Assembly (NCBI GenBank): GCA_020073485.1
Contig: JAIQFB010000003.1
Span: 62,001 to 126,000 of the forward strand
Direction: 5' to 3'
DNA from: Terriglobia bacterium
GTDB lineage: Bacteria; Acidobacteriota; Terriglobia; Acidiferrales; UBA7541
DNA: 64,000 nucleotides
Shown here: piece after piece, positions 1 to 64,000 of the stretch
Numbering within the stretch: the stretch's first letter is position 1
Layout of the letters: each line of letters opens with the position of its first letter
Notes under the pieces: generated by a model
The model's database searches: none
Told to the model about the DNA's origin: nothing
Seen by the model: the letters and a program-made list of their open reading frames with translations, nothing else
Position numbers and translations under genes: made by a program

Positions 1-537
1 GTCCGCGAACACGACGTAGCCCTGTTCGGATTTGAGCGCCTGGATTTGCCGGAGGAACAATTTCTGGCCAACTCCCTGTTGCGGCGCCACCCGGCGCTCG
101 AGGTCTCGACGGTGGGAGCTGTCGCGGCCGCGCACGCAGCGGTGGAACGCGTGCATGCGGCCCAGCATGAATTCGTCCTCCACTTCGACGTCGACGTCAT
201 CAATAGCGAGGAATTTCCCTGGACCAATTTTCCCGGTTCCGGCGGGCTTTCCTTGAACGAGGTCCGCGATGCGCTTCGTGTGTTTACCGCCCAGCCCAAT
301 CTGGTTGCGATCGAAGTCGCCGCCTACAATCCGGACCTCGATCCCGACGGCCAGGGTGCCCGGAAACTTATCGATCTGCTTGCCGATGTGCTTTCGATTC
401 GACTGGAAGCCGCACCAAGTCCATCTGTGAGCAGCGAGCAAGTTGTCTCCGATGGGCCTGTCGCAGTCGCGGAATCTCCCGCCGCGCCTTCCGCCGATCC
501 GCAAGAACCGCCCGCGCCCGATTCCGTCAATTCCTAG
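1..537 (+). CDS. Arginase/agmatinase-family protein, C-terminal part
   Basis: The reading frame is open from the first base, so the N-terminus lies outside the window. The visible 178 residues contain the ureohydrolase-type strand HFDVDVIN, whose two Asp residues correspond to binuclear manganese ligands in arginases, followed by a PGSGGLSLNE loop like the PGTG.P..GGL loop of that fold. A terminal helix (RKLIDLLADVL) is then followed by a low-complexity Ala/Pro/Ser tail of about 45 residues. The family hydrolyses C-N bonds of guanidino or formimino groups (arginase, agmatinase, formiminoglutamase). The substrate cannot be told from this part. The third Asp of the usual DxDxxD pattern is Asn here, so either the alignment or the activity differs. 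Confidence 0.8.
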   Translation, partial: VREHDVALFGFERLDLPEEQFLANSLLRRHPALEVSTVGAVAAAHAAVERVHAAQHEFVLHFDVDVINSEEFPWTNFPGSGGLSLNEVRDALRVFTAQPNLVAIEVAAYNPDLDPDGQGARKLIDLLADVLSIRLEAAPSPSVSSEQVVSDGPVAVAESPAAPSADPQEPPAPDSVNS

Positions 538-654
538 CGGCGCCTTTTTCGCTCGCCCGCATGATTCGATCCTTAGTGGCGGATTCGCCCCGGACTCGGT
601 TGCACGGAACTTCCGAATGCGCTACCGTTTCCCTATACGCTGGAGGTTACCGCC

Positions 655-1161
655 TTGATCGGAAAACAGCTTGCCGTCGCCGTGATGTTCAGCTTTATCC
701 TGGTGGGTTCGGGATTGGCCAGGCTTCGCCCGGCGCTGCTCTCTGAATCGGCCGGCGCCTCCGCGGGGATGCAAATGAACATGAGCGGCCCGGCGGACGA
801 AGGCGTGCCCTCCTACCATGCCTACGAATTGAAGCCGCCATTTCCGGCCACGCTCGATCCAAAGCAGTTTCCCGATGCCATCATTCGGAACGTCTATGCC
901 CTCGCCGGAAAAATCAAGCCGGTACTTTACCAGCAGCCATGCTACTGCTATTGCGACAGGCACCAGGGGCACAAGAGCCTGCTGGATTGTTTTGCCAGCA
1001 AGCACGGGTCGGAGTGCGACGTCTGCCTCAAGGAAGCCGTCCTTTCTTATCAATTGACGAAAAAGGGAAAAACGCCCGCGCAGATTCGGGCGGCGATCAT
1101 TCACGGGGATTGGCAATCCGTGGACATGAGTCCCTACGCCACGGAAACTATCGTCCCCTAG
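655..1161 (+). CDS. Exported protein with PCYCGC-type motif
   Basis: This 168-residue protein begins with TTG. A strong Shine-Dalgarno GGAGG at 642-646 lies 8 bases upstream, which decides the unusual start. An N-terminal hydrophobic segment (about residues 6-22) suggests export or membrane anchoring. The core has PCYCYCDRHQGHKSLLDCF and then SECDVCLKEA, a Cys-rich arrangement matching the PCYCGC-motif family (Pfam PF13798), whose function is unknown. An early His/Met stretch (MQMNM) and five clustered Cys suggest metal or heme handling, which is inference. It sits 117 bases after the arginase-like gene and 160 bases before the DoxX/ChrA pair, on the same strand. Confidence 0.75.
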   Translation: MIGKQLAVAVMFSFILVGSGLARLRPALLSESAGASAGMQMNMSGPADEGVPSYHAYELKPPFPATLDPKQFPDAIIRNVYALAGKIKPVLYQQPCYCYCDRHQGHKSLLDCFASKHGSECDVCLKEAVLSYQLTKKGKTPAQIRAAIIHGDWQSVDMSPYATETIVP

Positions 1162-1321
1162 TTTTTCCTCTGCAATCATCCCAATTTTCGTGTATTGAAA
1201 GTGTCCGCGTTCCTATTTTCTTCAATACCGAAGTAGAATTGTCCATCCACCCGCCGAGTGCGTTACACTCCTGCCGAAATGGAAAGCATTCCTGAGACGC
1301 GCGTTGAAAGGAGGGCCTGAG

Positions 1322-1762
1322 ATGTCCAATGGCGGCAATTCGGGATCCGATAAGACGCAGGCGGCGATCCTGGCGGTTCGCCTGCTTGTGGGCGCTGTAT
1401 TTTTCCTGGAAGGAATCAAGAAATTTCTGTTTCCCGAGCAGTGGGGGGCGGGAAGGTTCGCGGGGATCGGTATTCCCGCGCCGCATGTGATGGGCCCGTT
1501 CGTTGGCACGGTGGAAACGATTTGCGGGCTGCTGGTGATGCTCGGATTCCGCACCAGTCTTGCCGCAGCGCCGTTGCTGGTCGTGATTTGTACGGCGATT
1601 GCCACCACGAAAATTCCGATCCTGCTCAAATCCGGTTTCTGGCGCATGGAGGATGCCGCCCGCACCGATTACTCCATGCTTATGGGACTGATCTTCCTGT
1701 TGTTCGCTGGCTCGGGCAGCCTGTCGCTGGACGCGCGCACCGCGAACCGGAAGACACCGTAG
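1322..1762 (+). CDS. DoxX-family membrane protein
   Basis: This 146-residue protein has four hydrophobic segments. The DoxX-like opening AAILAVRLLVGAVFFLEGIKKFLFPE is followed by the conserved GPFVGTVETICGLLVMLG segment. DoxX proteins are small integral membrane proteins linked to quinone or thiosulfate redox chemistry in some organisms and of unknown role in most. I chose ATG 1322 over an in-frame TTG at 1304 because AAAGGAGGG at 1307-1315 is correctly spaced for it. The stop is followed after one base by the chromate transporter start, so the two are very probably co-transcribed and translationally coupled. Confidence 0.85.
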   Translation: MSNGGNSGSDKTQAAILAVRLLVGAVFFLEGIKKFLFPEQWGAGRFAGIGIPAPHVMGPFVGTVETICGLLVMLGFRTSLAAAPLLVVICTAIATTKIPILLKSGFWRMEDAARTDYSMLMGLIFLLFAGSGSLSLDARTANRKTP

Positions 1763-1763
1763 G

Positions 1764-2990
1764 ATGGCGGACCTCGCACAATCTGAACCAGACGGGCCGA
1801 CCCTTGATGAGAAGAGTTCTCTCAAGGAACTCGCTCTCTTTTTCCTGCGGCTGGGAACCACTGCTTTTGGCGGCCCGGCCGCGCATATCGCCATCATGGA
1901 AGACGAGTTGGTCCGCCGCAGAAAATGGCTTACGCGGGAAAAATTTCTCGATCTGCTGGGCGCAAGCAATTTGATTCCCGGCCCCAGTTCGAGCGAACTG
2001 GCCATCCACATCGGATATCTAAGAGCGGGCTGGGCGGGCCTCGTGGTCGGCGGGATTTGTTTCATCCTGCCTGCAGCGATTCTGGTTGCGCTTATCGCCT
2101 GGGCCTACGTTCGCTTCGGCCATCTGCCCGCGGCCGCTGGCGTGCTGTACGGCGTCAAGCCGGTGGTCATCGCCGTCATCCTGCAGGCGTTGTGGGGGCT
2201 CGGGCGCACGGCCGTCAAGAGCTGGCCGCTTGCAATCGCGGGCGTGATTTGCGCTGTACTCAGTTTTTGGGGAACGAACGCGTTGGCGATTCTTTTCGGA
2301 GCCGGCGCGATCCTGGCCTGCTTTCACACAATTTCCAGAGGGATCAAGCAGCGGCAAACCGCGAGGCATGGCGCGCTTGTTCTGCTCCGGGGAAATTTCC
2401 GCGCAAATCTCGCGCGATTATTTCCCCTGGCGGGAGGCGCCGGGGCAGCGACTTTAGTACCCGGACTGTGGCCATTGTTCCTGGTTTTCCTGAAAATTGG
2501 TTCGGTGGTGTTCGGCAGCGGCTACGTCCTGCTCGCTTTCCTGCGCGCCGATCTGGTGGCGCATCGCGCCTGGGTAACCGACGCGCAGCTGGTGGACGCC
2601 GTGGCCATCGGACAGGTGACGCCGGGACCCGTGTTCACGACGGCGACGTTTCTTGGGTACTTGTTGCGCGGGCCGCTTGGCGCAGCGGCCGCGACCGTGG
2701 GAATATTTCTGCCCGCATTCATCCTTGTGGCTGCCAGCGGGCCGCTGATTCCGTTCCTGCGGCGGTCGGCGACGGCGGGAGCGTTTCTCGACGGGGTAAA
2801 TGTTGCGTCGCTCGCTTTGATGGCCGCGGTAAGTTATCAACTCGGCCGCTCCGCGATCGTGGACGCGCTGACGATTGCGCTGGCCATCGCCAGCGCTGTT
2901 TTGTTATTGCGTTTCCGAATCAACTCGGCATGGCTGGTTCTGGGCGGAGCGATGGCCGGTATTGTTGCGCAATATGTGCGAGGCGGCTAA
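1764..2990 (+). CDS. chrA: Chromate transporter, ChrA family (two CHR domains)
   Basis: This 408-residue inner-membrane protein has the two-fold repeat typical of long-chain ChrA. The first half has FGGPAAHIAIMEDELV and NLIPGPSSSELAIHIG; the second half repeats the pattern with FGSGYVLLAFLRADLV and IGQVTPGPVFTTATFLG. About ten hydrophobic segments are present. ChrA members export chromate by a proton- or sulfate-linked mechanism. The length fits the family. The gene starts one base after the DoxX stop, and its 3' end overlaps the converging DUF983 gene by 4 bases. The role in chromate resistance is inferred from family membership only. Confidence 0.9.
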   Translation: MADLAQSEPDGPTLDEKSSLKELALFFLRLGTTAFGGPAAHIAIMEDELVRRRKWLTREKFLDLLGASNLIPGPSSSELAIHIGYLRAGWAGLVVGGICFILPAAILVALIAWAYVRFGHLPAAAGVLYGVKPVVIAVILQALWGLGRTAVKSWPLAIAGVICAVLSFWGTNALAILFGAGAILACFHTISRGIKQRQTARHGALVLLRGNFRANLARLFPLAGGAGAATLVPGLWPLFLVFLKIGSVVFGSGYVLLAFLRADLVAHRAWVTDAQLVDAVAIGQVTPGPVFTTATFLGYLLRGPLGAAAATVGIFLPAFILVAASGPLIPFLRRSATAGAFLDGVNVASLALMAAVSYQLGRSAIVDALTIALAIASAVLLLRFRINSAWLVLGGAMAGIVAQYVRGG

Positions 2991-3379
2991 TGAACTTCAC
3001 TGCCCGGCCCGTCAGGCTGCCTGGGCTTCACCCAGTAGTCCAGCCCGAGCCAGAAGCTATACGCGTGCCGCACGAGCGCCAGCGATAACGCGATGGCGAA
3101 ACCCATCCACAGCAGAATTTTCTGATTGACCGAAAGCCGGGTGAAGTCCGGAAACAGGAGCGACACCAGAAAGATTGCCACCACGCACGCCGTGGTCGCC
3201 ACGTAGTTGATGATCATCGCGCCCACGTAATACCCCTGCTCGGGAAAATAAGACAACCCGCAATCCGGACATCGCGGCAACATGCGGAATACCCCTCGAA
3301 ATAATCGGCCGCGCCCGCAGTTCGGGCACCGCCAATGTGCGGCGCGTCGAATGGTCTGGGATAAGGGAGGCCGCCACAT
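2987..3379 (-). CDS. DUF983-family membrane protein
   Basis: This 130-residue protein opens with a rubredoxin-like zinc site, CPNCGRG and then CPDCGLSYFPEQGYYVG, followed by two hydrophobic segments (about residues 55-75 and 88-108). That is the DUF983 layout: a four-Cys N-terminal knuckle followed by transmembrane helices. DUF983 proteins are often found near cytochrome oxidase genes, but no such gene is visible here. It converges on and overlaps the end of chrA by 4 bases. Confidence 0.85.
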   Translation of the reverse strand: MWRPPLSQTIRRAAHWRCPNCGRGRLFRGVFRMLPRCPDCGLSYFPEQGYYVGAMIINYVATTACVVAIFLVSLLFPDFTRLSVNQKILLWMGFAIALSLALVRHAYSFWLGLDYWVKPRQPDGPGSEVH

Positions 3380-3734
3380 GAACTAATTCACTCTTAAAGT
3401 AGTTTCACACATACGGAAGTTATAGTTCACCTGAAATGTTAAGCCGCCTGATTCCGCAACTTTTGGCCTACGCAACACCTGACCTCGATCGTACGATGGC
3501 TTACGATCTGCGTGCCGCCGTAAGTGTCTTATATTCAATTATATAAAGAATAATATTCTTCTTGTTAGGAGGGTTATTGGAATCGGGTTGACTCCATTCA
3601 ATAGCCGCATTTTCGACCTGGAAACTGCCGGGGCATTTCTGATTGCTCCAAAACGGTACTGTACCCTACGATTTATTCAGGGTTTTCAGGAATCCTACCC
3701 AGAATTCCCCCTGCTATTGGCCAGGAGACCACGA
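3380..3734. other. Intergenic leader, AT-rich, upstream of the hybrid kinase
   Basis: This stretch separates two divergent genes and must hold both promoters. It is much richer in A+T than its surroundings, especially 3530-3570. It includes an interrupted palindrome, AAGAAT-AAT-ATTCTT, at 3546-3560, which could be a regulator site. The kinase frame stays open upstream to about 3588, but no convincing ribosome site supports a start there. I see no gene or RNA element that I can name. Confidence 0.4.
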
Positions 3735-6700
3735 ATGCCGAACAACAACCCAGCCCCCAACGAGATCCCCAAGGAATTCGAGCGCCTCGATCACAAGGAA
3801 AAGGAACTCTGGCGCCTGGCCTTACTGATGCTTGCCATCCTCGCTGTTGGCGTAGGGGTGTTGTCTCAGGAGGACCTCCAAAAAGGGCAGCTCAATCTCG
3901 AAGCCCTCCCGGTTGGAGTAGGCGTTCTCATCATCCTGTTTGGGTTGTACCTCTGGAAGAAGAAGCGGGAGATTGACGAGCTGCGCGGCTTCGTCAAGGG
4001 CTTCCAGCAGATGAAAGAGGCGCCGCCGACTGCCGAGCAGCTCGACAAGCTCGCGGATGTCATTGCCGCGTCCCGCCAGGGTTACCGCGATTTGATCGAC
4101 AGCATGGACCATCTGGTCTTCACGATTTCCCTGGACGGGGAAATCCGCACCGTGAATCAGCGCATCACGGAAGTATTTGGACATTCCTACTCCGAGCTTG
4201 TGGGGCACAAGTTGGACGAGTTCTTTGACGAGCCAAGCAGGGAAGCCGTGCAAAAGTCGGTCGATTGGTTTTCCGAAAAGCGCCATTGGACAGGAACGGT
4301 CCGCGCGCGCCTGAAGAAGACGGGCAGCGCGCGCTATTTTGATTGCGTCTTACAGGCAATCGTCAAGGACGGGAAAGTGGTTGGCGCCAGCGGGCTGGCC
4401 CGTGACATCACCGATCAGCGCGAGAGTGAATCGCGCTTCACGGAGCTATTTGAAACCCTTCAGGAAGGCGTCTATTTTTGCGATACGGCCGGAAAACTGT
4501 TGGACGTGAATCCGGCGATGGTGCAAATGCTGGGATATTCGCACCGCGATGAACTGGTGGGAACCAACATCGGCAAGCTATATCACCAAGTCCCGCAATC
4601 GCCTTTTCCGGAATGGGGGCAGGGCCGCGGCTCCTCGCCGCTTACCCGCGAAGTCGTCCTGCGCAAAAAGGACGGAAGCCCGATCGTGTGCATCGATAAC
4701 TCCAACGCCATCTGCGATTCCTCCGGCCGCATGATCCGCCACCAGGGAACCCTGGTGGACATCACGGACAGGAAGCGATCGGAAGAGGAATTGCAAAAGG
4801 CCAAAGAGGCCGCGGAAGCGGCCAGCCGGGCCAAGAGCGGCTTTCTGGCGCATATGAGTCACGAGATTCGCACGCCGATGAACGCCATCATCGGCATGAC
4901 CGAACTCGCGCTGGATACGCAGCTCACCGAGGAACAGCGGGAATTCCTGACCATGGTTCGCAGTTCCGGGAAGTCCCTGCTGGCCCTGATCAACGACATT
5001 CTGGATTTTTCAAAAATCGAGGCGGGAAAACTGAGCCTGGAGCGCATCGAGTTCTCCCTGCGATATGCCACCAGCGACACCGTGAAAATCCTGGGGTTGC
5101 GGGCAAGGCAAAAGGGGTTGGAGCTGCAGAGCCAGATTTCTCCGGAGGTGCCGGACGCGCTTTTGGGCGATCCCGGCAGGCTGCGGCAAATCCTGTTTAA
5201 CCTGATCGACAACGCCATCAAGTTCACTGAGCGGGGCCGTGTAACGCTGCGCATGGAAGTGGACTCCCGATCCGAGCGCGAAGCCTGCCTGCATTTTTCG
5301 GTCGCCGATACGGGTATCGGCATCCCCAGGGAGAAGCAGCTCCTTATTTTTGAGGCCTTCACCCAGGCGGACAACTCGATTACGCGCAAATTCGGAGGAA
5401 CTGGCCTTGGCCTTTCGATTTCCTCGCGCCTGGTGGAACTCATGGACGGAAAAATCTGGATCGAAAGCGAAATCGGCCGGGGCACCATGTTTCATTTCAC
5501 CGCGCGCTTCGGACTGCAAAAGCAATCGGCAAGGAAAATTCCCGCCCGATCCGATTTGAAAGGGACGCGCGTGCTGCTCGCCGACGATTTGCCGACCAGT
5601 TCCCGGCTTCTTGAGCTCATGCTCTTGAATTGCGATATGCAACCCGTGGTCTTCAATAGCGGCCGGGAAGCGCTGGCGGCCTTGACCCAGGCGGCAATAG
5701 ACGGGCAGCCTTTCCCGTTCCTGCTGGCCAACACGAATCTTGCGGAGCTGGACGGCTTCAGGCTGGCCAAGGAGATCAAGCTGAATCCGGAAATCGCGCA
5801 GACCCAGATTCTCCTGTTCACGTCCGAAGGACTGGCTGGGGATGCGGCGCGCTGCCGCGAGTTGGGTGTTTCCGCCTACTTGACTCTTCCCGTGGATCAA
5901 GCGACGTTGACCGAAGCGTTTATCGCCGCTTTGGACGCGCGCACGGCCGGTCCGGACCGCGCCGTCCTCGCGACTCGGCACTCGTTGCGCGAAGGAACAC
6001 AGAACCTGCGAATCCTCCTGGCCGAAGACAACACCGTCAACCAGATCCTGGCCGATCGTTTGGTTCGCAGGCGGGGCCATTCGCTGGTCATCGTCAACAA
6101 CGGGCGCGAGGCCCTCGACGCCCTGGACCGCGAACACTTTGATCTGATCCTGATGGACGTTCAGATGCCGGAAATGAGCGGCCTCGAAGCCACCGCGGCC
6201 ATACGCCAAAAAGAAAAAAGCGCCGGTTCGCGCATTCCCATCATTGCGCTCACGGCCTTTGCCATGAAGGACGACCGCGATCGTTGCCTGGAAGCGGGCA
6301 TGGATGACTATGTGACCAAACCCATCGAGCAAGCGGCGCTGTTTGAAGCCATCGAGAGACTTACCGGTGTCGCTTCCGCGCAGAACGCACTGGCGACAGC
6401 CGAATCGAATGCTGGTGAGGGGCCTTCCGGCGTCGCCGTTTTTGACATGGATGCTGCTCTGGAGCATCTCGGCGGAGACGCCGACCTGCTTCGCGAAATC
6501 GTGGGCATGTTCCGAACGCAGTGCGACAAGTGCATGGCAAAACTTCGCGAGGCCGTGGCCAAGGGCGACGCCGTCGGAATCGAATTTGCCGCGCACGCGC
6601 TGAAAGGCGCGGCCGCGAACCTGTTTGCGCAGGGCACGGTGGAAGCCGCTTTGCGGCTCGAGGAATTGGGGCGGTCAGGCTCTACCGACGGCGCAAGGGA

Positions 6701-6788
6701 AATGCTGGCTGTGCTGGAATCGGAAATTTCCAGATTGCGGCTGGCGCTAGAAGATATCGAGAAGGAGTACGCGAAGTCGCAGGCCTGA
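3735..6788 (+). CDS. Hybrid sensor histidine kinase (PAS-PAS-HisKA-HATPase-REC-REC-Hpt)
   Basis: This 1017-residue multi-domain phosphorelay protein has two membrane helices near the N-terminus (about 27-44 and 58-74), two PAS domains, then a dimerisation/phosphoacceptor domain with His376 in HMSHEIRTPMN. The ATPase domain follows with N, G1 and G2 boxes (LIDNAIKF, DTGIGIP, GGTGLGLSI). Two receivers and a C-terminal Hpt domain (HALKGAAANLF) complete it, an overall BarA-like order. The first receiver is degenerate: the phosphoacceptor Asp is Asn666 (LLANTNLAELDG) and the conserved Lys-Pro reads Leu-Pro. The second receiver is canonical (LMDVQMPEMSG, TKP). ATG 3735 is chosen for AGGAG at 3723-3727; longer in-frame starts lack a site. 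A single-domain regulator converges downstream. Confidence 0.93.
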   Translation: MPNNNPAPNEIPKEFERLDHKEKELWRLALLMLAILAVGVGVLSQEDLQKGQLNLEALPVGVGVLIILFGLYLWKKKREIDELRGFVKGFQQMKEAPPTAEQLDKLADVIAASRQGYRDLIDSMDHLVFTISLDGEIRTVNQRITEVFGHSYSELVGHKLDEFFDEPSREAVQKSVDWFSEKRHWTGTVRARLKKTGSARYFDCVLQAIVKDGKVVGASGLARDITDQRESESRFTELFETLQEGVYFCDTAGKLLDVNPAMVQMLGYSHRDELVGTNIGKLYHQVPQSPFPEWGQGRGSSPLTREVVLRKKDGSPIVCIDNSNAICDSSGRMIRHQGTLVDITDRKRSEEELQKAKEAAEAASRAKSGFLAHMSHEIRTPMNAIIGMTELALDTQLTEEQREFLTMVRSSGKSLLALINDILDFSKIEAGKLSLERIEFSLRYATSDTVKILGLRARQKGLELQSQISPEVPDALLGDPGRLRQILFNLIDNAIKFTERGRVTLRMEVDSRSEREACLHFSVADTGIGIPREKQLLIFEAFTQADNSITRKFGGTGLGLSISSRLVELMDGKIWIESEIGRGTMFHFTARFGLQKQSARKIPARSDLKGTRVLLADDLPTSSRLLELMLLNCDMQPVVFNSGREALAALTQAAIDGQPFPFLLANTNLAELDGFRLAKEIKLNPEIAQTQILLFTSEGLAGDAARCRELGVSAYLTLPVDQATLTEAFIAALDARTAGPDRAVLATRHSLREGTQNLRILLAEDNTVNQILADRLVRRRGHSLVIVNNGREALDALDREHFDLILMDVQMPEMSGLEATAAIRQKEKSAGSRIPIIALTAFAMKDDRDRCLEAGMDDYVTKPIEQAALFEAIERLTGVASAQNALATAESNAGEGPSGVAVFDMDAALEHLGGDADLLREIVGMFRTQCDKCMAKLREAVAKGDAVGIEFAAHALKGAAANLFAQGTVEAALRLEELGRSGSTDGAREMLAVLESEISRLRLALEDIEKEYAKSQA

Positions 6789-6810
6789 GGGAATTCTGCC
6801 GGCGGGGAAT

Positions 6811-6832
6811 CGCGGAGAAATCGTTTCTCGCG
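6811..6832. terminator. Possible bidirectional terminator hairpin
   Basis: An AGAAA/TTTCT stem with flanking CGCG complementarity lies between the converging hybrid-kinase and response-regulator genes. The position suits a shared terminator, but the hairpin has a bulge and no clear run of T on either side. Confidence 0.35.
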
Positions 6833-6839
6833 GAGACCA

Positions 6840-7247
6840 TCAGGCGGTTACGGGGCAAAACATCTGGATGATGTTCACTAATTGGTCCGCTTTTAGCGGC
6901 TTCACCATATAAATCACCGCTCCCAGGTCGTGGCCGGTTTTGAAATCCTTTGGATCGCCGCGCGAAGTCAGGAAAATCACGGGAACGTTGGCGAGCCGCG
7001 GCTCACGTTTCACCAGATAGCAAAGGTCGTAGCCGGAAATTCCCGGCATCATGACGTCGAAGATCAGGACAGCCGGAGTGAGATCTCTCAAAATCTGAAG
7101 CGCTTCTTCGCCGCTGGAGGCTTTCTTCACCACGTAATCATGGCGCATTAACTGCGCCTCGATGATCCGGAGAACGGTTGGATCGTCATCCACTGCGAGG
7201 ATCACGGGACTTTTCGATGGATCCGGGGTTGGTTTTGTCGTAGGCAT
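6840..7247 (-). CDS. Single-domain response regulator (CheY-like)
   Basis: This 135-residue protein consists of one receiver domain. It has the acidic pair in LAVDDDP, the phosphoacceptor Asp in IFDVMMPGISGYDL, the Thr in FLTSRGD and the Lys in MVKPLKADQL. No output domain follows, so it must act by protein-protein contact or as a phosphate shuttle. A Pro/Thr-rich leader of about 14 residues precedes the domain. It converges on the hybrid kinase gene 51 bases away; a phosphorelay with that kinase is plausible but only inferred from position. Confidence 0.88.
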   Translation of the reverse strand: MPTTKPTPDPSKSPVILAVDDDPTVLRIIEAQLMRHDYVVKKASSGEEALQILRDLTPAVLIFDVMMPGISGYDLCYLVKREPRLANVPVIFLTSRGDPKDFKTGHDLGAVIYMVKPLKADQLVNIIQMFCPVTA

Positions 7248-7415
7248 ACAATGTTCCCATCCAAATCAGGCCTGAGAGGTATCCTGAGGACCAACGCTGA
7301 CGTTAATTCCAACAAGGCTTAATCAGCCTAATCTAATTTTCCGCACGGCCCCGATTCGGGTCAAGGCTTTCCCGGGACACTGGTTCTTGGAGAGAGACAT
7401 GGGGAATTGGCAGCC

Positions 7416-7457
7416 GTAGGGCCGTCCGCCGAGGCAGGGCGCGCCGGATGCCCCTAC
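7416..7457. repeat. REP-like palindromic intergenic repeat
   Basis: The segment begins GTAGGG and ends GATGCCCCTAC, with a GC-rich centre containing CCGCCG. It is clearly related to the cleaner copy at 18206-18237 (GTAGGGGCA ... TGCCCCTAC). It lies between the divergent regulator and TPP-enzyme genes. Confidence 0.5.
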
Positions 7458-7550
7458 TTGACTCGATGATTGCCCTGGCATAAGGTAGCCGGAGAAATCC
7501 GGAAAAATAATAATCCGTAAAATCGCGCCCTGCTCGCGATGGGAAACGGC

Positions 7551-9488
7551 ATGCGAAAATCCAAAAAAGATTCGATGAACCGGCGTAAGTTCCTGCAAGG
7601 CGCAGCCGCGGGCGCCGCGGCGCTGGCCGCAATTCCGGCGGCGGCTGAGCCCCTGCCCTCCGGCGCGCCCCTCGCGGCCACCGCGCAGCCCATGCCCAGG
7701 GAACCCGAGGTCGCCACGCCGGCCGAAGTGGAAGTCCAGACGGAGACGCGCTCCGGTTCCGACTTCATGGTGGATGTGCTCAAGTCGCTTGGCATCGAGT
7801 ACGTGGCGGCCAATCCCGGATCGAGTTTCCGCGGCTTGCATGAATCGGTGGTCAATTACGGTGGAAATCAGAACCCGGAATTTATCACTTGCTGCCATGA
7901 AGAGTCCGCCGTGGCCATGGCCCACGGCTATGCCAAGATGGAAGGCAAGCCCATCGCGGTGTTTCTCCACAGTGATGTGGGTCTGCAGCACGGGTCGATG
8001 GCCATCTACAACGCGTTTTGCGACCGCGTTCCGGTTTATCTGATCGCCGGAAACGCGCTGGATATCGCCAGTCGGCGTCCGGGCGTCGAGTGGGATCACA
8101 GCGCGCAGGACCTCGCGGCGATGTTGCGCGATTGCCTGAAGTGGGACGACGTGCCGATGTCGATGGAGCATTTTTCGGAATCGGCCGTGCGCGCTTACAA
8201 GATCGCGATGACGCCGCCGATGGCCCCGGTCCTGTTGGTGGCGGACGGCGAGCTGCAGGAGCGGCCGATTCCCGACGATTCCCAGTACCACATACCAAAG
8301 CTTACGCTCGCGTCGGCGCCGCAGGGAGATTCCGGCGCGGTGGCTGAAGCGGCGCGCATGATGGTCGCGGCAGAAAATCCCGTGATCCTGCTGGAGCGGA
8401 CCGCGCGCTCGGAGAATGGCTTGAAGCTGATCATCGAGCTTGCCGAAACTTTGCAGGCTCCGGTGATTGACCTTGCCGCGCGCATGAATTTTCCTTCGCA
8501 GCATCCTCTAAACCAGACCGAACGCGCCCGGCCGCTGATTGCGGGAGCCGACGTGATTCTTGGCCTGGAGACTCCCAATATCTGGGGCGCGGTCAATTCC
8601 TATTCCGATCAGTTGTTCCGCTCCTCCAAACCCATTGCCGGCAAGAACGCGAAGCTCATCACGATTACCGCCACAGATCTCTTCATGAAGAGCAACTACC
8701 AGGATTTCCAGCGTTACACCGAGGTGGATCTGGCGATGGCCGCCGATGCCGAGGCTACTCTGCCTCCCTTGATTGAGGCGGTGAAGCACCAGATCACCGA
8801 TGACCGCCGGCGAACGTACGAGGATCGCGGCAAAAAGCTCGCCGCGCAGCATGAGGACGCGCTGCGACGTTCGCGCGAGGAAGCGGCTTACGCCTGGGAT
8901 GCCAGCCCCATCAGCACGTCGCGCTTGTGCGCCGAAATTTATGCCGCAATTAAGGACGAAGACTGGTCGCTGGCGTCGGAGGTGTCCCCGTGGGTGAATC
9001 GCTGGCCGCTACGGCTCTGGAAGTTCGACAAATTTCATCAGTACATGGGTTCGTCGGGCGGATTCGGAGTCGGCTACGGAGCGCCGGCTTCGGCGGGCGC
9101 CGCTCTGGCCAATAAAAAACACGGCCGCTTCACGGTCACCATCCAGAATGACGGCGATTTGATGTACGCGCCGGGAATCCTGTGGACCATGGCGCACCAC
9201 CAGATTCCGCTGCTCAGCGTGATGCACAACAATCGCGCCTATCACCAGGAAGTTATGCACGTGCAGCGCATGGCCAACCGCCACAACCGCGGCATTACGC
9301 GCGCTTCGATCGGCACAACCCTCACCGATCCCAATATCGATTTCGCAACCGTGGCCAAAGGCCTGGGAGTTTATTCCGAAGGCCCCATTACCGACCCGAA
9401 TGATCTGGGCCCCGCAATCCGCCGCGCCGTGGCCGTCGTCAAGCGCGGCGAGCCGGCCCTGGTGGATGCGGTCACGCAGCCGCGCTGA
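7551..9488 (+). CDS. Tat-exported thiamine-diphosphate-dependent enzyme (acetolactate synthase/benzoylformate decarboxylase superfamily)
   Basis: About 645 residues. The N-terminus carries a twin-arginine signal (MNRRKFLQGAAAGAAALAA), after which the chain reads as a full TPP enzyme. The N-terminal Pyr domain has the catalytic Glu in CCHEESAVAMAHGYAK. A central domain follows, then a C-terminal PP domain with the TPP/Mg motif QNDGDLMYAPG...NNRAYHQE. The family decarboxylates or ligates 2-oxoacids; the substrate is not evident. Export of such an enzyme is unusual, since the family is normally cytoplasmic, and Tat would allow folded, cofactor-loaded transport. The start is uncertain: ATGs at 7539, 7551 and 7575 all keep the Tat motif, and none has a strong ribosome site. 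Confidence 0.88.
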   Translation: MRKSKKDSMNRRKFLQGAAAGAAALAAIPAAAEPLPSGAPLAATAQPMPREPEVATPAEVEVQTETRSGSDFMVDVLKSLGIEYVAANPGSSFRGLHESVVNYGGNQNPEFITCCHEESAVAMAHGYAKMEGKPIAVFLHSDVGLQHGSMAIYNAFCDRVPVYLIAGNALDIASRRPGVEWDHSAQDLAAMLRDCLKWDDVPMSMEHFSESAVRAYKIAMTPPMAPVLLVADGELQERPIPDDSQYHIPKLTLASAPQGDSGAVAEAARMMVAAENPVILLERTARSENGLKLIIELAETLQAPVIDLAARMNFPSQHPLNQTERARPLIAGADVILGLETPNIWGAVNSYSDQLFRSSKPIAGKNAKLITITATDLFMKSNYQDFQRYTEVDLAMAADAEATLPPLIEAVKHQITDDRRRTYEDRGKKLAAQHEDALRRSREEAAYAWDASPISTSRLCAEIYAAIKDEDWSLASEVSPWVNRWPLRLWKFDKFHQYMGSSGGFGVGYGAPASAGAALANKKHGRFTVTIQNDGDLMYAPGILWTMAHHQIPLLSVMHNNRAYHQEVMHVQRMANRHNRGITRASIGTTLTDPNIDFATVAKGLGVYSEGPITDPNDLGPAIRRAVAVVKRGEPALVDAVTQPR

Positions 9489-9522
9489 GGATTTTGTTCT
9501 CCACGTGTCGGCCCGAATCTTT

Positions 9523-9580
9523 GTAGGGCACGGCTTCAGCCATGCCTTCACTTTCTCAAAATTAATGCGGCTTTAGCCGC
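9523..9580. repeat. REP-like palindromes
   Basis: Two short imperfect or perfect palindromes lie between the converging TPP-enzyme and cytochrome genes: GGCACGGCTTCAGCCATGCC near 9528-9547 and GCGGCTTTAGCCGC at 9567-9580. They share a GGCTnnAGCC core with the repeats at 21060 and 22490. Confidence 0.5.
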
Positions 9581-9636
9581 TGGCCTGCTGGGGATGCAAT
9601 TCCTAAAGAAACTCCTAACAAGCCGATCCTTGAAGT

Positions 9637-10074
9637 TTATTGATTAAGCAGCGGAATATCCTTGGCAGGCGCGGCTTTCGGTCTTGACTGCAGATACGCA
9701 TAGAGGTCGGCAAGGTCCTGGTCGGAGACGACTTTGCTGGTGTAGGGCGGCATCTGGCTGGACGGATGGCGGAGCTGCGCGCTGAAGGCCTCGAACGAAA
9801 GCTGCGGCGGGCCGATGCGCGGGCCAGTGACCTGGGCCGCTCCCTGGCCCTCGGTGCCGTGACACTCGAAGCAGCCGTCGCTGCGGTACAGTTTCTTGCC
9901 GTTCTCCCGGTTTCCGGAAGGCGCGGCCTTCTCATCCGGTTGTACGTTGCTTTGCGCGCGGGCGCCGCGCAATGGCGGAAAAATCATCGCGACGATCGCC
10001 ACAATAGTGACACACGCCAGAATCTTGACGCCTGAATTGTCTTCAGTCTTTTTCGCCGAGGGAAACGCGGTCAT
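9637..10074 (-). CDS. Cytochrome c (class I, single heme)
   Basis: This 145-residue protein has an N-terminal membrane anchor or signal (VKILACVTIVAIVAMIFPP), one heme-attachment motif CFECH, and a downstream Met in QMPPYT suited to be the axial ligand, followed by the terminal helix DLADLYAYLQS typical of small c-type cytochromes. It would act in the periplasm as an electron carrier or as a subunit of a dehydrogenase. It faces the exported TPP enzyme across a REP-like intergenic region. Whether it serves that enzyme is not shown by the sequence. Confidence 0.88.
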   Translation of the reverse strand: MTAFPSAKKTEDNSGVKILACVTIVAIVAMIFPPLRGARAQSNVQPDEKAAPSGNRENGKKLYRSDGCFECHGTEGQGAAQVTGPRIGPPQLSFEAFSAQLRHPSSQMPPYTSKVVSDQDLADLYAYLQSRPKAAPAKDIPLLNQ

Positions 10075-10313
10075 GCCGCCTCCGGATGGGAATTTCCGAG
10101 CGCCATTGTTACACAGAGGCTCGTTGCGCGGTACCTGAATCAGTCCTTTTTCTTCCTCGCCGACATACCCGATCCTTACACACCTTCACAATAAATCTTG
10201 ACCCTGACTCCTCATCTAGACTACACCTTTGCCTGCGGAAGAAATCGATGCGCAGCCGGTTTTAGTAGTACAGGCAAGAGTGCCTGTGGTATTGACCCCT
10301 CTCCGGAGAGTGT

Positions 10314-11120
10314 ATGAAAGAGACCGAATTAGAGAAAATCCACTCCAGCCGCCGCTTGATTGCTCGAACAATTTGGGCCCCGCTGATTGCCGTTGCCGCA
10401 TCTTTCCTTACCCTCTCCGCCGCGCGGGTGGCGTCGCGGCCCGCCCAGGACGCGGACATCGACACAGACTCGATCCATTTTGATTCGAGCGGCATCCCGA
10501 TGGACGCCTTTATAGCCAAGCCGAAGAGTGGCGGGCAGCATCCCGCGGTGCTGGTCATCCATGGCGAACAAGGCCTGGACGATTCCATGCGCGTGATCGC
10601 CAGGCAATTTGCCGCGGCGGGATTCGTGGCCCTGGCTCCGGACCTGACCTCGCGCCTGCGCGGCACGCGCGCGCCCGCGCAAATGGCTGCAGCCGTGCGC
10701 CAACTCCCGCCAAACCGCACGCTGCAGGATTTGCGCGCGGCGTTTGCATTCCTGCAAAAGGACGCCGGCGTCGATTCCTCCCGGATTTCGTCCGTCGGCT
10801 ATGGCTGGGGCGGCTGGCGAAGTTTCATGCTCGCTGCTTTGGTGTCCGAGCTGTACCGCGCGGTCGTCTATTCCGGAGCCACGCCGACGCAGGGCTTCGA
10901 TGATCTTCGCGCGCCGCTGCTTGCGAATTACGCGCAATACGATTTCCGGACCACAGGCAACGCGCTGCAGACCGAAAAGGCCATGACCGGAGCGGGGAAG
11001 AAATTCACGTATTTCGTCTACCCCGGCGTGCAGCGCGCTTTTTACAGCGAAGGCCCGCAATACGACGCCGCGGCCGCCAAGCTGGCCTGGACCAGGACCC
11101 TGGATTTTCTGCAGAAGTAA
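10314..11120 (+). CDS. Dienelactone-hydrolase-like protein lacking the catalytic nucleophile
   Basis: This 268-residue protein has an N-terminal membrane/signal segment (about 19-40) and an alpha/beta-hydrolase domain of the dienelactone hydrolase type (HPAVLVIHGEQGLDD, ARQFAAAGFVALAPDL, LQDLRAAFAFLQ). At the nucleophile elbow, where the family has G-x-C-x-G-G, this protein reads GYGWGG, with Gly164 in place of Cys. The usual catalytic His in the YPG..HAF segment is Arg241 (YPGVQRAFY). The Asp region (YAQYD) is retained. It is therefore probably not a classical hydrolase. The start ATG follows a GGAGAG site that lies inside the 12-bp palindrome CTCTCCGGAGAG (10299-10310). Confidence 0.85.
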   Translation: MKETELEKIHSSRRLIARTIWAPLIAVAASFLTLSAARVASRPAQDADIDTDSIHFDSSGIPMDAFIAKPKSGGQHPAVLVIHGEQGLDDSMRVIARQFAAAGFVALAPDLTSRLRGTRAPAQMAAAVRQLPPNRTLQDLRAAFAFLQKDAGVDSSRISSVGYGWGGWRSFMLAALVSELYRAVVYSGATPTQGFDDLRAPLLANYAQYDFRTTGNALQTEKAMTGAGKKFTYFVYPGVQRAFYSEGPQYDAAAAKLAWTRTLDFLQK

Positions 11121-11245
11121 ATCGCTCGCTAGAAAGCATCTGTCGCGCCAACCTCTTGGCACACTCGGACGAAACTCTTCCTCACTCCCCCAATTTCGTC
11201 GGTGCCGCCCCAAGCCGTTTGATAGTATATTTCTGCGATTGAAGT

Positions 11246-11331
11246 GCCCGGGTGGCGGAATGGCATACGCGGGGGACTTAAAATCCCTTGCCCTCCGGGG
11301 CGTGCGGGTTCGACTCCCGCCCCGGGCACCA
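11246..11331 (+). tRNA. tRNA-Leu (UAA anticodon)
   Basis: The 86-nt gene has acceptor strands GCCCGGG/CCCGGGC, D-arm GGTGGCGGAATGGC, anticodon loop CTTAAAA with anticodon TAA, a long variable arm as in leucine tRNAs, T-arm GGTTCGACTCC and an encoded CCA. Its last 25 bases are repeated exactly at 15488-15512. Confidence 0.96.
11307..11331 (+). repeat. attL: tRNA-Leu 3' end (25-bp direct repeat, copy 1)
   Basis: The 3' end of the tRNA gene, from the T-arm through the CCA, is identical over 25 bp to 15488-15512. It is the left boundary of the integrated element. Flanking sequence diverges immediately after the CCA. Confidence 0.9.
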
Positions 11332-11569
11332 ACGCATTTGGTTGAAAGTGAATCAATTAACACGCTCCGGTTTCTCGTGTACCTCTCTGGTATATTCAGT
11401 CGGGCACCAACTCGATTGTGATGTCGCTAAGCCAGATTCCACTCAAAGGCGTCGGCCAGCAGAATGTAGCTCGATGAGCCCGCCGGAACTACGTAGAAGT
11501 GGCAAATTGAGAACTGCTACGATTCCTGATTCAACGCCCTGACTAAACAGCCCAGAGAGGAGTTATCTG

Positions 11570-13282
11570 ATGCCTGAACCCACATCTGTCTCGCAAATCG
11601 ATCTGACACCCATCGCTGGCAAACAATACTTCGCTCTTGAACGCGAATGGCGTGAAGAGTTCATTTACTTTTTGATGGTGGATCGCTTTCATGACGGGCA
11701 AAGCCGGGCGGCTGTGCCGCAGCCCAACCGCTCTGTGGGAGTGCAAACGCCCGATGGATTTTACGGTGGGAAAATCAAAGGTATTACTGATCATTTGGAT
11801 TACATCGCCGGCCTTGGTTGTACGGCGATCTGGCTTTCTCCCGTGTTCGAGAACAATGCCGGCGCGTACCACGGATACAACATTAATAATTACCTCAATA
11901 TCGATCCGAATTTCGGCACCAAGCAAGACCTCATTGACCTGGTGAATGCCGCGCACGGCTTTCGGAGAAATGGGCAGCCCTGGCCGATGCGTGTGATTCT
12001 CGATGTGGTCATCAATCACTCCGGCGATAACTGGGCTTACCCCGCTGGTGAGCCGTACTTCTACTTCAACGACCAGCAGTTTCCCTTTGGCTTCTGGAGA
12101 GGCAACGACCGGCCCGTTCCAACGGATCTACGCGACCCAACGTGGTATCACCGGCGCGGGCGAATTAGAAATTACGACGCCTACCCGGAGGTGGAACACG
12201 GCGATATCGACAGCCTGAAGGACTATGCCAACGACGACGATGCCATCGGATCCATGGTGATCAATGCCCTCATCAAGGCTCACTGCTATTGGATTCGTGA
12301 GGTTGATATCGACGGCTTCCGTATGGATGCAGTCAAGCACATGAATGCTGTCGCTTGCTCGCGCTTCTGTTCAAGTATTCGTGAGTACGCCTACTCGCTG
12401 GGCAAACGCGGATTCTTTCTGTTTGGCGAGGTCGCTACTCCCGATGACGATATCTACAATCGGTATATCGGACAGAATACTTCCGTAACCGATGGGAACA
12501 ACACGATCTTTTTCGGCCTCGATTCGGTCCTCGATTTTCGATTGGCTGAAGGAATTTACGGTGACGAGAACAATGCGCCGTTGCGAGACGTACTTAAAGG
12601 CTTCAAGGGACCGCAAACGCTCTTCAATCGCTTGGAAGCCCAGCGGCAGCGGGCATTGAACCGCGGAGAAATCGGCCGGTATTTGGTTGAATTCATCGAC
12701 AACCACGATTCGTTCTGGCAACCTTCTGGGCGCTTCGCCAACGGCGCCTCGGACGACCAAGTCATCAGCGCGATCGGTTTCGTGCTATGCGTGCTCGGGA
12801 CCTCTTGTATCTACTATGGGACTGAACAGGGCTTCTCCGGCCAAGGCGGAGACAACCATATGCGCGAGGCCATGTTCGACAAAGGAGTCCCGGGTAGAAA
12901 TCTGCTAAATATGGACTGCCGCATCTACAAGGAAATCGCTAAGATCGCCGAAGTCATGCGCGACAATGAGCCGCTGCGTTTTGGCCGGATGTACTACAGG
13001 CAGATCTCAGGCGACGGCCAGCACTTCGGTTTCCCGTTTGGAAGCGCCTACACGCTGGCATTCTCGCGCCTGCTCTACGGTCAGGAAGCGCTGGTCGCCT
13101 GCAATATCTCGGGCGCGCCACGAAACGATTGCGTCGTCGTGGACTCGACGCTGCATAGTGATGGGTCAACCATGCGATTTCTGTATGGCGCGGCTGGCAC
13201 ACCAGCCGTCGGTACCGCGACCGATGGGACACGATTTGTCCGGCTGAACTTGCCGGCGTTTGGATTTGTCATCCTCGCGTAG
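11570..13282 (+). CDS. GH13-family alpha-amylase-type glycosidase
   Basis: 570 residues without a recognisable signal peptide. The (beta/alpha)8 catalytic domain shows the four GH13 regions in order: ILDVVINHSG, the nucleophile Asp in DIDGFRMDAVKHM, the acid/base Glu in FLFGEVATP, and the transition-state Asp in EFIDNHDSFW. A beta-sandwich C-terminal domain (GQEALVACNISG ...) ends the protein. It would hydrolyse or transfer alpha-glucans; specificity cannot be assigned. The start follows AGAGAGGAG at 11555-11563. It lies inside the tRNA-Leu element and so was probably acquired with it, an unusual metabolic cargo for so small an element. Confidence 0.92.
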   Translation: MPEPTSVSQIDLTPIAGKQYFALEREWREEFIYFLMVDRFHDGQSRAAVPQPNRSVGVQTPDGFYGGKIKGITDHLDYIAGLGCTAIWLSPVFENNAGAYHGYNINNYLNIDPNFGTKQDLIDLVNAAHGFRRNGQPWPMRVILDVVINHSGDNWAYPAGEPYFYFNDQQFPFGFWRGNDRPVPTDLRDPTWYHRRGRIRNYDAYPEVEHGDIDSLKDYANDDDAIGSMVINALIKAHCYWIREVDIDGFRMDAVKHMNAVACSRFCSSIREYAYSLGKRGFFLFGEVATPDDDIYNRYIGQNTSVTDGNNTIFFGLDSVLDFRLAEGIYGDENNAPLRDVLKGFKGPQTLFNRLEAQRQRALNRGEIGRYLVEFIDNHDSFWQPSGRFANGASDDQVISAIGFVLCVLGTSCIYYGTEQGFSGQGGDNHMREAMFDKGVPGRNLLNMDCRIYKEIAKIAEVMRDNEPLRFGRMYYRQISGDGQHFGFPFGSAYTLAFSRLLYGQEALVACNISGAPRNDCVVVDSTLHSDGSTMRFLYGAAGTPAVGTATDGTRFVRLNLPAFGFVILA

Positions 13283-13445
13283 TCGGTGGCCCTTTTCACG
13301 GACGTGAAGACATGACGGTTTAATCTAAAGTATGGCTGTAATCACGTTCGAGTGGATTTGGTGCGGCCCGGGAGCAACCGTCACCCGTGCAAGTGGGTGT
13401 TCCGTTACGAGCCAGAAGTCCGCGTGTGGGCCGTGACCGGACCCG

Positions 13446-14390
13446 TCAAGTGTCTTCCAGCCCGATGTTGTCATTCACCGCCTGGCTGAGTTCTTGTTTG
13501 CAACCGAGATAGCGCTCAGTTGTCTGAACCGATGCGTGCCCAAGCAAAAACTGAATCTGTTCAAGTTCTCCGCCAGCCAAATGGCATAACCGTGCACAAG
13601 TGCGCCGCAAGTCATGCGGAGCAAGATCCTTGATGCAGGCACGCTTCGCGGCCGCTTTCACAATGTGCCAGATCGCCTTGGGCGTGATTCTATCGCCGCA
13701 GATCCTACCCAGCCGACTTACTCGCCGGATGATCACACCGGCGCCGATGCCAGCTGCCGTGGTCCATTCATCGACGGCACGTTTTGCCCACACTGGAACC
13801 GGAACTGTACGGACGTGCTTTCCTTTGCCGATCAGGTCCGCGATTACCCAGTGCTCCTCACGGACCTGAAAGTCTTCTGTTCCGAGTCCAACCAGTTCAG
13901 CCCGGCGCAGGCCGCATCCAATCAGCAGCGCAAGATTCGCCCGGTCTCGTTTGCCTCGAAGGCTGTTTGATGGTGGTTCGCCGAGAAGAGTCTTGGACTG
14001 ATCGACAGTCAACCAGTTGCCAATCCGAACGCCGAGACGCTTGGCCCCTTTGACGCGACGAATTCCGGCGGCCAGTTCAGGGCTCAATAAGCCGGTGTCG
14101 GAGGCTTCGTAGGCGAGCCGCCTCACAGCGGCTAGGCGGACGTTGATGGTAGAGGGCGCGAGATTCTTCTGTTCAAGAAAGAACCGGTAGCGAAGGACGA
14201 CAGTTCGGTTAAGAGCCAAACGCGGCTCGGAGCAGTACCACCCAATGAATTCGTCTATAGCATGGCCGTATGATTCTTGCGAACTGGCCGCTGCGAGCGA
14301 GTGAAGAACCGCATTCTTCGCCTGCTCCAGGTCGGGCAGCCGAAGTATCGTTTTAGACTTGGAGCGTTTTGATTTCTTCCGATGCGCCAT
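13446..14390 (-). CDS. Tyrosine recombinase / integrase
   Basis: 314 residues. An N-terminal SAM-like core-binding domain (about 25-110; SQESYGHAIDEFIGWY) precedes the catalytic domain. The active-site residues are visible: Arg in GCGLRRAELVGL, the H-x-x-R box HDLRRTCARLCH, the His in LLGHASVQTTE, and the nucleophile Tyr in ERYLG. I chose ATG 14390, preceded by GGGAGG at a good distance, over 14417. This is the only recombinase in the window and sits within the tRNA-Leu element, whose integration it can explain. A Lys/Arg/Ser-rich leader precedes the domains. Confidence 0.93.
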   Translation of the reverse strand: MAHRKKSKRSKSKTILRLPDLEQAKNAVLHSLAAASSQESYGHAIDEFIGWYCSEPRLALNRTVVLRYRFFLEQKNLAPSTINVRLAAVRRLAYEASDTGLLSPELAAGIRRVKGAKRLGVRIGNWLTVDQSKTLLGEPPSNSLRGKRDRANLALLIGCGLRRAELVGLGTEDFQVREEHWVIADLIGKGKHVRTVPVPVWAKRAVDEWTTAAGIGAGVIIRRVSRLGRICGDRITPKAIWHIVKAAAKRACIKDLAPHDLRRTCARLCHLAGGELEQIQFLLGHASVQTTERYLGCKQELSQAVNDNIGLEDT

Positions 14391-14581
14391 GCTGGCGGCC
14401 TCCCACGCCGCGGCCATTATGGTCGTTCAGGTGGAGGCTGATGGCTTCGAACCCGTTTCTCAGGCATTGGGGCGGGTTGGCGAGCCTAAACTAAATAACC
14501 ATTATTAAGTATCATAATTATAAACTAAGCTTTAACGGGTCGCGCGTTCGAGACGATGCTCGCCAGAGGAGGTAAGCAACT

Positions 14582-14971
14582 ATGGATCCAACTCGGGCTG
14601 TGATATGGATTTTCTTGGGGATTTTCGTATTGACGGCGCTGATAGCTCTCGGGGGACTTGTCGGGTGGGTCTCACTTGAGCCCTATTACAAGAAGAACCT
14701 CTTTAAGCTCCTCATCCTTGAAGTTGTTGGATGCGTCATCGGTTTCAGCCGACGCATGGGCGTGGAAAGTCTGGGGGACTCCGATATTGGAGTGCTATCA
14801 GATTGTGTTTTCACATTCATGGTTCAGCTCAATCCGTGGCTGGGTTGTCACATCTCGGCCCGTCCTGCTATCCCCAAAGCCAAATCTCGAAATCGCGATT
14901 GCAGGCGATTTAGAGAGCACATTCATCAGCGAGGAGGGGTGGTGCCACAGAGCCAGATTTGTCCCCTTTAG
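14582..14971 (+). CDS. Small hypothetical membrane protein (possibly frameshifted)
   Basis: The 129-residue frame has a strong AGGAGG site just upstream of ATG 14582. The first 60 residues look like a real protein, with two hydrophobic segments (about 6-28 and 42-56) separated by LEPYYKKNLFKLL. After about residue 58 the composition changes to Arg/Cys-rich sequence with no hydrophobic pattern, so a frameshift or truncation is likely. It lies inside the tRNA-Leu element, upstream of the recombinase on the opposite strand. I do not recognise a family. Confidence 0.4.
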   Translation: MDPTRAVIWIFLGIFVLTALIALGGLVGWVSLEPYYKKNLFKLLILEVVGCVIGFSRRMGVESLGDSDIGVLSDCVFTFMVQLNPWLGCHISARPAIPKAKSRNRDCRRFREHIHQRGGVVPQSQICPL

Positions 14972-15338
14972 AACTGCGTAAACATTGGCGATTTGACGCC
15001 CGATTTTCGCGTTTAAGACTTCGCTGACCTGCCTTTTTGCAGGTAGCGTTGCAGTACAGAGCATCAGCCCGCAAATGGGCCAATGAGCCGGGGCCATGAT
15101 CCTCTCCCCTGGTGCATCGCGGATTCCGGCACAAGCGGCCAGTGGCAACTTTGGTCCCTCGCTTCAAGGATGTTAGGGCTGTCGCCAAGGGCGACAGCTT
15201 CTTACGCCGCTGCATTCGGCGTATAGCCTCGGGGCGCGACACTAACTCAGTCTGCTGGATCGTTGCGATGACACGCTCTTCATCGGCTGACCATCCCATC
15301 GGCAACATCCTGCGGTCTTGTCCTTCATTGAGCTGCAT
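14910..15338 (-). CDS. Small protein with a putative Cys-rich zinc-binding motif
   Basis: 142 residues starting at ATG 15338 behind GGAGG. The middle part has LCRNPRCTRGEDHGPGSL and then ALYCNATCKKAGQR, a CxxxxC-(about 22)-CxxxC spacing that resembles small treble-clef or FCS-like zinc knuckles. The N-terminal region (EERVIATIQQTELVSRPEAIRRM) looks helical and could be DNA-binding. It lies at the right end of the tRNA-Leu element, where an excision factor or regulator would be expected, but there is no specific evidence for that function. Its 3' end overlaps the frame at 14582 in the opposite direction, so both may not be expressed in full. Confidence 0.5.
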   Translation of the reverse strand: MQLNEGQDRRMLPMGWSADEERVIATIQQTELVSRPEAIRRMQRRKKLSPLATALTSLKRGTKVATGRLCRNPRCTRGEDHGPGSLAHLRADALYCNATCKKAGQRSLKRENRASNRQCLRSSKGDKSGSVAPPLLADECAL

Positions 15339-15487
15339 GGTGGTCCTCCGCAAATGGACACAAATATCCGCGAAAACGGTGGAGGCGCCGTGTACCCGCC
15401 GTGTACCTCACTTCGGCGTTTCTGTCGTTTTTGTGGGTTTTGCCGGAATATGGAATGAATAACTTACGCCTTTTCAATATGGCGGAA

Positions 15488-15512
15488 GGTTCGACTCCCG
15501 CCCCGGGCACCA
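15488..15512 (+). repeat. attR: tRNA-Leu 3' end (25-bp direct repeat, copy 2)
   Basis: Exact copy of 11307-11331. No tRNA 5' part precedes it; the upstream bases are unrelated element sequence. It marks the right end of the integrated element. Confidence 0.9.
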
Positions 15513-15619
15513 GGAAATTGACCTCCCGTTTGAAATGGACCTGACGACAGGGAACGTGGAATCGGATAATAAGGCCGGGGGCTCGAGCCACAGGTTCGAG
15601 CCCCCTTTTGTTGAGATCG

Positions 15620-16717
15620 TTATTGAATCGTGACTTTCTGGACGTCCCACATGCTGGCGGAGCCGATGTACAGCAGGTTGGAGGTCGGGCAGGCGATGGC
15701 GTGAACCAGGTCGCCTGTGTTGTCCTCGCCGTGGCCCAGGCTGGTTTGGGCCCAGCCCTGGACCTTTCCGTCCAGGCTCAGCTTGTAGATTTTGCCCGTG
15801 GTGCCGTCGCCGGTGAATAGATATTGCGTCGGGCCGGGGCTGACGCAGACTTCCCATGGCATGGCCACGCCGGTGATGGTCTTCACAAAGTTTAATTCGG
15901 AGTCATAGACCTGGATGCGCCGGTTTCCGCGGTCGGCAACATAAATGTTGCCCTTGTCATCGGCGGCGATGCCGTGCGGTGTCCGGAACTGATCCTGTCC
16001 GGTGCCGTAGGTTCCCACTTCCTTCAGCCACTTGCCGCCGGGCGCGATCTTCACAATGCGCGAGTTGCCGTAGCCGTCGGAGATGTAAATATTTTCCTGC
16101 GGATCAAAGGCCACATCGGTGGGGCGGTCGAATTCGCCGACCCTTCCCTTTGGATGCAACTCCCGGTTGGCTTGATTGGCATAGCCCCTGCCGAAATGTT
16201 CGACGAACGTCTCGAGATAATCGATCGCCTCCGGCGTCCGGCCCAGCCACTCGACGTTCTGGCCCTCGGGGTCGAATTTGACGATCATGCCGGAGCCTTC
16301 ATCCACCATCCACACATTGTCGTGTTTATCGACGCGCACGGCGTGCGCGAACGACTCGGCATAGTTATGCGGACCCCACTCCTTCACGAATTTGAAGTTC
16401 TGGTCGAACTCGAACAGCTGTGCGGCCTGGCCTCCGCGCGAAATTCCCTGAGGGTTGGTGCGCGAATACACGAACATGTGGCCTTTGGAGTTCAAGGACA
16501 CCCCAACCGTCTGGCCCATCGTAAATCCGGGAATGCTGAGGCGCAGGAATTGGTCGGTGATTTTCATCTCCGAGTAGGTTTTCTCCAACTCCAGTTGCTT
16601 GGCAACTTCTTCCGGGCTGCCTCCAAACTGGGCCAGGGCCCGCTGGGGCAGGAGCAGGCCCGCGGCAATCAGCAAGCCGGGCGCGAAACACGAAAACAGA
16701 ATGCGAAGGGGTTTCAT
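15620..16717 (-). CDS. Exported NHL-repeat beta-propeller protein
   Basis: 365 residues with a Sec signal peptide (MKPLRILFSCFAPGLLIAAGLLL...ALAQ). Repeated blades then carry NHL-type signatures: RPTDVAFDPQENIYISDGYGNSRIVKI, TPHGIAADDKGNIYVADRGNRRIQVY and HAVRVDKHDNVWMVDEGSG. Propellers of this group resemble the peptidyl-alpha-hydroxyglycine amidating lyase fold, but most bacterial members have no known activity and bind ligands or proteins in the periplasm. I chose ATG 16717 because it starts the signal peptide and has GGAG upstream; the longer open frame reads as non-coding. It lies just outside the tRNA-Leu element. Confidence 0.85.
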   Translation of the reverse strand: MKPLRILFSCFAPGLLIAAGLLLPQRALAQFGGSPEEVAKQLELEKTYSEMKITDQFLRLSIPGFTMGQTVGVSLNSKGHMFVYSRTNPQGISRGGQAAQLFEFDQNFKFVKEWGPHNYAESFAHAVRVDKHDNVWMVDEGSGMIVKFDPEGQNVEWLGRTPEAIDYLETFVEHFGRGYANQANRELHPKGRVGEFDRPTDVAFDPQENIYISDGYGNSRIVKIAPGGKWLKEVGTYGTGQDQFRTPHGIAADDKGNIYVADRGNRRIQVYDSELNFVKTITGVAMPWEVCVSPGPTQYLFTGDGTTGKIYKLSLDGKVQGWAQTSLGHGEDNTGDLVHAIACPTSNLLYIGSASMWDVQKVTIQ

Positions 16718-17281
16718 GTAAGGAATTCTCCTTTTCCAAAGAAACGTCCGGCCGGGGCGCACCCGGGCGGTCTTGCACATCGAACCGTTTAGCTGCATCG
16801 GCCGAATGGCACACTCGGTTTCCTCCGGCGTTTGTTTTGTGATTTCTTCTCGGGTTGGCGGAAGTCTACTACCGGCCGTCTCCGTACACAACGCAATCCA
16901 CGCGCGCCTCCGCCCACGAATAGCGATTGGTGATGGAGAGCATCAGGACTTTGAGTTTGCCTTCCGGGGGAAGACCCTGCAAAATAAATAGTGAAGTGTA
17001 ATTAATCTGGATCTGCAGTTTGCGATGCCTCTCTTTTCCTCGATGAATTGAGAATTTCCCCAGCCGGTTCGCAGGTTCCGAGTCGTACCGGGCACACTGT
17101 TGTGACCAAAGCGGCACGCGCGACGCTGGAAGTTTATCACTGCGTCATCGTTTCGTAATGCCGCACCCGTACGATCGCAATGCAAGGTAGGACCGCCGGT
17201 TCCGCCCGGACGCTGTTTGTATTCCGGGAATGCCGGAGTGTTTCATCGCGTCGTGTTATCGCAACAAGGAGGAGACGAACC
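16718..17281. other. Intergenic region between divergent genes
   Basis: No confident gene. It must contain the promoters of the NHL-protein gene and the TonB gene. A minus-strand frame ending near 16869 has a plausible-looking C-terminus (KLKVLMLSITNRYSWAEA) but no supported start and could be a gene remnant. Confidence 0.4.
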
Positions 17282-18133
17282 ATGTTGAATCAAAATGTGT
17301 TTTTGATGGAGGACGCGCCTCATGCCAGCAAGCCCAAGATCAGTTTCGTGCTGCCTTCCTCGGAAATGGCGGCGAAACAGAATCTTTTTGCCGAGGCGAT
17401 CCTCGAGAAGAGTTCGGTACGCCAGAAGAGGAGCCCGCTGAAATGGGCGGCCTCGCTCGGGGCTCACGTCGCAATTTTATTTATTCTCATTCTAATGCCA
17501 TTATATTTTTCGCAAGGTTTGAACCTGCAACGGCTCAATATGACACTCCTGGTCGCGCCGCTGCCGCCCGCGGCAGCGCCACCACCACCGCCGCCTGCCG
17601 CCGCGCCGCGCGTGGCTCGCGTGATTCCAAAAACCTTTACGCCTGGAAAATTGACGGCGCCGTCCTACGTTCCCCGCGCCGTGGTTAGCACGCCGGACGT
17701 GGCTCCGCCTGCGGAAGCTTTCGCGGGGATGCCGGGCGGCGTGCCGGGAGGAATGCCCGGCGGTCAGCTCGGAGGAGTCCTGGGCGGGACGATGAATGGA
17801 GTGGCCGCGCCCGCCGCGCCGGTAGTTGCTGCGGAAGGACCCAAAGGGCCCGTGCGAGTCGGTGGCAGCGTGAAACCGCCGCGGTTGCTCTTCGGCCCCG
17901 CGCCCGTCTATCCGATTCTTGCCAAGCAATCCCGCGTTCAGGGCATCGTCGTGATCGAAGCGATTATCGACGAGCACGGGAATGTGGTTCAGGAAAAAGT
18001 GATCAGCGGGCATCCGTTGCTGGTTGAGGCGGCTTTGAAAGCTGTGTCGCAGAGGAAATATGAAGCCACAGTCCTGGACGGCCAGCCTACGCCGGTCGAT
18101 CTGCGCGTGGAGATAACGTTCCGCGAAGGTTAG
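17282..18133 (+). CDS. TonB-family energy-transducing protein
   Basis: 283 residues, ATG preceded by AAGGAGGAG. The order is a cytoplasmic N-terminus of about 55 residues, one transmembrane helix (HVAILFILILMPLYF), a Pro/Ala-rich spacer with a run of six Pro, a Gly/Met-rich stretch of MPGG-type repeats (about 140-165), and a C-terminal TonB domain (PVYPILAKQSRVQGIVVIEAII, with YEATVLDGQPTPVDLRVEITF at the end). TonB couples the proton-motive force at the inner membrane to outer-membrane receptors. No ExbB/ExbD genes are nearby. It could serve the TonB-dependent receptor at 39520, though they are 21 kb apart. Confidence 0.88.
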   Translation: MLNQNVFLMEDAPHASKPKISFVLPSSEMAAKQNLFAEAILEKSSVRQKRSPLKWAASLGAHVAILFILILMPLYFSQGLNLQRLNMTLLVAPLPPAAAPPPPPPAAAPRVARVIPKTFTPGKLTAPSYVPRAVVSTPDVAPPAEAFAGMPGGVPGGMPGGQLGGVLGGTMNGVAAPAAPVVAAEGPKGPVRVGGSVKPPRLLFGPAPVYPILAKQSRVQGIVVIEAIIDEHGNVVQEKVISGHPLLVEAALKAVSQRKYEATVLDGQPTPVDLRVEITFREG

Positions 18134-18205
18134 ACGCAATCGCGGGCAGTAGGAGATCGCCCGCATATTCAATCAGCGTCTGTGAGGTTTGAAATTGTTG
18201 CAGTT

Positions 18206-18237
18206 GTAGGGGCATCCGCCGCGGTGGGTGCCCCTAC
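18206..18237. repeat. REP-like palindrome
   Basis: GTAGGGGCA and its reverse complement TGCCCCTAC flank a GC-rich centre (CCGCCGCGG). It lies between the converging TonB and dctA genes and could help terminate both. The 7416-7457 segment is a diverged copy. Confidence 0.6.
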
Positions 18238-18264
18238 TCCAAGTACCGTGCGAAGAACTCCCCC

Positions 18265-19572
18265 TCAGGCCAAATTCTTGCGCAATGTGTCCACGTCGAG
18301 TTCGCGCTCCCAGCGCGCAACCACCAGCGTCGCCACGCCGTTTCCGATCATGTTCACCACCGCGCGGAACATACTCATGAAGCGGTCGATGCCAACAAGC
18401 AGAGCCATGCCCGCCACCGGAATTGTGGGAACGACCATCAGCGTCGCGACCAGCGCAATGAATGCCGCTCCGGATACTCCACTGGCTCCCTTCGAAGTCA
18501 GCACGGCCACGCCGAAGATCGCGAACTGCTGCAGCAGCGTCAGGTGGATATTCGTGGCCTGCGCGACGAACAGCGCCGCCATGGTCATATACAGGCTGCT
18601 GCCATCAGTATTGAATGTGTAACCGGTGGGCACGACCAGACCGACCAGGGATTTCGAGCAGCCCAGCTTCTCCATTTTGGCCATGAGCGTAGGCAGCGCC
18701 GGATCCGACGAACTGGTGGCCAGCACCACGATGATCTCTTCCTTGATGTACAGCAGAAATTTGATGATGTTGAATCCCGCGGCCCAGGCAACCAGGCCCA
18801 TAACCACCAGCACGAAAAGAGTGGAAGTGATCCAGAAGATGGCGATGAATTTGCCGAGCGGACCGAGCGATGCGATCCCGTACTGGCCAACGGTGAAGGC
18901 CATCGCTCCGAACGCGCCGATTGACGCGGTCCACATCATCATATTGATGATCTTGAAAACCACCTGCGTCAGTGCCTCGACGAAGTCGACGATCACCCTC
19001 GCTTTCTGGCCCGCCATCGACAAGGCAAATCCAAACAATACGGCGACCAGCAGCACCTGCAGAATATTGCCCTGGGCAAATGCATTCACCATGGTCGTGG
19101 GGATAATGTTCATCAGGAATTCGGGCACGGTCAGCGATTTGGAAGCGCCGGCGTAACTCTCCACGGATTTGGCGTTGAGTGTCGCGACGTTCACATTGAA
19201 GCCGGACCCCGGATGCACAACATTTCCGACGACCATCCCCGTAAGCAGCGCGAGAGTGGAAACGATTTCAAAGTAGAGCAGCGCCTTTCCGCCGATTCTG
19301 CCGACTTTTTTCAAATTCTCCATGCCGGCAATGCCCGTGACCACTGTGCAGAAAATCACCACGGTGATTACCATGGTGATCAGGCGGATGAATCCGTCGC
19401 CAAGGGGCTTCATCTTGACCGCGGACTGCGGGAAGAAATACCCGTACACGATCGCCAGGGCCACTCCAATCAGCACTTGCCCCCATAGTGTCAGGTAGAA
19501 CGGGCTTTTTTTGCGTGGAGCGCCTGGTTCGGCGGGAATTCGCGACTGATTGACTTGGGGCATGTCGCCCAT
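18265..19572 (-). CDS. dctA: C4-dicarboxylate:cation symporter (DctA/glutamate symporter family)
   Basis: 435 residues with eight or more hydrophobic segments. Diagnostic parts of the dicarboxylate/amino acid:cation symporter family are present: the Ser-rich re-entrant loop ATSSSDPALPTLMAKMEKLG, the TGYTFNTDGSSLY motif with substrate and cation ligands, and GASGVSGAAFI in the second hairpin. The family imports succinate, fumarate, malate or acidic amino acids with protons or sodium. The start has AAGGAG at a good distance. It is the last gene of the minus-strand 2-oxoacid dehydrogenase cluster, so uptake of the cluster's carbon source is a reasonable inference. Confidence 0.9.
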   Translation of the reverse strand: MGDMPQVNQSRIPAEPGAPRKKSPFYLTLWGQVLIGVALAIVYGYFFPQSAVKMKPLGDGFIRLITMVITVVIFCTVVTGIAGMENLKKVGRIGGKALLYFEIVSTLALLTGMVVGNVVHPGSGFNVNVATLNAKSVESYAGASKSLTVPEFLMNIIPTTMVNAFAQGNILQVLLVAVLFGFALSMAGQKARVIVDFVEALTQVVFKIINMMMWTASIGAFGAMAFTVGQYGIASLGPLGKFIAIFWITSTLFVLVVMGLVAWAAGFNIIKFLLYIKEEIIVVLATSSSDPALPTLMAKMEKLGCSKSLVGLVVPTGYTFNTDGSSLYMTMAALFVAQATNIHLTLLQQFAIFGVAVLTSKGASGVSGAAFIALVATLMVVPTIPVAGMALLVGIDRFMSMFRAVVNMIGNGVATLVVARWERELDVDTLRKNLA

Positions 19573-19668
19573 CGTAGATTCTCCTTGAGTCGTGCGCCAG
19601 GCAGAGGCCGCACTGCGCCTCCCGCAATCCGATTCAGGTATTAGGTCTGCCCGGGTTCTGGGAGTCTA

Positions 19669-20892
19669 TCACTGCAGGAGCGTTTTGGGTTCAACAATGG
19701 AGGCAACAAGATCGTTCAGGAATAAGGCCGCGCGAGCGCCGTCCAGGACGCGGTGGTCGCTGGAAAGCGTGAGGCTCATCATCGGGCGAACCGCCGGCTG
19801 GCCGTTCACGGCCACCACGCGATCTGAGATGCTGCCCACGGCCAGGATTGCGGCTTGTGGAGGCACGATGATCGCCGTGAACGCATCTACTTGGTACATG
19901 CCCAGATTGCTGATCGTGAACGTCGCTCCGGCAATATCCGCGGGGCGTAATTTCCCGGCGCGGGCGCGCTCGGCAAGATCGCGCCGCAGCACGGCGATTT
20001 CGCCGAGGCTCTTGCGATTCGCTGCCGGAATCACAGCGGTGACCACTCCGTCGTCAACGGCCATGGCCACTCCGACGTTCACTTCGGGATTCAAGTGGAT
20101 GCCGCTGCCCCTCCAACTGGCGTTCACGCGCGGATGCTTTTCGAGAGCGTGAGCCACGGCCGCAATCAGCAGATCCGTGTGGCTGAGCCGCACGCCGCGC
20201 TCGCGTTCGATCGCGGGCCCGAATTTTTCGCGCGCCGCACCCAGCGCGGTTGCATCCGCATCGCGAGTCACAAAAAAATGCGGCGCCGTCGTCCAGCTCT
20301 GCGTGGTGCGCTCTGCCATCAGCCGCGCGACCTGGGTCAGGGTTTCAGTGGCGCGGCCTTCAGCCTGCGCGGTTTTAGCTGCACCCGGGACGCCGCCCTG
20401 CGAAGCCGAAGCATTCACGAGCGCCAGAATATCCTCGGCAAGAATTTCTCCGTCGCCGCCCGAGCCGCGCACGTGTGCAAGATCGATGCCGTGTTCTTTC
20501 GCCAGCCGGCGAGCCTTCGGCGAAATTCTTGCCGTAGCTGAGGGCCCCGACGGGGCTGAAGGTTTTGCGGGAGCCGCAGCCGCCGGAGCGGCAGCTTTCG
20601 CATCCATGCGCCGCCCCGTGGCCATATCCTCAGATTCGGCAGGCGGCTTTTCCCCCGGCTGCACGATCCACGCGATGGTCTGGCCCACGGGAATGACGTC
20701 GCCTTCATGGGCCTTGACGCCCGCAAGGATTCCGTCCGCAGGAGACTCCACTTCCACGACGGCTTTGTCGGTTTCCACTTCCAACAGCGGCTCGCCCTTG
20801 GCGATGGTTTCCCCTTCTTTTTTTCGCCAAGCGATGAGCTTGCCGCTTTCCTGCGCCATCTCCAGTGCGGGCATTACGATGCTATGGGCCAT
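19669..20892 (-). CDS. pdhC: 2-oxoacid dehydrogenase complex E2, dihydrolipoamide acyltransferase
   Basis: 407 residues with the standard E2 order: one lipoyl domain with the lipoylated Lys in EVETDKAVVEVESP (residue about 43), an Ala/Pro-rich linker, a peripheral-subunit-binding domain (ISPKARRLAKEHGIDL..VRGSG, about 125-160), and the catalytic acyltransferase domain ending in SSDHRVLDGARAALFL with the active-site His and Asp. It transfers the acyl group formed by E1 to coenzyme A. E1alpha and E1beta are encoded upstream on the same strand, interrupted by the M24-fold gene. No E3 gene is in the window. The symbol is by analogy; pyruvate versus acetoin or another 2-oxoacid is not determined. 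Confidence 0.92.
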   Translation of the reverse strand: MAHSIVMPALEMAQESGKLIAWRKKEGETIAKGEPLLEVETDKAVVEVESPADGILAGVKAHEGDVIPVGQTIAWIVQPGEKPPAESEDMATGRRMDAKAAAPAAAAPAKPSAPSGPSATARISPKARRLAKEHGIDLAHVRGSGGDGEILAEDILALVNASASQGGVPGAAKTAQAEGRATETLTQVARLMAERTTQSWTTAPHFFVTRDADATALGAAREKFGPAIERERGVRLSHTDLLIAAVAHALEKHPRVNASWRGSGIHLNPEVNVGVAMAVDDGVVTAVIPAANRKSLGEIAVLRRDLAERARAGKLRPADIAGATFTISNLGMYQVDAFTAIIVPPQAAILAVGSISDRVVAVNGQPAVRPMMSLTLSSDHRVLDGARAALFLNDLVASIVEPKTLLQ

Positions 20893-21013
20893 GGTGTTTG
20901 AGGTCAGCGGCAGACAGCGCCGTTACTTTAGTATTCTCCCGATTTGATCTCTGGTTTTTCGGAAATCCGAGCTTCCGCTCGGACATTCGCGCCGTCGAAT
21001 CGTGGGCTTCGGT

Positions 21014-21079
21014 CCCTGAAGCTTCAGGGGTTAAAACCCCAGCTGAGACCGGACTTTTTGTCGGGGCTGAAGCCCCGAC
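21014..21079. repeat. Cluster of REP-like palindromes
   Basis: Three perfect inverted repeats lie almost back to back: CCCTGAAGCTTCAGGG (21014-21029), GGGGTTAAAACCCC (21027-21040) and GTCGGGGCT-GA-AGCCCCGAC (21060-21079). They lie between the M24 gene and the E2 gene of the same strand and could act as processing, pausing or partial termination signals within the cluster. Confidence 0.65.
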
Positions 21080-21124
21080 CTCCTGAATCATTCGCGCGCG
21101 TCGAATAAATTAGAGAGCTATCTG

Positions 21125-22471
21125 TTACTTGGCGACGCCGACTCGCTCCGTTCTGGCGCTGGCTTCGACCATCTCCACCACGTTCTGGCTGGGCGGAGCT
21201 TCGGTCTCGCGCATGGTTTCCAGCGGTCCATCGACGCTGACGTAGTGCGCGCCGGCGACCAACAATTTTTCCGCCGGGAAGCGAGTGATCACTTCGTGGC
21301 CCGTTTCGGTGACCACGATTTCTTCCTCGATGCGCGCCGCGCTCCAGCCGTCGCTCGCGGGCCAGAACGTCTCCAGCGCGAACACCATGCCCGGCTTGAT
21401 CTCGTGAGAATGTTCCAGCGACACCAGGCGGCTGATGACGGGTTTTTCCCAGATCGCGAGGCCAATGCCGTGCCCGTACTGCAGCGCGAAAGCCGCTTCC
21501 TCATCGGGGAATCCGAATTCCTTCGCTTTCGGCCAGACCGCGGCGATTTCCGCGGTCGTGCGCCCGGGGCGTACCAGGGAAATCGCGGCGTCGAGGTAAT
21601 CGCGGCAGCGTTTGTAGGCGTCGACCATCGCGCGCGATCCGTAACCGATGGTGAAGGTGCGGTAGTAGCACGTGCGGTAGCCCATGTAGGAATGCAAAAT
21701 GTCGTAATACACCGGATCGCCGGGTCGCAAGGTGCGGTCGGAAAACACGTGCGGGTGCGGATTACAGCGCTCGCCCGAAATGGCGTTCACCGCTTCCACG
21801 TATTCCGAGCCGAGATCGTACAAAACCTTGCTGACCAGGCCTACGGCTTCGTTTTCGCGCATGCCCGGCTTCATCGCGCAATACAAATCGTGGTACGCGG
21901 CGTCGACCATCATGGCCGATGTGTTGAGCAGAGTGATTTCATCGCGCGTCTTGATCACGCGCGCGTCGGACATCAACTGTTGCCCGTCGACCACGGTGAT
22001 CCCTTCCTTCTGCAGCGCGAACAGGATGGGCGGCTCGACGATGTCCACGCCGAGCGGTTCCTTGTGCAGCCCGCGCATCTCGAGTTCGACGCGAATCTTC
22101 TTGGCCACGTCTTCCGCGCGGCCCATTTCCGGGGACATCGCGCCGCGCAGCAGCGGGATGCCGGCGCGCGAGCGCTCTCCCAGCCATGGGCAATTGATCT
22201 GGTGGTGCTTTGCGGCCGAGCCGAAATCCCAGAGGATGGGCTCGCCGTTTTGCGGCAGCAGCGTGAAGCGGCTCATCTTGTCCTGCGCCCACGTGCCAAT
22301 ATGCGTGGCCGTCAGGTAGCGCACGTTGTTCATGTCAAAGCAGAGCAGCGCGCCCATTTCGGACTTCTGCAGCAGCGATTTCGCCCGCGCCAGCCGCTCC
22401 GTGCGCAGCCGGTCGAAGTCCACGCGCTTTTCCCAATCCACCGCCATCGATCCATATGTCGGCAATGCCAT
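21125..22471 (-). CDS. M24 (pita-bread fold) metallopeptidase-like protein with an altered metal site
   Basis: 448 residues with creatinase/prolidase-type N- and C-terminal domains (FDMNNVRYLTA; QYGHGIGLAIWEKP; ALETFWPASDGW; ARIEEEIVVTETG). Of the five M24 metal ligands, the first Asp (about 257, YYDILHS), the His in GHGIG and both Glu are present. The second Asp, expected 11 residues after the first, is Cys268 (GYRTCYYRTF). M24 folds also serve as creatinase and DMSP lyase (DddP), so peptidase activity should not be assumed. ATG 22471 has GAGGAG upstream. It is inserted between the E1beta and E2 genes, which suggests a step in supplying or processing the cluster's substrate. Confidence 0.85.
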   Translation of the reverse strand: MALPTYGSMAVDWEKRVDFDRLRTERLARAKSLLQKSEMGALLCFDMNNVRYLTATHIGTWAQDKMSRFTLLPQNGEPILWDFGSAAKHHQINCPWLGERSRAGIPLLRGAMSPEMGRAEDVAKKIRVELEMRGLHKEPLGVDIVEPPILFALQKEGITVVDGQQLMSDARVIKTRDEITLLNTSAMMVDAAYHDLYCAMKPGMRENEAVGLVSKVLYDLGSEYVEAVNAISGERCNPHPHVFSDRTLRPGDPVYYDILHSYMGYRTCYYRTFTIGYGSRAMVDAYKRCRDYLDAAISLVRPGRTTAEIAAVWPKAKEFGFPDEEAAFALQYGHGIGLAIWEKPVISRLVSLEHSHEIKPGMVFALETFWPASDGWSAARIEEEIVVTETGHEVITRFPAEKLLVAGAHYVSVDGPLETMRETEAPPSQNVVEMVEASARTERVGVAK

Positions 22472-22487
22472 GAGGATTCTCCTCTCA

Positions 22488-22555
22488 GTGGGACAGGTTT
22501 CAGCCTGTCGGACTTTGCAAAACTTCAAAACCAGACAGGCCGAAGCCTCTCCTAC
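22488..22555. repeat. REP-like paired repeats
   Basis: GGGACAGGTTTCAGCCTGTC at about 22490-22509 and GACAGGCCGAAGCCTCTCC at about 22534-22552 are inverted relatives of one another and share the GGCTGAAGCC-type core. They lie in the gap between E1beta and the M24 gene. Confidence 0.5.
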
Positions 22556-22567
22556 CTTAACCCGTAG

Positions 22568-23560
22568 TTAGCGCTTGCACATCTTTTTGGCCGTCTCGAA
22601 CAATAGCTGCTCGGTCGGAATCGTCGCATCTTCCAGCGGAGGCGAGAAGGGAACCGGCACGTGCATCGCCCCGATCCGCTTCACCGGCGCATCCAGATCA
22701 TAGAACGCTCCCGTGGCAATCACCGAGGCAATTTCCGCCGTCACGCCGTACCGCTCGTAGCCTTCGTCCACGACAATCGCCCGCGATGTTTTCTTCGCCG
22801 ATTCGATCAGCGTTTTCTCGTCCAGCGGCCAGGTGGTTCGCGGGTCCACCACTTCCGCGCTGATGCCGATTTCTTCCAGCATCTTCGCCGCTCCCAGAGC
22901 CACCGGCACCATGCTGCTGGTCGCCACGATGGTGATGTCCTCTCCCTCGCGCTTGACGTCGGCCACGCCGAAGGGAATGGCGTAGTCCTCGACCGGAACT
23001 GGGCCTTTCACTTTGAACATCATTTTGTCTTCAAAAAACACGACGGGATTGTCGTCGCGGATCGCCGTCTTCATCAGGCCCTTGGCATCGTAGGGCGTCG
23101 AGGGCAGCACGACTTTCAAGCCGGGAACGTGGCTCATCCACGCATGCAGCGACTGCGAATGCTGCGCGGCCGATCGGCGCCCGCCTCCTAGCGTGGTCCG
23201 CAACACCATCGGCACCTTCCACGCGCCGCCCGACATATAGTGCACCTTCGCGGCCTGATTCACCATCTGGTCCATCACCAGCGTCAGGAAATCCCCGAAC
23301 ATGATGTCGACCACCGGACGCATGCCCGTCATGGCCGCGCCCACCGCGATGCCCGTGAATCCCGGCTCCGAAATCGGTGTATCGATGACCCGCGATTTTC
23401 CGAATTCCTCGACCATGCCGGAAAGAACCTTGAACGGCGTCCCGGCTTCGGCCACGTCTTCGCCCATAATGAAGACGCGCGGGTCGCGCCGCATCTCCTC
23501 GGCCAGGGCTTCGCGGACCGCTTCCGCCATCGTCAATTCACGCACCGCGACCTCAGGCAT
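22568..23560 (-). CDS. pdhB: 2-oxoacid dehydrogenase E1 component, beta subunit
   Basis: 330 residues of transketolase-type Pyr plus C-terminal domain: REALAEEMRRDPRVFIMGEDV at the start, then RVIDTPISEPGFTGIAVGAAM, RTTLGGGRRSAAQHSQSLHAW and AIVVDEGYERYGVTAEI. With E1alpha it decarboxylates a 2-oxoacid using TPP and acylates the lipoyl arm of E2. ATG 23560 is preceded by GAGGAGG and overlaps the end of E1alpha by 8 bases, showing translational coupling. A longer open frame to 23617 lies within E1alpha and is not needed. Confidence 0.92.
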   Translation of the reverse strand: MPEVAVRELTMAEAVREALAEEMRRDPRVFIMGEDVAEAGTPFKVLSGMVEEFGKSRVIDTPISEPGFTGIAVGAAMTGMRPVVDIMFGDFLTLVMDQMVNQAAKVHYMSGGAWKVPMVLRTTLGGGRRSAAQHSQSLHAWMSHVPGLKVVLPSTPYDAKGLMKTAIRDDNPVVFFEDKMMFKVKGPVPVEDYAIPFGVADVKREGEDITIVATSSMVPVALGAAKMLEEIGISAEVVDPRTTWPLDEKTLIESAKKTSRAIVVDEGYERYGVTAEIASVIATGAFYDLDAPVKRIGAMHVPVPFSPPLEDATIPTEQLLFETAKKMCKR

Positions 23561-24551
23561 ACACGTCCTCCTCGACCTGATCCACGCCGGGATAGGGAGA
23601 CTTGAGTGCGAATGCAACCGCCGCTTCGATCTCGGATTTTACTTCCGCCTGGATCTTGTCCAGCGCCGGTTGCTCCACGAGCTTTTGCGAAATCATCCAG
23701 TCGGCAAGGATTTTGATCGGATCGCGGGTGTTCAGCCAGGTGGTTTCTTCCTGCTTGGCGCGATAATACTCGCGATTCACGTCGCCGACGTGATGCCCGC
23801 GGTAACGGTAGGTGTTGCACAAGAGGAATGAAGGGCCTTTTCCGGCGCGCGCGTCTCCCACCAGGCGGCTGGCCACGGCATGCACGGTGCGCACGTCCTG
23901 CCCGTCTACGGCTTCGGCCGGAATACCGAAGGCCGCGGGGCGAGCCAGTATTTCTCCCGCGGTGGTCTCCGAATAGTGCGTGTATTCGTTGTACATATTA
24001 TTTTCGCAGGCGTAGATGACCGGCAAATTCCAAAGTTTCGACAGGTTCAGCACTTCGTACAGAAGTCCCTGGCCGAGTGCCCCTTCGCCAAAAAAGCACA
24101 CCGCCACCTGCCCGGACCCGCGCATCTTCGCCGAAAATGCCGCTCCCGCCGCCATGCCCACGCTTCCACCGACAATCGCGTTCGCTCCCAGGTTGCCGCT
24201 GGCCGGGTCGGCAATGTGCATCGACCCGCCCTTGCCGCGGCAGTAGCCCGCTTCCTTGCCCAGCAGTTCGGCGTACATGCGATCGGGCGTCGCACCCTTG
24301 GCCAGACAATGCCCGTGGCCGCGGTGCGTGCTGGTGATGTAATCGTCGGGGCGCAGGGCCTCGCAAATTCCAACCGCTACCGCTTCTTCACCGCTGTACA
24401 GATGCGAGAGTCCGGGCATGACTGCGCGCAAATACAGTTCGTTGACCTGTTCCTCGAAGGAACGGATGCGCGTCATTTGCCTGTAAATGTGAAGCAGTTG
24501 CTCGGCGCCAAGCGTCGCGCCGGTTTTGGACTCATTGGCTGCAGTGGTCAT
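23553..24551 (-). CDS. pdhA: 2-oxoacid dehydrogenase E1 component, alpha subunit
   Basis: 332 residues. The E1alpha features are IRSFEEQVNELYLRAVMPG at the N-terminus, HRGHGHCLAKGA, CRGKGGSMHIADP, and the TPP/Mg motif FFGEGALGQGLLYEVLNL..NNMYNEYT, with a Glu in place of the usual Asp of GDG. It pairs with the beta subunit encoded immediately downstream (8-base overlap). The upstream dehydrogenase gene overlaps its start by 4 bases, so these three genes are one operon. The length and motifs suit acetoin or pyruvate dehydrogenase-type E1alpha of the short, heterotetrameric class. Confidence 0.92.
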   Translation of the reverse strand: MTTAANESKTGATLGAEQLLHIYRQMTRIRSFEEQVNELYLRAVMPGLSHLYSGEEAVAVGICEALRPDDYITSTHRGHGHCLAKGATPDRMYAELLGKEAGYCRGKGGSMHIADPASGNLGANAIVGGSVGMAAGAAFSAKMRGSGQVAVCFFGEGALGQGLLYEVLNLSKLWNLPVIYACENNMYNEYTHYSETTAGEILARPAAFGIPAEAVDGQDVRTVHAVASRLVGDARAGKGPSFLLCNTYRYRGHHVGDVNREYYRAKQEETTWLNTRDPIKILADWMISQKLVEQPALDKIQAEVKSEIEAAVAFALKSPYPGVDQVEEDVYA

Positions 24552-25429
24552 CGCTTGACTCCTGACATGTGCGCTAACACGTCGAACATTACCGCGAAAT
24601 CCTGCTCCACCAGGCCCATTCCGCGGGCGGCGGTCAGAAATTCGTTGGAGATCGCCGTTGTCGGCAGGGGCACGTCGAGCGCACGTCCCATTTCCATCGC
24701 CAGCAGCATGTCTTTTTGCATCATGTTGACGTTGAACCAGGCTTCGTCTGGCAATTTTAATACAAAGGGGCCGCGGTATTTGACCATCGGAGAGGCGATC
24801 GCGCTGTTTGTGAGAACGTCGACTGCGACTTCGCGCGAAATTCCGCTTTTTTCCGCGAGCAATACCCCCTCGGAAAAAGCTAGCATCTGCACGGCAAGGC
24901 TCAGGTTGATGGCAATTTTCATGGCCAGCGCCAGGCCGTTGTCTCCCACGTAGGAAACTTTCGGCCCCACGTCCAGCAGCAAGGGCAGCACGCGATCGAA
25001 CGTTTCGCGGCGTCCCCCGACCATCACCGACAGTTTTCCTTCCTGCAACGTGATCACGCTACCGGACACAGGCGAATCCACCAGGTCCGCGCCTTTTTCG
25101 CGCACCTTCGCGGCCATCGCGCGGCTCGTCGTGGGGCTGACCGTGCTCATATCAATGATCACCTTGCCGGGCGCGAGGCCCGCAAGGTAGCCGTCGGGCC
25201 CTTCGGCCAGCGATTTTACCGCCTCGGCGTTGGTGACCATCGAAAAAATGAAGTCGGATGCAGCCGTGACCGTGCGAGGCGATTCTCCCCACTTCATGCC
25301 GCGATCCACCAGCCACTGCGCCTTCGAGTGCGTGCGGTTGTAGCCTGTGACCACATGCCCCTTATCGAGCAGCCGGCTGACCATCTGGCTGCCCATCACG
25401 CCAAGTCCCAGGAATCCAAGTTTCGCCAT
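24548..25429 (-). CDS. 3-hydroxyisobutyrate-dehydrogenase-family oxidoreductase
   Basis: 293 residues. An N-terminal Rossmann fold (GFLGLGVMGSQMVSRLL, followed by YNRT suggesting NADP preference) leads to the substrate-binding motif DSPVSGS, and a C-terminal all-helical domain contains the catalytic Lys region GLALAMKIAINLSLA. The family oxidises 3-hydroxyacids or reduces semialdehydes such as tartronate, succinic or glyoxylic semialdehyde. It overlaps E1alpha by 4 bases and follows the GntR regulator by 31 bases. Together these suggest catabolism of a hydroxyacid to a 2-oxoacid and then an acyl-CoA. Confidence 0.9.
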   Translation of the reverse strand: MAKLGFLGLGVMGSQMVSRLLDKGHVVTGYNRTHSKAQWLVDRGMKWGESPRTVTAASDFIFSMVTNAEAVKSLAEGPDGYLAGLAPGKVIIDMSTVSPTTSRAMAAKVREKGADLVDSPVSGSVITLQEGKLSVMVGGRRETFDRVLPLLLDVGPKVSYVGDNGLALAMKIAINLSLAVQMLAFSEGVLLAEKSGISREVAVDVLTNSAIASPMVKYRGPFVLKLPDEAWFNVNMMQKDMLLAMEMGRALDVPLPTTAISNEFLTAARGMGLVEQDFAVMFDVLAHMSGVKR

Positions 25430-25460
25430 TCGCTTTATTCTCCTGAGCGGTTATCCGCTT

Positions 25461-26174
25461 TTAATTTTCCGGCTCCGGCTCGCTCACCGGTTTGCGCGAA
25501 TCCTCGCGCACTTGCCCCAGGTGGAGACGCATCGCTTCCCGGGCACCTTGTCCGTCCCTTCGCTCCACAGCGTCGAGGATCCGCTTGTGATGAGACTGCC
25601 CGCGCGCCGGGCCTCCATCGATATAAAAAATCTGCATGCGCTGTTCCCGCAGCAGAGCCACGATGGAATCAATCAAGGAAAGTATGAGAGGGTTTGCCGC
25701 CGCTTCGGCCAGCGCAAGATGAAAATCCAGATCCGCTTCGATAAACGCTTCGGGATCGCGGTGCGCAGAATCCATCACGCGGACCGCCTCACGCATCGCT
25801 GCGATGTCTTGTTCGCCGGCGCGGGTTGCGGCCAGCGCCGCAATTTCCGGCTCGAGAATTTCGCGGAATTCCACCAGCCACGCGGTTCCGCTCGCCTCGT
25901 CGCTCTTCAGTATGCGGTCCAGGGATTGCCGCATGGAATGGGAAGTGCCGTTGGTAATGAACGTTCCGCGCCCAGGCAGCGCTTCGACAAGCCCCTTCTC
26001 ATGGAGCGTCTTGATCGCCTCGCGGACGGCGGTTCTGCTCACGCCAAATTGTTGCGCAAGTTCACGCTCGGCAGGAAGCTGGTCTCCTAGCTTAAGGACG
26101 CCTTTCTGCACGGATTCTTCGATCTGCTGAACAATCTGCTGGTAGAGCCGCGATGGCTGAATGACTTTATACAC
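25461..26174 (-). CDS. GntR-family transcriptional regulator (FadR/FCD subfamily)
   Basis: About 237 residues. The N-terminal winged helix is typical of GntR (QIVQQIEESVQKGVLKLGDQLPAERELAQQFGVSRTAVREAIKTLHEKGLVEALPGRGTF, shown here as the DNA-binding core). A helical FCD ligand domain follows with metal-binding-type residues (DLDFHLALAEA, HHKRILDAVERRD). I chose GTG 26174, the first start just before the domain; the frame is open to 26291, so a longer protein is possible. It heads the oxidoreductase-E1-M24-E2-dctA cluster and most likely represses it. A perfect TGGT-N3-ACCA palindrome lies upstream at 26308-26320. Confidence 0.88.
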   Translation of the reverse strand: MYKVIQPSRLYQQIVQQIEESVQKGVLKLGDQLPAERELAQQFGVSRTAVREAIKTLHEKGLVEALPGRGTFITNGTSHSMRQSLDRILKSDEASGTAWLVEFREILEPEIAALAATRAGEQDIAAMREAVRVMDSAHRDPEAFIEADLDFHLALAEAAANPLILSLIDSIVALLREQRMQIFYIDGGPARGQSHHKRILDAVERRDGQGAREAMRLHLGQVREDSRKPVSEPEPEN

Positions 26175-26307
26175 GGACCATGTTCCCGGCGAATAAATTT
26201 TCTCGCTCTGCCCCGAAAGGCTATCAGGGTCGACGTCCTTCCAAACCACATGCAATTTTCCGAGAAATGCATCAACTACAAAAAATATCATCCCGAAAAA
26301 TGGTCAA

Positions 26308-26320
26308 GTGGTATGACCAC
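26308..26320. promoter_or_regulatory. Putative FadR-type operator (GTGGT-ATG-ACCAC)
   Basis: This 13-bp palindrome has the TGGTnnnACCA form recognised by FadR-subfamily GntR regulators. An additional TGGTC half-site is at 26301. It lies upstream of the regulator and cluster genes and is likely the autoregulatory operator. On the minus strand, TTGCGG at about 26364 and an AT-rich TTAATA box 17 bases later could form the promoter just upstream. Confidence 0.6.
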
Positions 26321-26576
26321 CATATCAGAAACTGGAATATTAATGCAATCTTTATTTCATCCGCAAATATGACATTGTCCAGGGGCTTGGGAAATTTCCA
26401 CAACATCCTGATGCCCTTGGGCGAAATTATGACTTTTGATGTTTGACTTTACCCTTTCTTTTCAAAGGCGCGCGGGATGTTGATTTCGCTTTGGGGCCTC
26501 CGGGAAATTGGCCAGACAAGAACTGCGTACTAAAGCATGTAACGCTTGCAGTTGCACGGATTCGCGCAGGCCGGCC
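26321..26576. other. Intergenic region between the GntR and aldehyde dehydrogenase genes
   Basis: AT-richer sequence, probably holding the promoter of the regulator and its cluster and the 3' end of the aldehyde dehydrogenase transcript. No gene is supported. Confidence 0.4.
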
Positions 26577-27941
26577 CTACTTCACCCAGATGGACTTCAC
26601 GTTTGTGAATTCGCGAATGCCGTAGGTGCTCAGTTCGCGGCCGACGCCGGAGCGCTTGACGCCGCCGAAGGGGACGCGGGGGTCGGACGCTACCATTTGG
26701 TTAATAAAGACCATGCCAGCCTCGAGCTCGTTGATGAAGCGTTCCTGCTCGCTCTTGTCGCTGGTCCAGGCGCTGGCGCCGAGGCCGAAACGCGTGTCAT
26801 TGGCGACGCGGATGGCTTCGTCGATATTCTTGACGCGGAAAATGGACGCCACCGGGCCGAACAGTTCCTCGCTGTAGGCCGGGGCGCTCTTGGGGACGTT
26901 CGTCAAAACCGTGGGCAGATAAAAGCTTCCGGGGAGGTCCGCGGGTTTTCCGCCGGTCAGAAGTTTCGCGCCGGCGTCGATGCTTTTGCGGACGTCGGCG
27001 TCCAGACTGGTGACGGCGGCGGCGTTTGCCAGCGGCCCTACGTCGGTTTTCTCATCGAAGGGATCGCCGAGCTTCAATTTTTCCATTTGGCTGACGAAGG
27101 CGCGTTCAAACTGGTCGGCGATCTGTTCGGCCACGATGAAGCGCTTGGCCGCGATGCAGGATTGTCCGTTGTTGATCACGCGCGCCTTGATCCCCACGGC
27201 GACGGCTTCCTCCAGATTGGCGCTGGGCATCACGATGAACGGGTCGCTGCCGCCCAGCTCCAGGACGACTTTCTTGATTCGCTTTCCGGCGCCCGCGCCC
27301 ACCTCAATTCCGGCGCCTTCGCTGCCCGTTAAGGTGGCGGCGGCCACGCGCGGGTCGGCCAGGATGCGGTCCACTTTGCTCGCGCCGATCAGAAGGGTTT
27401 GGAACGCGCCTTCCGGGAAGCCCGCGTGCAGCAGGATCTCTTCGATTTTCAGCGCACTTTGCGGCACGTTGGAGGCGTGTTTCAACAGGCCGACATTTCC
27501 GGCCATGAGTCCCGGGGCGATGAATCGGAAGACCTGCCAGAAGGGATAGTTCCAGGGCATGATGACCAGGACGATGCCCATGGGCTGGTAGCGAATGAAG
27601 CTGCGGCTGGCCGGCGTTTCGATGATCTCGTCGGCGAGAAAGCGCTCCGCGTTTTCGGCGTAATAGCGGCAGGCCCAGGCGCACTTCACGGCCTCGTCCA
27701 CCGCGGAGCGAAACGTCTTGCCCATTTCGGTGGTCATGATGCGGGCGAGCTCATTTTTTTCGGCTTCCAGAATGTCGGCGGCCTTCAGCATCCACTGGGC
27801 GCGCTGCACGAACGACAATCTGCGGAACTTCGGAAACGTCTCCGCCGCCTTCTGAATTTTCTGGTCGACCTGAGCGTCGCTGAGAGGCTCGAAGGTCTTG
27901 ATGGTTTGTCCCGTGGCGGGGTTGATCGTTGCGATGGCCAT
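26577..27941 (-). CDS. NAD(P)-dependent aldehyde dehydrogenase (succinate-semialdehyde dehydrogenase type)
   Basis: 454 residues, full length for the short SSADH/GabD-like branch. Visible are the cofactor-site motif MPWNYPFWQV, the general-base Glu in VVLELGGSDPFIVM, the nucleophilic Cys in NNGQSCIAAKRF and the C-terminal PFGGVKRSGVGRELS. It oxidises an aldehyde or semialdehyde to the acid. It is on the same strand as the 2-oxoacid cluster and could supply it with succinate, but it is transcribed separately (402 bases from the regulator start). It is divergent from the peroxiredoxin gene. Confidence 0.9.
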   Translation of the reverse strand: MAIATINPATGQTIKTFEPLSDAQVDQKIQKAAETFPKFRRLSFVQRAQWMLKAADILEAEKNELARIMTTEMGKTFRSAVDEAVKCAWACRYYAENAERFLADEIIETPASRSFIRYQPMGIVLVIMPWNYPFWQVFRFIAPGLMAGNVGLLKHASNVPQSALKIEEILLHAGFPEGAFQTLLIGASKVDRILADPRVAAATLTGSEGAGIEVGAGAGKRIKKVVLELGGSDPFIVMPSANLEEAVAVGIKARVINNGQSCIAAKRFIVAEQIADQFERAFVSQMEKLKLGDPFDEKTDVGPLANAAAVTSLDADVRKSIDAGAKLLTGGKPADLPGSFYLPTVLTNVPKSAPAYSEELFGPVASIFRVKNIDEAIRVANDTRFGLGASAWTSDKSEQERFINELEAGMVFINQMVASDPRVPFGGVKRSGVGRELSTYGIREFTNVKSIWVK

Positions 27942-28216
27942 GTGTTTTCCTGTCCTCTAAAGCGCTAGATGGGGATTGAAATTGTAGCCGGACCCGGCGT
28001 GAAGCCGCAAATTGCGTCCGATGAATCCTATATTGTTGTACCACGTTTCAAGCCCGGTTTCCCGGACATGCCGCAGACGGAGATGAGTCGCGGCCGCTGG
28101 GTTCGGCAACAAGGATTGGATAAAGATGGATGCAAGTTGATTCACTTTACAATCCGTCAGCATCCCGGTCTGTGATATGCTTGCCGTCAATTCAAGGGGT
28201 AAAGGGAGGATTTGCC

Positions 28217-28798
28217 ATGAAAAAATTGCTACTGATTCTCGGGGTTTCGCTGCTGATCAGCCTGCCGGTTCTGGCCGCGCTCAAAGTCGGCGACATGGCG
28301 CCAGAATTCTCGGCCAAAGGTTCGCTCGCCGGAAAAGAAATCAGTTTTTCGTTGAGCGAGGCGCTGAAGAAAGGCCCGGTGGTCGTCTATTTCTATCCAT
28401 CCGCCTATACCAAGGGCTGCGACCTCGAAGCGCACACCTTTTCGGTGAATAAGGAAAAATTCGACGCCGCCGGCGCCAGCATTATCGGCGTCTCGGGCGA
28501 CAGCGTCGCACGGCTCAATCAGTTCTCGGCCGATCCGGAATATTGCGCCGGAAAGTTTCCGGTGGCGTCCGACGCGACTCTGTCGATCTCCAAGTCTTAC
28601 GATCTGACCGCGAATGCCGTGAAACCCGGACAGGCGGATGTGCGCGGCGTGGCCATCGATCACGACTTTATCGAACGCACCACGTTCGTTGTCGGCAAGG
28701 ACCACAAGATCATCGCCATGTTCTCCTCCAACGCCGACCACATCGCTCCCGACGAGCACGTGATGAAGGCGCTGGCGATCGTGCAGGGCCTCAAGTAG
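28217..28798 (+). CDS. Exported peroxiredoxin (BCP/AhpC-TSA type)
   Basis: 193 residues with a Sec signal (MKKLLLILGVSLLISLPVLAA) and a thioredoxin-fold peroxiredoxin domain. The peroxidatic Cys68 lies in the TxxC motif YFYPSAYTKGCDLEAH. There is no second Cys five residues later as in classical BCP; another Cys at about 119 (EYCAGKFP) may resolve the disulfide, or an external thiol may. It would remove peroxides in the periplasm. ATG 28217 follows GGGAGG. It stands alone, divergent from the aldehyde dehydrogenase. Confidence 0.9.
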   Translation: MKKLLLILGVSLLISLPVLAALKVGDMAPEFSAKGSLAGKEISFSLSEALKKGPVVVYFYPSAYTKGCDLEAHTFSVNKEKFDAAGASIIGVSGDSVARLNQFSADPEYCAGKFPVASDATLSISKSYDLTANAVKPGQADVRGVAIDHDFIERTTFVVGKDHKIIAMFSSNADHIAPDEHVMKALAIVQGLK

Positions 28799-28915
28799 GC
28801 CCGGCCGGACGCTCTCAAGCACTCGCCATCGCTTCGTTCGCTATAAGATGAAGATCACGGGAGGGGTGGGCCATCGCTCCTCCCGTGAAAATCCCTCGCC
28901 CTTGGAATTCACTCC

Positions 28916-29401
28916 TTGACTGAACCCACCGAAACCGATTTGCTGCATTTGCACCGCTGCATCGCCCTATCCAGACTAGCGCGAGATGCGGGGCAGCACC
29001 CGTTCGCGGCCCTGGTGGTGGACGCGGATGGGGAAGTCTTGTCGGAAGCGCAGAATCACTCGCGGCCGCCCGATGGCGATCCGACACAACATGCCGAATT
29101 GCTTGCCGCCGGCAAGGCGGCGAGTATGTTTCCGCCCGAACGGTTGGCTAAGGCGACGCTCTACACCAGCGCGGAACCTTGCTGCATGTGCGCGGGCGCG
29201 ATCTACTGGGCCAATATCGGGCGTGTCGTGTATGCGCTGTCCGAGCAAAGGTTGCTCATACTGACTGGTGCAAATCCTGAAAATCCGACGTTTTCCTTGC
29301 CGTGCCGCGAAGTATTCGAATGCGGCCAACGGCGCGTGGAAGTCGTTGGTCCCCTGTTGGAGGATGAAGCCGCGAAGCCGCACGAGGGATTCTGGCGGTG
29401 A
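28916..29401 (+). CDS. Nucleoside/nucleobase deaminase (CDA fold)
   Basis: 161 residues. The zinc-site motifs of the cytidine deaminase-like superfamily are clear: QHAELLAAGKAA (His ligand and catalytic Glu) and AEPCCMCAGAIYWANIGRVVY (the two Cys ligands). The C-terminal part (REVFECGQRRVEVVGPLLEDEA) resembles guanine deaminase and TadA-like members. It could deaminate guanine, cytosine or a tRNA adenosine; the sequence alone does not decide. The start appears to be TTG, with no strong ribosome site, so a slightly different start is possible. Confidence 0.87.
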   Translation: MTEPTETDLLHLHRCIALSRLARDAGQHPFAALVVDADGEVLSEAQNHSRPPDGDPTQHAELLAAGKAASMFPPERLAKATLYTSAEPCCMCAGAIYWANIGRVVYALSEQRLLILTGANPENPTFSLPCREVFECGQRRVEVVGPLLEDEAAKPHEGFWR

Positions 29402-29433
29402 TTTCAAAATGAGGGGGAATCGAGGAGGACTCC

Positions 29434-30471
29434 ATGAAAAAATTCATTCCAATCGGTTTTATCGCCTCGGTCTGCATGATTTCATCCGGCATTCATGCGA
29501 ACGCCCCGCAGCAGAGCCAGAATCCCCTCCGGCTCATTCACACTATACCCATGCCCAACGTTAAGGGTCGCATGGACCATATGGAGATAGATCTGAAGGG
29601 CAAGCGGCTATTTGTGGCCGGTTTGGGAAATGACACGGTAGAGGTGGTGGATCTCAAGGGCGGAAAATGGACGCGAAGTCTCCCTGGGATCAGGGCGCCT
29701 CAAGGAATTGCGTATGTTCCGGCGCTCAACAAGCTTTTCGTGGCAAATGAAAATGACGACACGCTTAAAGTGTTTCGAGGAGATACTCTCGCTCTTCTGA
29801 ATACAATTCCCTTGGAGCGGGGCTCGAATCGCGTAACCTACGATCCGCACTCCGGACGCCTTTATGTGGGATACGGCGGCGCATCCGCCAGCAAGGATCA
29901 CGGGGAAGTTGGAATTATTGACACGAAGACCCTTAAACTCGTCGGCAAGGTTCCGGTGGGGATCCGACCCGCCGAGATTTTGATGAACAAGACCGGACAA
30001 ACCCTTTTCGTTTTCGAGTCGCGCGGCAATGTGATTCAGGTGATTGATACTGAAAAGAACGAACTCCTGTCGAAATGGCCCGTGAGCAGCCAACGGCCGG
30101 GCGACGGGGCGTTTGACGAATCCACCCATCGTTTGTTCATCGGTACCCGCACGCCTCCCTCAATGATTGTCATGGATTCCACCACCGGGAAGGAATTGGC
30201 GAGCCTTCCAACAGTTGAGGGCATGGATGGCGTGTATTTTGATGACCATCTAAAGCGAGTGTATGTCTCCGGCGGTCGGGACAATGACGTGGGTTCCATC
30301 TTTGTCTACCAACAACGTGACGCGGACCACTACACGCAGATCGGGACAATTCCCACAAGATCCGGAGCTGGGACGTCGTTCTGGTCGCAGGAGCTCAATC
30401 GGTATTTCGTCGCCGCTCCAGCCAATGACAAGGAAGATTCCGCAATCCTGGTGTTCGAGCCCCAGCCTTAA
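29434..30471 (+). CDS. Exported YncE-like beta-propeller protein
   Basis: 345 residues with a signal peptide (FIPIGFIASVCMISSGIHANA) and a seven-bladed propeller made of YVTN-like repeats (KRLFVAGLGNDTVEVVDLKGG, NKLFVANENDDTLKVFRGD, GRLYVGYGGASAS). The ATG has GAGGAGG upstream. Its opening, PMPNVKGRMDHMEIDLKGKRLF, is similar to that of the propeller at 45241, so the two are paralogs. Such proteins are periplasmic; binding of DNA, metals or partner proteins has been described for a few members, and the role here is unknown. It ends just before a decayed SPFH gene on the opposite strand. Confidence 0.85.
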   Translation: MKKFIPIGFIASVCMISSGIHANAPQQSQNPLRLIHTIPMPNVKGRMDHMEIDLKGKRLFVAGLGNDTVEVVDLKGGKWTRSLPGIRAPQGIAYVPALNKLFVANENDDTLKVFRGDTLALLNTIPLERGSNRVTYDPHSGRLYVGYGGASASKDHGEVGIIDTKTLKLVGKVPVGIRPAEILMNKTGQTLFVFESRGNVIQVIDTEKNELLSKWPVSSQRPGDGAFDESTHRLFIGTRTPPSMIVMDSTTGKELASLPTVEGMDGVYFDDHLKRVYVSGGRDNDVGSIFVYQQRDADHYTQIGTIPTRSGAGTSFWSQELNRYFVAAPANDKEDSAILVFEPQP

Positions 30472-30617
30472 GATGTGTCTCTTCAGAACAGGAAAGAGCG
30501 GGAAGCGATTGCGGCGCCTGGCTTCCAAGATGGTTTGACCCGAAATCAGTGTGACCGCGCTGACGCAGAATTTATTCGGACCGCTAAAAATCGATTGAAA
30601 AGTTGCTGCGCTTAACC

Positions 30618-30998
30618 TCACGTTTTCGGATTAGCAGGAGCCGCGCTCGAATCCTTAATCAAGCGCGCCAGGAAAATGTTCATCAGGGAGTTCGACCCGC
30701 CGCCATCGCCGCTTGCAACAATGTTGGGAACGAGCGTGAACCCGCTTGTGGCAGGGCCTTCGCGGTCTCGATGACGGCGTAGTTATCCGATGTCATCGAG
30801 GCGATCTTCAGCTTGATGACGTCGGCTTCGGCCGAACCGACGGCCAGGGTTTTTTCCAGCATCGGCGTCTCCCGTTACTTTGGTCACGGCGGCGTCGGCT
30901 TCGGCGCTTACGGTATTGGCTTTGGCCTGGCCTTCGGCCTGCTTGATGGCGGCGTCGGCGGCAAATCCGGCAAAGCTTATGCTGCACTGAGCGGAATC
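30618..30998 (-). pseudogene. Remnant of an SPFH/flotillin-like gene
   Basis: No single frame is open, but three consecutive frames translate to a coherent C-terminal part: first AADAAIKQAEGQAKANTVSA, then LAVGSAEADVIKLKIAS and MTSDNYAVIETAKAL, then SGFTLVPNIVASGDGGG and NSLMNIFLARLI, ending at a TGA at 30618. Ala/Glu-rich coiled coil followed by this tail is typical of SPFH-domain proteins (flotillin/prohibitin relatives). At least two frameshifts separate the pieces, and the SPFH domain itself is missing. The upper boundary is approximate. Confidence 0.6.
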
Positions 30999-31198
30999 CC
31001 TTTAAGACACCCGCAAACCTAGACATTAACTGCAAGATAGGAAATGGCTTAAATGATTCGCTACTGCCACTGCGACCCGCGTTAGTCAGTACCAGTACTT
31101 TAGGAAATGAATCCTAGTTCTAGCGGCCCATTGACCCGTCATGTCCCGATTGAGAACATTGCTTCGAGGTACCCGGCACGAGCTGTCTCTAAATACAT

Positions 31199-31687
31199 AT
31201 GAAGACCAAACCCAATCCGTCAGCTGCACCAGGCTTTGAGCTGGTGCGAGAACGGCGCCGCAATCCCCGGGTCAATCTCTCCTGCTTTGCCTTTGTGCGG
31301 CCCCTGGAACCTGGAGCCGAATATTTCGAAAGCATTGTGTTGACGGATAATTCCTGCCGGGATGGACTCACTTTCAAGACGGACAACGACATTTGCTGCC
31401 AGCGCATGCGTCTGTTGGTTACCTATCCATACTCCCTGCAGGCCTGCGCGATCAACCGGGACTATATCGGCGAAGTGGTGCGGCGAGAGCCCCTGCCGGA
31501 TGGCCGCCACCGTGTTGCCGTGCGCATCCTGACGGCCGCCAAGCTGAGCATTCCGGCGGCATCCAGGCTGCGTTCGAGCAATGTATGGAACGCGTTGTGG
31601 CGGAGAGCGGCGTCCGATATCAGGACCATAAAGCTGAATGATCCAGATTCGCGCCGGCGAGTGTCACGGGTCCTGGAGAAGGGCTGA
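31199..31687 (+). CDS. PilZ-domain protein
   Basis: 162 residues. Residues about 17-115 look like a PilZ domain: the RxxxR-type c-di-GMP clamp in RERRRNPRVNL and, about 30 residues later, DNSCRDGLTF in place of D/NxSxxG, followed by beta strands. PilZ proteins respond to cyclic-di-GMP. The C-terminal part (about 120-162) is basic. No ribosome site is evident before the ATG. It lies between the decayed SPFH gene and a small membrane protein, with no clear partner. A second PilZ protein is at 53862. Confidence 0.7.
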   Translation: MKTKPNPSAAPGFELVRERRRNPRVNLSCFAFVRPLEPGAEYFESIVLTDNSCRDGLTFKTDNDICCQRMRLLVTYPYSLQACAINRDYIGEVVRREPLPDGRHRVAVRILTAAKLSIPAASRLRSSNVWNALWRRAASDIRTIKLNDPDSRRRVSRVLEKG

Positions 31688-31871
31688 GGAGGGCCGCGAG
31701 CGACTGAAAAAACAAGGAGCCTGTCCCGGAAGTCACCAAGAGGCGAACACGCCGAAATTTCTAAAACCGGCGCTCTTGAAAATAGACGGGCTCACTGCCA
31801 AACACAATATTTCACGAAAGCCGTCCCGGGAACGAATTTAGTCGATTCATGGCCTTGAAGGAGGGAATGTA

Positions 31872-32156
31872 ATGCTATCGAGGCTCCTGATCGTCGTTTT
31901 TCACGTCATGGAAACCGTGTTTCTCACATGGATAACTATAGTCATGACCGGGCTGCTCGGTTTCTGCATGCGTGAAGTGCATGACTTGTCCAGCACCGTA
32001 ACGGCCCTGCAGGCATTCGGCCTCAAGCTGACGGGCTGGCTTTGGGACATGCCGCCATGGAAGTCGGCTGCGGCCATAGGAGCGGGAATCCTGTATTTCC
32101 TGCTGGCCGGTTCCCAGGTGGTCCAGATGGCGCATTTTATCCACGCTGGATTCTAA
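31872..32156 (+). CDS. Small hypothetical membrane protein
   Basis: 94 residues with two or three hydrophobic segments (about 4-30, 36-58 and 68-86) and a short conserved-looking polar loop (REVHDLSSTVTALQ). The ATG is preceded by a strong AAGGAGGG site. I do not recognise a family. It lies 184 bases after the PilZ gene and converges on the LVIVD-repeat gene. Confidence 0.6.
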   Translation: MLSRLLIVVFHVMETVFLTWITIVMTGLLGFCMREVHDLSSTVTALQAFGLKLTGWLWDMPPWKSAAAIGAGILYFLLAGSQVVQMAHFIHAGF

Positions 32157-32297
32157 CGTTCGGAGCGCGGCCACGCGCATAGATTAACCGTGCGTTGCCA
32201 TGCGCCGGTTGCTCGCACCCGCCCCAAGATTCAAATTCAAATACCGTGCCGGTACCATCCCCTCTTGTAGATTCCGCCTGGAATGTTCTTCCCTGGG

Positions 32298-33659
32298 TTA
32301 TTTCGCCGTGGCGGATGGCTCGCCCTTTCCCGTATAGCGAAGGATGAAAAGCCCCCACTGCTTGTCGGTGATATAGATATTTCCACGGGTATCCACGAGG
32401 ACGTCTTCCGTTTGATTCACAAGCTTGTTAATTGGAATCGGCCCGATGCGTTTGGTGGGCGCCGGTGGAATGAACCAGCCCGCTTCGGTGGGCACACGGG
32501 GATTTTCGATGTTGAAAACTCTCAGGCCGGCGTTGAAATACGTCGCGTAAATCAGGTCTCCCGGTTTTTCCACGTCGGGGAGATGATATTCGAGATTCGT
32601 GTTGTGGGGTCCGAAGCGGCCGCCTTTATCGCAGAAATCCTTGTACGGCATGTCGGCCGGGGGGACGGGCAGAGGCATGTTCGATATCAGGCGCGGCCTT
32701 GCGGGATTTTTTATGTCCACCAAGCCGGATAGAAAAATCGCGCCGGAGCAGGGTGCGGAATTTTCGTTGTCACCCGTGGTCGATTCCGAATGGGCGTAGA
32801 GAAGTTTTTTGTCGGGGATGTACATGACGTCGTGAACCGGGATGCCTCCTCCGAACGGGGGGCTCAATTTCAATTCGCTGATTGTTTTCGGATGCGCGAT
32901 GTCGCTGATGTCGAGGATGGCGACTTCATTGGAATAGCCCAGGTAGGCCATGTTTCCATCGATGATGGCGGGGCCGTGAAAGGAAATGGGACCCGGCGGC
33001 GCGGGCTCGTCTTCCTTCTGTCCTGTCTCCCACCAGCGTCCAACTTCTTTCGGATTTTTGGGATCGCTGATATCGAGGAAAACCAGAATTTGCCCGCGAA
33101 ATCCGGGCATGTTGGCGGCGAGATTTACGTACTTGCCGCCCGGGTAACCCAGGCGGTGTACGCCCGTGCTTCCCGTTTTCCAGTGCGATAGCTGAACGGG
33201 ATTCAAGGGATCGCTGATGTCCCAGAAGACCACGCCCTCGTCAAAAGGTTTTGTGACGTCTCCGCCCCAGCCATTGGCCTGCTCGCGCTGCAGCGCGGTC
33301 ACCATTAAATTGTCGTGAAGTTCCATCTGAATCGTCCAGGTATTGTCGTGCGGCCAGGGAATGAATTTCAGGTATTCGGGATTTGCGGGATCGGTGACGT
33401 CCACGATGCTCCAGCCCTGATTCCAGAGGTGGCCCGTGTACAGATACCAGCGGCCATTCACGTGACGAATGGCCATTTTGAATGCGCCGCCGCGGCCGTC
33501 CATGCCCGTATAGCCGATGGGCTTCATGTTGCTCGCTTCCCAGCCCGCGGGAATCTGATCCGCATGGGCGGCTGGTTGCGACACAGCTGCCAGGATTGCC
33601 AGCACGCCTACAAGCACGATGGAGCGCCGGAATAAATTGTTTTTTTTTGGCAATCGCAT
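32298..33659 (-). CDS. Exported LVIVD-repeat protein
   Basis: 453 residues with a signal peptide (FRRSIVLVGVLAILAAVSQPAAHA). Repeats of LVIVD type follow: GWSIVDVTDPANPEYLKFI, VVFWDISDPLNPVQLSHW, LVFLDISDPKNPKEVGRWW, VAILDISDIAHPKTISEL and LRVFNIENPRVPTEAGWF. The repeats form a propeller-like exported domain found on many bacterial surfaces; no enzymatic role is established. ATG 33659 has GGAGG upstream and starts the signal peptide. The gene lies just left of the tRNA-Arg hotspot. Confidence 0.87.
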   Translation of the reverse strand: MRLPKKNNLFRRSIVLVGVLAILAAVSQPAAHADQIPAGWEASNMKPIGYTGMDGRGGAFKMAIRHVNGRWYLYTGHLWNQGWSIVDVTDPANPEYLKFIPWPHDNTWTIQMELHDNLMVTALQREQANGWGGDVTKPFDEGVVFWDISDPLNPVQLSHWKTGSTGVHRLGYPGGKYVNLAANMPGFRGQILVFLDISDPKNPKEVGRWWETGQKEDEPAPPGPISFHGPAIIDGNMAYLGYSNEVAILDISDIAHPKTISELKLSPPFGGGIPVHDVMYIPDKKLLYAHSESTTGDNENSAPCSGAIFLSGLVDIKNPARPRLISNMPLPVPPADMPYKDFCDKGGRFGPHNTNLEYHLPDVEKPGDLIYATYFNAGLRVFNIENPRVPTEAGWFIPPAPTKRIGPIPINKLVNQTEDVLVDTRGNIYITDKQWGLFILRYTGKGEPSATAK

Positions 33660-33905
33660 TTCATGCCTCCACTCTTCTTGAAAAAAATGGTTTTCAGATT
33701 TGGCATCCCGCGCCTGCGCCCACATGGCGCGGCGGTAGCGCAACGCCCTGCGCGGCAAGCGCCGTTTACTGGTGCAGACTAGCCTACTTTGCAGGTTTAT
33801 GGGGAAATCTGTGATGGAGGGCGCCCGAAGAAATTCCTCCGGCGCGATTCGGAGAATGTTTCGCAAACCCGCCGAATACATATTAAACTGAAGTATCGAC
33901 GAAAC

Positions 33906-33975
33906 GGGGCTGTAGCTCAGATGGATAGAGCGGAGGTTTCCTAAACTTCAGTCCCGGGTCCGGTCCGATCTTCCA
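33906..33975 (+). pseudogene. Decayed tRNA-Arg copy
   Basis: The first 40 or so bases (GGGGCTGTAGCTCAG ... TTTCCTAAAC) match the intact tRNA-Arg at 34084 almost perfectly up to the anticodon loop. The 3' half then diverges and lacks an acceptor partner strand and CCA. It is either a broken duplicate or the 5' half left by an earlier integration event. Confidence 0.7.
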
Positions 33976-34053
33976 AAAGCGCTGTTTTCTCTTTTGGTTT
34001 CATATAGTTCAAGGGCCGAACTGAGGTTACCCCAACGCTCGTTCAGCGGTCAT

Positions 34054-34072
34054 TGTAGTAAAAATGTAGTAG
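34054..34072 (+). repeat. GTAGTA paired repeat, copy 1 (possible recombinase arm site)
   Basis: TGTAGTAAAAATGTAGTAG, two TGTAGTA units 11 bp apart. A 16/19 match lies at 48493-48511, near the other end of the tRNA-Arg region. Confidence 0.45.
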
Positions 34073-34083
34073 TCTGTTGTCGC

Positions 34084-34481
<398 letters not shown>

Positions 34482-34710
34482 CCTTCTTCACAACGAGCGA
34501 CGTTATCACTCCGAATAGCGGTGGATAGATATCTTCCCCAGTTCCGCATCTCTCTTTGAGGTGGGTGACCAGATCTGTCCTCTCTTCACCACACAGAACG
34601 ACAGCGATGACATTCTTGCGTGGCTGACCGCATCAAGACTGCGTGGAAGAACTGCAAGCACTTCTCAGGAGAGCCCGCTTGCCGATGGAATTGAAGTGGG
34701 CTACCCTCTT

Positions 34711-35070
34711 TCATTGGCAATCCTCCGTGAAACTGGGCCCCGCTGTGCCGGCCTCGTTCTCGAACGAACGCAGGTCCCTTTCGAGTTTCTCTGCCAGCTT
34801 GGCGTAGGTGCTCCCGCAAGGGACATCGGCCAACGCACAGATGTATCCGGGCACGACGGCCGTACTGGCCCGGAGTTGTTTGAGTAACCAAAATGCTTGC
34901 GTCATGCAATCCATGCTGTTCCACTGCTCTTGCTCGGCCGCGCTGATGAATGAGACGTCGAGGTGTTCTGGCCAAAGGAGATTTCCGTCCCACTGCACCT
35001 TGAGTGCCTCGACCAACGCGTTCTGAAAATGTCCAAGCATCAATTCCGTTCTACGCACATTGAAGTTCAT
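34711..35070 (-). CDS. Hypothetical protein
   Basis: 119 residues. ATG 35070 has CGGAGG upstream at a proper distance, which is the main support. The protein is soluble and predominantly helical in appearance (RTELMLGHFQNALVEALKVQWDG; AEQEQWNSMDCMTQAFWLLKQL; TYAKLAEKLERDLRSFENE). I do not recognise a family. Together with the XRE regulator and the next small protein it makes up the left, accessory part of the tRNA-Arg island. Confidence 0.55.
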   Translation of the reverse strand: MNFNVRRTELMLGHFQNALVEALKVQWDGNLLWPEHLDVSFISAAEQEQWNSMDCMTQAFWLLKQLRASTAVVPGYICALADVPCGSTYAKLAEKLERDLRSFENEAGTAGPSFTEDCQ

Positions 35071-35301
35071 TACTTGCCTCCGTTTGAACTGCTGTCGTTT
35101 GGCCGTGATTTTTGGCCGTGGCCGACATCCTGAGGCATCGTGGCAGCCGAAGTCACGCGAAGGTATCACCTCTAGAACAAAACACAGTAGGGCATCAAAG
35201 GATCGGCCCGATATACAGAAAGTGAATGATATATAGCTACTACAGGTATGTCTATGTTCTGTATGTAGACGTTAAAGTGCAGCCCCTCCATCCTCTGGGG
35301 G

Positions 35302-35541
35302 ATGGAAAAAGTCCTGCTAGCTCTGGGTAACCGCATTCGGGAACTGCGGGAAGCCAAACATTGGTCTCAAGAGGAATTTGCCGATCTTTGTGGACTCCAC
35401 CGCACTGCTATTGGTTTTCTCGAACGCGCCGAGCGGAATCCCCGACTGGATACACTTCTGACGATCTCTAAGGGCCTGGGAGTAACCGTTTCCGAGCTTC
35501 TCCTGGGTCTGGAGAAACGAAGTCGGTCATCAAAGGCCTAA
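35302..35541 (+). CDS. XRE-family helix-turn-helix regulator
   Basis: 79 residues, essentially a single HTH_3/XRE domain: LGNRIRELREAKHWSQEEFADLCGLHRTAIGFLERAERNPRLDTLLTIS (shown as the five-helix core) followed by a short basic tail. Small phage- or island-type repressors have this form. The ribosome site is weak (GGGGG at 35296-35300), so the start is tentative. It faces the next small gene tail to tail, 7 bases apart. Confidence 0.85.
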   Translation: MEKVLLALGNRIRELREAKHWSQEEFADLCGLHRTAIGFLERAERNPRLDTLLTISKGLGVTVSELLLGLEKRSRSSKA

Positions 35542-35548
35542 ACTCTCC

Positions 35549-35848
35549 TCACCGCTCCTCAAGCTTGCTGCGAATATTGTCTCTCATTGTCATCTCGCGT
35601 GGGGAACCACCAGATTTCTTGAGCCACTGCTCCAGGTCGGTGACGAGAAGGTTGTAAAAGCTAGACTCGCAGACCTCAACTCTGAGCGTGCCTGTCTCGA
35701 ACGAGGCCTCACGACTCCAATCACTCCGCCGAAATTGCTTCAAGGCAAGTGCAGCCGCCTCATACACGCTTTCCCCTACAACTTCGGCCACATGCTCCAC
35801 ACCTGATATGTCTCGGAAGCTGACACGGCATTTCTTCGAGCTGCCCAT
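35549..35848 (-). CDS. Hypothetical small protein of the island
   Basis: 99 residues from ATG 35848, chosen over 35860 because GGAGGGG lies directly upstream of it. The sequence has an alternating beta/alpha pattern: KCRVSFRDISGVEHVAEVVG, SVYEAAALALKQFRR and GTLRVEVCES. It resembles a small double-psi or ferredoxin-like domain, but I cannot name a family. It converges on the XRE regulator. Confidence 0.6.
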   Translation of the reverse strand: MGSSKKCRVSFRDISGVEHVAEVVGESVYEAAALALKQFRRSDWSREASFETGTLRVEVCESSFYNLLVTDLEQWLKKSGGSPREMTMRDNIRSKLEER

Positions 35849-37160
35849 AGACCCCTCCATCTCGGTACCTCAGTAGAGGAGTGTGCGGAGCATGGCGGGG
35901 CAAGGCAATATCCTGATCTCGGCGGGACGCCACTGGATCAGTCGTAGATGTTCTCGTGCTCCACTTTTCAAACTCCTGTTCATCCGCTCCTTGTGAGCAG
36001 CCGCTGTGTAATCGCGCGTCACGAAACGCCGGAATTTAGAGCTGTGATTCGGTCTCAATCTCGTTTCTTCGCGCCCTCTCCGACCCTCCGAAGATCACCG
36101 CTAAAATTGCATTCTGGACCCGAAAAACGCCAAAACTACGATTTGGACGGTCTAAGGCCAGGATATGGACGGTCAAAACGGCCTTGGCAACGGCTAGGAC
36201 GGTCCAGGCAGCGGGAACAGTTCAGGATAGGGGGTATATGGGGGATGGACTGGGGACTACCGTACAAACGTGGTCTTGCGGGGAACCTGCTCCGGCGGGG
36301 AATTTTGATTTGGAATTTGGATCTATGATGATTTTCTTCTCTCTACAGACTCCAACTCCCACACCTCTAACTCTGAGAACTGTTGTGAATGAATATAAAT
36401 ATAATCTTCCTGAGTACCCGTTGGTCCTTTGTGGATTCGCTCAAGCTAAATCCCCAAAATCTCTAAAACGCCAAACCTCTGCGCGATTGATGGGTGCAAT
36501 GGTCCCAATTCATCTTAAAACATCTTTATTCGTCTGAATTACCCTCTACTTCGTACGCTGCTCACCTAGATGCGTCACTCCGAATTGATTGTTGAGATCG
36601 TATTGCCTCCATTCCAATGGATTTTCGGGTTTTCGGGGTCGGAATGGGGAAAGGCGCACCCCAAAATACCGATTGCGACCGGTTTGCACCGATTTTGGCG
36701 AACGATTTTGGGATTTTCGTGGGGATATGGGAAGGGAAGGGGATTTTCCGGGGGAGGCCCATTTTCATGGATTTTCGGGACATCGGGGAAATGGCCTCAT
36801 ATTTTATCCTTACAATCTATCTCTCTATCTACTGCATTGATTGTGTCAGGGTGATACTAGAAGTTAGCCGTTCAAAAATCCCCTCCGACACATTCTCCGC
36901 AGGTAACTTAATTCTGAGAGCCGGCGAATCGGTTTTACAGACGTTCATAAATCACTGTAATTCGAATTGATGTATGCCCTGCCGACGGTGAATTCGTCGC
37001 AGGGTGAAGAGGCTTATTTATATGCGCGCCTTCTGAGTCTTGCCCCCCTTTGATACGCGGCCCTTTACAGGTAGGCCGGTGCCGTATAATCTCCAAGCTA
37101 ACCATCCTTCTAGTTCCTATTGCAGATTAGGAATTGATGCTTTACTGATAGGGGCGGCAC
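35849..37160. other. 1.3-kb stretch without a supported gene
   Basis: Composition is lower in GC and uneven. Open frames here are short, lack ribosome sites and look non-coding. The region includes three copies of GGACGGTC (36145, 36167, 36197), an unusual purine/G-rich block with six GATTTT units (36620-36775), and, near 37141, the probable promoter of the two-component operon. It may be decayed island DNA. Confidence 0.5.
36620..36775. repeat. GATTTT(C/G)GG-type short repeats
   Basis: GATTTT occurs at 36620, 36691, 36704, 36712, 36742 and 36770, mostly followed by CGG, GGG or CCGGG, within a G-rich plus strand. The spacing is irregular. I have no function for it. Confidence 0.4.
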
Positions 37161-37847
37161 GTGCACATCCTCGTCGTGGAAGATGAGAAGAAACTGGCGG
37201 AGGCTCTGCAAAAGGGCCTCGAAGCCGAAAAGCACTCGGTGAAAATAGCGAGCACCGGAGAAGAAGCGTTCTTCGTTGCCTCCGCTGAGCCGTTTGACCT
37301 TTTACTGCTCGATATCATGCTTCCCGGTCGCGATGGAATGGGGGTCTTGACGGCACTGCGCAAAGGGAATGTGACTGTTCCGGTGCTCATGCTGACCTCA
37401 AAAGACGCGATTGAGGACAGGGTTCGGGGCTTGGATGCTGGCGCGGACGACTACTTGGTTAAACCGTTCGCCTTCCCCGAGTTGAGCGCACGAGTGCGGG
37501 CCCTGGCGCGTCGAACCAATCTATCTGAAGCAAAGTCAACCCTGAAATTGGCGGACCTTGAAATGGATGTGCAATCCCACTCCGTGCGGCGAGGGGGGCG
37601 AGACCTGATTCTTACGGCCCGCGAATTTGGGCTGCTCGAATATCTTCTACGTCATCAAGGCCATGTCGTGTCACGAGAAATGCTTGCCACACAGGTATGG
37701 CATGAGAGCGCCCGATACACTCCTCTGGACAATGTAATCGATGTTCATGTCACACACCTCCGGCAGAAATTGGACGAACCATTTGAAAATAGACTTCTGC
37801 ACACCGTGCGTGGAGTCGGTTTCATCCTGAAGGAGGAAACGAAATGA
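37161..37847 (+). CDS. OmpR/CusR-family response regulator
   Basis: 228 residues beginning with GTG. The receiver domain has acidic residues in VVEDEKK, phosphoacceptor Asp in LLLLDIMLPGRDGM, Thr/Ser in LMLTSKDA and Lys in YLVKPFAF. A winged-helix DNA-binding domain follows (LTAREFGLLEYLLRHQGHVVSREML; DNVIDVHVTHLRQKLD; HTVRGVGFIL). It is closest in appearance to metal-responsive CusR/CopR-type regulators. It overlaps the kinase start by 4 bases (ATGA), so the pair is one operon. It probably controls the TonB receptor block downstream, by position only. Confidence 0.92.
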   Translation: MHILVVEDEKKLAEALQKGLEAEKHSVKIASTGEEAFFVASAEPFDLLLLDIMLPGRDGMGVLTALRKGNVTVPVLMLTSKDAIEDRVRGLDAGADDYLVKPFAFPELSARVRALARRTNLSEAKSTLKLADLEMDVQSHSVRRGGRDLILTAREFGLLEYLLRHQGHVVSREMLATQVWHESARYTPLDNVIDVHVTHLRQKLDEPFENRLLHTVRGVGFILKEETK

Positions 37848-39259
37848 AATGGCCACGCCTCAAACATGTGCGGGCTCGCTTGACCCTTTGGTACGTGTTC
37901 GTCCTCGGGATATTGCTCGTGATTGGCATCGCCGGCGCGTCATTCGTTCTTGTCTGGCAGTTGCACGAACAATTGGAACGCCATGTCGTGCAAGATCTGG
38001 AGATGGTGGAAGGATTATTGTATTTTGACGGCGGCGGGCACTTGCATTTCAATGAGGACTACCACAACCATTCGGAATCGAAACTCGTGCAGGAACGATT
38101 TCTTGAAGTTCTCTCCCCTGATGGAGCGATCCTATATCGGAACGATCGCCTCGGAAATCGCACGATAGGGGGCGCTCCGTTTCCAGGCGAGGGTGTCGGT
38201 GGATATTCAGAACGATCGGAACGCGTGTCGGACGGAACTTCTCTGGTCCTCGCGAGCCGTCAGCATTCGATGCAGGACCGCACCATTCTGATTCGCGTGG
38301 GGTACAGCCCGCAACCCATTTGGACGCACCTGAAAGAGTTCGTTGCGATTTTACTGCTGGCTTTGCCTCTAACACTTGCCGCAGCTTCCATAGCCGGCTA
38401 CCTGATGGCCAAGCGCGCGCTTGACCCGATCAGCCAGATGGCGCGTCAAGCCGAGGAGATTACGACCGAACGCCTCCATGATCGATTGCCCATGGAAAGC
38501 GACGACGAACTCGGCCATCTGGCCGGCGTCTTCAATCAAATGCTCGCGCGGATCGAGCAGTCCTTTGAGCAACTCCGGCGATTCACGGCGGACGCTTCAC
38601 ACGAGTTGCGCACTCCTCTTGCTTCTATTCGTACCATCGGAGAGGTTGGACTTCAATGCGATGCGACTCCTGAAGAATACCGGGACATCATCGGCAGCAT
38701 TCTCGAAGAGATCAATCGCATGACGAGCCTGGTCGACAATTTATTGATGCTTTCCAGGGCCGACGCTGGGCAGATTCCGTTGAACCTGGACATGTTTCCG
38801 GTCGCGGAAGTCATGAAGGATGCTGCCTTGTTGCTCGAACCGCTCATGGATGAGAAGGAACAGAAATTCCGCCTCGAAGCCGACGAGGAAATCCTCGTCC
38901 GTGGGGATCGCTTGATCCTTCGCCAGGCAGCCATCAATATTCTGCACAACGCTGTGAAATTTACGCCCGTCGGAGGCAATATTGCTGCCCGCATTTTTTG
39001 CGAGGGCTCACGCATCGTACTCAGCGTCACCGACAGCGGGCCGGGCATCTCCACCGAGCACTTAGCCAGAGTGTTTGACCGATTTTATCGAATCGACCCA
39101 TCGCGATCGAACATATACAAGGGAGCAGGGCTTGGACTGTCCATTGCCCAGTGGGTCGCGCAAGCCCATGACGGTGAGATCGGGCTTTCGCCTGCCAAAG
39201 ACGGTGGGTGCACTTTCTGGATTCGACTCCCTCTGGCCTCTTCTTCGACGATTGCATAA
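37844..39259 (+). CDS. Sensor histidine kinase (CusS-like)
   Basis: 471 residues. Two membrane helices (about 16-38 and 166-188) enclose a periplasmic sensor region of about 130 residues. Then come HAMP (AKRALDPISQMARQAEEIT), a HisKA domain with the phosphoacceptor His in DASHELRTPLASIR, and an ATPase domain (NILHNAVKF, DSGPGIS, GAGLGLSIAQW). The periplasmic part contains HLHFNEDYHNHSESK, a His-rich loop that could bind a metal ion, which suits a Cus/Cop-type sensor but is inference. It is translationally coupled to the regulator. Confidence 0.92.
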   Translation: MKWPRLKHVRARLTLWYVFVLGILLVIGIAGASFVLVWQLHEQLERHVVQDLEMVEGLLYFDGGGHLHFNEDYHNHSESKLVQERFLEVLSPDGAILYRNDRLGNRTIGGAPFPGEGVGGYSERSERVSDGTSLVLASRQHSMQDRTILIRVGYSPQPIWTHLKEFVAILLLALPLTLAAASIAGYLMAKRALDPISQMARQAEEITTERLHDRLPMESDDELGHLAGVFNQMLARIEQSFEQLRRFTADASHELRTPLASIRTIGEVGLQCDATPEEYRDIIGSILEEINRMTSLVDNLLMLSRADAGQIPLNLDMFPVAEVMKDAALLLEPLMDEKEQKFRLEADEEILVRGDRLILRQAAINILHNAVKFTPVGGNIAARIFCEGSRIVLSVTDSGPGISTEHLARVFDRFYRIDPSRSNIYKGAGLGLSIAQWVAQAHDGEIGLSPAKDGGCTFWIRLPLASSSTIA

Positions 39260-39519
39260 GGCGTTCCCGCTTCTATGCCGCCCGGCCGTTTATAATTTCT
39301 TAAGACAATCTTAAGTTGCGCATGTCCACCCCAGTGTTATTTTCCCCGCACATAAAGATTCGCTTTAGACCTTGCTTCCTATGTCATGGGCCGATTTCAT
39401 TTGACTAAATCGGACCGCAATCTGCGGGGGCGAGATGTCGGGATCCAAACTTTAGGATTGGGTACGTGGGATTGCGAAGCAATTGAGCATTCGGGCTCAA
39501 TAAACCAGGGGAGGAATCC

Positions 39520-42500
39520 ATGAGATTCTTAACGGCCAGGAGCAAGAAAAGTGCGCCTTTATTCACATTGCTTGTGCTGATCCTCGCCATGACTTGCGTA
39601 CGGCCAGCAAATGCTCAGGTCGCGGGGGCTTCTCTCAGCGGCACAATTATGGATCCATCCGGCGCGATCGTCCCGAACGCCCAAATTGTCATCACGGATG
39701 TCAATACGGGCGTGGCTCGCAATGTCGCCTCGACCAGCGCCGGCTTTTACGTAGCGCCCAACCTGTTGCCGGGAGTCTATAAGTTAAGCGTGACGGCTGC
39801 TGGTTTCAGCACGATGGAACGTACGGGTATCACGCTCACTGTCGGTGAGCAGCAAGTCCTTGACGTCAAGCTGCAAGTCGGCCAAGTTTCACAAACTGTG
39901 CAAGTCTCCGGGGAAGGCATGAACGTGGAATTGGCGTCCTCGAGCATCAGCGCCCAGGTCAATGCCACTACGGTGCGCGAGCTGCCCCTGAATGGCCGCT
40001 CTTGGACAGACCTGGCGACGCTCCAGCCGGGTGTCAACTCGATCGAGACACAGCCATCGTTTGCTTCCGGATCGGACCGTGGCAATCGCGGCTTTGGATC
40101 ACAGGCTTCCATCTCCGGAGCCCGCCCGCAACAAAACAACTACCGCCTCGATGGCGTCAGCATTAATGACTATTCGAATGGGGCTCCGGGCAGCGTCCTA
40201 GGGGGAAATCTTGGGGTCGACGCGATTCAAGAGTTCTCGGTTCTTACCAGCAATTACTCCGCTGAATATGGAAAAACCTCGGGCGGAGTGATCAACGCCA
40301 TTACGAAATCGGGCACGAATCAGTTCCACGGTTCCGCCTATGAGTTCCTGCGCAACAGCGCCCTCGATGCCCGAAACTATTTCGATGCGGCAACGATCCC
40401 GCCGTTCCGGCAAAACCAGTTCGGCATATCAGGTGGAGGACCGATTATCAAAGGGCGGACGTTTATTTTCGGGGACTACGAGGGGATTCGGGAATCGAAG
40501 GGAATTACCGCCGTCAACGTCGTGCCCTCCACCAATGCGCGGAATGGAATCCTTAACATTGACGCAACCAAGGCTCTCCCGGCCGGCTGCACCAGCAATG
40601 GCATAACAGGCAGTTTCAATGGGACCGCATACAATCAGTGTGTGATAGCGACACCGGACCCCTCAGCTGTGAAGTATCTTCAATTTTTCCCCTTGCCAGG
40701 TCCAAATCCAACACCAAGTGGCTTGCTAAACACCTACACCTCCACGCTTGTGGCACAGAGGGTATTGAGCGAAAATTTCTTCACCACGCGCGTTGATCAT
40801 AAATTTTCCGACAATGATAGCCTCTTTGGAACGTACGTGTTTGACAGAACTCCGTACACGTTACCCGACGGGTTTAACGACGTGCTGCTTGGGGACCTTA
40901 CTTTCCGCCAGGTTTTCATCCTGGAGGAGACTCACATTTTCAACCCGAATTTCATCAACACCGTCCGGTTCGGCTTTAACCGCAACCGTGTGGACAATAA
41001 TGAGAGCGTGAGCGCGCTTAATCCGGCGGCAAGTGACGTTTCCCTGGGGGCTGTCCCCGGCCGCGCTGCAGCTCAACTCAGCGTGGGCGGCCTCACACCC
41101 TTCACTGGCGGGGTGGGAGGAAATACGAACTATTTCTTCCGCTGGAACTCGTTCCAGCCTTCCGATGACGCCTTTGTTACAAAAGGCACGCATTCGCTGA
41201 AGTTCGGTTTCCAAGCTGAACGGATGCAGCTGAATGTCCAGTCCTATTCAAATCCCAACGGCGTGTTTACTTTCGCCGATCTACCCGGTTTCTTGACCAA
41301 CCAGGCTACGAAATTCAACTCGGCTCTTTCCGGCTCGATTTTTGACCGTGGTTTTCGCCAGACACTCTATGGCGCCTATATTCAGGATGATTGGCGCTTC
41401 CGCCCGAACCTGACCCTGAACCTGGGATTGCGCTACGAAATGACCACGGTCATGTCCGAGACACGCGGATATTTAGTTAACCTAGTTAATCCCACCGACC
41501 CAAGTGCGCACCAAGGTTCACCTCTTTACAAGAATCCAACGTTGAAAAATTTCGAACCTAGGATCGGCTTTGCCTGGGATCCTTTCCACAACGGCAAGAC
41601 GGCCCTGCGCGGAGGGATCGGGATGTTTGACGTTCTACCGCTGCCTTCGCAGTACTTCCTGATGGAAAATCTGGCAGCCCCGTATTACCTTCTGGGTTCC
41701 ACGTCCAATAAGGGGCTGCTTGCCGGAAAATTCTTCGCCGGGGCATTACCGCTGCTAACTCCGAGTTCGCTCCGCACCGCGTATATTGAGAACGCCCCCC
41801 ACAGGAACTACGTCATGCAATGGAATATGAATGTGCAGAGAGCATTGACGCCAACCCTGACGGCAACAGTCGGATATGTCGGATCGCGCGGCGTCCATAT
41901 GCCTTTCCGAGTTGACGATATTGATATGGTCATACCGACCCTGGTTTCCGGGCGCTATGTGTGGCCTTGCGGACCCAATGGCAAAGGGGATCCGTGCGGC
42001 GTGGGCTTCCTGCCGACTGGCACGCAGGCCGTTCCTGTGCCCAGCACTCAGATCAACCCTAACTTCGGCTCCATGCGTGCCATGATGTACGAGGGGATGT
42101 CGTACTACAACGCTCTCCAATTCCAAATGGTTAAGAATATGAGCCACGGCGTGCAGGTTCAGGGCGCTTTTACCTGGGCGAAGAGCATGGACACCGGGTC
42201 CGCGACGTTGGCGGGCGATCAGTTTGGTAATTCGATCCAGAGCCTGGATTATTTTGACCCACGCCTCGGTCGTGCGCTTTCCGATTTCAATGTGGGCCGA
42301 ACCCTGGTGATTAACGCCATATGGGAGGTTCCGGGACTGAAGTCATCGATGTCAGCTGCGAACTGGCTGACAAATGGCTGGCAAGTGGGCGGAATTTTCA
42401 AGGCCAGCGATGGTGTTCCTTTCACGGCTACATTCGGTTCGAATGGCGACGTTATGGGAAAGAAGAGTGGCAACACCTTTGCTTACCCGGACCGCGTGGG

Positions 42501-42945
42501 TGGCTCTGGGTGCAATACTCTCGTCAATCCGGGCAATCCTACCAATTACATCAAGACCCAGTGCTTTACCCTTCCCACAGCACCGAGCGCGGCCTTCTAT
42601 ACCGCGAATTGCGATCCGCAACAGGGTGCGGGCCTTGCAAGTCTGCAATGTTTTAATCTCAGGGGGAACGCGGGCCGCAACATCCTGATTGGGCCGGGTC
42701 TCACTGATTTTGACTTCTCATTGTTCAAAAACAACCATATCCGCCGCATTTCCGAAAATTTCAACATCCAGTTCCGGGCCGAGCTGTTCAACGTGCTGAA
42801 TCATCCGAATTTCGCTCCCCCGCCGACTCCTGGCAACACTGACATATTCACTCCTAGTGGTGCGATTTCGCCGTCGGTGGGCGTGCTGACCGGTACGACG
42901 ACGACTTCACGGGAAGTCCAATTTGCGCTGAAATTCATGTGGTAG
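39520..42945 (+). CDS. Oar-like TonB-dependent outer-membrane receptor
   Basis: 1141 residues, ATG preceded by GGGGAGG. A signal peptide (LFTLLVLILAMTCVRPANAQ) is followed by an N-terminal carboxypeptidase-regulatory-like beta-sandwich (ASLSGTIMDPSGAIVPNAQIVITD, about 32-115). Next are a plug domain (VNATTVRELPLNGRSWTDLATLQPG; IQEFSVLTSNYSAEYGKTSGG) and a large beta-barrel ending in the aromatic FALKFMW. This Oar/SusC-like architecture is highly expanded in Acidobacteriota. It would import a large or complexed substrate such as an oligosaccharide, peptide or metal chelate with TonB. It is followed by a phosphodiesterase and propellers that may act on the same material. Confidence 0.94.
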   Translation: MRFLTARSKKSAPLFTLLVLILAMTCVRPANAQVAGASLSGTIMDPSGAIVPNAQIVITDVNTGVARNVASTSAGFYVAPNLLPGVYKLSVTAAGFSTMERTGITLTVGEQQVLDVKLQVGQVSQTVQVSGEGMNVELASSSISAQVNATTVRELPLNGRSWTDLATLQPGVNSIETQPSFASGSDRGNRGFGSQASISGARPQQNNYRLDGVSINDYSNGAPGSVLGGNLGVDAIQEFSVLTSNYSAEYGKTSGGVINAITKSGTNQFHGSAYEFLRNSALDARNYFDAATIPPFRQNQFGISGGGPIIKGRTFIFGDYEGIRESKGITAVNVVPSTNARNGILNIDATKALPAGCTSNGITGSFNGTAYNQCVIATPDPSAVKYLQFFPLPGPNPTPSGLLNTYTSTLVAQRVLSENFFTTRVDHKFSDNDSLFGTYVFDRTPYTLPDGFNDVLLGDLTFRQVFILEETHIFNPNFINTVRFGFNRNRVDNNESVSALNPAASDVSLGAVPGRAAAQLSVGGLTPFTGGVGGNTNYFFRWNSFQPSDDAFVTKGTHSLKFGFQAERMQLNVQSYSNPNGVFTFADLPGFLTNQATKFNSALSGSIFDRGFRQTLYGAYIQDDWRFRPNLTLNLGLRYEMTTVMSETRGYLVNLVNPTDPSAHQGSPLYKNPTLKNFEPRIGFAWDPFHNGKTALRGGIGMFDVLPLPSQYFLMENLAAPYYLLGSTSNKGLLAGKFFAGALPLLTPSSLRTAYIENAPHRNYVMQWNMNVQRALTPTLTATVGYVGSRGVHMPFRVDDIDMVIPTLVSGRYVWPCGPNGKGDPCGVGFLPTGTQAVPVPSTQINPNFGSMRAMMYEGMSYYNALQFQMVKNMSHGVQVQGAFTWAKSMDTGSATLAGDQFGNSIQSLDYFDPRLGRALSDFNVGRTLVINAIWEVPGLKSSMSAANWLTNGWQVGGIFKASDGVPFTATFGSNGDVMGKKSGNTFAYPDRVGGSGCNTLVNPGNPTNYIKTQCFTLPTAPSAAFYTANCDPQQGAGLASLQCFNLRGNAGRNILIGPGLTDFDFSLFKNNHIRRISENFNIQFRAELFNVLNHPNFAPPPTPGNTDIFTPSGAISPSVGVLTGTTTTSREVQFALKFMW

Positions 42946-42964
42946 TCGTTCCGCGATTCAAGGG

Positions 42965-42995
42965 TGGGGGCGCCGTTGATTTGCCGGCTCCCCCA
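42965..42995 (+). terminator. Hairpin after the TonB receptor gene
   Basis: TGGGGG and GCCG pair with CGGC and CCCCCA around a 9-nt loop, with one C/T mismatch. There is no T run, so it may be a processing or attenuation hairpin rather than a full terminator. It lies 20 bases after the receptor stop and about 80 before the next start. Confidence 0.4.
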
Positions 42996-43077
42996 TTGCG
43001 ATTTAGCAAAACTAAGCGGGCTTTTGGCCCAATGGTGTGAACCGCGCCCTACTAGGCCGGAGCAGGGGAGGGTCTTG

Positions 43078-44601
43078 GTGAAATTTCGGGCAGGCAGTCT
43101 ACTGTTGCTCGTGGCGTTTTACTTCCTGGCAATTTTCCAGACAATTTGTCTGCATGCTCAAGATGCTCCGTACTTCACTGCCCAAAGGGTATTGCTGATC
43201 AGCATCGATGGCCTGCATTCGCTGGATTTAGCGAATTTCATCCAGTCCCATCCCAATTCGACCTTAGCCCAGCTGAGTTCTACAGGCGTGACATACACCC
43301 AGGCTTTCACTTCAAAACCATCCAATTCGTTTCCGGGCTTGATGGCCTTGGTAACGGGAGGCTCCCCAAGCACGACCGGCGTTTGGTATGAGGGTGCCTA
43401 CGCGCGATCGCTTTCGCCGCCCGGCTCAGACTGCAAAACGACAGGCACGGAAGTGTCCTGGGATGGTTCAGTGGACTGGAACAGGAAGGCTCTCGACGCG
43501 GGAGGCGGAATTAATCCAGCCAAGCTGCCCCTGGACCCTGCGAGAGGTTGTTTGCCCGTTTACCCTCACAGTTTCCTTCGGGTGAATACCATATTTGAAG
43601 CGGCCCATTTCGCGGGAATGCGCACGGCTTGGATCGATAAGCATCCTTCCTACGAAATGGTAAACGGTCCCTCCGGCATGGGAGTCGACGATCTTTTCAC
43701 ACCTGAAATCGCGTCCGCCGCGAGGAATGTGAAGGCCCAGGAAGCCTACGACGACATCAAGATCGATGCGGTGATTAACCAGATTAATGGGCAAGACCAT
43801 ACTGGAAAGATGACCGTTGGAGTGCCTGCTCTTTTTGGCATGTCTCTTCAGGAGTTTCGATTTGCGCAAACGCTTCCAACCGGAGGCTACACGGACGCGA
43901 AGGCTACACCGAGCGCGCCGCTGCTGCATGCGCTGGAACACGCCGATCAATCGGTTGGCAGAATCGTCACAGCCCTAAAAGCGCGGGGCCTGCTGGACTC
44001 GACCTTGATCATCATCAGCGCCAAGCACGGGCAAGCGCCAATCGACCCGAGTAAGCAGAGAGTAGTGGACGACGCCATGATTCCCAACTTGGTGAACAAA
44101 CTCCAGAGCGGCCTTGTCGCATTGGCCTATTCGGATGGCGACCTGATGTCCATCTGGCTGACCGATCAGAGCCAAACCGGAAAGGTCGGAGCAATGCTGA
44201 CTCAGCCGGCGAATCAATCCGCGGCCGGAATACAGCAGGTTCTCTGGGGGGAATCGTTGAAGCTTCTCGCGGGCGATCCGATGCACGATGGCAGGATTCC
44301 GGATCTGGTAGTAATTCCCAACCTGGGGGTTTTCTATTATCCGGCTGATGATAAGTCAATTGCAGGTCATGGCGGATTCAGCGACGACGCCACGCACGTG
44401 GCGCTCATGATTACTAACCCAAAACTGAAGCCGAGGTCGATCAGGACCCCCGTGCAGACGGCCCAGGTTGCTCCAACAATTCTCCAACTTCTGGGAATAA
44501 CGCCTGAGGCCTTGCAGGCAGTGACAAAAGAGGGAACGACCGTCTTGCCAGGCCTGTTTGCAGGCCAAAGAAGCCTGCTTCGGCAGGTACGCCCGGAATA
44601 A
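43078..44601 (+). CDS. Exported alkaline-phosphatase-superfamily protein (nucleotide pyrophosphatase/phosphodiesterase type)
   Basis: 507 residues from GTG 43078, chosen because GGGGAGGG precedes it and a signal peptide follows at once (LLLLVAFYFLAIFQTICLHAQ). The core matches the superfamily: metal-binding Asp in RVLLISIDGLHS, the nucleophile region KPSNSFPGLMALVTGGSP with Ser rather than the usual Thr, LLDSTLIIISAKHGQAP where classical NPPs have SDHG, and AGHGGFSDDATHVALMI near the end. The Asp to Lys change in the metal site suggests an altered mechanism or a distinct subfamily. It lies between the TonB receptor and a propeller block. Confidence 0.85.
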   Translation: MKFRAGSLLLLVAFYFLAIFQTICLHAQDAPYFTAQRVLLISIDGLHSLDLANFIQSHPNSTLAQLSSTGVTYTQAFTSKPSNSFPGLMALVTGGSPSTTGVWYEGAYARSLSPPGSDCKTTGTEVSWDGSVDWNRKALDAGGGINPAKLPLDPARGCLPVYPHSFLRVNTIFEAAHFAGMRTAWIDKHPSYEMVNGPSGMGVDDLFTPEIASAARNVKAQEAYDDIKIDAVINQINGQDHTGKMTVGVPALFGMSLQEFRFAQTLPTGGYTDAKATPSAPLLHALEHADQSVGRIVTALKARGLLDSTLIIISAKHGQAPIDPSKQRVVDDAMIPNLVNKLQSGLVALAYSDGDLMSIWLTDQSQTGKVGAMLTQPANQSAAGIQQVLWGESLKLLAGDPMHDGRIPDLVVIPNLGVFYYPADDKSIAGHGGFSDDATHVALMITNPKLKPRSIRTPVQTAQVAPTILQLLGITPEALQAVTKEGTTVLPGLFAGQRSLLRQVRPE

Positions 44602-44720
44602 GCCGTGCTTATGCCGCGCGCACGCCACAAAACGATATTGTGTCGTGACGAAATGGACCAACTGACAGTCCTGTGACGGTTGGGGAGAATCGGATTTTCG
44701 TTTAATGGTTGAGGGAAGCA

Positions 44721-45191
44721 GTGAACTGGGCTCACATCCACTTAGTTCTTACCCACATTCCCGTGATCGGGATTGGTGCAATCATCGCATTTCTTTTAAT
44801 TGGAAAAATCCGCGGGAGCCGCGAGATCGAATGGGTAGGTCTGCAGATGTTTGTGGCGCTGGCTCTTCTCAGCATCGCGGTCTACCTCACCGGAAGCCCG
44901 GCTTCCCATCAGATGCGTGCGCTGCCAGGGATTTCACGCGAAACCATTCACCGGCATTCCAGCGTGGCTGATTTCGCGTTCGGGGGCTTGGAAGTGCTTG
45001 GCGCCCTTTCCCTGGGTGCGCTCATAAAGTTTCGGAGCACGGCCTCAGTCCCCGCCCGATTCATGTCTCCATTGCTCGCGCTTGCGTTCGCGGTGTTGCT
45101 GATGATGATCTGGACAGCCAATCTAGGGGGAAGGATCCGGCATCCCGAAATCGACGGTGCGAGATCCGTAGAACGAACGTCAATGCTTTGA
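44721..45191 (+). CDS. DUF2231-like integral membrane protein
   Basis: 156 residues with four hydrophobic helices. The N-terminus, VNWAHIHLVLTHIPVIG, has the His pair and helix typical of DUF2231-like membrane proteins that start MNWAHLHL, which is why I chose GTG 44721 over TTG 44709; GAGGGA lies just upstream of it. Further features are TGSPASHQMRAL and ETIHRHSSVADFA in the loops, with several His that could bind heme or metal. The function is unknown. It is co-directional with the phosphodiesterase and the propeller gene, with short gaps. Confidence 0.75.
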   Translation: MNWAHIHLVLTHIPVIGIGAIIAFLLIGKIRGSREIEWVGLQMFVALALLSIAVYLTGSPASHQMRALPGISRETIHRHSSVADFAFGGLEVLGALSLGALIKFRSTASVPARFMSPLLALAFAVLLMMIWTANLGGRIRHPEIDGARSVERTSML

Positions 45192-45240
45192 AGCATCAGG
45201 AAGTCGGGAAACTCTCGATGGCAATCTTTGGAGGGGAAAA

Positions 45241-46260
45241 GTGCGACGATTACTAGTAGCGGGCTTTTTAACAGTACTGACGGTCTTTGCGGCGGGGGCC
45301 AACGCGCAAGAGAAGCCTCCGCTGAAGCTGGTGGCGACTACCCCAATGCCTGGTTTTACTGGAGATTTCGACCACTTTGGAGTGGACCTCAAGGGCAACC
45401 GCCTGTTCCTGGCCGCCGAAGACAAAAAGACAGTCGAAGTGTTCGATCTCCGGACCGGAAATAGGATTCACACTATCGAAGGATTTGGGCACCCCCTCAC
45501 CATGGTTTACTTGCCCGAATCCGATCATCTCTTGGTCACGAATGGCGATACCGATGACGTCGCTCTGGTGGACTGCAAAGCATATAAGATTATAAATACC
45601 TTGAAACTGACCAAGGGCGTGGACCACAGCGCTCTCGATCCAGCACATAAATATTTTTACGTGGAAAATGCAGCCACGGCGGACGGGAAGTCGCATTCGC
45701 TCGCCATTATCGATACGAAATCATTCAAGCTCGTCGGCCAAATTCCGGGGATCTCCGGCGACTCGAATGAAGGCATGGTCATCGATCGAGCCGGAAAAAA
45801 ACTTTATGTGAACATGACAGGTTCAGATGAAGTCGGAGTCATCGATCTGAATACTCGCCAGATCATTGCCCGATGGCCGTTGCCGGGCGTGCGCGTTGCC
45901 CATGCCATTGCCCTGGACGAACCCCATCACCGGCTGCTTACCGCCACGCGTAATCCGGGGCAGTTTGTCGTCTTCAATCTGGGTACGGGCAAAGTGGTGG
46001 CCTCTCTGCCTTGTGTCGGAGTGAACAGCGACATGTCGCTGGACGTCGCGCGCAAACGAATCTATGTAACCGGGAGCGACACCATTTCCGTATTTGCGCA
46101 GCGCGATGCGGACCACTACGAACACATTGCCGAAGTGCCCTCCGCATTCCGCGCCAAATCATCGATCTTTGTCCCGCAATTGAACCGGCTCTACGTCGCC
46201 GATTCAGGCAAGGGAAAGCCCGATGCGAAATTGGCGCTGCAAATCTTCGAGGCGCAATAA
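45241..46260 (+). CDS. Exported YncE-like beta-propeller protein
   Basis: 339 residues starting at GTG behind GGAGGGG. Signal peptide (LLVAGFLTVLTVFAAGANAQ), then YVTN-type blades (NRLFLAAEDKKTVEVFDLRTG, DHLLVTNGDTDDVALVDCKA, KKLYVNMTGSDEVGVIDLNTR, KRIYVTGSDTISVFAQRDADHYEHI). The C-terminal blade, with AQRDADHYEHIAEVP, parallels QQRDADHYTQIGTIP in the propeller at 29434, so they are paralogs. It lies in the island cargo block; a role in binding material handled by the TonB receptor or phosphodiesterase is inference. Confidence 0.87.
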   Translation: MRRLLVAGFLTVLTVFAAGANAQEKPPLKLVATTPMPGFTGDFDHFGVDLKGNRLFLAAEDKKTVEVFDLRTGNRIHTIEGFGHPLTMVYLPESDHLLVTNGDTDDVALVDCKAYKIINTLKLTKGVDHSALDPAHKYFYVENAATADGKSHSLAIIDTKSFKLVGQIPGISGDSNEGMVIDRAGKKLYVNMTGSDEVGVIDLNTRQIIARWPLPGVRVAHAIALDEPHHRLLTATRNPGQFVVFNLGTGKVVASLPCVGVNSDMSLDVARKRIYVTGSDTISVFAQRDADHYEHIAEVPSAFRAKSSIFVPQLNRLYVADSGKGKPDAKLALQIFEAQ

Positions 46261-46483
46261 ACTGATTTTGCCCGAGGTGGCCCATCGGATTTATGATGGA
46301 CCGTGTCGGCCGCTGGATCATTACGCGGTTGTGCCTTGGAGGCATCTTGAACGGGGCCACGCCGCACGGATTTTCATCGATTCAGATTTCATCGGGAACC
46401 GTTGGAATCTGCAAGTGGATCAGTGGTGATTGCCGCCGGATTACTATCTGAAGCTCAGCTGTCTCTTCAGGGGAGCCAATCGC

Positions 46484-48130
46484 GTGAAAAAATTACCGCT
46501 AATTCTTGGACTCGGATCTGTCTTTGCCCTTTTGACCGGCGGGAGCAAGCCACCCAGGGCTGCTGACGCAGGCGGATTGACGGGCGTCGTGAGCTCCGAT
46601 GCGGAAGGTCCGATGGAAGGCGTGCTGGTTAGCGCGAAGCGGATCCCCGGCACGATTACCACCACAGTCGTGAGCGACGCACAGGGCCGATACACATTTC
46701 CTCCGGGAAAACTGCTCCCGGGCAAATATCGCCTTGCCATTAGAGCCGTTGGTTTCGACGCGGCAGATCCTGAGATTTCCGCAACGCTAGGCGCAAAGAG
46801 TACGGAAGCGAACATCAAATTGACGAAAGGTCACGATCTGGCTTCCCAACTCAGCGACGTGGAGTGGTTGATGAGCATTCCCGGAACGTATGAGGAGAAG
46901 GAATATCTCTTCATGACGTGTTCCCACTGCCATACCCTGGGCCCGATCCTGCAGAGCACGTACGACAAAGCCGGCTGGATGACAACGTTTAAGCGCATGC
47001 GCGGCTGGGATCAGGTTAGTTCTATCACCAACCCGGTACTCTCTCCGGATAAAGGCGGGGCTCCGTTTGGGAGTGAGGATTTTGCGGAATATCTTGCCTC
47101 CATCAATCTGAGCGCGCATAAGACGCACGATTTTGAATTGAAAACTCTGCCGCGGCCCCGTGGCGAGGACACCAAGGTCATCATTACCGAATACGACATA
47201 CCGCGCGCGGACGCGGAACCCCATGATGCGGGCCCGGACAAATCCGGAATGATCTGGTACCAAGACTTCGCGCAAGGCATTATCGGCAGACTCAATCCCG
47301 CGACCGGGGGAATCAAGGAATGGCAGGACTCCGCCACCAAACCCGGTTATCCTCCCGGGTTTCAGTGCCTAGAATGGGATGCCCAGGGAAATATGTGGCT
47401 GGGAAGGCACGACTGGAACGGCATCGCGAAGTTTGACCTCAAGACGGAGAAGTTCACCGACTTTCCTCTTCCCGAGGGCGTGAAGGCGGATTTCGTATCG
47501 GTTGGCGGGGATGGAAAGGTTTGGGCAAAAGATACTGCAAGCAATGCCGTGTATCGAGTGGACCCGGCGACCGGCGCGGCGACGAAATTCGACGAATTCC
47601 CGCCGGAGATGATGGCCAAGGATTACAAGGGTCCGCGCCATCATATTTACGGAATTACAGCCGACCCTACGGGCAACTTGTACGAGGCAGACATCGAAGG
47701 CGGCACCCTGCTTCACTTGGACGGCGAAACAAGAAAAGTAGCGATGTATGAAATCCCCACCAAGGATGCCGGCCCAAGGCGCATGCATCTGGATGGACAA
47801 GGCCGTCTTTGGATTGGCGAGTATTACGGCAAGACCATTGGCATGTTTGACCCGCTTACGGAAAAGTTTCAAGAGTGGAAGATCCCCATTCCCTGGTACG
47901 GCGCGTACGACGTCGCTCTCGATCAGGACGGGTTCGCCTGGACCGGAACAATGACCAGCGAAATCATCCTGCGGCTAAACCCCAAGACCGGTGAATTCCG
48001 GCAGTACCTGCTGCCGCGTTTAGGCGTAAACGTAAGGCGGGTGGAAGTAGGCAATTCGGGCGCGCGCTCCGTCTTTTGGGTGGGCGAAAATCATCAGGCA
48101 AGAATCGCCAAGGTGGAACCCCTGAACTAA
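46484..48130 (+). CDS. Exported carboxypeptidase-regulatory/heme c/Vgb-like beta-propeller fusion
   Basis: 548 residues from GTG 46484 (AGGGGAG upstream; signal KKLPLILGLGSVFALLTGG follows). Three parts can be seen. The first is a carboxypeptidase-regulatory-like domain (GLTGVVSSDAEGPMEGVLVSAK, about 33-110). The second is a short helical region with one heme c-type motif, CSHCH (about 146-150, LFMTCSHCHTLGP). The third is a propeller like virginiamycin B lyase (IWYQDFAQGIIGRLNPATG, NMWLGRHDWNGIAKFDLKT, RLWIGEYYGKTIGMFDPLT). The combination suggests a periplasmic redox or lyase protein. Lyase residues were not verified. It is the last gene of the island cargo. Confidence 0.83.
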   Translation: MKKLPLILGLGSVFALLTGGSKPPRAADAGGLTGVVSSDAEGPMEGVLVSAKRIPGTITTTVVSDAQGRYTFPPGKLLPGKYRLAIRAVGFDAADPEISATLGAKSTEANIKLTKGHDLASQLSDVEWLMSIPGTYEEKEYLFMTCSHCHTLGPILQSTYDKAGWMTTFKRMRGWDQVSSITNPVLSPDKGGAPFGSEDFAEYLASINLSAHKTHDFELKTLPRPRGEDTKVIITEYDIPRADAEPHDAGPDKSGMIWYQDFAQGIIGRLNPATGGIKEWQDSATKPGYPPGFQCLEWDAQGNMWLGRHDWNGIAKFDLKTEKFTDFPLPEGVKADFVSVGGDGKVWAKDTASNAVYRVDPATGAATKFDEFPPEMMAKDYKGPRHHIYGITADPTGNLYEADIEGGTLLHLDGETRKVAMYEIPTKDAGPRRMHLDGQGRLWIGEYYGKTIGMFDPLTEKFQEWKIPIPWYGAYDVALDQDGFAWTGTMTSEIILRLNPKTGEFRQYLLPRLGVNVRRVEVGNSGARSVFWVGENHQARIAKVEPLN

Positions 48131-48627
48131 CGGAGCATGGCAAATCGATTGCTCTGCCCGGTCGCTGCCTTTGCTAAAGGCTTGGTGGGCAGGCCCGTCA
48201 GCCGGACTGGCCGGCAGGCCCGCATGAACAAATGGGCGGGTGGCAAAGCCTTCGGATTTGAATTTCCGTGTGGCCGCTCGTTCGCGGCCTTATGAAGGGG
48301 CGATGGGCCTGGTTACTCTTTCCTCTACTGGAATTAAATCATTTTCTGTATCGACGGACGCGGGACAGATGCAGAGCAGGTAGGCTTTCGTGCTCCCAAC
48401 GCGTTCGCTCTTCGAGCGTGGGTCATTCGCTTAATAGATCATTGACTGGCCACGAATTGTTTCGTCTGGCCGCAGTCTGCAAAGCAAATCACTGTAGTAA
48501 ATTCGTAGTAGTTATCGGTTCAGAACGGTTCAACTCGGGTACAAACGGATCAACTCACGCAGGTTGTAAGTGGTTGAGGGATATAGTAGAGTCCAAAATT
48601 TTCATAACCAGTCAGAACCGTCCCGTG
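48131..48627. other. Right-end noncoding part of the tRNA-Arg island
   Basis: No supported gene. It includes short direct repeats (ACGGTTCAACTC and ACGGATCAACTC near 48523-48556) and the second GTAGTA pair at 48493-48511, which resemble recombinase or excisionase sites beside an attachment site. Confidence 0.45.
48493..48511 (+). repeat. GTAGTA paired repeat, copy 2
   Basis: TGTAGTAAATTCGTAGTAG matches 34054-34072 at 16 of 19 positions and lies 117 bases before the tRNA 3' fragment. Confidence 0.45.
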
Positions 48628-48674
48628 TTTTCCTAAACCTTAGGCCGGGGGTTCGACTCCCTCCAGCCCCACCA
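48628..48674 (+). repeat. Imperfect copy of the tRNA-Arg 3' half (putative attR)
   Basis: From the anticodon loop (TTTTCCTAAACC) to the CCA, this segment aligns without gaps to the 3' half of tRNA-Arg at 34084-34160, with about six or seven substitutions. No 5' half precedes it. The differences mean that it has either decayed since integration or came from a related tRNA. Confidence 0.7.
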
Positions 48675-48878
48675 TGAATCCCATGAAATACTATGCCGGG
48701 CTGACCCCGCGCAGTGCGGTTCGAGCGGACTGTCGAAGTGCGGCGCTGTACGGTTGTCTAAACCCCGACCCTTTAAAACCGAAAGGGTCGGGCACCCGCA
48801 AAGGCTAAGCCGGTTCCCCGGCGTTTAGGAACTTGAGTGATATCATTCAACCGGGGTTGTTAGCCAACAGGAAAATAA

Positions 48879-49040
48879 TCGAAAAGGTGGGCCACCCGCC
48901 CGGCGCAAGGGCTTGTTGGTTCGATTACTGACGCTGTTTTTGGAGCTGCTGCTGAAACCGTTGGTACTATAAAAGTGGGGGTAGACTTGGCAATATTCAC
49001 TGCATCGGCTGGATATTGCGCGGCCCATCCAGGTAAGTAA
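48879..49040 (+). pseudogene. C-terminal fragment of an unidentified gene (toxin-tail-like)
   Basis: A frame with no start codon reads GLVGSITDAVFGAAAETVG then TIKVGVDLAIFTASAGYC, ending at TAA 49038-49040. The composition is protein-like, with small residues and hydrophobic helices. It begins just right of the island boundary, so the 5' part may have been lost there. Its place directly before a small membrane protein is reminiscent of polymorphic-toxin tails with immunity genes, but this is only a suggestion. Confidence 0.35.
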
Positions 49041-49052
49041 CGAACGGAATTT

Positions 49053-49256
49053 ATGAACGAAGCGATCCAAAATCTGTTAGCTCTGAACATCGTTCTCTTT
49101 GGTGCTGCTGCGATTGCGTTCGGGATGATGATATCTTGGTCTCGCGTAACAAGGGGAGTGTGGCCGAGTGGGAGAAAACTGATTATTCTATCAAGCATAT
49201 GTATCTTTTGTTGGATTTTCGGAAATATCTCGTATTTCTATTTCCGATCTCATTGA
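49053..49256 (+). CDS. Small two-helix membrane protein
   Basis: 67 residues. Two hydrophobic segments (about 9-29 and 43-63) are separated by the basic loop SRVTRGVWPSGRK. The start follows CGAACGGAAT, a weak ribosome site, 12 bases after the stop of the upstream fragment, so coupled translation is likely. No family is recognised. It could be an immunity protein for the toxin-like fragment or an independent small membrane protein. Confidence 0.45.
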   Translation: MNEAIQNLLALNIVLFGAAAIAFGMMISWSRVTRGVWPSGRKLIILSSICIFCWIFGNISYFYFRSH

Positions 49257-49319
49257 GAGCCGGATTGTGGCAATTTGTTGGACGGGTGGCCCGGGCTTTG
49301 ATATTGAATTTCGGGTGCT

Positions 49320-49346
49320 CCACCTGTCACGCCGCGTGACAGGTGG
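49320..49346. repeat. Perfect 12-bp inverted repeat
   Basis: CCACCTGTCACG and its exact complement flank a CCG loop. It lies about 60 bases after the small membrane-protein gene. It is not followed by a T run, so it may be a terminator without a tail or a protein-binding palindrome. Confidence 0.55.
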
Positions 49347-49437
49347 GGTTCTTGATTGGGGTTCCTTCATTGAACATGATCTGCCCTTGGCTCCGCGCAC
49401 GGCATCGAAAGCTACGAACGCCTGTGGCGAAACACAT

Positions 49438-49465
49438 ACGGCGGAGATGTACTCATCTCCGCCGT
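49438..49465 (-). terminator. Rho-independent-type hairpin
   Basis: ACGGCGGAGATG pairs perfectly with CATCTCCGCCGT around TACT. It lies 45 bases beyond the stop of the minus-strand TIGR03118 gene. T-rich sequence follows on the plus side (TTTATG) and only short T runs on the minus side. Confidence 0.6.
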
Positions 49466-49509
49466 TTATGTTCGCTGCGGGTCAAGGCCGCACGTGCGCA
49501 TTTCCTATT

Positions 49510-50775
49510 CTATTCTTCGTCTCCGTCCTGCTCGGCTGTCACTGCGGTCAGTGTGCCGAACAGACCGTCCTGCTCGTGATTGATTCCAGCGGTAAAGAAG
49601 AGTGAATTGTACGGGCCGGCGCTGCCTGCGCCCGTTCCGGAGACACCCTTTGCCGAATTTCCGAAAGTAAGCGACCACAAACCGTCGATGGTCAGGACGT
49701 GTTCGCCGGTCAGCGCTACGGGGTCATCGTAAGTTTTGACGAGTCCGACGAAGCGGCCGGTAAAGCCGTCGTAGGCCGCGATCTCGCCGCTGCCGAAATT
49801 TCCGACCAGGACGCGATTGCTGAATTCGCCGAAATCGCGCGGGGTCCATACCACGCCCCAGGGGGAGTTGAGCCAGTCGCCATGCTGGAGGCGAGTCTCC
49901 AACCTGCCGGAAGGGCTGTAGATATCCACAAAACCGTTGCCGGGCCCGGCGTCGTCATCGTGCTTGGTCGCGTCTTGTTTCGCATAGGTTACAAACAGGC
50001 TTCCGCCGATGTTCTGGACGTTGAATGGCGCAAATCCCTGCGGAATGCGGTCATCGTCGAAAGCTCTTCGAGAAAACGGGCCGTCATGGTTGTCTCTGTC
50101 GTGATCTCCGTAATGATCGTCTCTGTCGTGATCTCCGTCATGATCGTCTTTGTCGTGATCTCCGTAATGATCTCGGTCGCCGGAGAAATCCACGGGATTG
50201 AAATTTGTGTCGTAGACTTCGATCCGGCCGGAACGGAAATTTGCAACATAGAGGTAGCGAACTCCCTTGATGTCGGCTGTCGTGCAGCCTTTGTAGACCG
50301 CGTCGGGCGAATGGTCAACGAGTAGTACGGCGTTAGTTCCCGCGCCTCCGTCCCAGGCGGCGATGGTGCCATCCTCGGTGACGAATATGAAACTCGCCGG
50401 CTTCCCGTCACCGCCCTTCGCCTTGGAAATCACGAAATCGGGGCTGCCATTGAAGACGACACCCGTCGGTGCGGATGGCGCGGAGCCCTTGGGAGGCGGA
50501 GGAATGGTGACAACCAAGGAGCGCGGTGTTCCTGTGCCGTCGTAGAGGGAGGACACGCCGGCGCCGTTATCCGACACCCACCAGGGACTTCCCGTGCTGC
50601 GTGCCAGCCCCCAGGGATTGACGAGATTTGGATTTTTAACCGCGGCCATGCCGGGAAGGTCTGAAACCAGATTTGTCTGAATGTAATGTTGCGCGAAGGC
50701 CGCATTGGGAATCAGAAGAGAAGTGCAACAGAGAACTGCAAGCGAATACAAAAGTCGAAGACTGGCTTTGGTCAT
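49510..50775 (-). CDS. Exported TIGR03118-family beta-propeller protein with Asp/His-rich insert
   Basis: 421 residues. A signal peptide (LRLLYSLAVLCCTSLLIPNAAFAQ) precedes a mature N-terminus, QTNLVSDLPGMAAVKNPNLVNPWGLA, that is diagnostic of the TIGR03118 family. Conserved parts follow, such as NLVNPWGLARSTGSPWWVSDNGAG, LYVANFRSGRIEVYD and LVGNFGSGEIAAYDGFTG. Between the blades, at about residues 197-232, is a repeat of GDHDRDDHY/GDHDKDDHD type, extremely rich in Asp and His, with matching DNA repeats. It could bind divalent metals or calcium. The family function is unknown. A hairpin terminator follows, and the gene is divergent from a two-component operon. Confidence 0.88.
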   Translation of the reverse strand: MTKASLRLLYSLAVLCCTSLLIPNAAFAQHYIQTNLVSDLPGMAAVKNPNLVNPWGLARSTGSPWWVSDNGAGVSSLYDGTGTPRSLVVTIPPPPKGSAPSAPTGVVFNGSPDFVISKAKGGDGKPASFIFVTEDGTIAAWDGGAGTNAVLLVDHSPDAVYKGCTTADIKGVRYLYVANFRSGRIEVYDTNFNPVDFSGDRDHYGDHDKDDHDGDHDRDDHYGDHDRDNHDGPFSRRAFDDDRIPQGFAPFNVQNIGGSLFVTYAKQDATKHDDDAGPGNGFVDIYSPSGRLETRLQHGDWLNSPWGVVWTPRDFGEFSNRVLVGNFGSGEIAAYDGFTGRFVGLVKTYDDPVALTGEHVLTIDGLWSLTFGNSAKGVSGTGAGSAGPYNSLFFTAGINHEQDGLFGTLTAVTAEQDGDEE

Positions 50776-50885
50776 TGGAATTTTTCCTCCTTTTGAAATT
50801 TAGCTCAATCCTAGGAAGACAAAAGCCGAGGCCGGGAGTCTCAAGCGTTTTGTGCGCCTAAGACTGCAAAAGTTCGGAGGACGAA

Positions 50886-50914
50886 TTGACATAAAGTTGT
50901 CTGAATAATGTAAA
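50886..50914 (+). promoter_or_regulatory. Possible promoter for the second two-component operon
   Basis: TTGACA at 50886-50891 is a perfect -35 match; the best -10 candidate (TGTAAA, 17-bp spacer) is weak. It lies about 100 bases upstream of the response-regulator gene. Confidence 0.3.
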
Positions 50915-51015
50915 CAAATCGTCAAACCTGTTTGCGGCCTCGAGAGGGTTGAGCGTCACTTTGAGTTGCCTCTCGACGAGCGTCCGGAAGTATACTTTCG
51001 GCCGTAGGTGTGACC

Positions 51016-51750
51016 ATGGAAACAGTGCTTGTGATAGAAGACAGCCGGCCGATGCAACGCACTTTGCAGCGCCTGTTCGCGGCGGACTCCCTGGAAGTTC
51101 GGATTGCCTCCGACGGGGTGAAGGGCCTGGAGAGTTTTCGGCAAGCGCCGCCCAATGTAGTTGTCCTGGATTTGAAGCTTCCCGGCTTGTCCGGTAAGGA
51201 GTTGTGCCGGGCCTTTAAAGCGGAAATGCCTTATGTGCCCATAGTGGTCTTAAGCGCAAATACCGACGTGGATGACAAAGTGTTGCTCCTCGAATTGGGA
51301 GCGGATGATTACGTCACGAAACCTTTCAGCCCTAAAGAGTTGCTGGCACGCGTGCGGCGCGCCATGCGACGGAACGCGCAGGCGCAACCGGCCGCTGCAG
51401 ACTCCGGAATGGCGTCCCTTCATAATCTGCTGGTCTTCGGCGACGTGGAGATTAACTTCACAAGCATGGAAGCGAAACGCGCCGGCCGCCTCGTCAGCAT
51501 GACCGCGCAGGAATTCAAATTGCTGAAATTTCTTTCGCTGTCGCCGGAGCGCGTTATCCCGCGAGAGGAATTACTCAATAAGGTTTGGGGATATCAGAAT
51601 TATCCATCCACGCGGACGGTGGATAACCATATACTCCGGCTGCGCCAGAAGCTTGAGTCAGACCCAGCTCAGCCGCGTCACTTTCTAACCGTGCATGGCG
51701 CAGGCTACAAATTCGTGCCCGGGAATCCTGCTATGAATAAGAAAAACTAG
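51016..51750 (+). CDS. OmpR-family response regulator
   Basis: 244 residues. The receiver has VLVIEDSRPM, phosphoacceptor Asp in VVVLDLKLPGLSG, and Lys in YVTKPFSPKELL. A winged-helix domain follows (MTAQEFKLLKFLSLSPERVIPREELL; TRTVDNHILRLRQKLE; VHGAGYKFVPG). I chose ATG 51016 over GTG 51010, and no strong ribosome site separates them. It precedes a histidine kinase by 20 bases; the two form a cognate pair. The nearby divergent TIGR03118 gene is a possible target. Confidence 0.92.
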   Translation: METVLVIEDSRPMQRTLQRLFAADSLEVRIASDGVKGLESFRQAPPNVVVLDLKLPGLSGKELCRAFKAEMPYVPIVVLSANTDVDDKVLLLELGADDYVTKPFSPKELLARVRRAMRRNAQAQPAAADSGMASLHNLLVFGDVEINFTSMEAKRAGRLVSMTAQEFKLLKFLSLSPERVIPREELLNKVWGYQNYPSTRTVDNHILRLRQKLESDPAQPRHFLTVHGAGYKFVPGNPAMNKKN

Positions 51751-51770
51751 TTCGCTCGCCGGAGAGATCG

Positions 51771-53537
51771 ATGGCTCGCCTCCGATTGCAAACTCAACTC
51801 TTGCTTTCCACTCTGGTGATTATTTGTGCGCTTACAGGCGCAATCCTGTTAATCATCCGCAATACGGTGCGCAAACAGATCGATGAGCAAGTGAAGGAAA
51901 GCACGGAAGCCACCGTTCGAGGGTTCGAGAGCGCCCAGAAGCAACTACAGGTCCAGTTGTCCCGGACGGCGGCGTTGCTGGCCGAAATCCCCACACTCAA
52001 GGCGTTGATGACGACGCAGGACGCGCCGACCATCCAAGACGGGTCCGTACCCTTCTGGAACCTCGCGGGAAGCGATTTGTTCCTGCTCGCGGACCCGGTG
52101 GGCCGTGTGGTTGCGCTGCACGTCGAGCAGGCCGGGCTCGGCCGGGAGACAGCGGAGAGCTATGTCACAAGCTCTTTGCATGCAGGGCATGATTCGTCCT
52201 GGTGGTATGCAGGCGGCCGACTCTATTGGGTGTTTTTCCGTCCGATCCTGGCAGGCACCGGAAATAATGCCAAGGTCCTTGGGTTCGTGGCCATCGGATA
52301 TGAGACGAATTCAAGGATTACCGAGCAACTCGGTTCTGTCGAGGGAAGCAAAATCGTGGTCCTGGCGGGCAGTCGCATTATTGCGTCCAACTTTTCTCCG
52401 CAGCAAGAAACTGCGATCCAGGGCCGGATTTCCGCCAAGGGAATTGTTCCCGAAGCGAGCACGTCTGAAGTTATTGTGAATGAAGATGCCTACCGGGTCG
52501 AGAGGGTTGAGCTGCAAGCCACGCCCCCTTCACCCGTACAGTGTTTTGTCTTCATTTCATTGACTCGGCCGATGACCTTCATACGCCAGTTAAACCGCAC
52601 GATTCTGATCGTGGGGTTTACGGCGATACTTCTTGTGTCTTTACTGCTCCGATTTGTTTCGCAAACGATCACACATCCGCTCGACAATCTCGTGGCCGGA
52701 GTGCGTGCGCTTGCCGCTGGCGATTACTCGTACTCGATCACGCCGAGCGGAAGCAGCGAGGTCGTGGAGCTCGCCGAATCCTTCTCAAGAATGCGCGGCG
52801 AACTGCTGGCGTTCCAACGAAAGCAAATCGAGACGGAACGAGTCGCGGCCGTGGGCCGGGCCGCCAATTCCATCTCGCACGATCTTCGCCACTATCTGGC
52901 CGCTCTAGTGGCAAACGCTGAATTTCTGTTCGAGGCGGATAAGCTGCGCATCGATCGGGACGAGGTATACAAGGAAATTCAGACAGCGTCGGAGCAGATC
53001 ACCGAACTGCTCGATTCGTTGCGCGATTTGGCCCGGGAACGTCGCAACATTTCTCCCGTCCCCGCTTCGATGGACGATTCCGTGCGCCGTGCGATCGAAG
53101 CCGTGCGGGGACGCCCGGACTTGCGGGAACAGACCATCTCCGTCCGTCGGACCGGCGACATGTCGGGAGTTTTCGATCCGCAAAAAATGGAGCGCGCATT
53201 TCTCAATCTCGCTCTCAATGCATGCGAGGCCGCCTCAAATCGCCAGGGGAAAATCGAATTCGATATACGGTCCACGCCGGAAACATTCGAGATTCGCATT
53301 TCGGACAACGGGCCGGGTATCCTGCCTGCCATCCGTCACAATCTGTTTGATCCATTTGTCAGCGCGGGGAAACCCAATGGCACAGGCCTGGGGCTTGCCA
53401 TTGTCAGCAAAATCCTTGCCGAACACGGGGGGAGCATCCGCGTGGAGCACACTTCGGAAACCGGAACGACGTTTCTGGCCAGACTGCCGCGGGTTCAGGA
53501 CCCGATGAAGGAAATTCCAGAGAAAGTGATCCTGTAG
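51771..53537 (+). CDS. Sensor histidine kinase with Cache-like periplasmic domain
   Basis: 588 residues. A first membrane helix (about 10-28) and a second (about 280-300) enclose a 250-residue periplasmic domain of double-Cache type (SSWWYAGGRLYWVFFRPIL; GFVAIGYETNSRITEQLG). HAMP follows (TITHPLDNLVAGVRALAAGDYS), then a HisKA-like dimerisation helix with His in SISHDLRHYLAALVANAEF, and an ATPase domain (LNLALNACEAA, DNGPGILP, GTGLGLAIVSKI). The sensor type suggests a small-molecule ligand. It is encoded directly after its likely partner regulator. Confidence 0.92.
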   Translation: MARLRLQTQLLLSTLVIICALTGAILLIIRNTVRKQIDEQVKESTEATVRGFESAQKQLQVQLSRTAALLAEIPTLKALMTTQDAPTIQDGSVPFWNLAGSDLFLLADPVGRVVALHVEQAGLGRETAESYVTSSLHAGHDSSWWYAGGRLYWVFFRPILAGTGNNAKVLGFVAIGYETNSRITEQLGSVEGSKIVVLAGSRIIASNFSPQQETAIQGRISAKGIVPEASTSEVIVNEDAYRVERVELQATPPSPVQCFVFISLTRPMTFIRQLNRTILIVGFTAILLVSLLLRFVSQTITHPLDNLVAGVRALAAGDYSYSITPSGSSEVVELAESFSRMRGELLAFQRKQIETERVAAVGRAANSISHDLRHYLAALVANAEFLFEADKLRIDRDEVYKEIQTASEQITELLDSLRDLARERRNISPVPASMDDSVRRAIEAVRGRPDLREQTISVRRTGDMSGVFDPQKMERAFLNLALNACEAASNRQGKIEFDIRSTPETFEIRISDNGPGILPAIRHNLFDPFVSAGKPNGTGLGLAIVSKILAEHGGSIRVEHTSETGTTFLARLPRVQDPMKEIPEKVIL

Positions 53538-53861
53538 CGTTGCCAATTTGAAGAGAATGTCGCGAATCTGGACGTCGGACTGCGCTCTAAGTGCTGATGG
53601 GGGGCGCTATCCAAGCATACTGGCTCCGAACTGCATCCTGAGGGACTTTGTGGCTTAACTCCTCAATACTGGCCCCGCCAATGCCTGCAATTCGGCCATT
53701 CGGAAGACATTCGACGCGGAAACCACCCGAGTTGAAGGATTGCACAAGCGGGCGGGTATTGCGCTTGCGTCGGGCGAGAGGGGGGTGCCAAGTTTGAAGG
53801 TGAGTTTTGGGGGGAAGGTTTACGCTGCGGGGCCTGGCGAATCTCTCGCCGGGGAGCGTGC
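53538..53861. other. Intergenic region before the PilZ gene
   Basis: No supported gene. A minus-strand frame near 53590-53740 reads GGFRVECLPNGRIAGIGGAS and is protein-like, but it has no start of its own and merges with antisense of the PilZ gene; it may be a fragment. Confidence 0.35.
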
Positions 53862-54407
53862 ATGAAGAATCCATTGCGAAAGGCGCAGGGTGGGCAGGGG
53901 ACATCCGGTGGCGAAGCTTCGACCAGCGTCGAGGACCGCCGGGCGACTCTGAGGCAGCAATTTGTTGCCGAGGCGCAGATTGTCGAGGTCCGGTCCGGGG
54001 TGCGATTCTTGGCGCGGAGCTGCGATCTGGTTTTGCGCGGGTGCTACGTGGATACCTTGCGGCCGTTTCCAGTTGGCACGCTGGTGCGCATCCGGCTGAA
54101 AAAAGACGGGACGGCCATTGAGGCCAACGGCAACGTGGTCTATGAGCTGCCGGGCCTGGGAATGGGCATTGCCTTCCATGATTTGACGCCGGACAGCCAC
54201 GCCGCCATCGAAAAATGGCTTTCCGACACGGGAGGGTGCGAGGAATCGCTTGAGGCGCTGATGCCTCCTTTGGAAGCCGTGCCGCCGGCGGCAAACCGGG
54301 AACAGGCTAGGACGGAATTCGAGGAGCTGGTATGGCCATTGATCCGAAAGGGAATCCTGACCAAGAGCGAGGCGGCCCGCTTTTTAAAAGAATCCTGGGA
54401 AGACTAG
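53862..54407 (+). CDS. PilZ-domain protein
   Basis: 181 residues, ATG with GGGGAG upstream. Residues about 24-125 form a PilZ domain. The Arg-rich clamp is EDRRATLRQQF, and the second motif DLVLRGCYVDT corresponds to DxSxxG with Val for Ser. A Leu/Val barrel follows, with a closing helix (DSHAAIEKWL). A C-terminal extension (about 130-181) ends in EELVWPLIRKGILTKSEAARFL, which looks like a small helix-turn-helix or docking helix. It is a likely c-di-GMP effector; the Ser change leaves binding uncertain. A good terminator follows. Confidence 0.8.
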   Translation: MKNPLRKAQGGQGTSGGEASTSVEDRRATLRQQFVAEAQIVEVRSGVRFLARSCDLVLRGCYVDTLRPFPVGTLVRIRLKKDGTAIEANGNVVYELPGLGMGIAFHDLTPDSHAAIEKWLSDTGGCEESLEALMPPLEAVPPAANREQARTEFEELVWPLIRKGILTKSEAARFLKESWED

Positions 54408-54478
54408 GCAAGAGGTTCTTACGGCCGCGAATCCCGCCCCGCGTTTTGTGCGCGTGAGGCCGGCCGGGATCCACTGAT

Positions 54479-54509
54479 CGCCGCGGGAGAAGAAGACCGC
54501 GGCGTTTTT
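54479..54509 (+). terminator. Rho-independent terminator
   Basis: CGCCGCGG pairs with CCGCGGCG around a 10-nt purine loop, followed by TTTTTC and further T. It lies 72 bases beyond the PilZ stop and is the clearest intrinsic terminator in the window. Confidence 0.85.
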
Positions 54510-54680
54510 CTTTTCTCCGGACAATTCCACCTGACATTACCGATCCAGGCGTCCTCCCGTGCGGGCGCGGGGTTGCTGCCCGTTTGCATTCCCCTCTTGC
54601 ATCGCAATGATACAATCGGCGCGAAATTTTTAGGTGGCGGCGCGCGTAATTCTGGTTGGACTTAATTTTCAGAGGGGCCG

Positions 54681-55250
54681 ATGGAAAACTTCTTGAGATT
54701 GGAGAGCCGGCACACGGGAGAAATCCTGCGGCTGCGCCGGGAGCGCACCGCCGAGGGCCAAACGGTCTTGCTGATCGACGGCTCTCTGCCGCTGCGGGCG
54801 AGCGGCCCTCCGCTGCACGTGCATTTTCAACTGCGCGAGGAAGGCACAGTGAAGGCGGGAACACTGGGAGCGCAAATCGGAAGAAGGAAGATTGTGGCGA
54901 AGGCGGGGGAGAGCGCGGCATTTCCCCCCGGGGTCGTCCACAAATGGTGGAACGCCGGAGAGGATTTATTGGAGTTTAGCGGTCGGGCGACTCCGGCGGG
55001 AGACTTGGATCGCTACCTCCAAGGTATATTCGCAGTTCTCAACGCCAGCGAGATGGGCCGGCCGTCCATCTTTTACATCGCTCACGTGTTGTGGCGGCAC
55101 CGGCGGACACAAGCGGTGATGCTGCCTCCGCCTGCGATTCAACGGATTGTATTTCCGGTGGTGCTTCTGATAGGGCGCGTGTTGGGCAAGTATCGAGGGG
55201 ATACCTGGCCCGGTTCACCCGCGTCATGCACGGGCGCGCCGGAAGGGTAA
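54681..55250 (+). CDS. Cupin-domain protein with C-terminal hydrophobic helix
   Basis: 189 residues, ATG with GAGGGG at 54673-54678. Residues about 30-105 form a single cupin barrel: PPLHVHFQLREEGTVKAGTL carries the HxH-type first motif, and KAGESAAFPPGVVHKWWNAG carries the second motif with the closing His. A helical region follows, then a hydrophobic segment (IQRIVFPVVLLIGRVLG) that may anchor it to the membrane. Cupins of this kind are small metal-binding enzymes or ligand sensors; no substrate can be named. Confidence 0.78.
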   Translation: MENFLRLESRHTGEILRLRRERTAEGQTVLLIDGSLPLRASGPPLHVHFQLREEGTVKAGTLGAQIGRRKIVAKAGESAAFPPGVVHKWWNAGEDLLEFSGRATPAGDLDRYLQGIFAVLNASEMGRPSIFYIAHVLWRHRRTQAVMLPPPAIQRIVFPVVLLIGRVLGKYRGDTWPGSPASCTGAPEG

Positions 55251-55393
55251 GAGACACACGCAGCGGGAATCGCACCCAAGTTCCGGAACCATTGCCGGGT
55301 GACGGAGTAATAAGGCCGAGAGAGCGTACCGGTTGAGTCTTGCTCGCTCTCATTTCGTCTGGGATGCTGGGCGGAGAATTGTCGGAGAGGACC

Positions 55394-56503
55394 ATGCGGA
55401 AAATAGTTGTGAGTTTTGCCCTGCTTGCATTTTCCGGGGCCGCGGGTTTTGCGCAGACACCCAAGGCTTCTGTACGGAAGCCTAAACCGGTGGCGACAAA
55501 GGCGAGTTCCGCGACCGCGGTAACGCGGCTGGCGGCTGCGCCGAAGGACAACTCGGTCGCGACAGACGCGAACCTGAAAATCGCTTTCATCGGCGACGTT
55601 GGCATCGGGGCCAACCAGCACGCGGTTCTGAACCTGATCAAGTCCGAGGGCGTACAGGCCGTCTTGCACCAGGGCGATTTCGATTATCACAACGATCCTG
55701 TGGGTTTTTGGTCCTCGGTCGACAATATTTTGGGCGCCAACTTTCCCTACTTTGTTTCGGTGGGGAACCACGATGTGAGCAAATGGCCGACTACTGCTTC
55801 GCCCTCCTATGCGCGAATGCAATTCGACCGCCTGACCCGCATGGGCGTCACTCCCGACAGCCTGGAATTGAATAACGAAATGTATTCCCTGACCTTCAAG
55901 GGACTGAAAGTCGTGTTCGTGGGCGAAGAAAAGGGAACCGGCGACGCCGTCTACGCCCCTTATATCAGAGACCAGTTGAAATCCGACAACCACGTCTGGA
56001 AGGTTTGCAGCTGGCACAAGAACATGAATGCGATGCAGGTGGGCGACAAAACCGATGACATGGGATGGGGAGTCTACGAGGCCTGCCGGGAAAACGGAGC
56101 GATCATCGCCACGGGCCATGAACACAGCTACGAGCGCACCAAGACGCTGACGAGCATATGGAACCAAGTGTTAGACCCCGACTCCCCCGATCCGAACCGG
56201 CTGGTGGTGGCGCCGGGAAAAACGTTCGCGTTTGTTTCCGGACTCGGCGGAAAAAGCATCCGCGTGCAGAAGCGCTGCTGGCCGGCAGACCCGCCGTACG
56301 GCTGCAAAGGGGAGTGGGCGAAAATCTATACCTCGAATCAAAAAGCGCAGTACGGTGCGCTGTTCATTACGTTCAACGTGAACGGCAATGCGAACAATGC
56401 GCACGGATACTTCAAGACCATCGGCGGGCAGATCGTGGATGAGTTCGACATCGCCAAGGAATCCGGCGCCGCGCAGCATGGTTCCGCCGCACCAGGCAAA
56501 TAG
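55394..56503 (+). CDS. Exported calcineurin-like metallophosphoesterase
   Basis: 369 residues from ATG 55394 (GGAGAGG upstream; a signal peptide RKIVVSFALLAFSGAAGFAQ follows). The dimetal-site motifs occur in order: the first Asp in IAFIGDVGIG, HQGDFDY, VGNHDVSKW, SWHKN and GHEHSYER. The spacing is that of the purple-acid-phosphatase/calcineurin superfamily. A basic Ala/Lys/Pro linker separates the signal from the domain. It would cleave phosphate esters in the periplasm or on the surface. A terminator follows the gene. Confidence 0.9.
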   Translation: MRKIVVSFALLAFSGAAGFAQTPKASVRKPKPVATKASSATAVTRLAAAPKDNSVATDANLKIAFIGDVGIGANQHAVLNLIKSEGVQAVLHQGDFDYHNDPVGFWSSVDNILGANFPYFVSVGNHDVSKWPTTASPSYARMQFDRLTRMGVTPDSLELNNEMYSLTFKGLKVVFVGEEKGTGDAVYAPYIRDQLKSDNHVWKVCSWHKNMNAMQVGDKTDDMGWGVYEACRENGAIIATGHEHSYERTKTLTSIWNQVLDPDSPDPNRLVVAPGKTFAFVSGLGGKSIRVQKRCWPADPPYGCKGEWAKIYTSNQKAQYGALFITFNVNGNANNAHGYFKTIGGQIVDEFDIAKESGAAQHGSAAPGK

Positions 56504-56578
56504 TAGATTTCCGCGTGGAATGCCTCCGGCGGGATGCGCCCGCGAAGAGATGGCACGAATTAAGCACTAAGTAAATAG

Positions 56579-56615
56579 ACTCGCCGTGAATTTCACCCGG
56601 AATGCGGCGAGTTTT
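56579..56615 (+). terminator. Rho-independent-type terminator
   Basis: ACTCGCCG pairs with CGGCGAGT around an 18-nt loop, followed by TTTT. It lies about 75 bases after the metallophosphoesterase stop. Confidence 0.65.
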
Positions 56616-56937
56616 CCCGCTCGATCCCCTCGCAACTTGCGATTTGCCTGATGATTCTCGGGCCTTGAGGGGGAGTTCACAATCCTAGTAGTACCAGGAC
56701 TCGATGACAAAAATTATACATATTAATCAAAAATTTTTATTGACTTAATAATGACCAATCGCCACAATCCGCCAAACCTCGCCATGAGCCTTGATGCTCC
56801 CGGCACGATCGTCCCAGCGGCGTGCGAGGCATTTGCGGATTTTGGGGTCCGCAAGTTCTATCCAAGTAGAAATGCCACTGTTCGGTATAGATGTGTCCCT
56901 GTACCGTCCGGTGAACGGGTGTATCGAGGTGGTGAGC
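56616..56937. promoter_or_regulatory. AT-rich upstream region of the GH57 operon
   Basis: From about 56700 to 56750 the sequence is strongly AT-rich (TTATACATATTAATC, then AAAAATTTTTATTGAC), standing out from its GC-rich surroundings. The operon promoter is most likely here. The exact boxes are not clear. The GH57 frame extends upstream into this region, but that part does not look like the enzyme. Confidence 0.45.
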
Positions 56938-58866
56938 GTGACGATTTCCTTTGCTTTTGTGCATCACGCGAATCAGTACCTAATTACCGAAGGTTACGAG
57001 AACCGGCACGGCTTGCGTGAAGCCGTCGGCTCGATCCGGGAGAAGTCCGGCTTCGCCTGGATCCTCGAACTGCACCGGCGCTACAACATCCCCGCCAATC
57101 TTCATTTGAGCGGCACTCTGATCGAGGCCATTGCCTGGCACCAGCCTGGCTTTCTGGCGCAGGTTCGCGAGTTGATCGGCGCGGGCCTGATCGAAATAGT
57201 GGGAAGCTGCTACGCACAAAATATCATGCGGTTCTTCAGCTACGAGCACAATTTAAGACAGCTCAATGAAGAGTTATCCCTTTACCGCGATCACCTGGGA
57301 ATTGATCCCGAAGACGTCAAAGTGTTCTGGCCGCCCGAGCGCGTCTGGGACACGCCGCGCATGGCTCCGGTGTTGAACGATTCGCGGCTATTGAACGGCG
57401 GTTACCGGTTTGTCCTTCTCGACGACCGGTTGTTGCTGCCCATGAACGGGAGCAATTCGCCGCGCAAGGTCTACGACCGGGAACCGCGACGGGATGCCGA
57501 ATTGTATTGCGCGTGTCCGGTGGAAGACGGACAGGGGCTGATCGCGCTGCCGATCGCAACGCAGCTTCGCCTGAACATTCCTCCGGGAAATGAGGCCCAG
57601 GTCACGAATTTGCGCGAGCATTGCCAGTGGCTCGGTTCGCTGGATGGAGAAGCTCACGCCCCCGGCTTCCTCGCGCTCTATGGCGACGATATGGAAAAGG
57701 CCGCTGGCCTCGGACCCTGGGACAAGAATGCGCCGGAACAGTTCGAGGGCGTGCTTCGCTGGATGAACGAGAATCCCGCCATAAGACCCACGCGAATTTG
57801 CGATTGGAGCGCGAACAGCCGGCCCACGCAGCCACGGCCGATTGACGTGGGAACTTTTCTGGAACTTGCGAATCACTCCGCGGCAGGCGAGGGATACGAA
57901 AACTGGTTCTTCGATCCGCAATGGGATCGCTACCGCCGTTATTTTTCCTGGGCCGACCAAAAAGTGGAGCAGGCTTCTCTCTCTGGAGGAGACGCCGCGC
58001 TCATCGATCTTGCGCAAAAGCATCTCATGACTTCCACCTGGGAGAGCGCCTGGCACACGCCTTCGGAGGGGCCGTTTGGCAATGCCGAATCGCACGGGCA
58101 TCCCAGCCCGTGGATTCGCGCGCTGGGAAGCCATAGCCGTGTCGCTGCGGTCATTGGCGAGGCCGCGCTTTGGGCCGCGCATCACGACGGGCAGGCCCAT
58201 GCCGCATTGCATGACATCGACGCGGACGGCGAGAAGGAACTGATCATCAAGAACGACAAACTTTTTGCGGTGATCACGCCGCGGTGGGGCGGGAGGCTGG
58301 TCGCGCTATTCAGCATCGAAGGCCCGCAGGGAAAAATGGTCATCGGAAATCCCTCCGACGACTGGAATTGGATGGAGGAGCTCAACCGGTTCATGGAAGT
58401 GCCCGCCAATCATCCCGGCGCGCTTAGCGATCGGGGCATGGAGCACGATGCCTACGAGGTTTTGAGAGGGCTGTCGGACGGCCCAGTGGTAGACGTCGAT
58501 TTACAAAACGCGGAAGCGAGCAGCAGTGGATTCGGGTTGATCAAACGGATTCGCCTGGCGCAAGGCGAGGCGCGCATCCAGGTTTCGTACTCCTTGCCGG
58601 AAAGCCTGGAAGGAATCTCCATCGATTTCTCGCTTTCACCGGATTACCTGAATCTTTTGCGCCAGGGCCGCGCGTTATTGAAGCCCTACGAAAATGGCGC
58701 GGCCCGTGGCTGGAGCGCGGATTCCACCGCCGTGTGGATCCGCCAAGAGCAGGGCGCTTCGCTGGCGTGGAGCGAACCGTTCCCCGATGAAGGCGGACAC
58801 AAAGCGACTTTCCGAGTCACAACTTCCAACAGGAACTTTTCTCTGTCGATTGGAGTGACCAGGTGA
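56938..58866 (+). CDS. GH57-family glycoside hydrolase / glucanotransferase
   Basis: About 642 residues from GTG 56938; the frame is open to 56791, but the GH57 domain begins here with ISFAFVHHANQYLI, the family's N-terminal His motif. Further marks are the nucleophile Glu134 in FWPPERVWD and an acid candidate at Asp250/251 in FLALYGDDMEKAAG. C-terminal beta domains resemble those of AmyA-type 4-alpha-glucanotransferases (about 400-640). There is no signal peptide, so it acts on cytoplasmic alpha-glucan. It overlaps the next gene by 4 bases (GTGA) and opens an operon with three phosphotransferase-like proteins and an ABC exporter. The substrate is unknown. Confidence 0.85.
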   Translation: MTISFAFVHHANQYLITEGYENRHGLREAVGSIREKSGFAWILELHRRYNIPANLHLSGTLIEAIAWHQPGFLAQVRELIGAGLIEIVGSCYAQNIMRFFSYEHNLRQLNEELSLYRDHLGIDPEDVKVFWPPERVWDTPRMAPVLNDSRLLNGGYRFVLLDDRLLLPMNGSNSPRKVYDREPRRDAELYCACPVEDGQGLIALPIATQLRLNIPPGNEAQVTNLREHCQWLGSLDGEAHAPGFLALYGDDMEKAAGLGPWDKNAPEQFEGVLRWMNENPAIRPTRICDWSANSRPTQPRPIDVGTFLELANHSAAGEGYENWFFDPQWDRYRRYFSWADQKVEQASLSGGDAALIDLAQKHLMTSTWESAWHTPSEGPFGNAESHGHPSPWIRALGSHSRVAAVIGEAALWAAHHDGQAHAALHDIDADGEKELIIKNDKLFAVITPRWGGRLVALFSIEGPQGKMVIGNPSDDWNWMEELNRFMEVPANHPGALSDRGMEHDAYEVLRGLSDGPVVDVDLQNAEASSSGFGLIKRIRLAQGEARIQVSYSLPESLEGISIDFSLSPDYLNLLRQGRALLKPYENGAARGWSADSTAVWIRQEQGASLAWSEPFPDEGGHKATFRVTTSNRNFSLSIGVTR

Positions 58867-60224
58867 AAACCAACAGAAATGTCGCACGTGGGACTCATCG
58901 AACGGGGCGGGCACTGCGGCTGCACGCCATCGATCCGCTGGCCGGATGGAAGAAAAGAGTGCGTCTGGGCGCACATCGATGGATGGATATGTATACGGCA
59001 ACCCTCGGCGGCCCCGTCGGCTTGGGCGCGGGTCATTCCGCACATCCCGGCGCTGTCTCCTTGCTGAATCAGTTTTCTTCCGCGCACCACGCGGTTCAGC
59101 TGGCGGCGCGCGCCCACTCGGCGGGCGCCTCGCAAATCAGCGCCGTGTTTTTGTTTCTGCTTCCCGTGCTCGCGATGTGCGCGGTGAGGGTCCCGCTGCC
59201 CGAGGCGCTTTTCAATTCCGACTTTCGCGCACGCCTGGGGAGCGTGTTCTCCGAACACCATTCGATAGCGGACTTAACCATTCAGCCGATGCGCCGCCGG
59301 CCGGGAAGCCGCCATGTGTTTTCCTACAAGCTGCTGGTTGCCGACAACCGCACGGGGAAGCACAACGTAGTCGAACTGGTCGGCAAGCAGGATACGACGC
59401 GCGCGGTGGGAAAAGCGGCCAAGGAGTTTGAGGCCATGCGGCTGCTTTGGGGCGCGGGCTTCGGCCAGGACCATCAATTCCGAATTCCGCAGCCGCTGCA
59501 CCACTTTGAGGATTTGCGGATGATCATCCAGGAAAAGGCGCGCGGAACAAAGCTGCGATCGTTCCTGGGCGACGGAAGCGACGCCTCCTTTAATCACGCC
59601 CGCATGACGGGGCAATGGCTGGCGAAGCTGCATAACATGCCTGTCGATTCTCCCCACGAGTGCGCGTACGAAGCCGAGAAAGCCTCGCTGCGTATGTTCG
59701 TCGAGGCGCTCAAGAACGATCAGCCGCAACTCGAATCCGAACTTCGGCAGTACGCCGCGGCCGTCGAGCAGCGCTTTGATACTTTTCAGGGTGTATCGGC
59801 CACGCATGTACACGGCGATTTCCATCCCGATCACGTCTACGTGGCGAGCAACTTTGTCACGGTAATCGATTTTGAGCGGTTCTGCATCGGCGATCCCGCC
59901 CGCGACCTGGGATCCTTTGTCGGCCACATGAGGACAACCGCCTACTCACTCGAGAAATCGATTGAATTCGCGAATCAGGAAATTGACGCCTTTTTGGAAA
60001 GTTACTTCGGCGCTGTGTCGGAACAGCAGGGGAATGCCATCAGCGCGCGTGTCGCTCCGTACGCGGCGCTGTCCAGCCTCGAGGCGCTGTATTACGTGGC
60101 GAGTGTGCTGAAGGTCACGAACCCCGCGCGAGTCGCGATGTACATGCAATGCGTGCGGGAGTCCGGAATGCCTCCGATCGGGGCGGGTTCCCCGGATAAC
60201 AGCGCACGGATCGCTTCAGCTTAG
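58863..60224 (+). CDS. APH-fold phosphotransferase with N-terminal extension (active-site intact)
   Basis: 453 residues starting at GTG overlapping the GH57 stop. The first 120 residues are an extension with a hydrophobic helix (ISAVFLFLLPVLAMCAV) not seen in its two neighbours. A kinase-like aminoglycoside phosphotransferase domain follows. It keeps the catalytic loop HGDFHPDHV (Asp319) and the metal Asp in VTVIDFERFCIGDPARDL; the usual Asn after HxD is His. APH-fold enzymes phosphorylate antibiotics, sugars (maltokinase), choline or lipids. Of the three tandem copies this is the only one with the catalytic Asp. Confidence 0.82.
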   Translation: MKTNRNVARGTHRTGRALRLHAIDPLAGWKKRVRLGAHRWMDMYTATLGGPVGLGAGHSAHPGAVSLLNQFSSAHHAVQLAARAHSAGASQISAVFLFLLPVLAMCAVRVPLPEALFNSDFRARLGSVFSEHHSIADLTIQPMRRRPGSRHVFSYKLLVADNRTGKHNVVELVGKQDTTRAVGKAAKEFEAMRLLWGAGFGQDHQFRIPQPLHHFEDLRMIIQEKARGTKLRSFLGDGSDASFNHARMTGQWLAKLHNMPVDSPHECAYEAEKASLRMFVEALKNDQPQLESELRQYAAAVEQRFDTFQGVSATHVHGDFHPDHVYVASNFVTVIDFERFCIGDPARDLGSFVGHMRTTAYSLEKSIEFANQEIDAFLESYFGAVSEQQGNAISARVAPYAALSSLEALYYVASVLKVTNPARVAMYMQCVRESGMPPIGAGSPDNSARIASA

Positions 60225-60253
60225 CAGTGGCATTGATTTGGGAGAAAAAACGC

Positions 60254-61291
60254 ATGGGTCGTGAAGGAACAAGGCAAGACCGGCGCGCATGGAAACAGAA
60301 TCAGGAAGCCGTCTTCGGCAATCCGGATTTTGTCCACGAGCGGATTCTCGGGCTGTTGCCGGAAGTTGCCGGCGGAGGAGCACGGCCGGAATGGCGCTTT
60401 GAGGTCATCAGGAATAAGGCCGCGGGCAGATCGACACTGCTGTATTCCATCGGCGGCTCCGCGCGAATCTACGGCAAAGCCTATTTCGATTTCGCGGCCG
60501 CGGCCGAGGCGCACCGCTCGCTCACGCACCTCTGGGCGCATGGGTTTGCCTCCGGCTCGTTTCTGGAAGTTCCCGAACCACTGGGAATTATTCCCGAAGC
60601 GAACCTGGTGTTGATGCGCTCGGCCGATGGTGTGCCAATGGACCAGCGCGCGGGAAGCGTTTCGCTGGAAGCGGCTCTGACCGACGCCCGGCTGGCGGCG
60701 CGCTGGCTGGTGAAATACCAGAACACGGCGATTCCGGGGCTGCGCGCGGAATCCCCATGCGAAAAACTTGAAATCCTGAAAATCGCGGATGCCGTCGCAA
60801 AGGTCGCCGCGGAGTGCCCAGAGCATTCCAGCTTGCTGATCGACATGATTCACGACCTGCGGGCGGTTACACCGAAGAGCAACACGTCGCCGCAAGTCAC
60901 GCCCATGCACGGGCAGTTCCGCCCCGCGCACGTGTTTATCGAGGGAAGCCGCGCCACGGTCATCGATGTCGAAAAGCTATGCCTGTCGGACCCGGCGAAG
61001 GACGTGGCGCGCTTCTGCCACGTGCTGAAAAAGACCTGCCTTGAGGAACGCGGGGACCTGGAGCGCGCGGACCGCGTCGCGCAGGAATTCGTCGCGGAAT
61101 ATCGGGCGCACAACAAAGCGAATCTTGAAAACCTGGCCTATTTCCGCGCGCTACTGGCATTCAAGGCGCTCGCGAAATTGTTGAAAAACAGGAAGGTCGA
61201 CGAGGCGCAGCGCGAGTCGATGGGCCGGGCGTATCAGGCGGAATTTGAGCGGTGGGTCAGGAACGGAACGATTTCGGAGATGGCGGCGTAA
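60254..61291 (+). CDS. APH-fold protein lacking the catalytic Asp (pseudokinase-like)
   Basis: 345 residues from ATG 60254 (GGGAG upstream). The fold is recognisable by PMHGQFRPAHVFIEGSRATVIDVEKLCLSDPAKDVARF. In the catalytic loop the Asp of HGD is Gln221, and the following His-Pro is Arg-Pro. The metal-binding Asp (VIDVEK) and the SDPAKD motif remain, so nucleotide binding may persist without catalysis. It has no N-terminal extension. It lies 29 bases after the first copy and 44 before the third, in the same operon. Confidence 0.8.
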   Translation: MGREGTRQDRRAWKQNQEAVFGNPDFVHERILGLLPEVAGGGARPEWRFEVIRNKAAGRSTLLYSIGGSARIYGKAYFDFAAAAEAHRSLTHLWAHGFASGSFLEVPEPLGIIPEANLVLMRSADGVPMDQRAGSVSLEAALTDARLAARWLVKYQNTAIPGLRAESPCEKLEILKIADAVAKVAAECPEHSSLLIDMIHDLRAVTPKSNTSPQVTPMHGQFRPAHVFIEGSRATVIDVEKLCLSDPAKDVARFCHVLKKTCLEERGDLERADRVAQEFVAEYRAHNKANLENLAYFRALLAFKALAKLLKNRKVDEAQRESMGRAYQAEFERWVRNGTISEMAA

Positions 61292-61335
61292 CGCGGTTCG
61301 CGAAGACTTTGGATTTGGGTCTGAAAGGGCAGCCG

Positions 61336-62403
61336 ATGGCAACAGCAGAGCAGAAACCATTCTCCGGCATGCAGCCGCCGATCGCGGCGAGCTTGCTTTC
61401 CGATTCCGCAAGCTCCAAGCAGGCGCTGGCGCTGAAGGCGGCGGAGTTTACCTCCGTGGAATTTATCTCCTCGCGGATTTGCCCGCTGCTGGGGCCGGGA
61501 AACTCGGCATCAGCCGCGGATTGCGGCGCGAAGATCATCCAGAATACCGGCACTGGACGACTGACGCTTCGCTACACATTCAGTCCGGAAAATGTGGTGT
61601 TTGCCAAGTTGTACGGCGACGAATTGGGCTCGCATTGCTACCGGGCCAACCTGGAACTTTGGAATAACGGATTCAACTCGGCGGGGCGGTATCAAGTGCC
61701 TGAGCCGCTCGGATTTTTCGCCGACCAATCGCTGCTGTTCATGCGAGGCGTGCCGGGGACGCCGCTGGGCGCGGTATTCGACGGCGATTCGTCGGTCGAT
61801 CTGGTTTCCGGAAGCAGCGAGGCGGCGGAATGGCTGGCAGCCTTGCATCTTTCGTCGCTGAGCCTGGGGACGCCGGATTCGGATTGGGATTCGCTGAAGC
61901 TGTTCCGGATGGCGAGCCGCGTGATCAAGGCGGCCGCGGCACGCCCCGAAAAACTGGACATGGTTCGCGAGCTGATGGATCAGCTGGAACAGCGCGTGGC
62001 GCAACTTGCGGCGGACCGCTATTTCGTGTTCACGCACGGGCGGTACCATCACGACCATGTATTTCTGAGTCCCGCGGCAACCAGCGTCATTGACCTCGAC
62101 CGTTGCCGCTTCTCGGACCCCGCGAAAGACGCCGCCGAATTTATTCGTGTCCTGCGGCTCACGGCGTTCAAGGAAGGGTTTGACATGGAACGCGCGGAAC
62201 GCGCCACCTCCGCGTTCCTTACGGCCTATCTGGCTAAAGTTCCCAGGGCTGTGGAAAGCCTGGGCTGCTACTGGGCCGTGTTTGTGTTTCACAGTTTGCT
62301 GGGCGGTTTGAAGAAGTCGCGCAACAAAGGCGAAAAAAGCTGGGAACAGCTCGAGGAATTTTATCTGCAGGAAATGAAGCGGGCTCTGGAGTTCGGCCGG
62401 TGA
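61336..62403 (+). CDS. APH-fold protein lacking the catalytic Asp (second pseudokinase-like copy)
   Basis: 355 residues from ATG 61336 (GAAAGGG upstream); the frame open to 61252 overlaps the previous gene and is not needed. The loop reads FTHGRYHHDHVFLSPAATSVIDLDRCRFSDPAKDAAEF, with Arg236 in place of the catalytic Asp. The metal Asp and the DPAKD motif are kept. The N-lobe segment TGRLTLRYTFSPENVVFAKLYGDE has a Lys in the position expected to bind ATP phosphate. It overlaps the ABC transporter start by 4 bases (GTGA), showing translational coupling with export. Confidence 0.8.
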   Translation: MATAEQKPFSGMQPPIAASLLSDSASSKQALALKAAEFTSVEFISSRICPLLGPGNSASAADCGAKIIQNTGTGRLTLRYTFSPENVVFAKLYGDELGSHCYRANLELWNNGFNSAGRYQVPEPLGFFADQSLLFMRGVPGTPLGAVFDGDSSVDLVSGSSEAAEWLAALHLSSLSLGTPDSDWDSLKLFRMASRVIKAAAARPEKLDMVRELMDQLEQRVAQLAADRYFVFTHGRYHHDHVFLSPAATSVIDLDRCRFSDPAKDAAEFIRVLRLTAFKEGFDMERAERATSAFLTAYLAKVPRAVESLGCYWAVFVFHSLLGGLKKSRNKGEKSWEQLEEFYLQEMKRALEFGR

Positions 62404-64000
62404 GCAAGGAAAAGAACAACGAGAAAAAGGAAAGCGTGAAATACAGCCGGGCGTTTCTGCGTCCCACCGAACAATCCCGGAAAGGAACTTTCCTCCGGCT
62501 GCTGGGATATGCCGCCGGCGTGTGGCCGATTCTGACGACGCTGGGCGTATGCATTGTGGGCAGCACGCTGCTCGATCTCGCGCGGCCGTGGATTTTCGGA
62601 TTCATGCTGCTGGACCGAGTCATCCGGCACCAGGACCTGACGCGCCTGCCCACCGTGGTGTGGCTGCTGACGGGCGCGTTCATCGGCCAGCAGATTTTCG
62701 ATTTCGGGTCCGACGTGCTGCAGGAACTGGCGAACCAGCGGCTGGTGAACCGCGTGCGCTGCGATTTGTATGAACACACGATGGCGTTGCCCGTGGAGTG
62801 CTTCGACCGCGGGCGCACCGGGGACCTGCTCTCGCGGCTCTCGGGCGACATCGACACGGTGGAAAGCTTCCTGGATACGCTGATGCAAAACATCGGTTCG
62901 GAAGCCGTGAAGCTGGTCGGCGCGCTGGTGGCCATGTTCGCGGTGAGCGTGAAGCTGACGCTGTTCCTGCTCCCGACGGTTGTGGCCTTGTCGTGTTCGG
63001 TGCTGTTTTTCCGCAAGCCGGTAAAGAAATTCTCGCGGAGGGTGCGAAACCTGGTGGGGGACATGTCCAGCTTGGCCGAGGAGGCCATCGGCGGCGTGCG
63101 CGTGGTCAAGACGTTTTGCGCGGAAAAGTTCGAGTTGTCGCGTTTCGCGAAAAAATCGGGAGAGCTGCTGCAAGGGCGCGTTCGGCTGAAGAAACTTTCG
63201 GCGCTGTATTCAACCAGCGTGGAACTCTGCATATTCGCCGGCACGTTGATCGTGATCAAGGTGGGCACGCCGTGGGTGGTGGTCGCGGGCACGGTCACCA
63301 TCGGCGGGCTGGTGGCATTCGTCACCTACCTGGACAAACTCTATGGCCCGGTGAAGACCCTGAGCAAAATGAACCTCTCGATCCAAAAGATTCTGGCGGC
63401 GGGCGACCGAGTTTTCGAGGTGATGGACGTTGCGCCGGAACCCACGGGCAGGGCGCGGGAACTGAAAAAGGCCTCATTCACCAGCCTGGCGATTTCCGAG
63501 GATCATTCCGCGCCGATCGTGGGAGACATCCAGTTTGAAAACGTAAGTTTCGGCTACGACCCGGAAAATCCGGTGCTCAAGAATATTTCCATGCACATCA
63601 AGGCCGGGGAAGTGGTGGCACTGGTCGGCCCGAGCGGCGGCGGAAAGACGACCATCGCCAACCTGCTGCTGCGTTTTTACAACCCGACCGCGGGCCAGAT
63701 TCTGCTTGATGGCAAGCCGCTGAATTACATCCCCATGGAAAACTTGCGCAAACAGATCGGGGTGGTCTCGCAGGAAACGTATCTGTTTTCCGGAACGGGC
63801 CGCGACAACATCGCGTATGCAAATACCAACTCGACGGACGCGCAAATCGTGGACGCCGCCATGGCCGCGCACGCGCACGGTTTCCTGTTCGAGTCACCGG
63901 ACGGATATTTCACCGAGGTGGGCGAGCGCGGCGTGCAGCTTTCCGGCGGGCAGCGCCAGCGCATCGCCATCGCCCGCGCCATTTTGCGAAATCCGCGCAT
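62400..64000 (+). CDS. ABC exporter, fused membrane and ATPase domains (3' end beyond window)
   Basis: 533 residues are visible from GTG 62400; the gene continues past the last base. A charged leader is followed by a six-helix exporter membrane domain (about 35-330; ARPWIFGFMLLDRVIR, RTGDLLSRLSGDIDTVESF). The ATPase domain shows Walker A ALVGPSGGGKTTIANLL (about 410), the Q-loop IGVVSQETYLFSGTG and the signature LSGGQRQRIAIARAIL (about 515). Walker B is not included. This is the MsbA/ABCB-type layout for lipids, glycolipids or peptides. Coupling to the phosphotransferase-like genes suggests export of a product that they help to modify. Confidence 0.93.
   Translation, partial: MSKEKNNEKKESVKYSRAFLRPTEQSRKGTFLRLLGYAAGVWPILTTLGVCIVGSTLLDLARPWIFGFMLLDRVIRHQDLTRLPTVVWLLTGAFIGQQIFDFGSDVLQELANQRLVNRVRCDLYEHTMALPVECFDRGRTGDLLSRLSGDIDTVESFLDTLMQNIGSEAVKLVGALVAMFAVSVKLTLFLLPTVVALSCSVLFFRKPVKKFSRRVRNLVGDMSSLAEEAIGGVRVVKTFCAEKFELSRFAKKSGELLQGRVRLKKLSALYSTSVELCIFAGTLIVIKVGTPWVVVAGTVTIGGLVAFVTYLDKLYGPVKTLSKMNLSIQKILAAGDRVFEVMDVAPEPTGRARELKKASFTSLAISEDHSAPIVGDIQFENVSFGYDPENPVLKNISMHIKAGEVVALVGPSGGGKTTIANLLLRFYNPTAGQILLDGKPLNYIPMENLRKQIGVVSQETYLFSGTGRDNIAYANTNSTDAQIVDAAMAAHAHGFLFESPDGYFTEVGERGVQLSGGQRQRIAIARAILRNPR

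Follow-up and report, generated by a model that had tools for sequence, protein, structure and literature searches.

What occupies the 3' end of the tRNA-Leu(TAA) gene in the genome of this soil-type bacterium, and which enzyme put it there? In the 64 kb window (the whole stretch of DNA analysed here, at its full length) a tyrosine recombinase and one glycosidase gene lie between two copies of the tRNA 3' end, about 4.2 kb apart. The preliminary description of this locus took the arrangement at face value, as an unusually small and recently inserted integrative element that carries its own recombinase and an amylase as cargo. We have examined the target site, the ends and the gene content separately, and they lead to different answers for different parts of this description.

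The tRNA-Leu site and its repeats

The target gene itself is intact (11246-11331, plus strand; identified by ARAGORN, with Rfam model RF00005 matching 11246-11328) and its 3' end acts as attL. By repeat comparison, its last 25 nucleotides, CCA included (11307-11331, plus strand), are found again without any mismatch at 15488-15512 (plus strand, attR), with a spacing of 4181, so that the repeats bound 4,181 bp. The odds of finding an exact 25-mer repeat by chance inside 5 kb are, by our own estimate, about 1e-8. The exact duplication around the amylase and the recombinase had been the central observation of the preliminary description, and it is confirmed.

Two other genomes of the same genus, G002 and G004, preserve the empty site. 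In both, a tRNA-Leu 99% identical to that of the window is directly followed by a transporter gene, the same that is found at 18265-19572 in the window. The bases that follow the tRNA in G002 (locus L044) match the right flank of the window (15488-15519) at 31 of 32 positions, while the left flank is not matched. Taken together, the empty sites and the right-flank match indicate that the 4,181-bp segment is an insertion, and the integration into tRNA-Leu that had been proposed, with the empty site as its check, holds. These empty sites also lack the 2.7 kb that separate attR from the transporter here (15513-18264), where an NHL-repeat protein and a TonB-like protein are encoded; this would reflect either a second insertion here or a loss in G002 and G004.

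The surroundings of this tRNA show other irregularities. A degenerate copy of the att region, CGGGCACCAACTCGATTG (11401-11418, 78 bp inside the left end and 83% identical to 11323-11340), may be the scar of an earlier element at the same tRNA. At positions 6660-7103 of locus L088 (G003:C32:76000-86248), from another genome of the genus, a tRNA-Leu resembling the one in the window is truncated in the anticodon arm, and some 130 bp downstream there is another tRNA-Leu with a group I intron in the anticodon loop (Rfam RF00028, 52.5 bits). The source genome is a draft of 46 contigs, and a local misassembly at the locus is possible.

Conserved ends and the integrase that adjoins them

With both strands of the 64 kb window counted, the heptamer GTGTACC, considered before as a possible arm site, has exactly three occurrences (11377, 15390 and 15401), all of them at the ends of the element. 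On the left (11332-11383, plus strand) a conserved 45-nt spacer (11332-11376) separates the tRNA from the arm-like copy at 11377-11383, which is followed at about 11389 by a second, degenerate copy (GGTATATT). The right arm, located by pattern search (15390-15420, plus strand), consists of the copies at 15390 and 15401 and then TCACTTCGGCGTT. Counted from where this arm begins, a AATGAATAACTT block that is conserved among right ends lies at 64 nt (15454-15465, plus strand), and the core TTCGA starts at 100 nt.

This geometry is repeated in many genomes of the class. A 31-bp right-end motif (GTGTACCCGCNGTGTACCTCACTTCGGCGTT) gave 25 copies in 19 of 399 genomes, with none for the reversed control, and in most copies the arm is followed, at a distance of 64 nt, by a AATNAATAACTT-type sequence and then by a T-arm/acceptor core belonging to tRNA-Leu, tRNA-Cys or others. 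A tRNA-like TTCGA core was present in 17 of the 26 loci read; of the 17 right ends that allowed a measurement, 15 have 100-101 nt from arm to TTCGA. For the left end, the combination of a tRNA 3' end, 43-47 nt and GTGTACC was detected in 33 of the 399 genomes (reversed control again zero), and a weight matrix derived from 28 other left ends placed the one in the window first among 127,910 window positions. The roughly 130 bp that precede a tRNA-Leu fragment in genome G044 also resemble the right end of the window, including the GTGTACC pair, and one contig matched the right-end motif among the viral contigs searched. The window combines a tRNA 3'-end core duplicated at both ends, a left end made of core, 45 nt and GTGTACC, and a paired GTGTACC arm at the family distance before the core TTCGA. 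Judged by these features, its ends belong to a widespread family of tRNA/tmRNA-targeting elements in this bacterial class. The GTGTACC repeats are thus well supported as conserved, regularly spaced and family-specific arm-like sites, to which the integrase of the family would bind. Our literature search found nothing specific on this acidobacterial family, which does not mean that it has never been described.

Insertion in the 3' end of a gene that is left whole, with a direct repeat at the far end, is shared with prophages and with tRNA/tmRNA-integrating islands that have tyrosine integrases, such as the ssrA-integrated vcr islands of Dehalococcoides (PMC3146451). The family described here differs by its distinctive paired GTGTACC arms and by the location of its integrase beside the tRNA, and the window element differs also in that its integrase is gone.

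We use the name IntA, coined in this analysis, for the integrase of the family, a protein of ~390 aa. In intact members its gene directly adjoins the tRNA at the left end and its last codons form the left arm. The complete element of G009 begins with tRNA-Cys, the left end and a 394-aa IntA read toward the tRNA, and extends 26.6 kb to the right end; both ends and IntA are likewise found in G033 (16.7 kb, with a tmRNA-like core) and in G654 (2.7 kb). Left ends with IntA occupy the very same tRNA-Leu(TAA) in G044, G613, G648 and G537, and elsewhere IntA sits on tmRNA-like or other cores. The G654 element (L350, the first 2.8 kb of G654:C164), whose core within the tRNA ends in CTCTCTCCGCCA, is smaller than that of the window and contains IntA, with an N terminus unmatched by the profile, and a serine-recombinase-like reading frame. 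Small members are therefore not unheard of, and the size that had been considered unusual is less so. Upstream of a tRNA-Leu right end (L254, G624:C139:44500-60885), a stretch of about 16 kb includes VWA-, phosphatase-, kinase- and helicase-like frames, recognized by eye, in what looks like defence-type cargo.

The element in the window lacks the intact IntA gene beside the tRNA. What it retains there is a putative relic of the 3' end of the gene (11353-11397, minus strand) reading EYTREVHEKPERVN-stop, where IntA tails read for example ETKGTPEVHEKNERIN-stop; the resemblance (EVHEKPERVN-stop against EVHEKNERIN-stop) partly reflects conserved att DNA and would not by itself prove that a complete IntA was once present. 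A profile search of 11246-11700 found no IntA body, and over the whole element the only match was to the catalytic motif shared with the resident recombinase. Since only the 3' tail is kept, we file the element as a remnant rather than as an autonomous member. Such a condition is ordinary for the family: among 30 left ends read, IntA was near-complete in 10, broken or cut by the contig end in 11 and undetectable in nine, the window included, so that these elements frequently lose their integrase in place. This also affects the claim of a recent insertion. The exact 25-bp repeat fits a fairly recent event and gives no date; taken alone it fails to show that the insertion is recent, as there has been time for the integrase gene to disappear.

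The resident recombinase and the amylase

If IntA is the integrase of the family, the role of the intact recombinase between the att repeats (13446-14417, minus strand, 323 aa; PF00589, E=4e-23) has to be explained otherwise. XerC/XerD are the models that fit the protein best, with scores under their cut-offs. Outside these genomes, its best relatives are carried by plasmids of Granulicella, Paludibaculum, Acidisarcina and Deinococcus, in some cases near ParA-like genes; the window copy differs from these plasmid recombinases in being chromosomal and inside a tRNA-Leu element, and members of its family also occur at scattered chromosomal sites. Closer relatives are present in G011 (93% identical) and in G023 and G048 (83-85%), and their flanks have only the gene and a few dozen bases in common with the window. 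The viral contigs searched contained one relative (66%), and the phage records searched gave distant matches only.

The possibility that this recombinase integrates the element at tRNA-Leu through the GTGTACC arms, the amylase being the cargo of a compact autonomous unit, draws on its being intact and enclosed by the repeats, and on a 63%-identical relative in G044, located 0.33 kb inward of a tRNA-Leu right end. The distribution of the family speaks against it. Among 30 other loci the arms were found at one only, that of G044; the remaining 29 lack them and nearly all of the 30 lack a neighbouring tRNA, so that the family is not tied to tRNAs and arms, and a search among its relatives' loci did not find the same recombinase at other tRNA genes. 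Even G044 has IntA beside tRNA-Leu; its left and right ends are on different contigs and would form one element. Complete elements with such ends use IntA, which is only distantly similar to the resident recombinase (39% over 46 residues around the catalytic motif, a weak match). A compact autonomous element driven by this recombinase is accordingly quite improbable, and neither the role of element integrase nor the naturally minimal size attributed to the segment is sustained. We read the recombinase instead as a plasmid-type gene that probably arrived as a passenger.

Two such placements, in the window and in G044, exceed what chance would give, and the recombinase may play some part in these elements or favour them as sites. 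Genes that by their translations, judged by eye, code for serine recombinases also recur near right ends of the family (L238, L245 and L350). It is conceivable, though we give it very little credence, that members of the family repeatedly have a second recombinase close to attR on its inner side, Xer-like in the window and G044 and serine-type in G654, L238 and L245, that works with the att ends, for example in the uptake or exchange of cargo. If this were true, the 4.2 kb unit would be a working carrier and not a relic.

The other large gene codes for a glycosidase of the GH13 alpha-amylase type (11570-13282, plus strand, 570 aa, intact), whose catalytic domain is recognized by PF00128 with 145 bits against a cut-off of 22 (E=5e-42). 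The closest solved relatives are the GH13 alpha-amylases of the Anoxybacillus/Geobacillus type (PDB 4e2o and 5a2a-c), which share this domain; only segments align with them, and the window protein falls in a distinct and patchily distributed clade. A Terriglobia MAG encodes a protein 86% identical to it, and identities of 64-73% are found with proteins from genomes that carry the labels Bradyrhizobium, Edaphobacter, a cyanobacterium, Nitrospirae and others; several of these genomes are MAGs, and taxon mislabelling is possible. No close relative was detected in 80 related genomes. Judged from these relatives, the amylase is an orphan gene of a distinct clade with a patchy presence across several phyla.

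Many genomes have a member of this amylase family on the chromosome as an orphan gene, and we have considered that the one in the window could be ancestral to its chromosome and flanked by chance by two recombination scars. The empty sites in two genomes of the genus, the absence of a close homologue in five other genus members and a GC3 of 0.65, below the value of about 0.75 of host genes, all oppose this, and for the genus sampled the idea is refuted; its probability appears close to nil. The cargo status proposed for the amylase is borne out by the same missing homologues and GC3. By composition and distribution it is foreign cargo, yet no hallmark of the element family: none of 80 amylase relatives fetched had the ends or arms of the family nearby, and in one of them (L094) an unrelated integrase, about 30% identical, is located just upstream.

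The remaining interior holds two putative ORFs, one of 129 aa (14582-14971, plus strand) and one of 147 aa with a Cys-rich segment (14910-15353, minus strand). Profile searches assigned neither to a family, and the second had one weak match in 250 genomes, away from arms.

A probable remnant of a larger element

The sequence directly shows an element with both ends of this family lodged in the tRNA-Leu(TAA) 3' end. Both att copies and both arm regions persist, around an interior of amylase, recombinase and two small ORFs. We consider it very probable that these 4,181 bp are what an internal deletion left of a member of the tRNA/tmRNA-targeting family common in this class, a CIME-like remnant without its integrase. 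In this scheme, the ancestral element would have been inserted by IntA, through recombination at the core in the T-arm/acceptor part of the tRNA and presumably with IntA bound to the GTGTACC arms; a later deletion would have eliminated IntA together with the greater part of the interior. The remnant would have taken up, or been left with, the amylase and the Xer-like passenger. DNA loss is the simplest explanation for the size of 4.2 kb. The term CIME (cis-mobilizable element) was defined for decayed ICEs and IMEs (PMC5704250). The window element resembles a CIME in keeping attL and attR and in having lost its own integration gene, and differs in carrying a second, unrelated recombinase; we apply the label "CIME-like" only, given that the ancestor of a CIME is a conjugative or mobilizable ICE or IME.

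A variant of this explanation differs in the present mobility of the segment, which would be a non-autonomous mini-element, still moved in trans by a related IntA from the same genome or from visiting elements; the att duplication would be exact because the move was recent. The good preservation of both arms and both cores, together with the exact 25-bp repeat, is consistent with such a mini-form, and contig C26 of the source genome codes for an IntA homologue (50% identical). No tRNA or GTGTACC arm adjoins this homologue in the stretch read, so that it may have another specificity; of the two left arm copies, the second is degenerate, and pattern searches detected a single left end and a single right end in the genome. 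We regard ongoing mobility as unlikely. The deleted remnant could nevertheless be moved in trans, or by accretion, given an IntA of matching specificity.

The signature of GTGTACC arms about 45 nt to the left and about 100 nt to the right of the core provides a way to find members of the family as well as integrase-less remnants. The locus also illustrates that a recombinase located between att repeats need not fit the ends, an arrangement that can be misread as a minimal element with its own integrase. It also offers one concrete way for a metabolic gene, of which this amylase with its patchy distribution is an example, to end up in a tRNA site.
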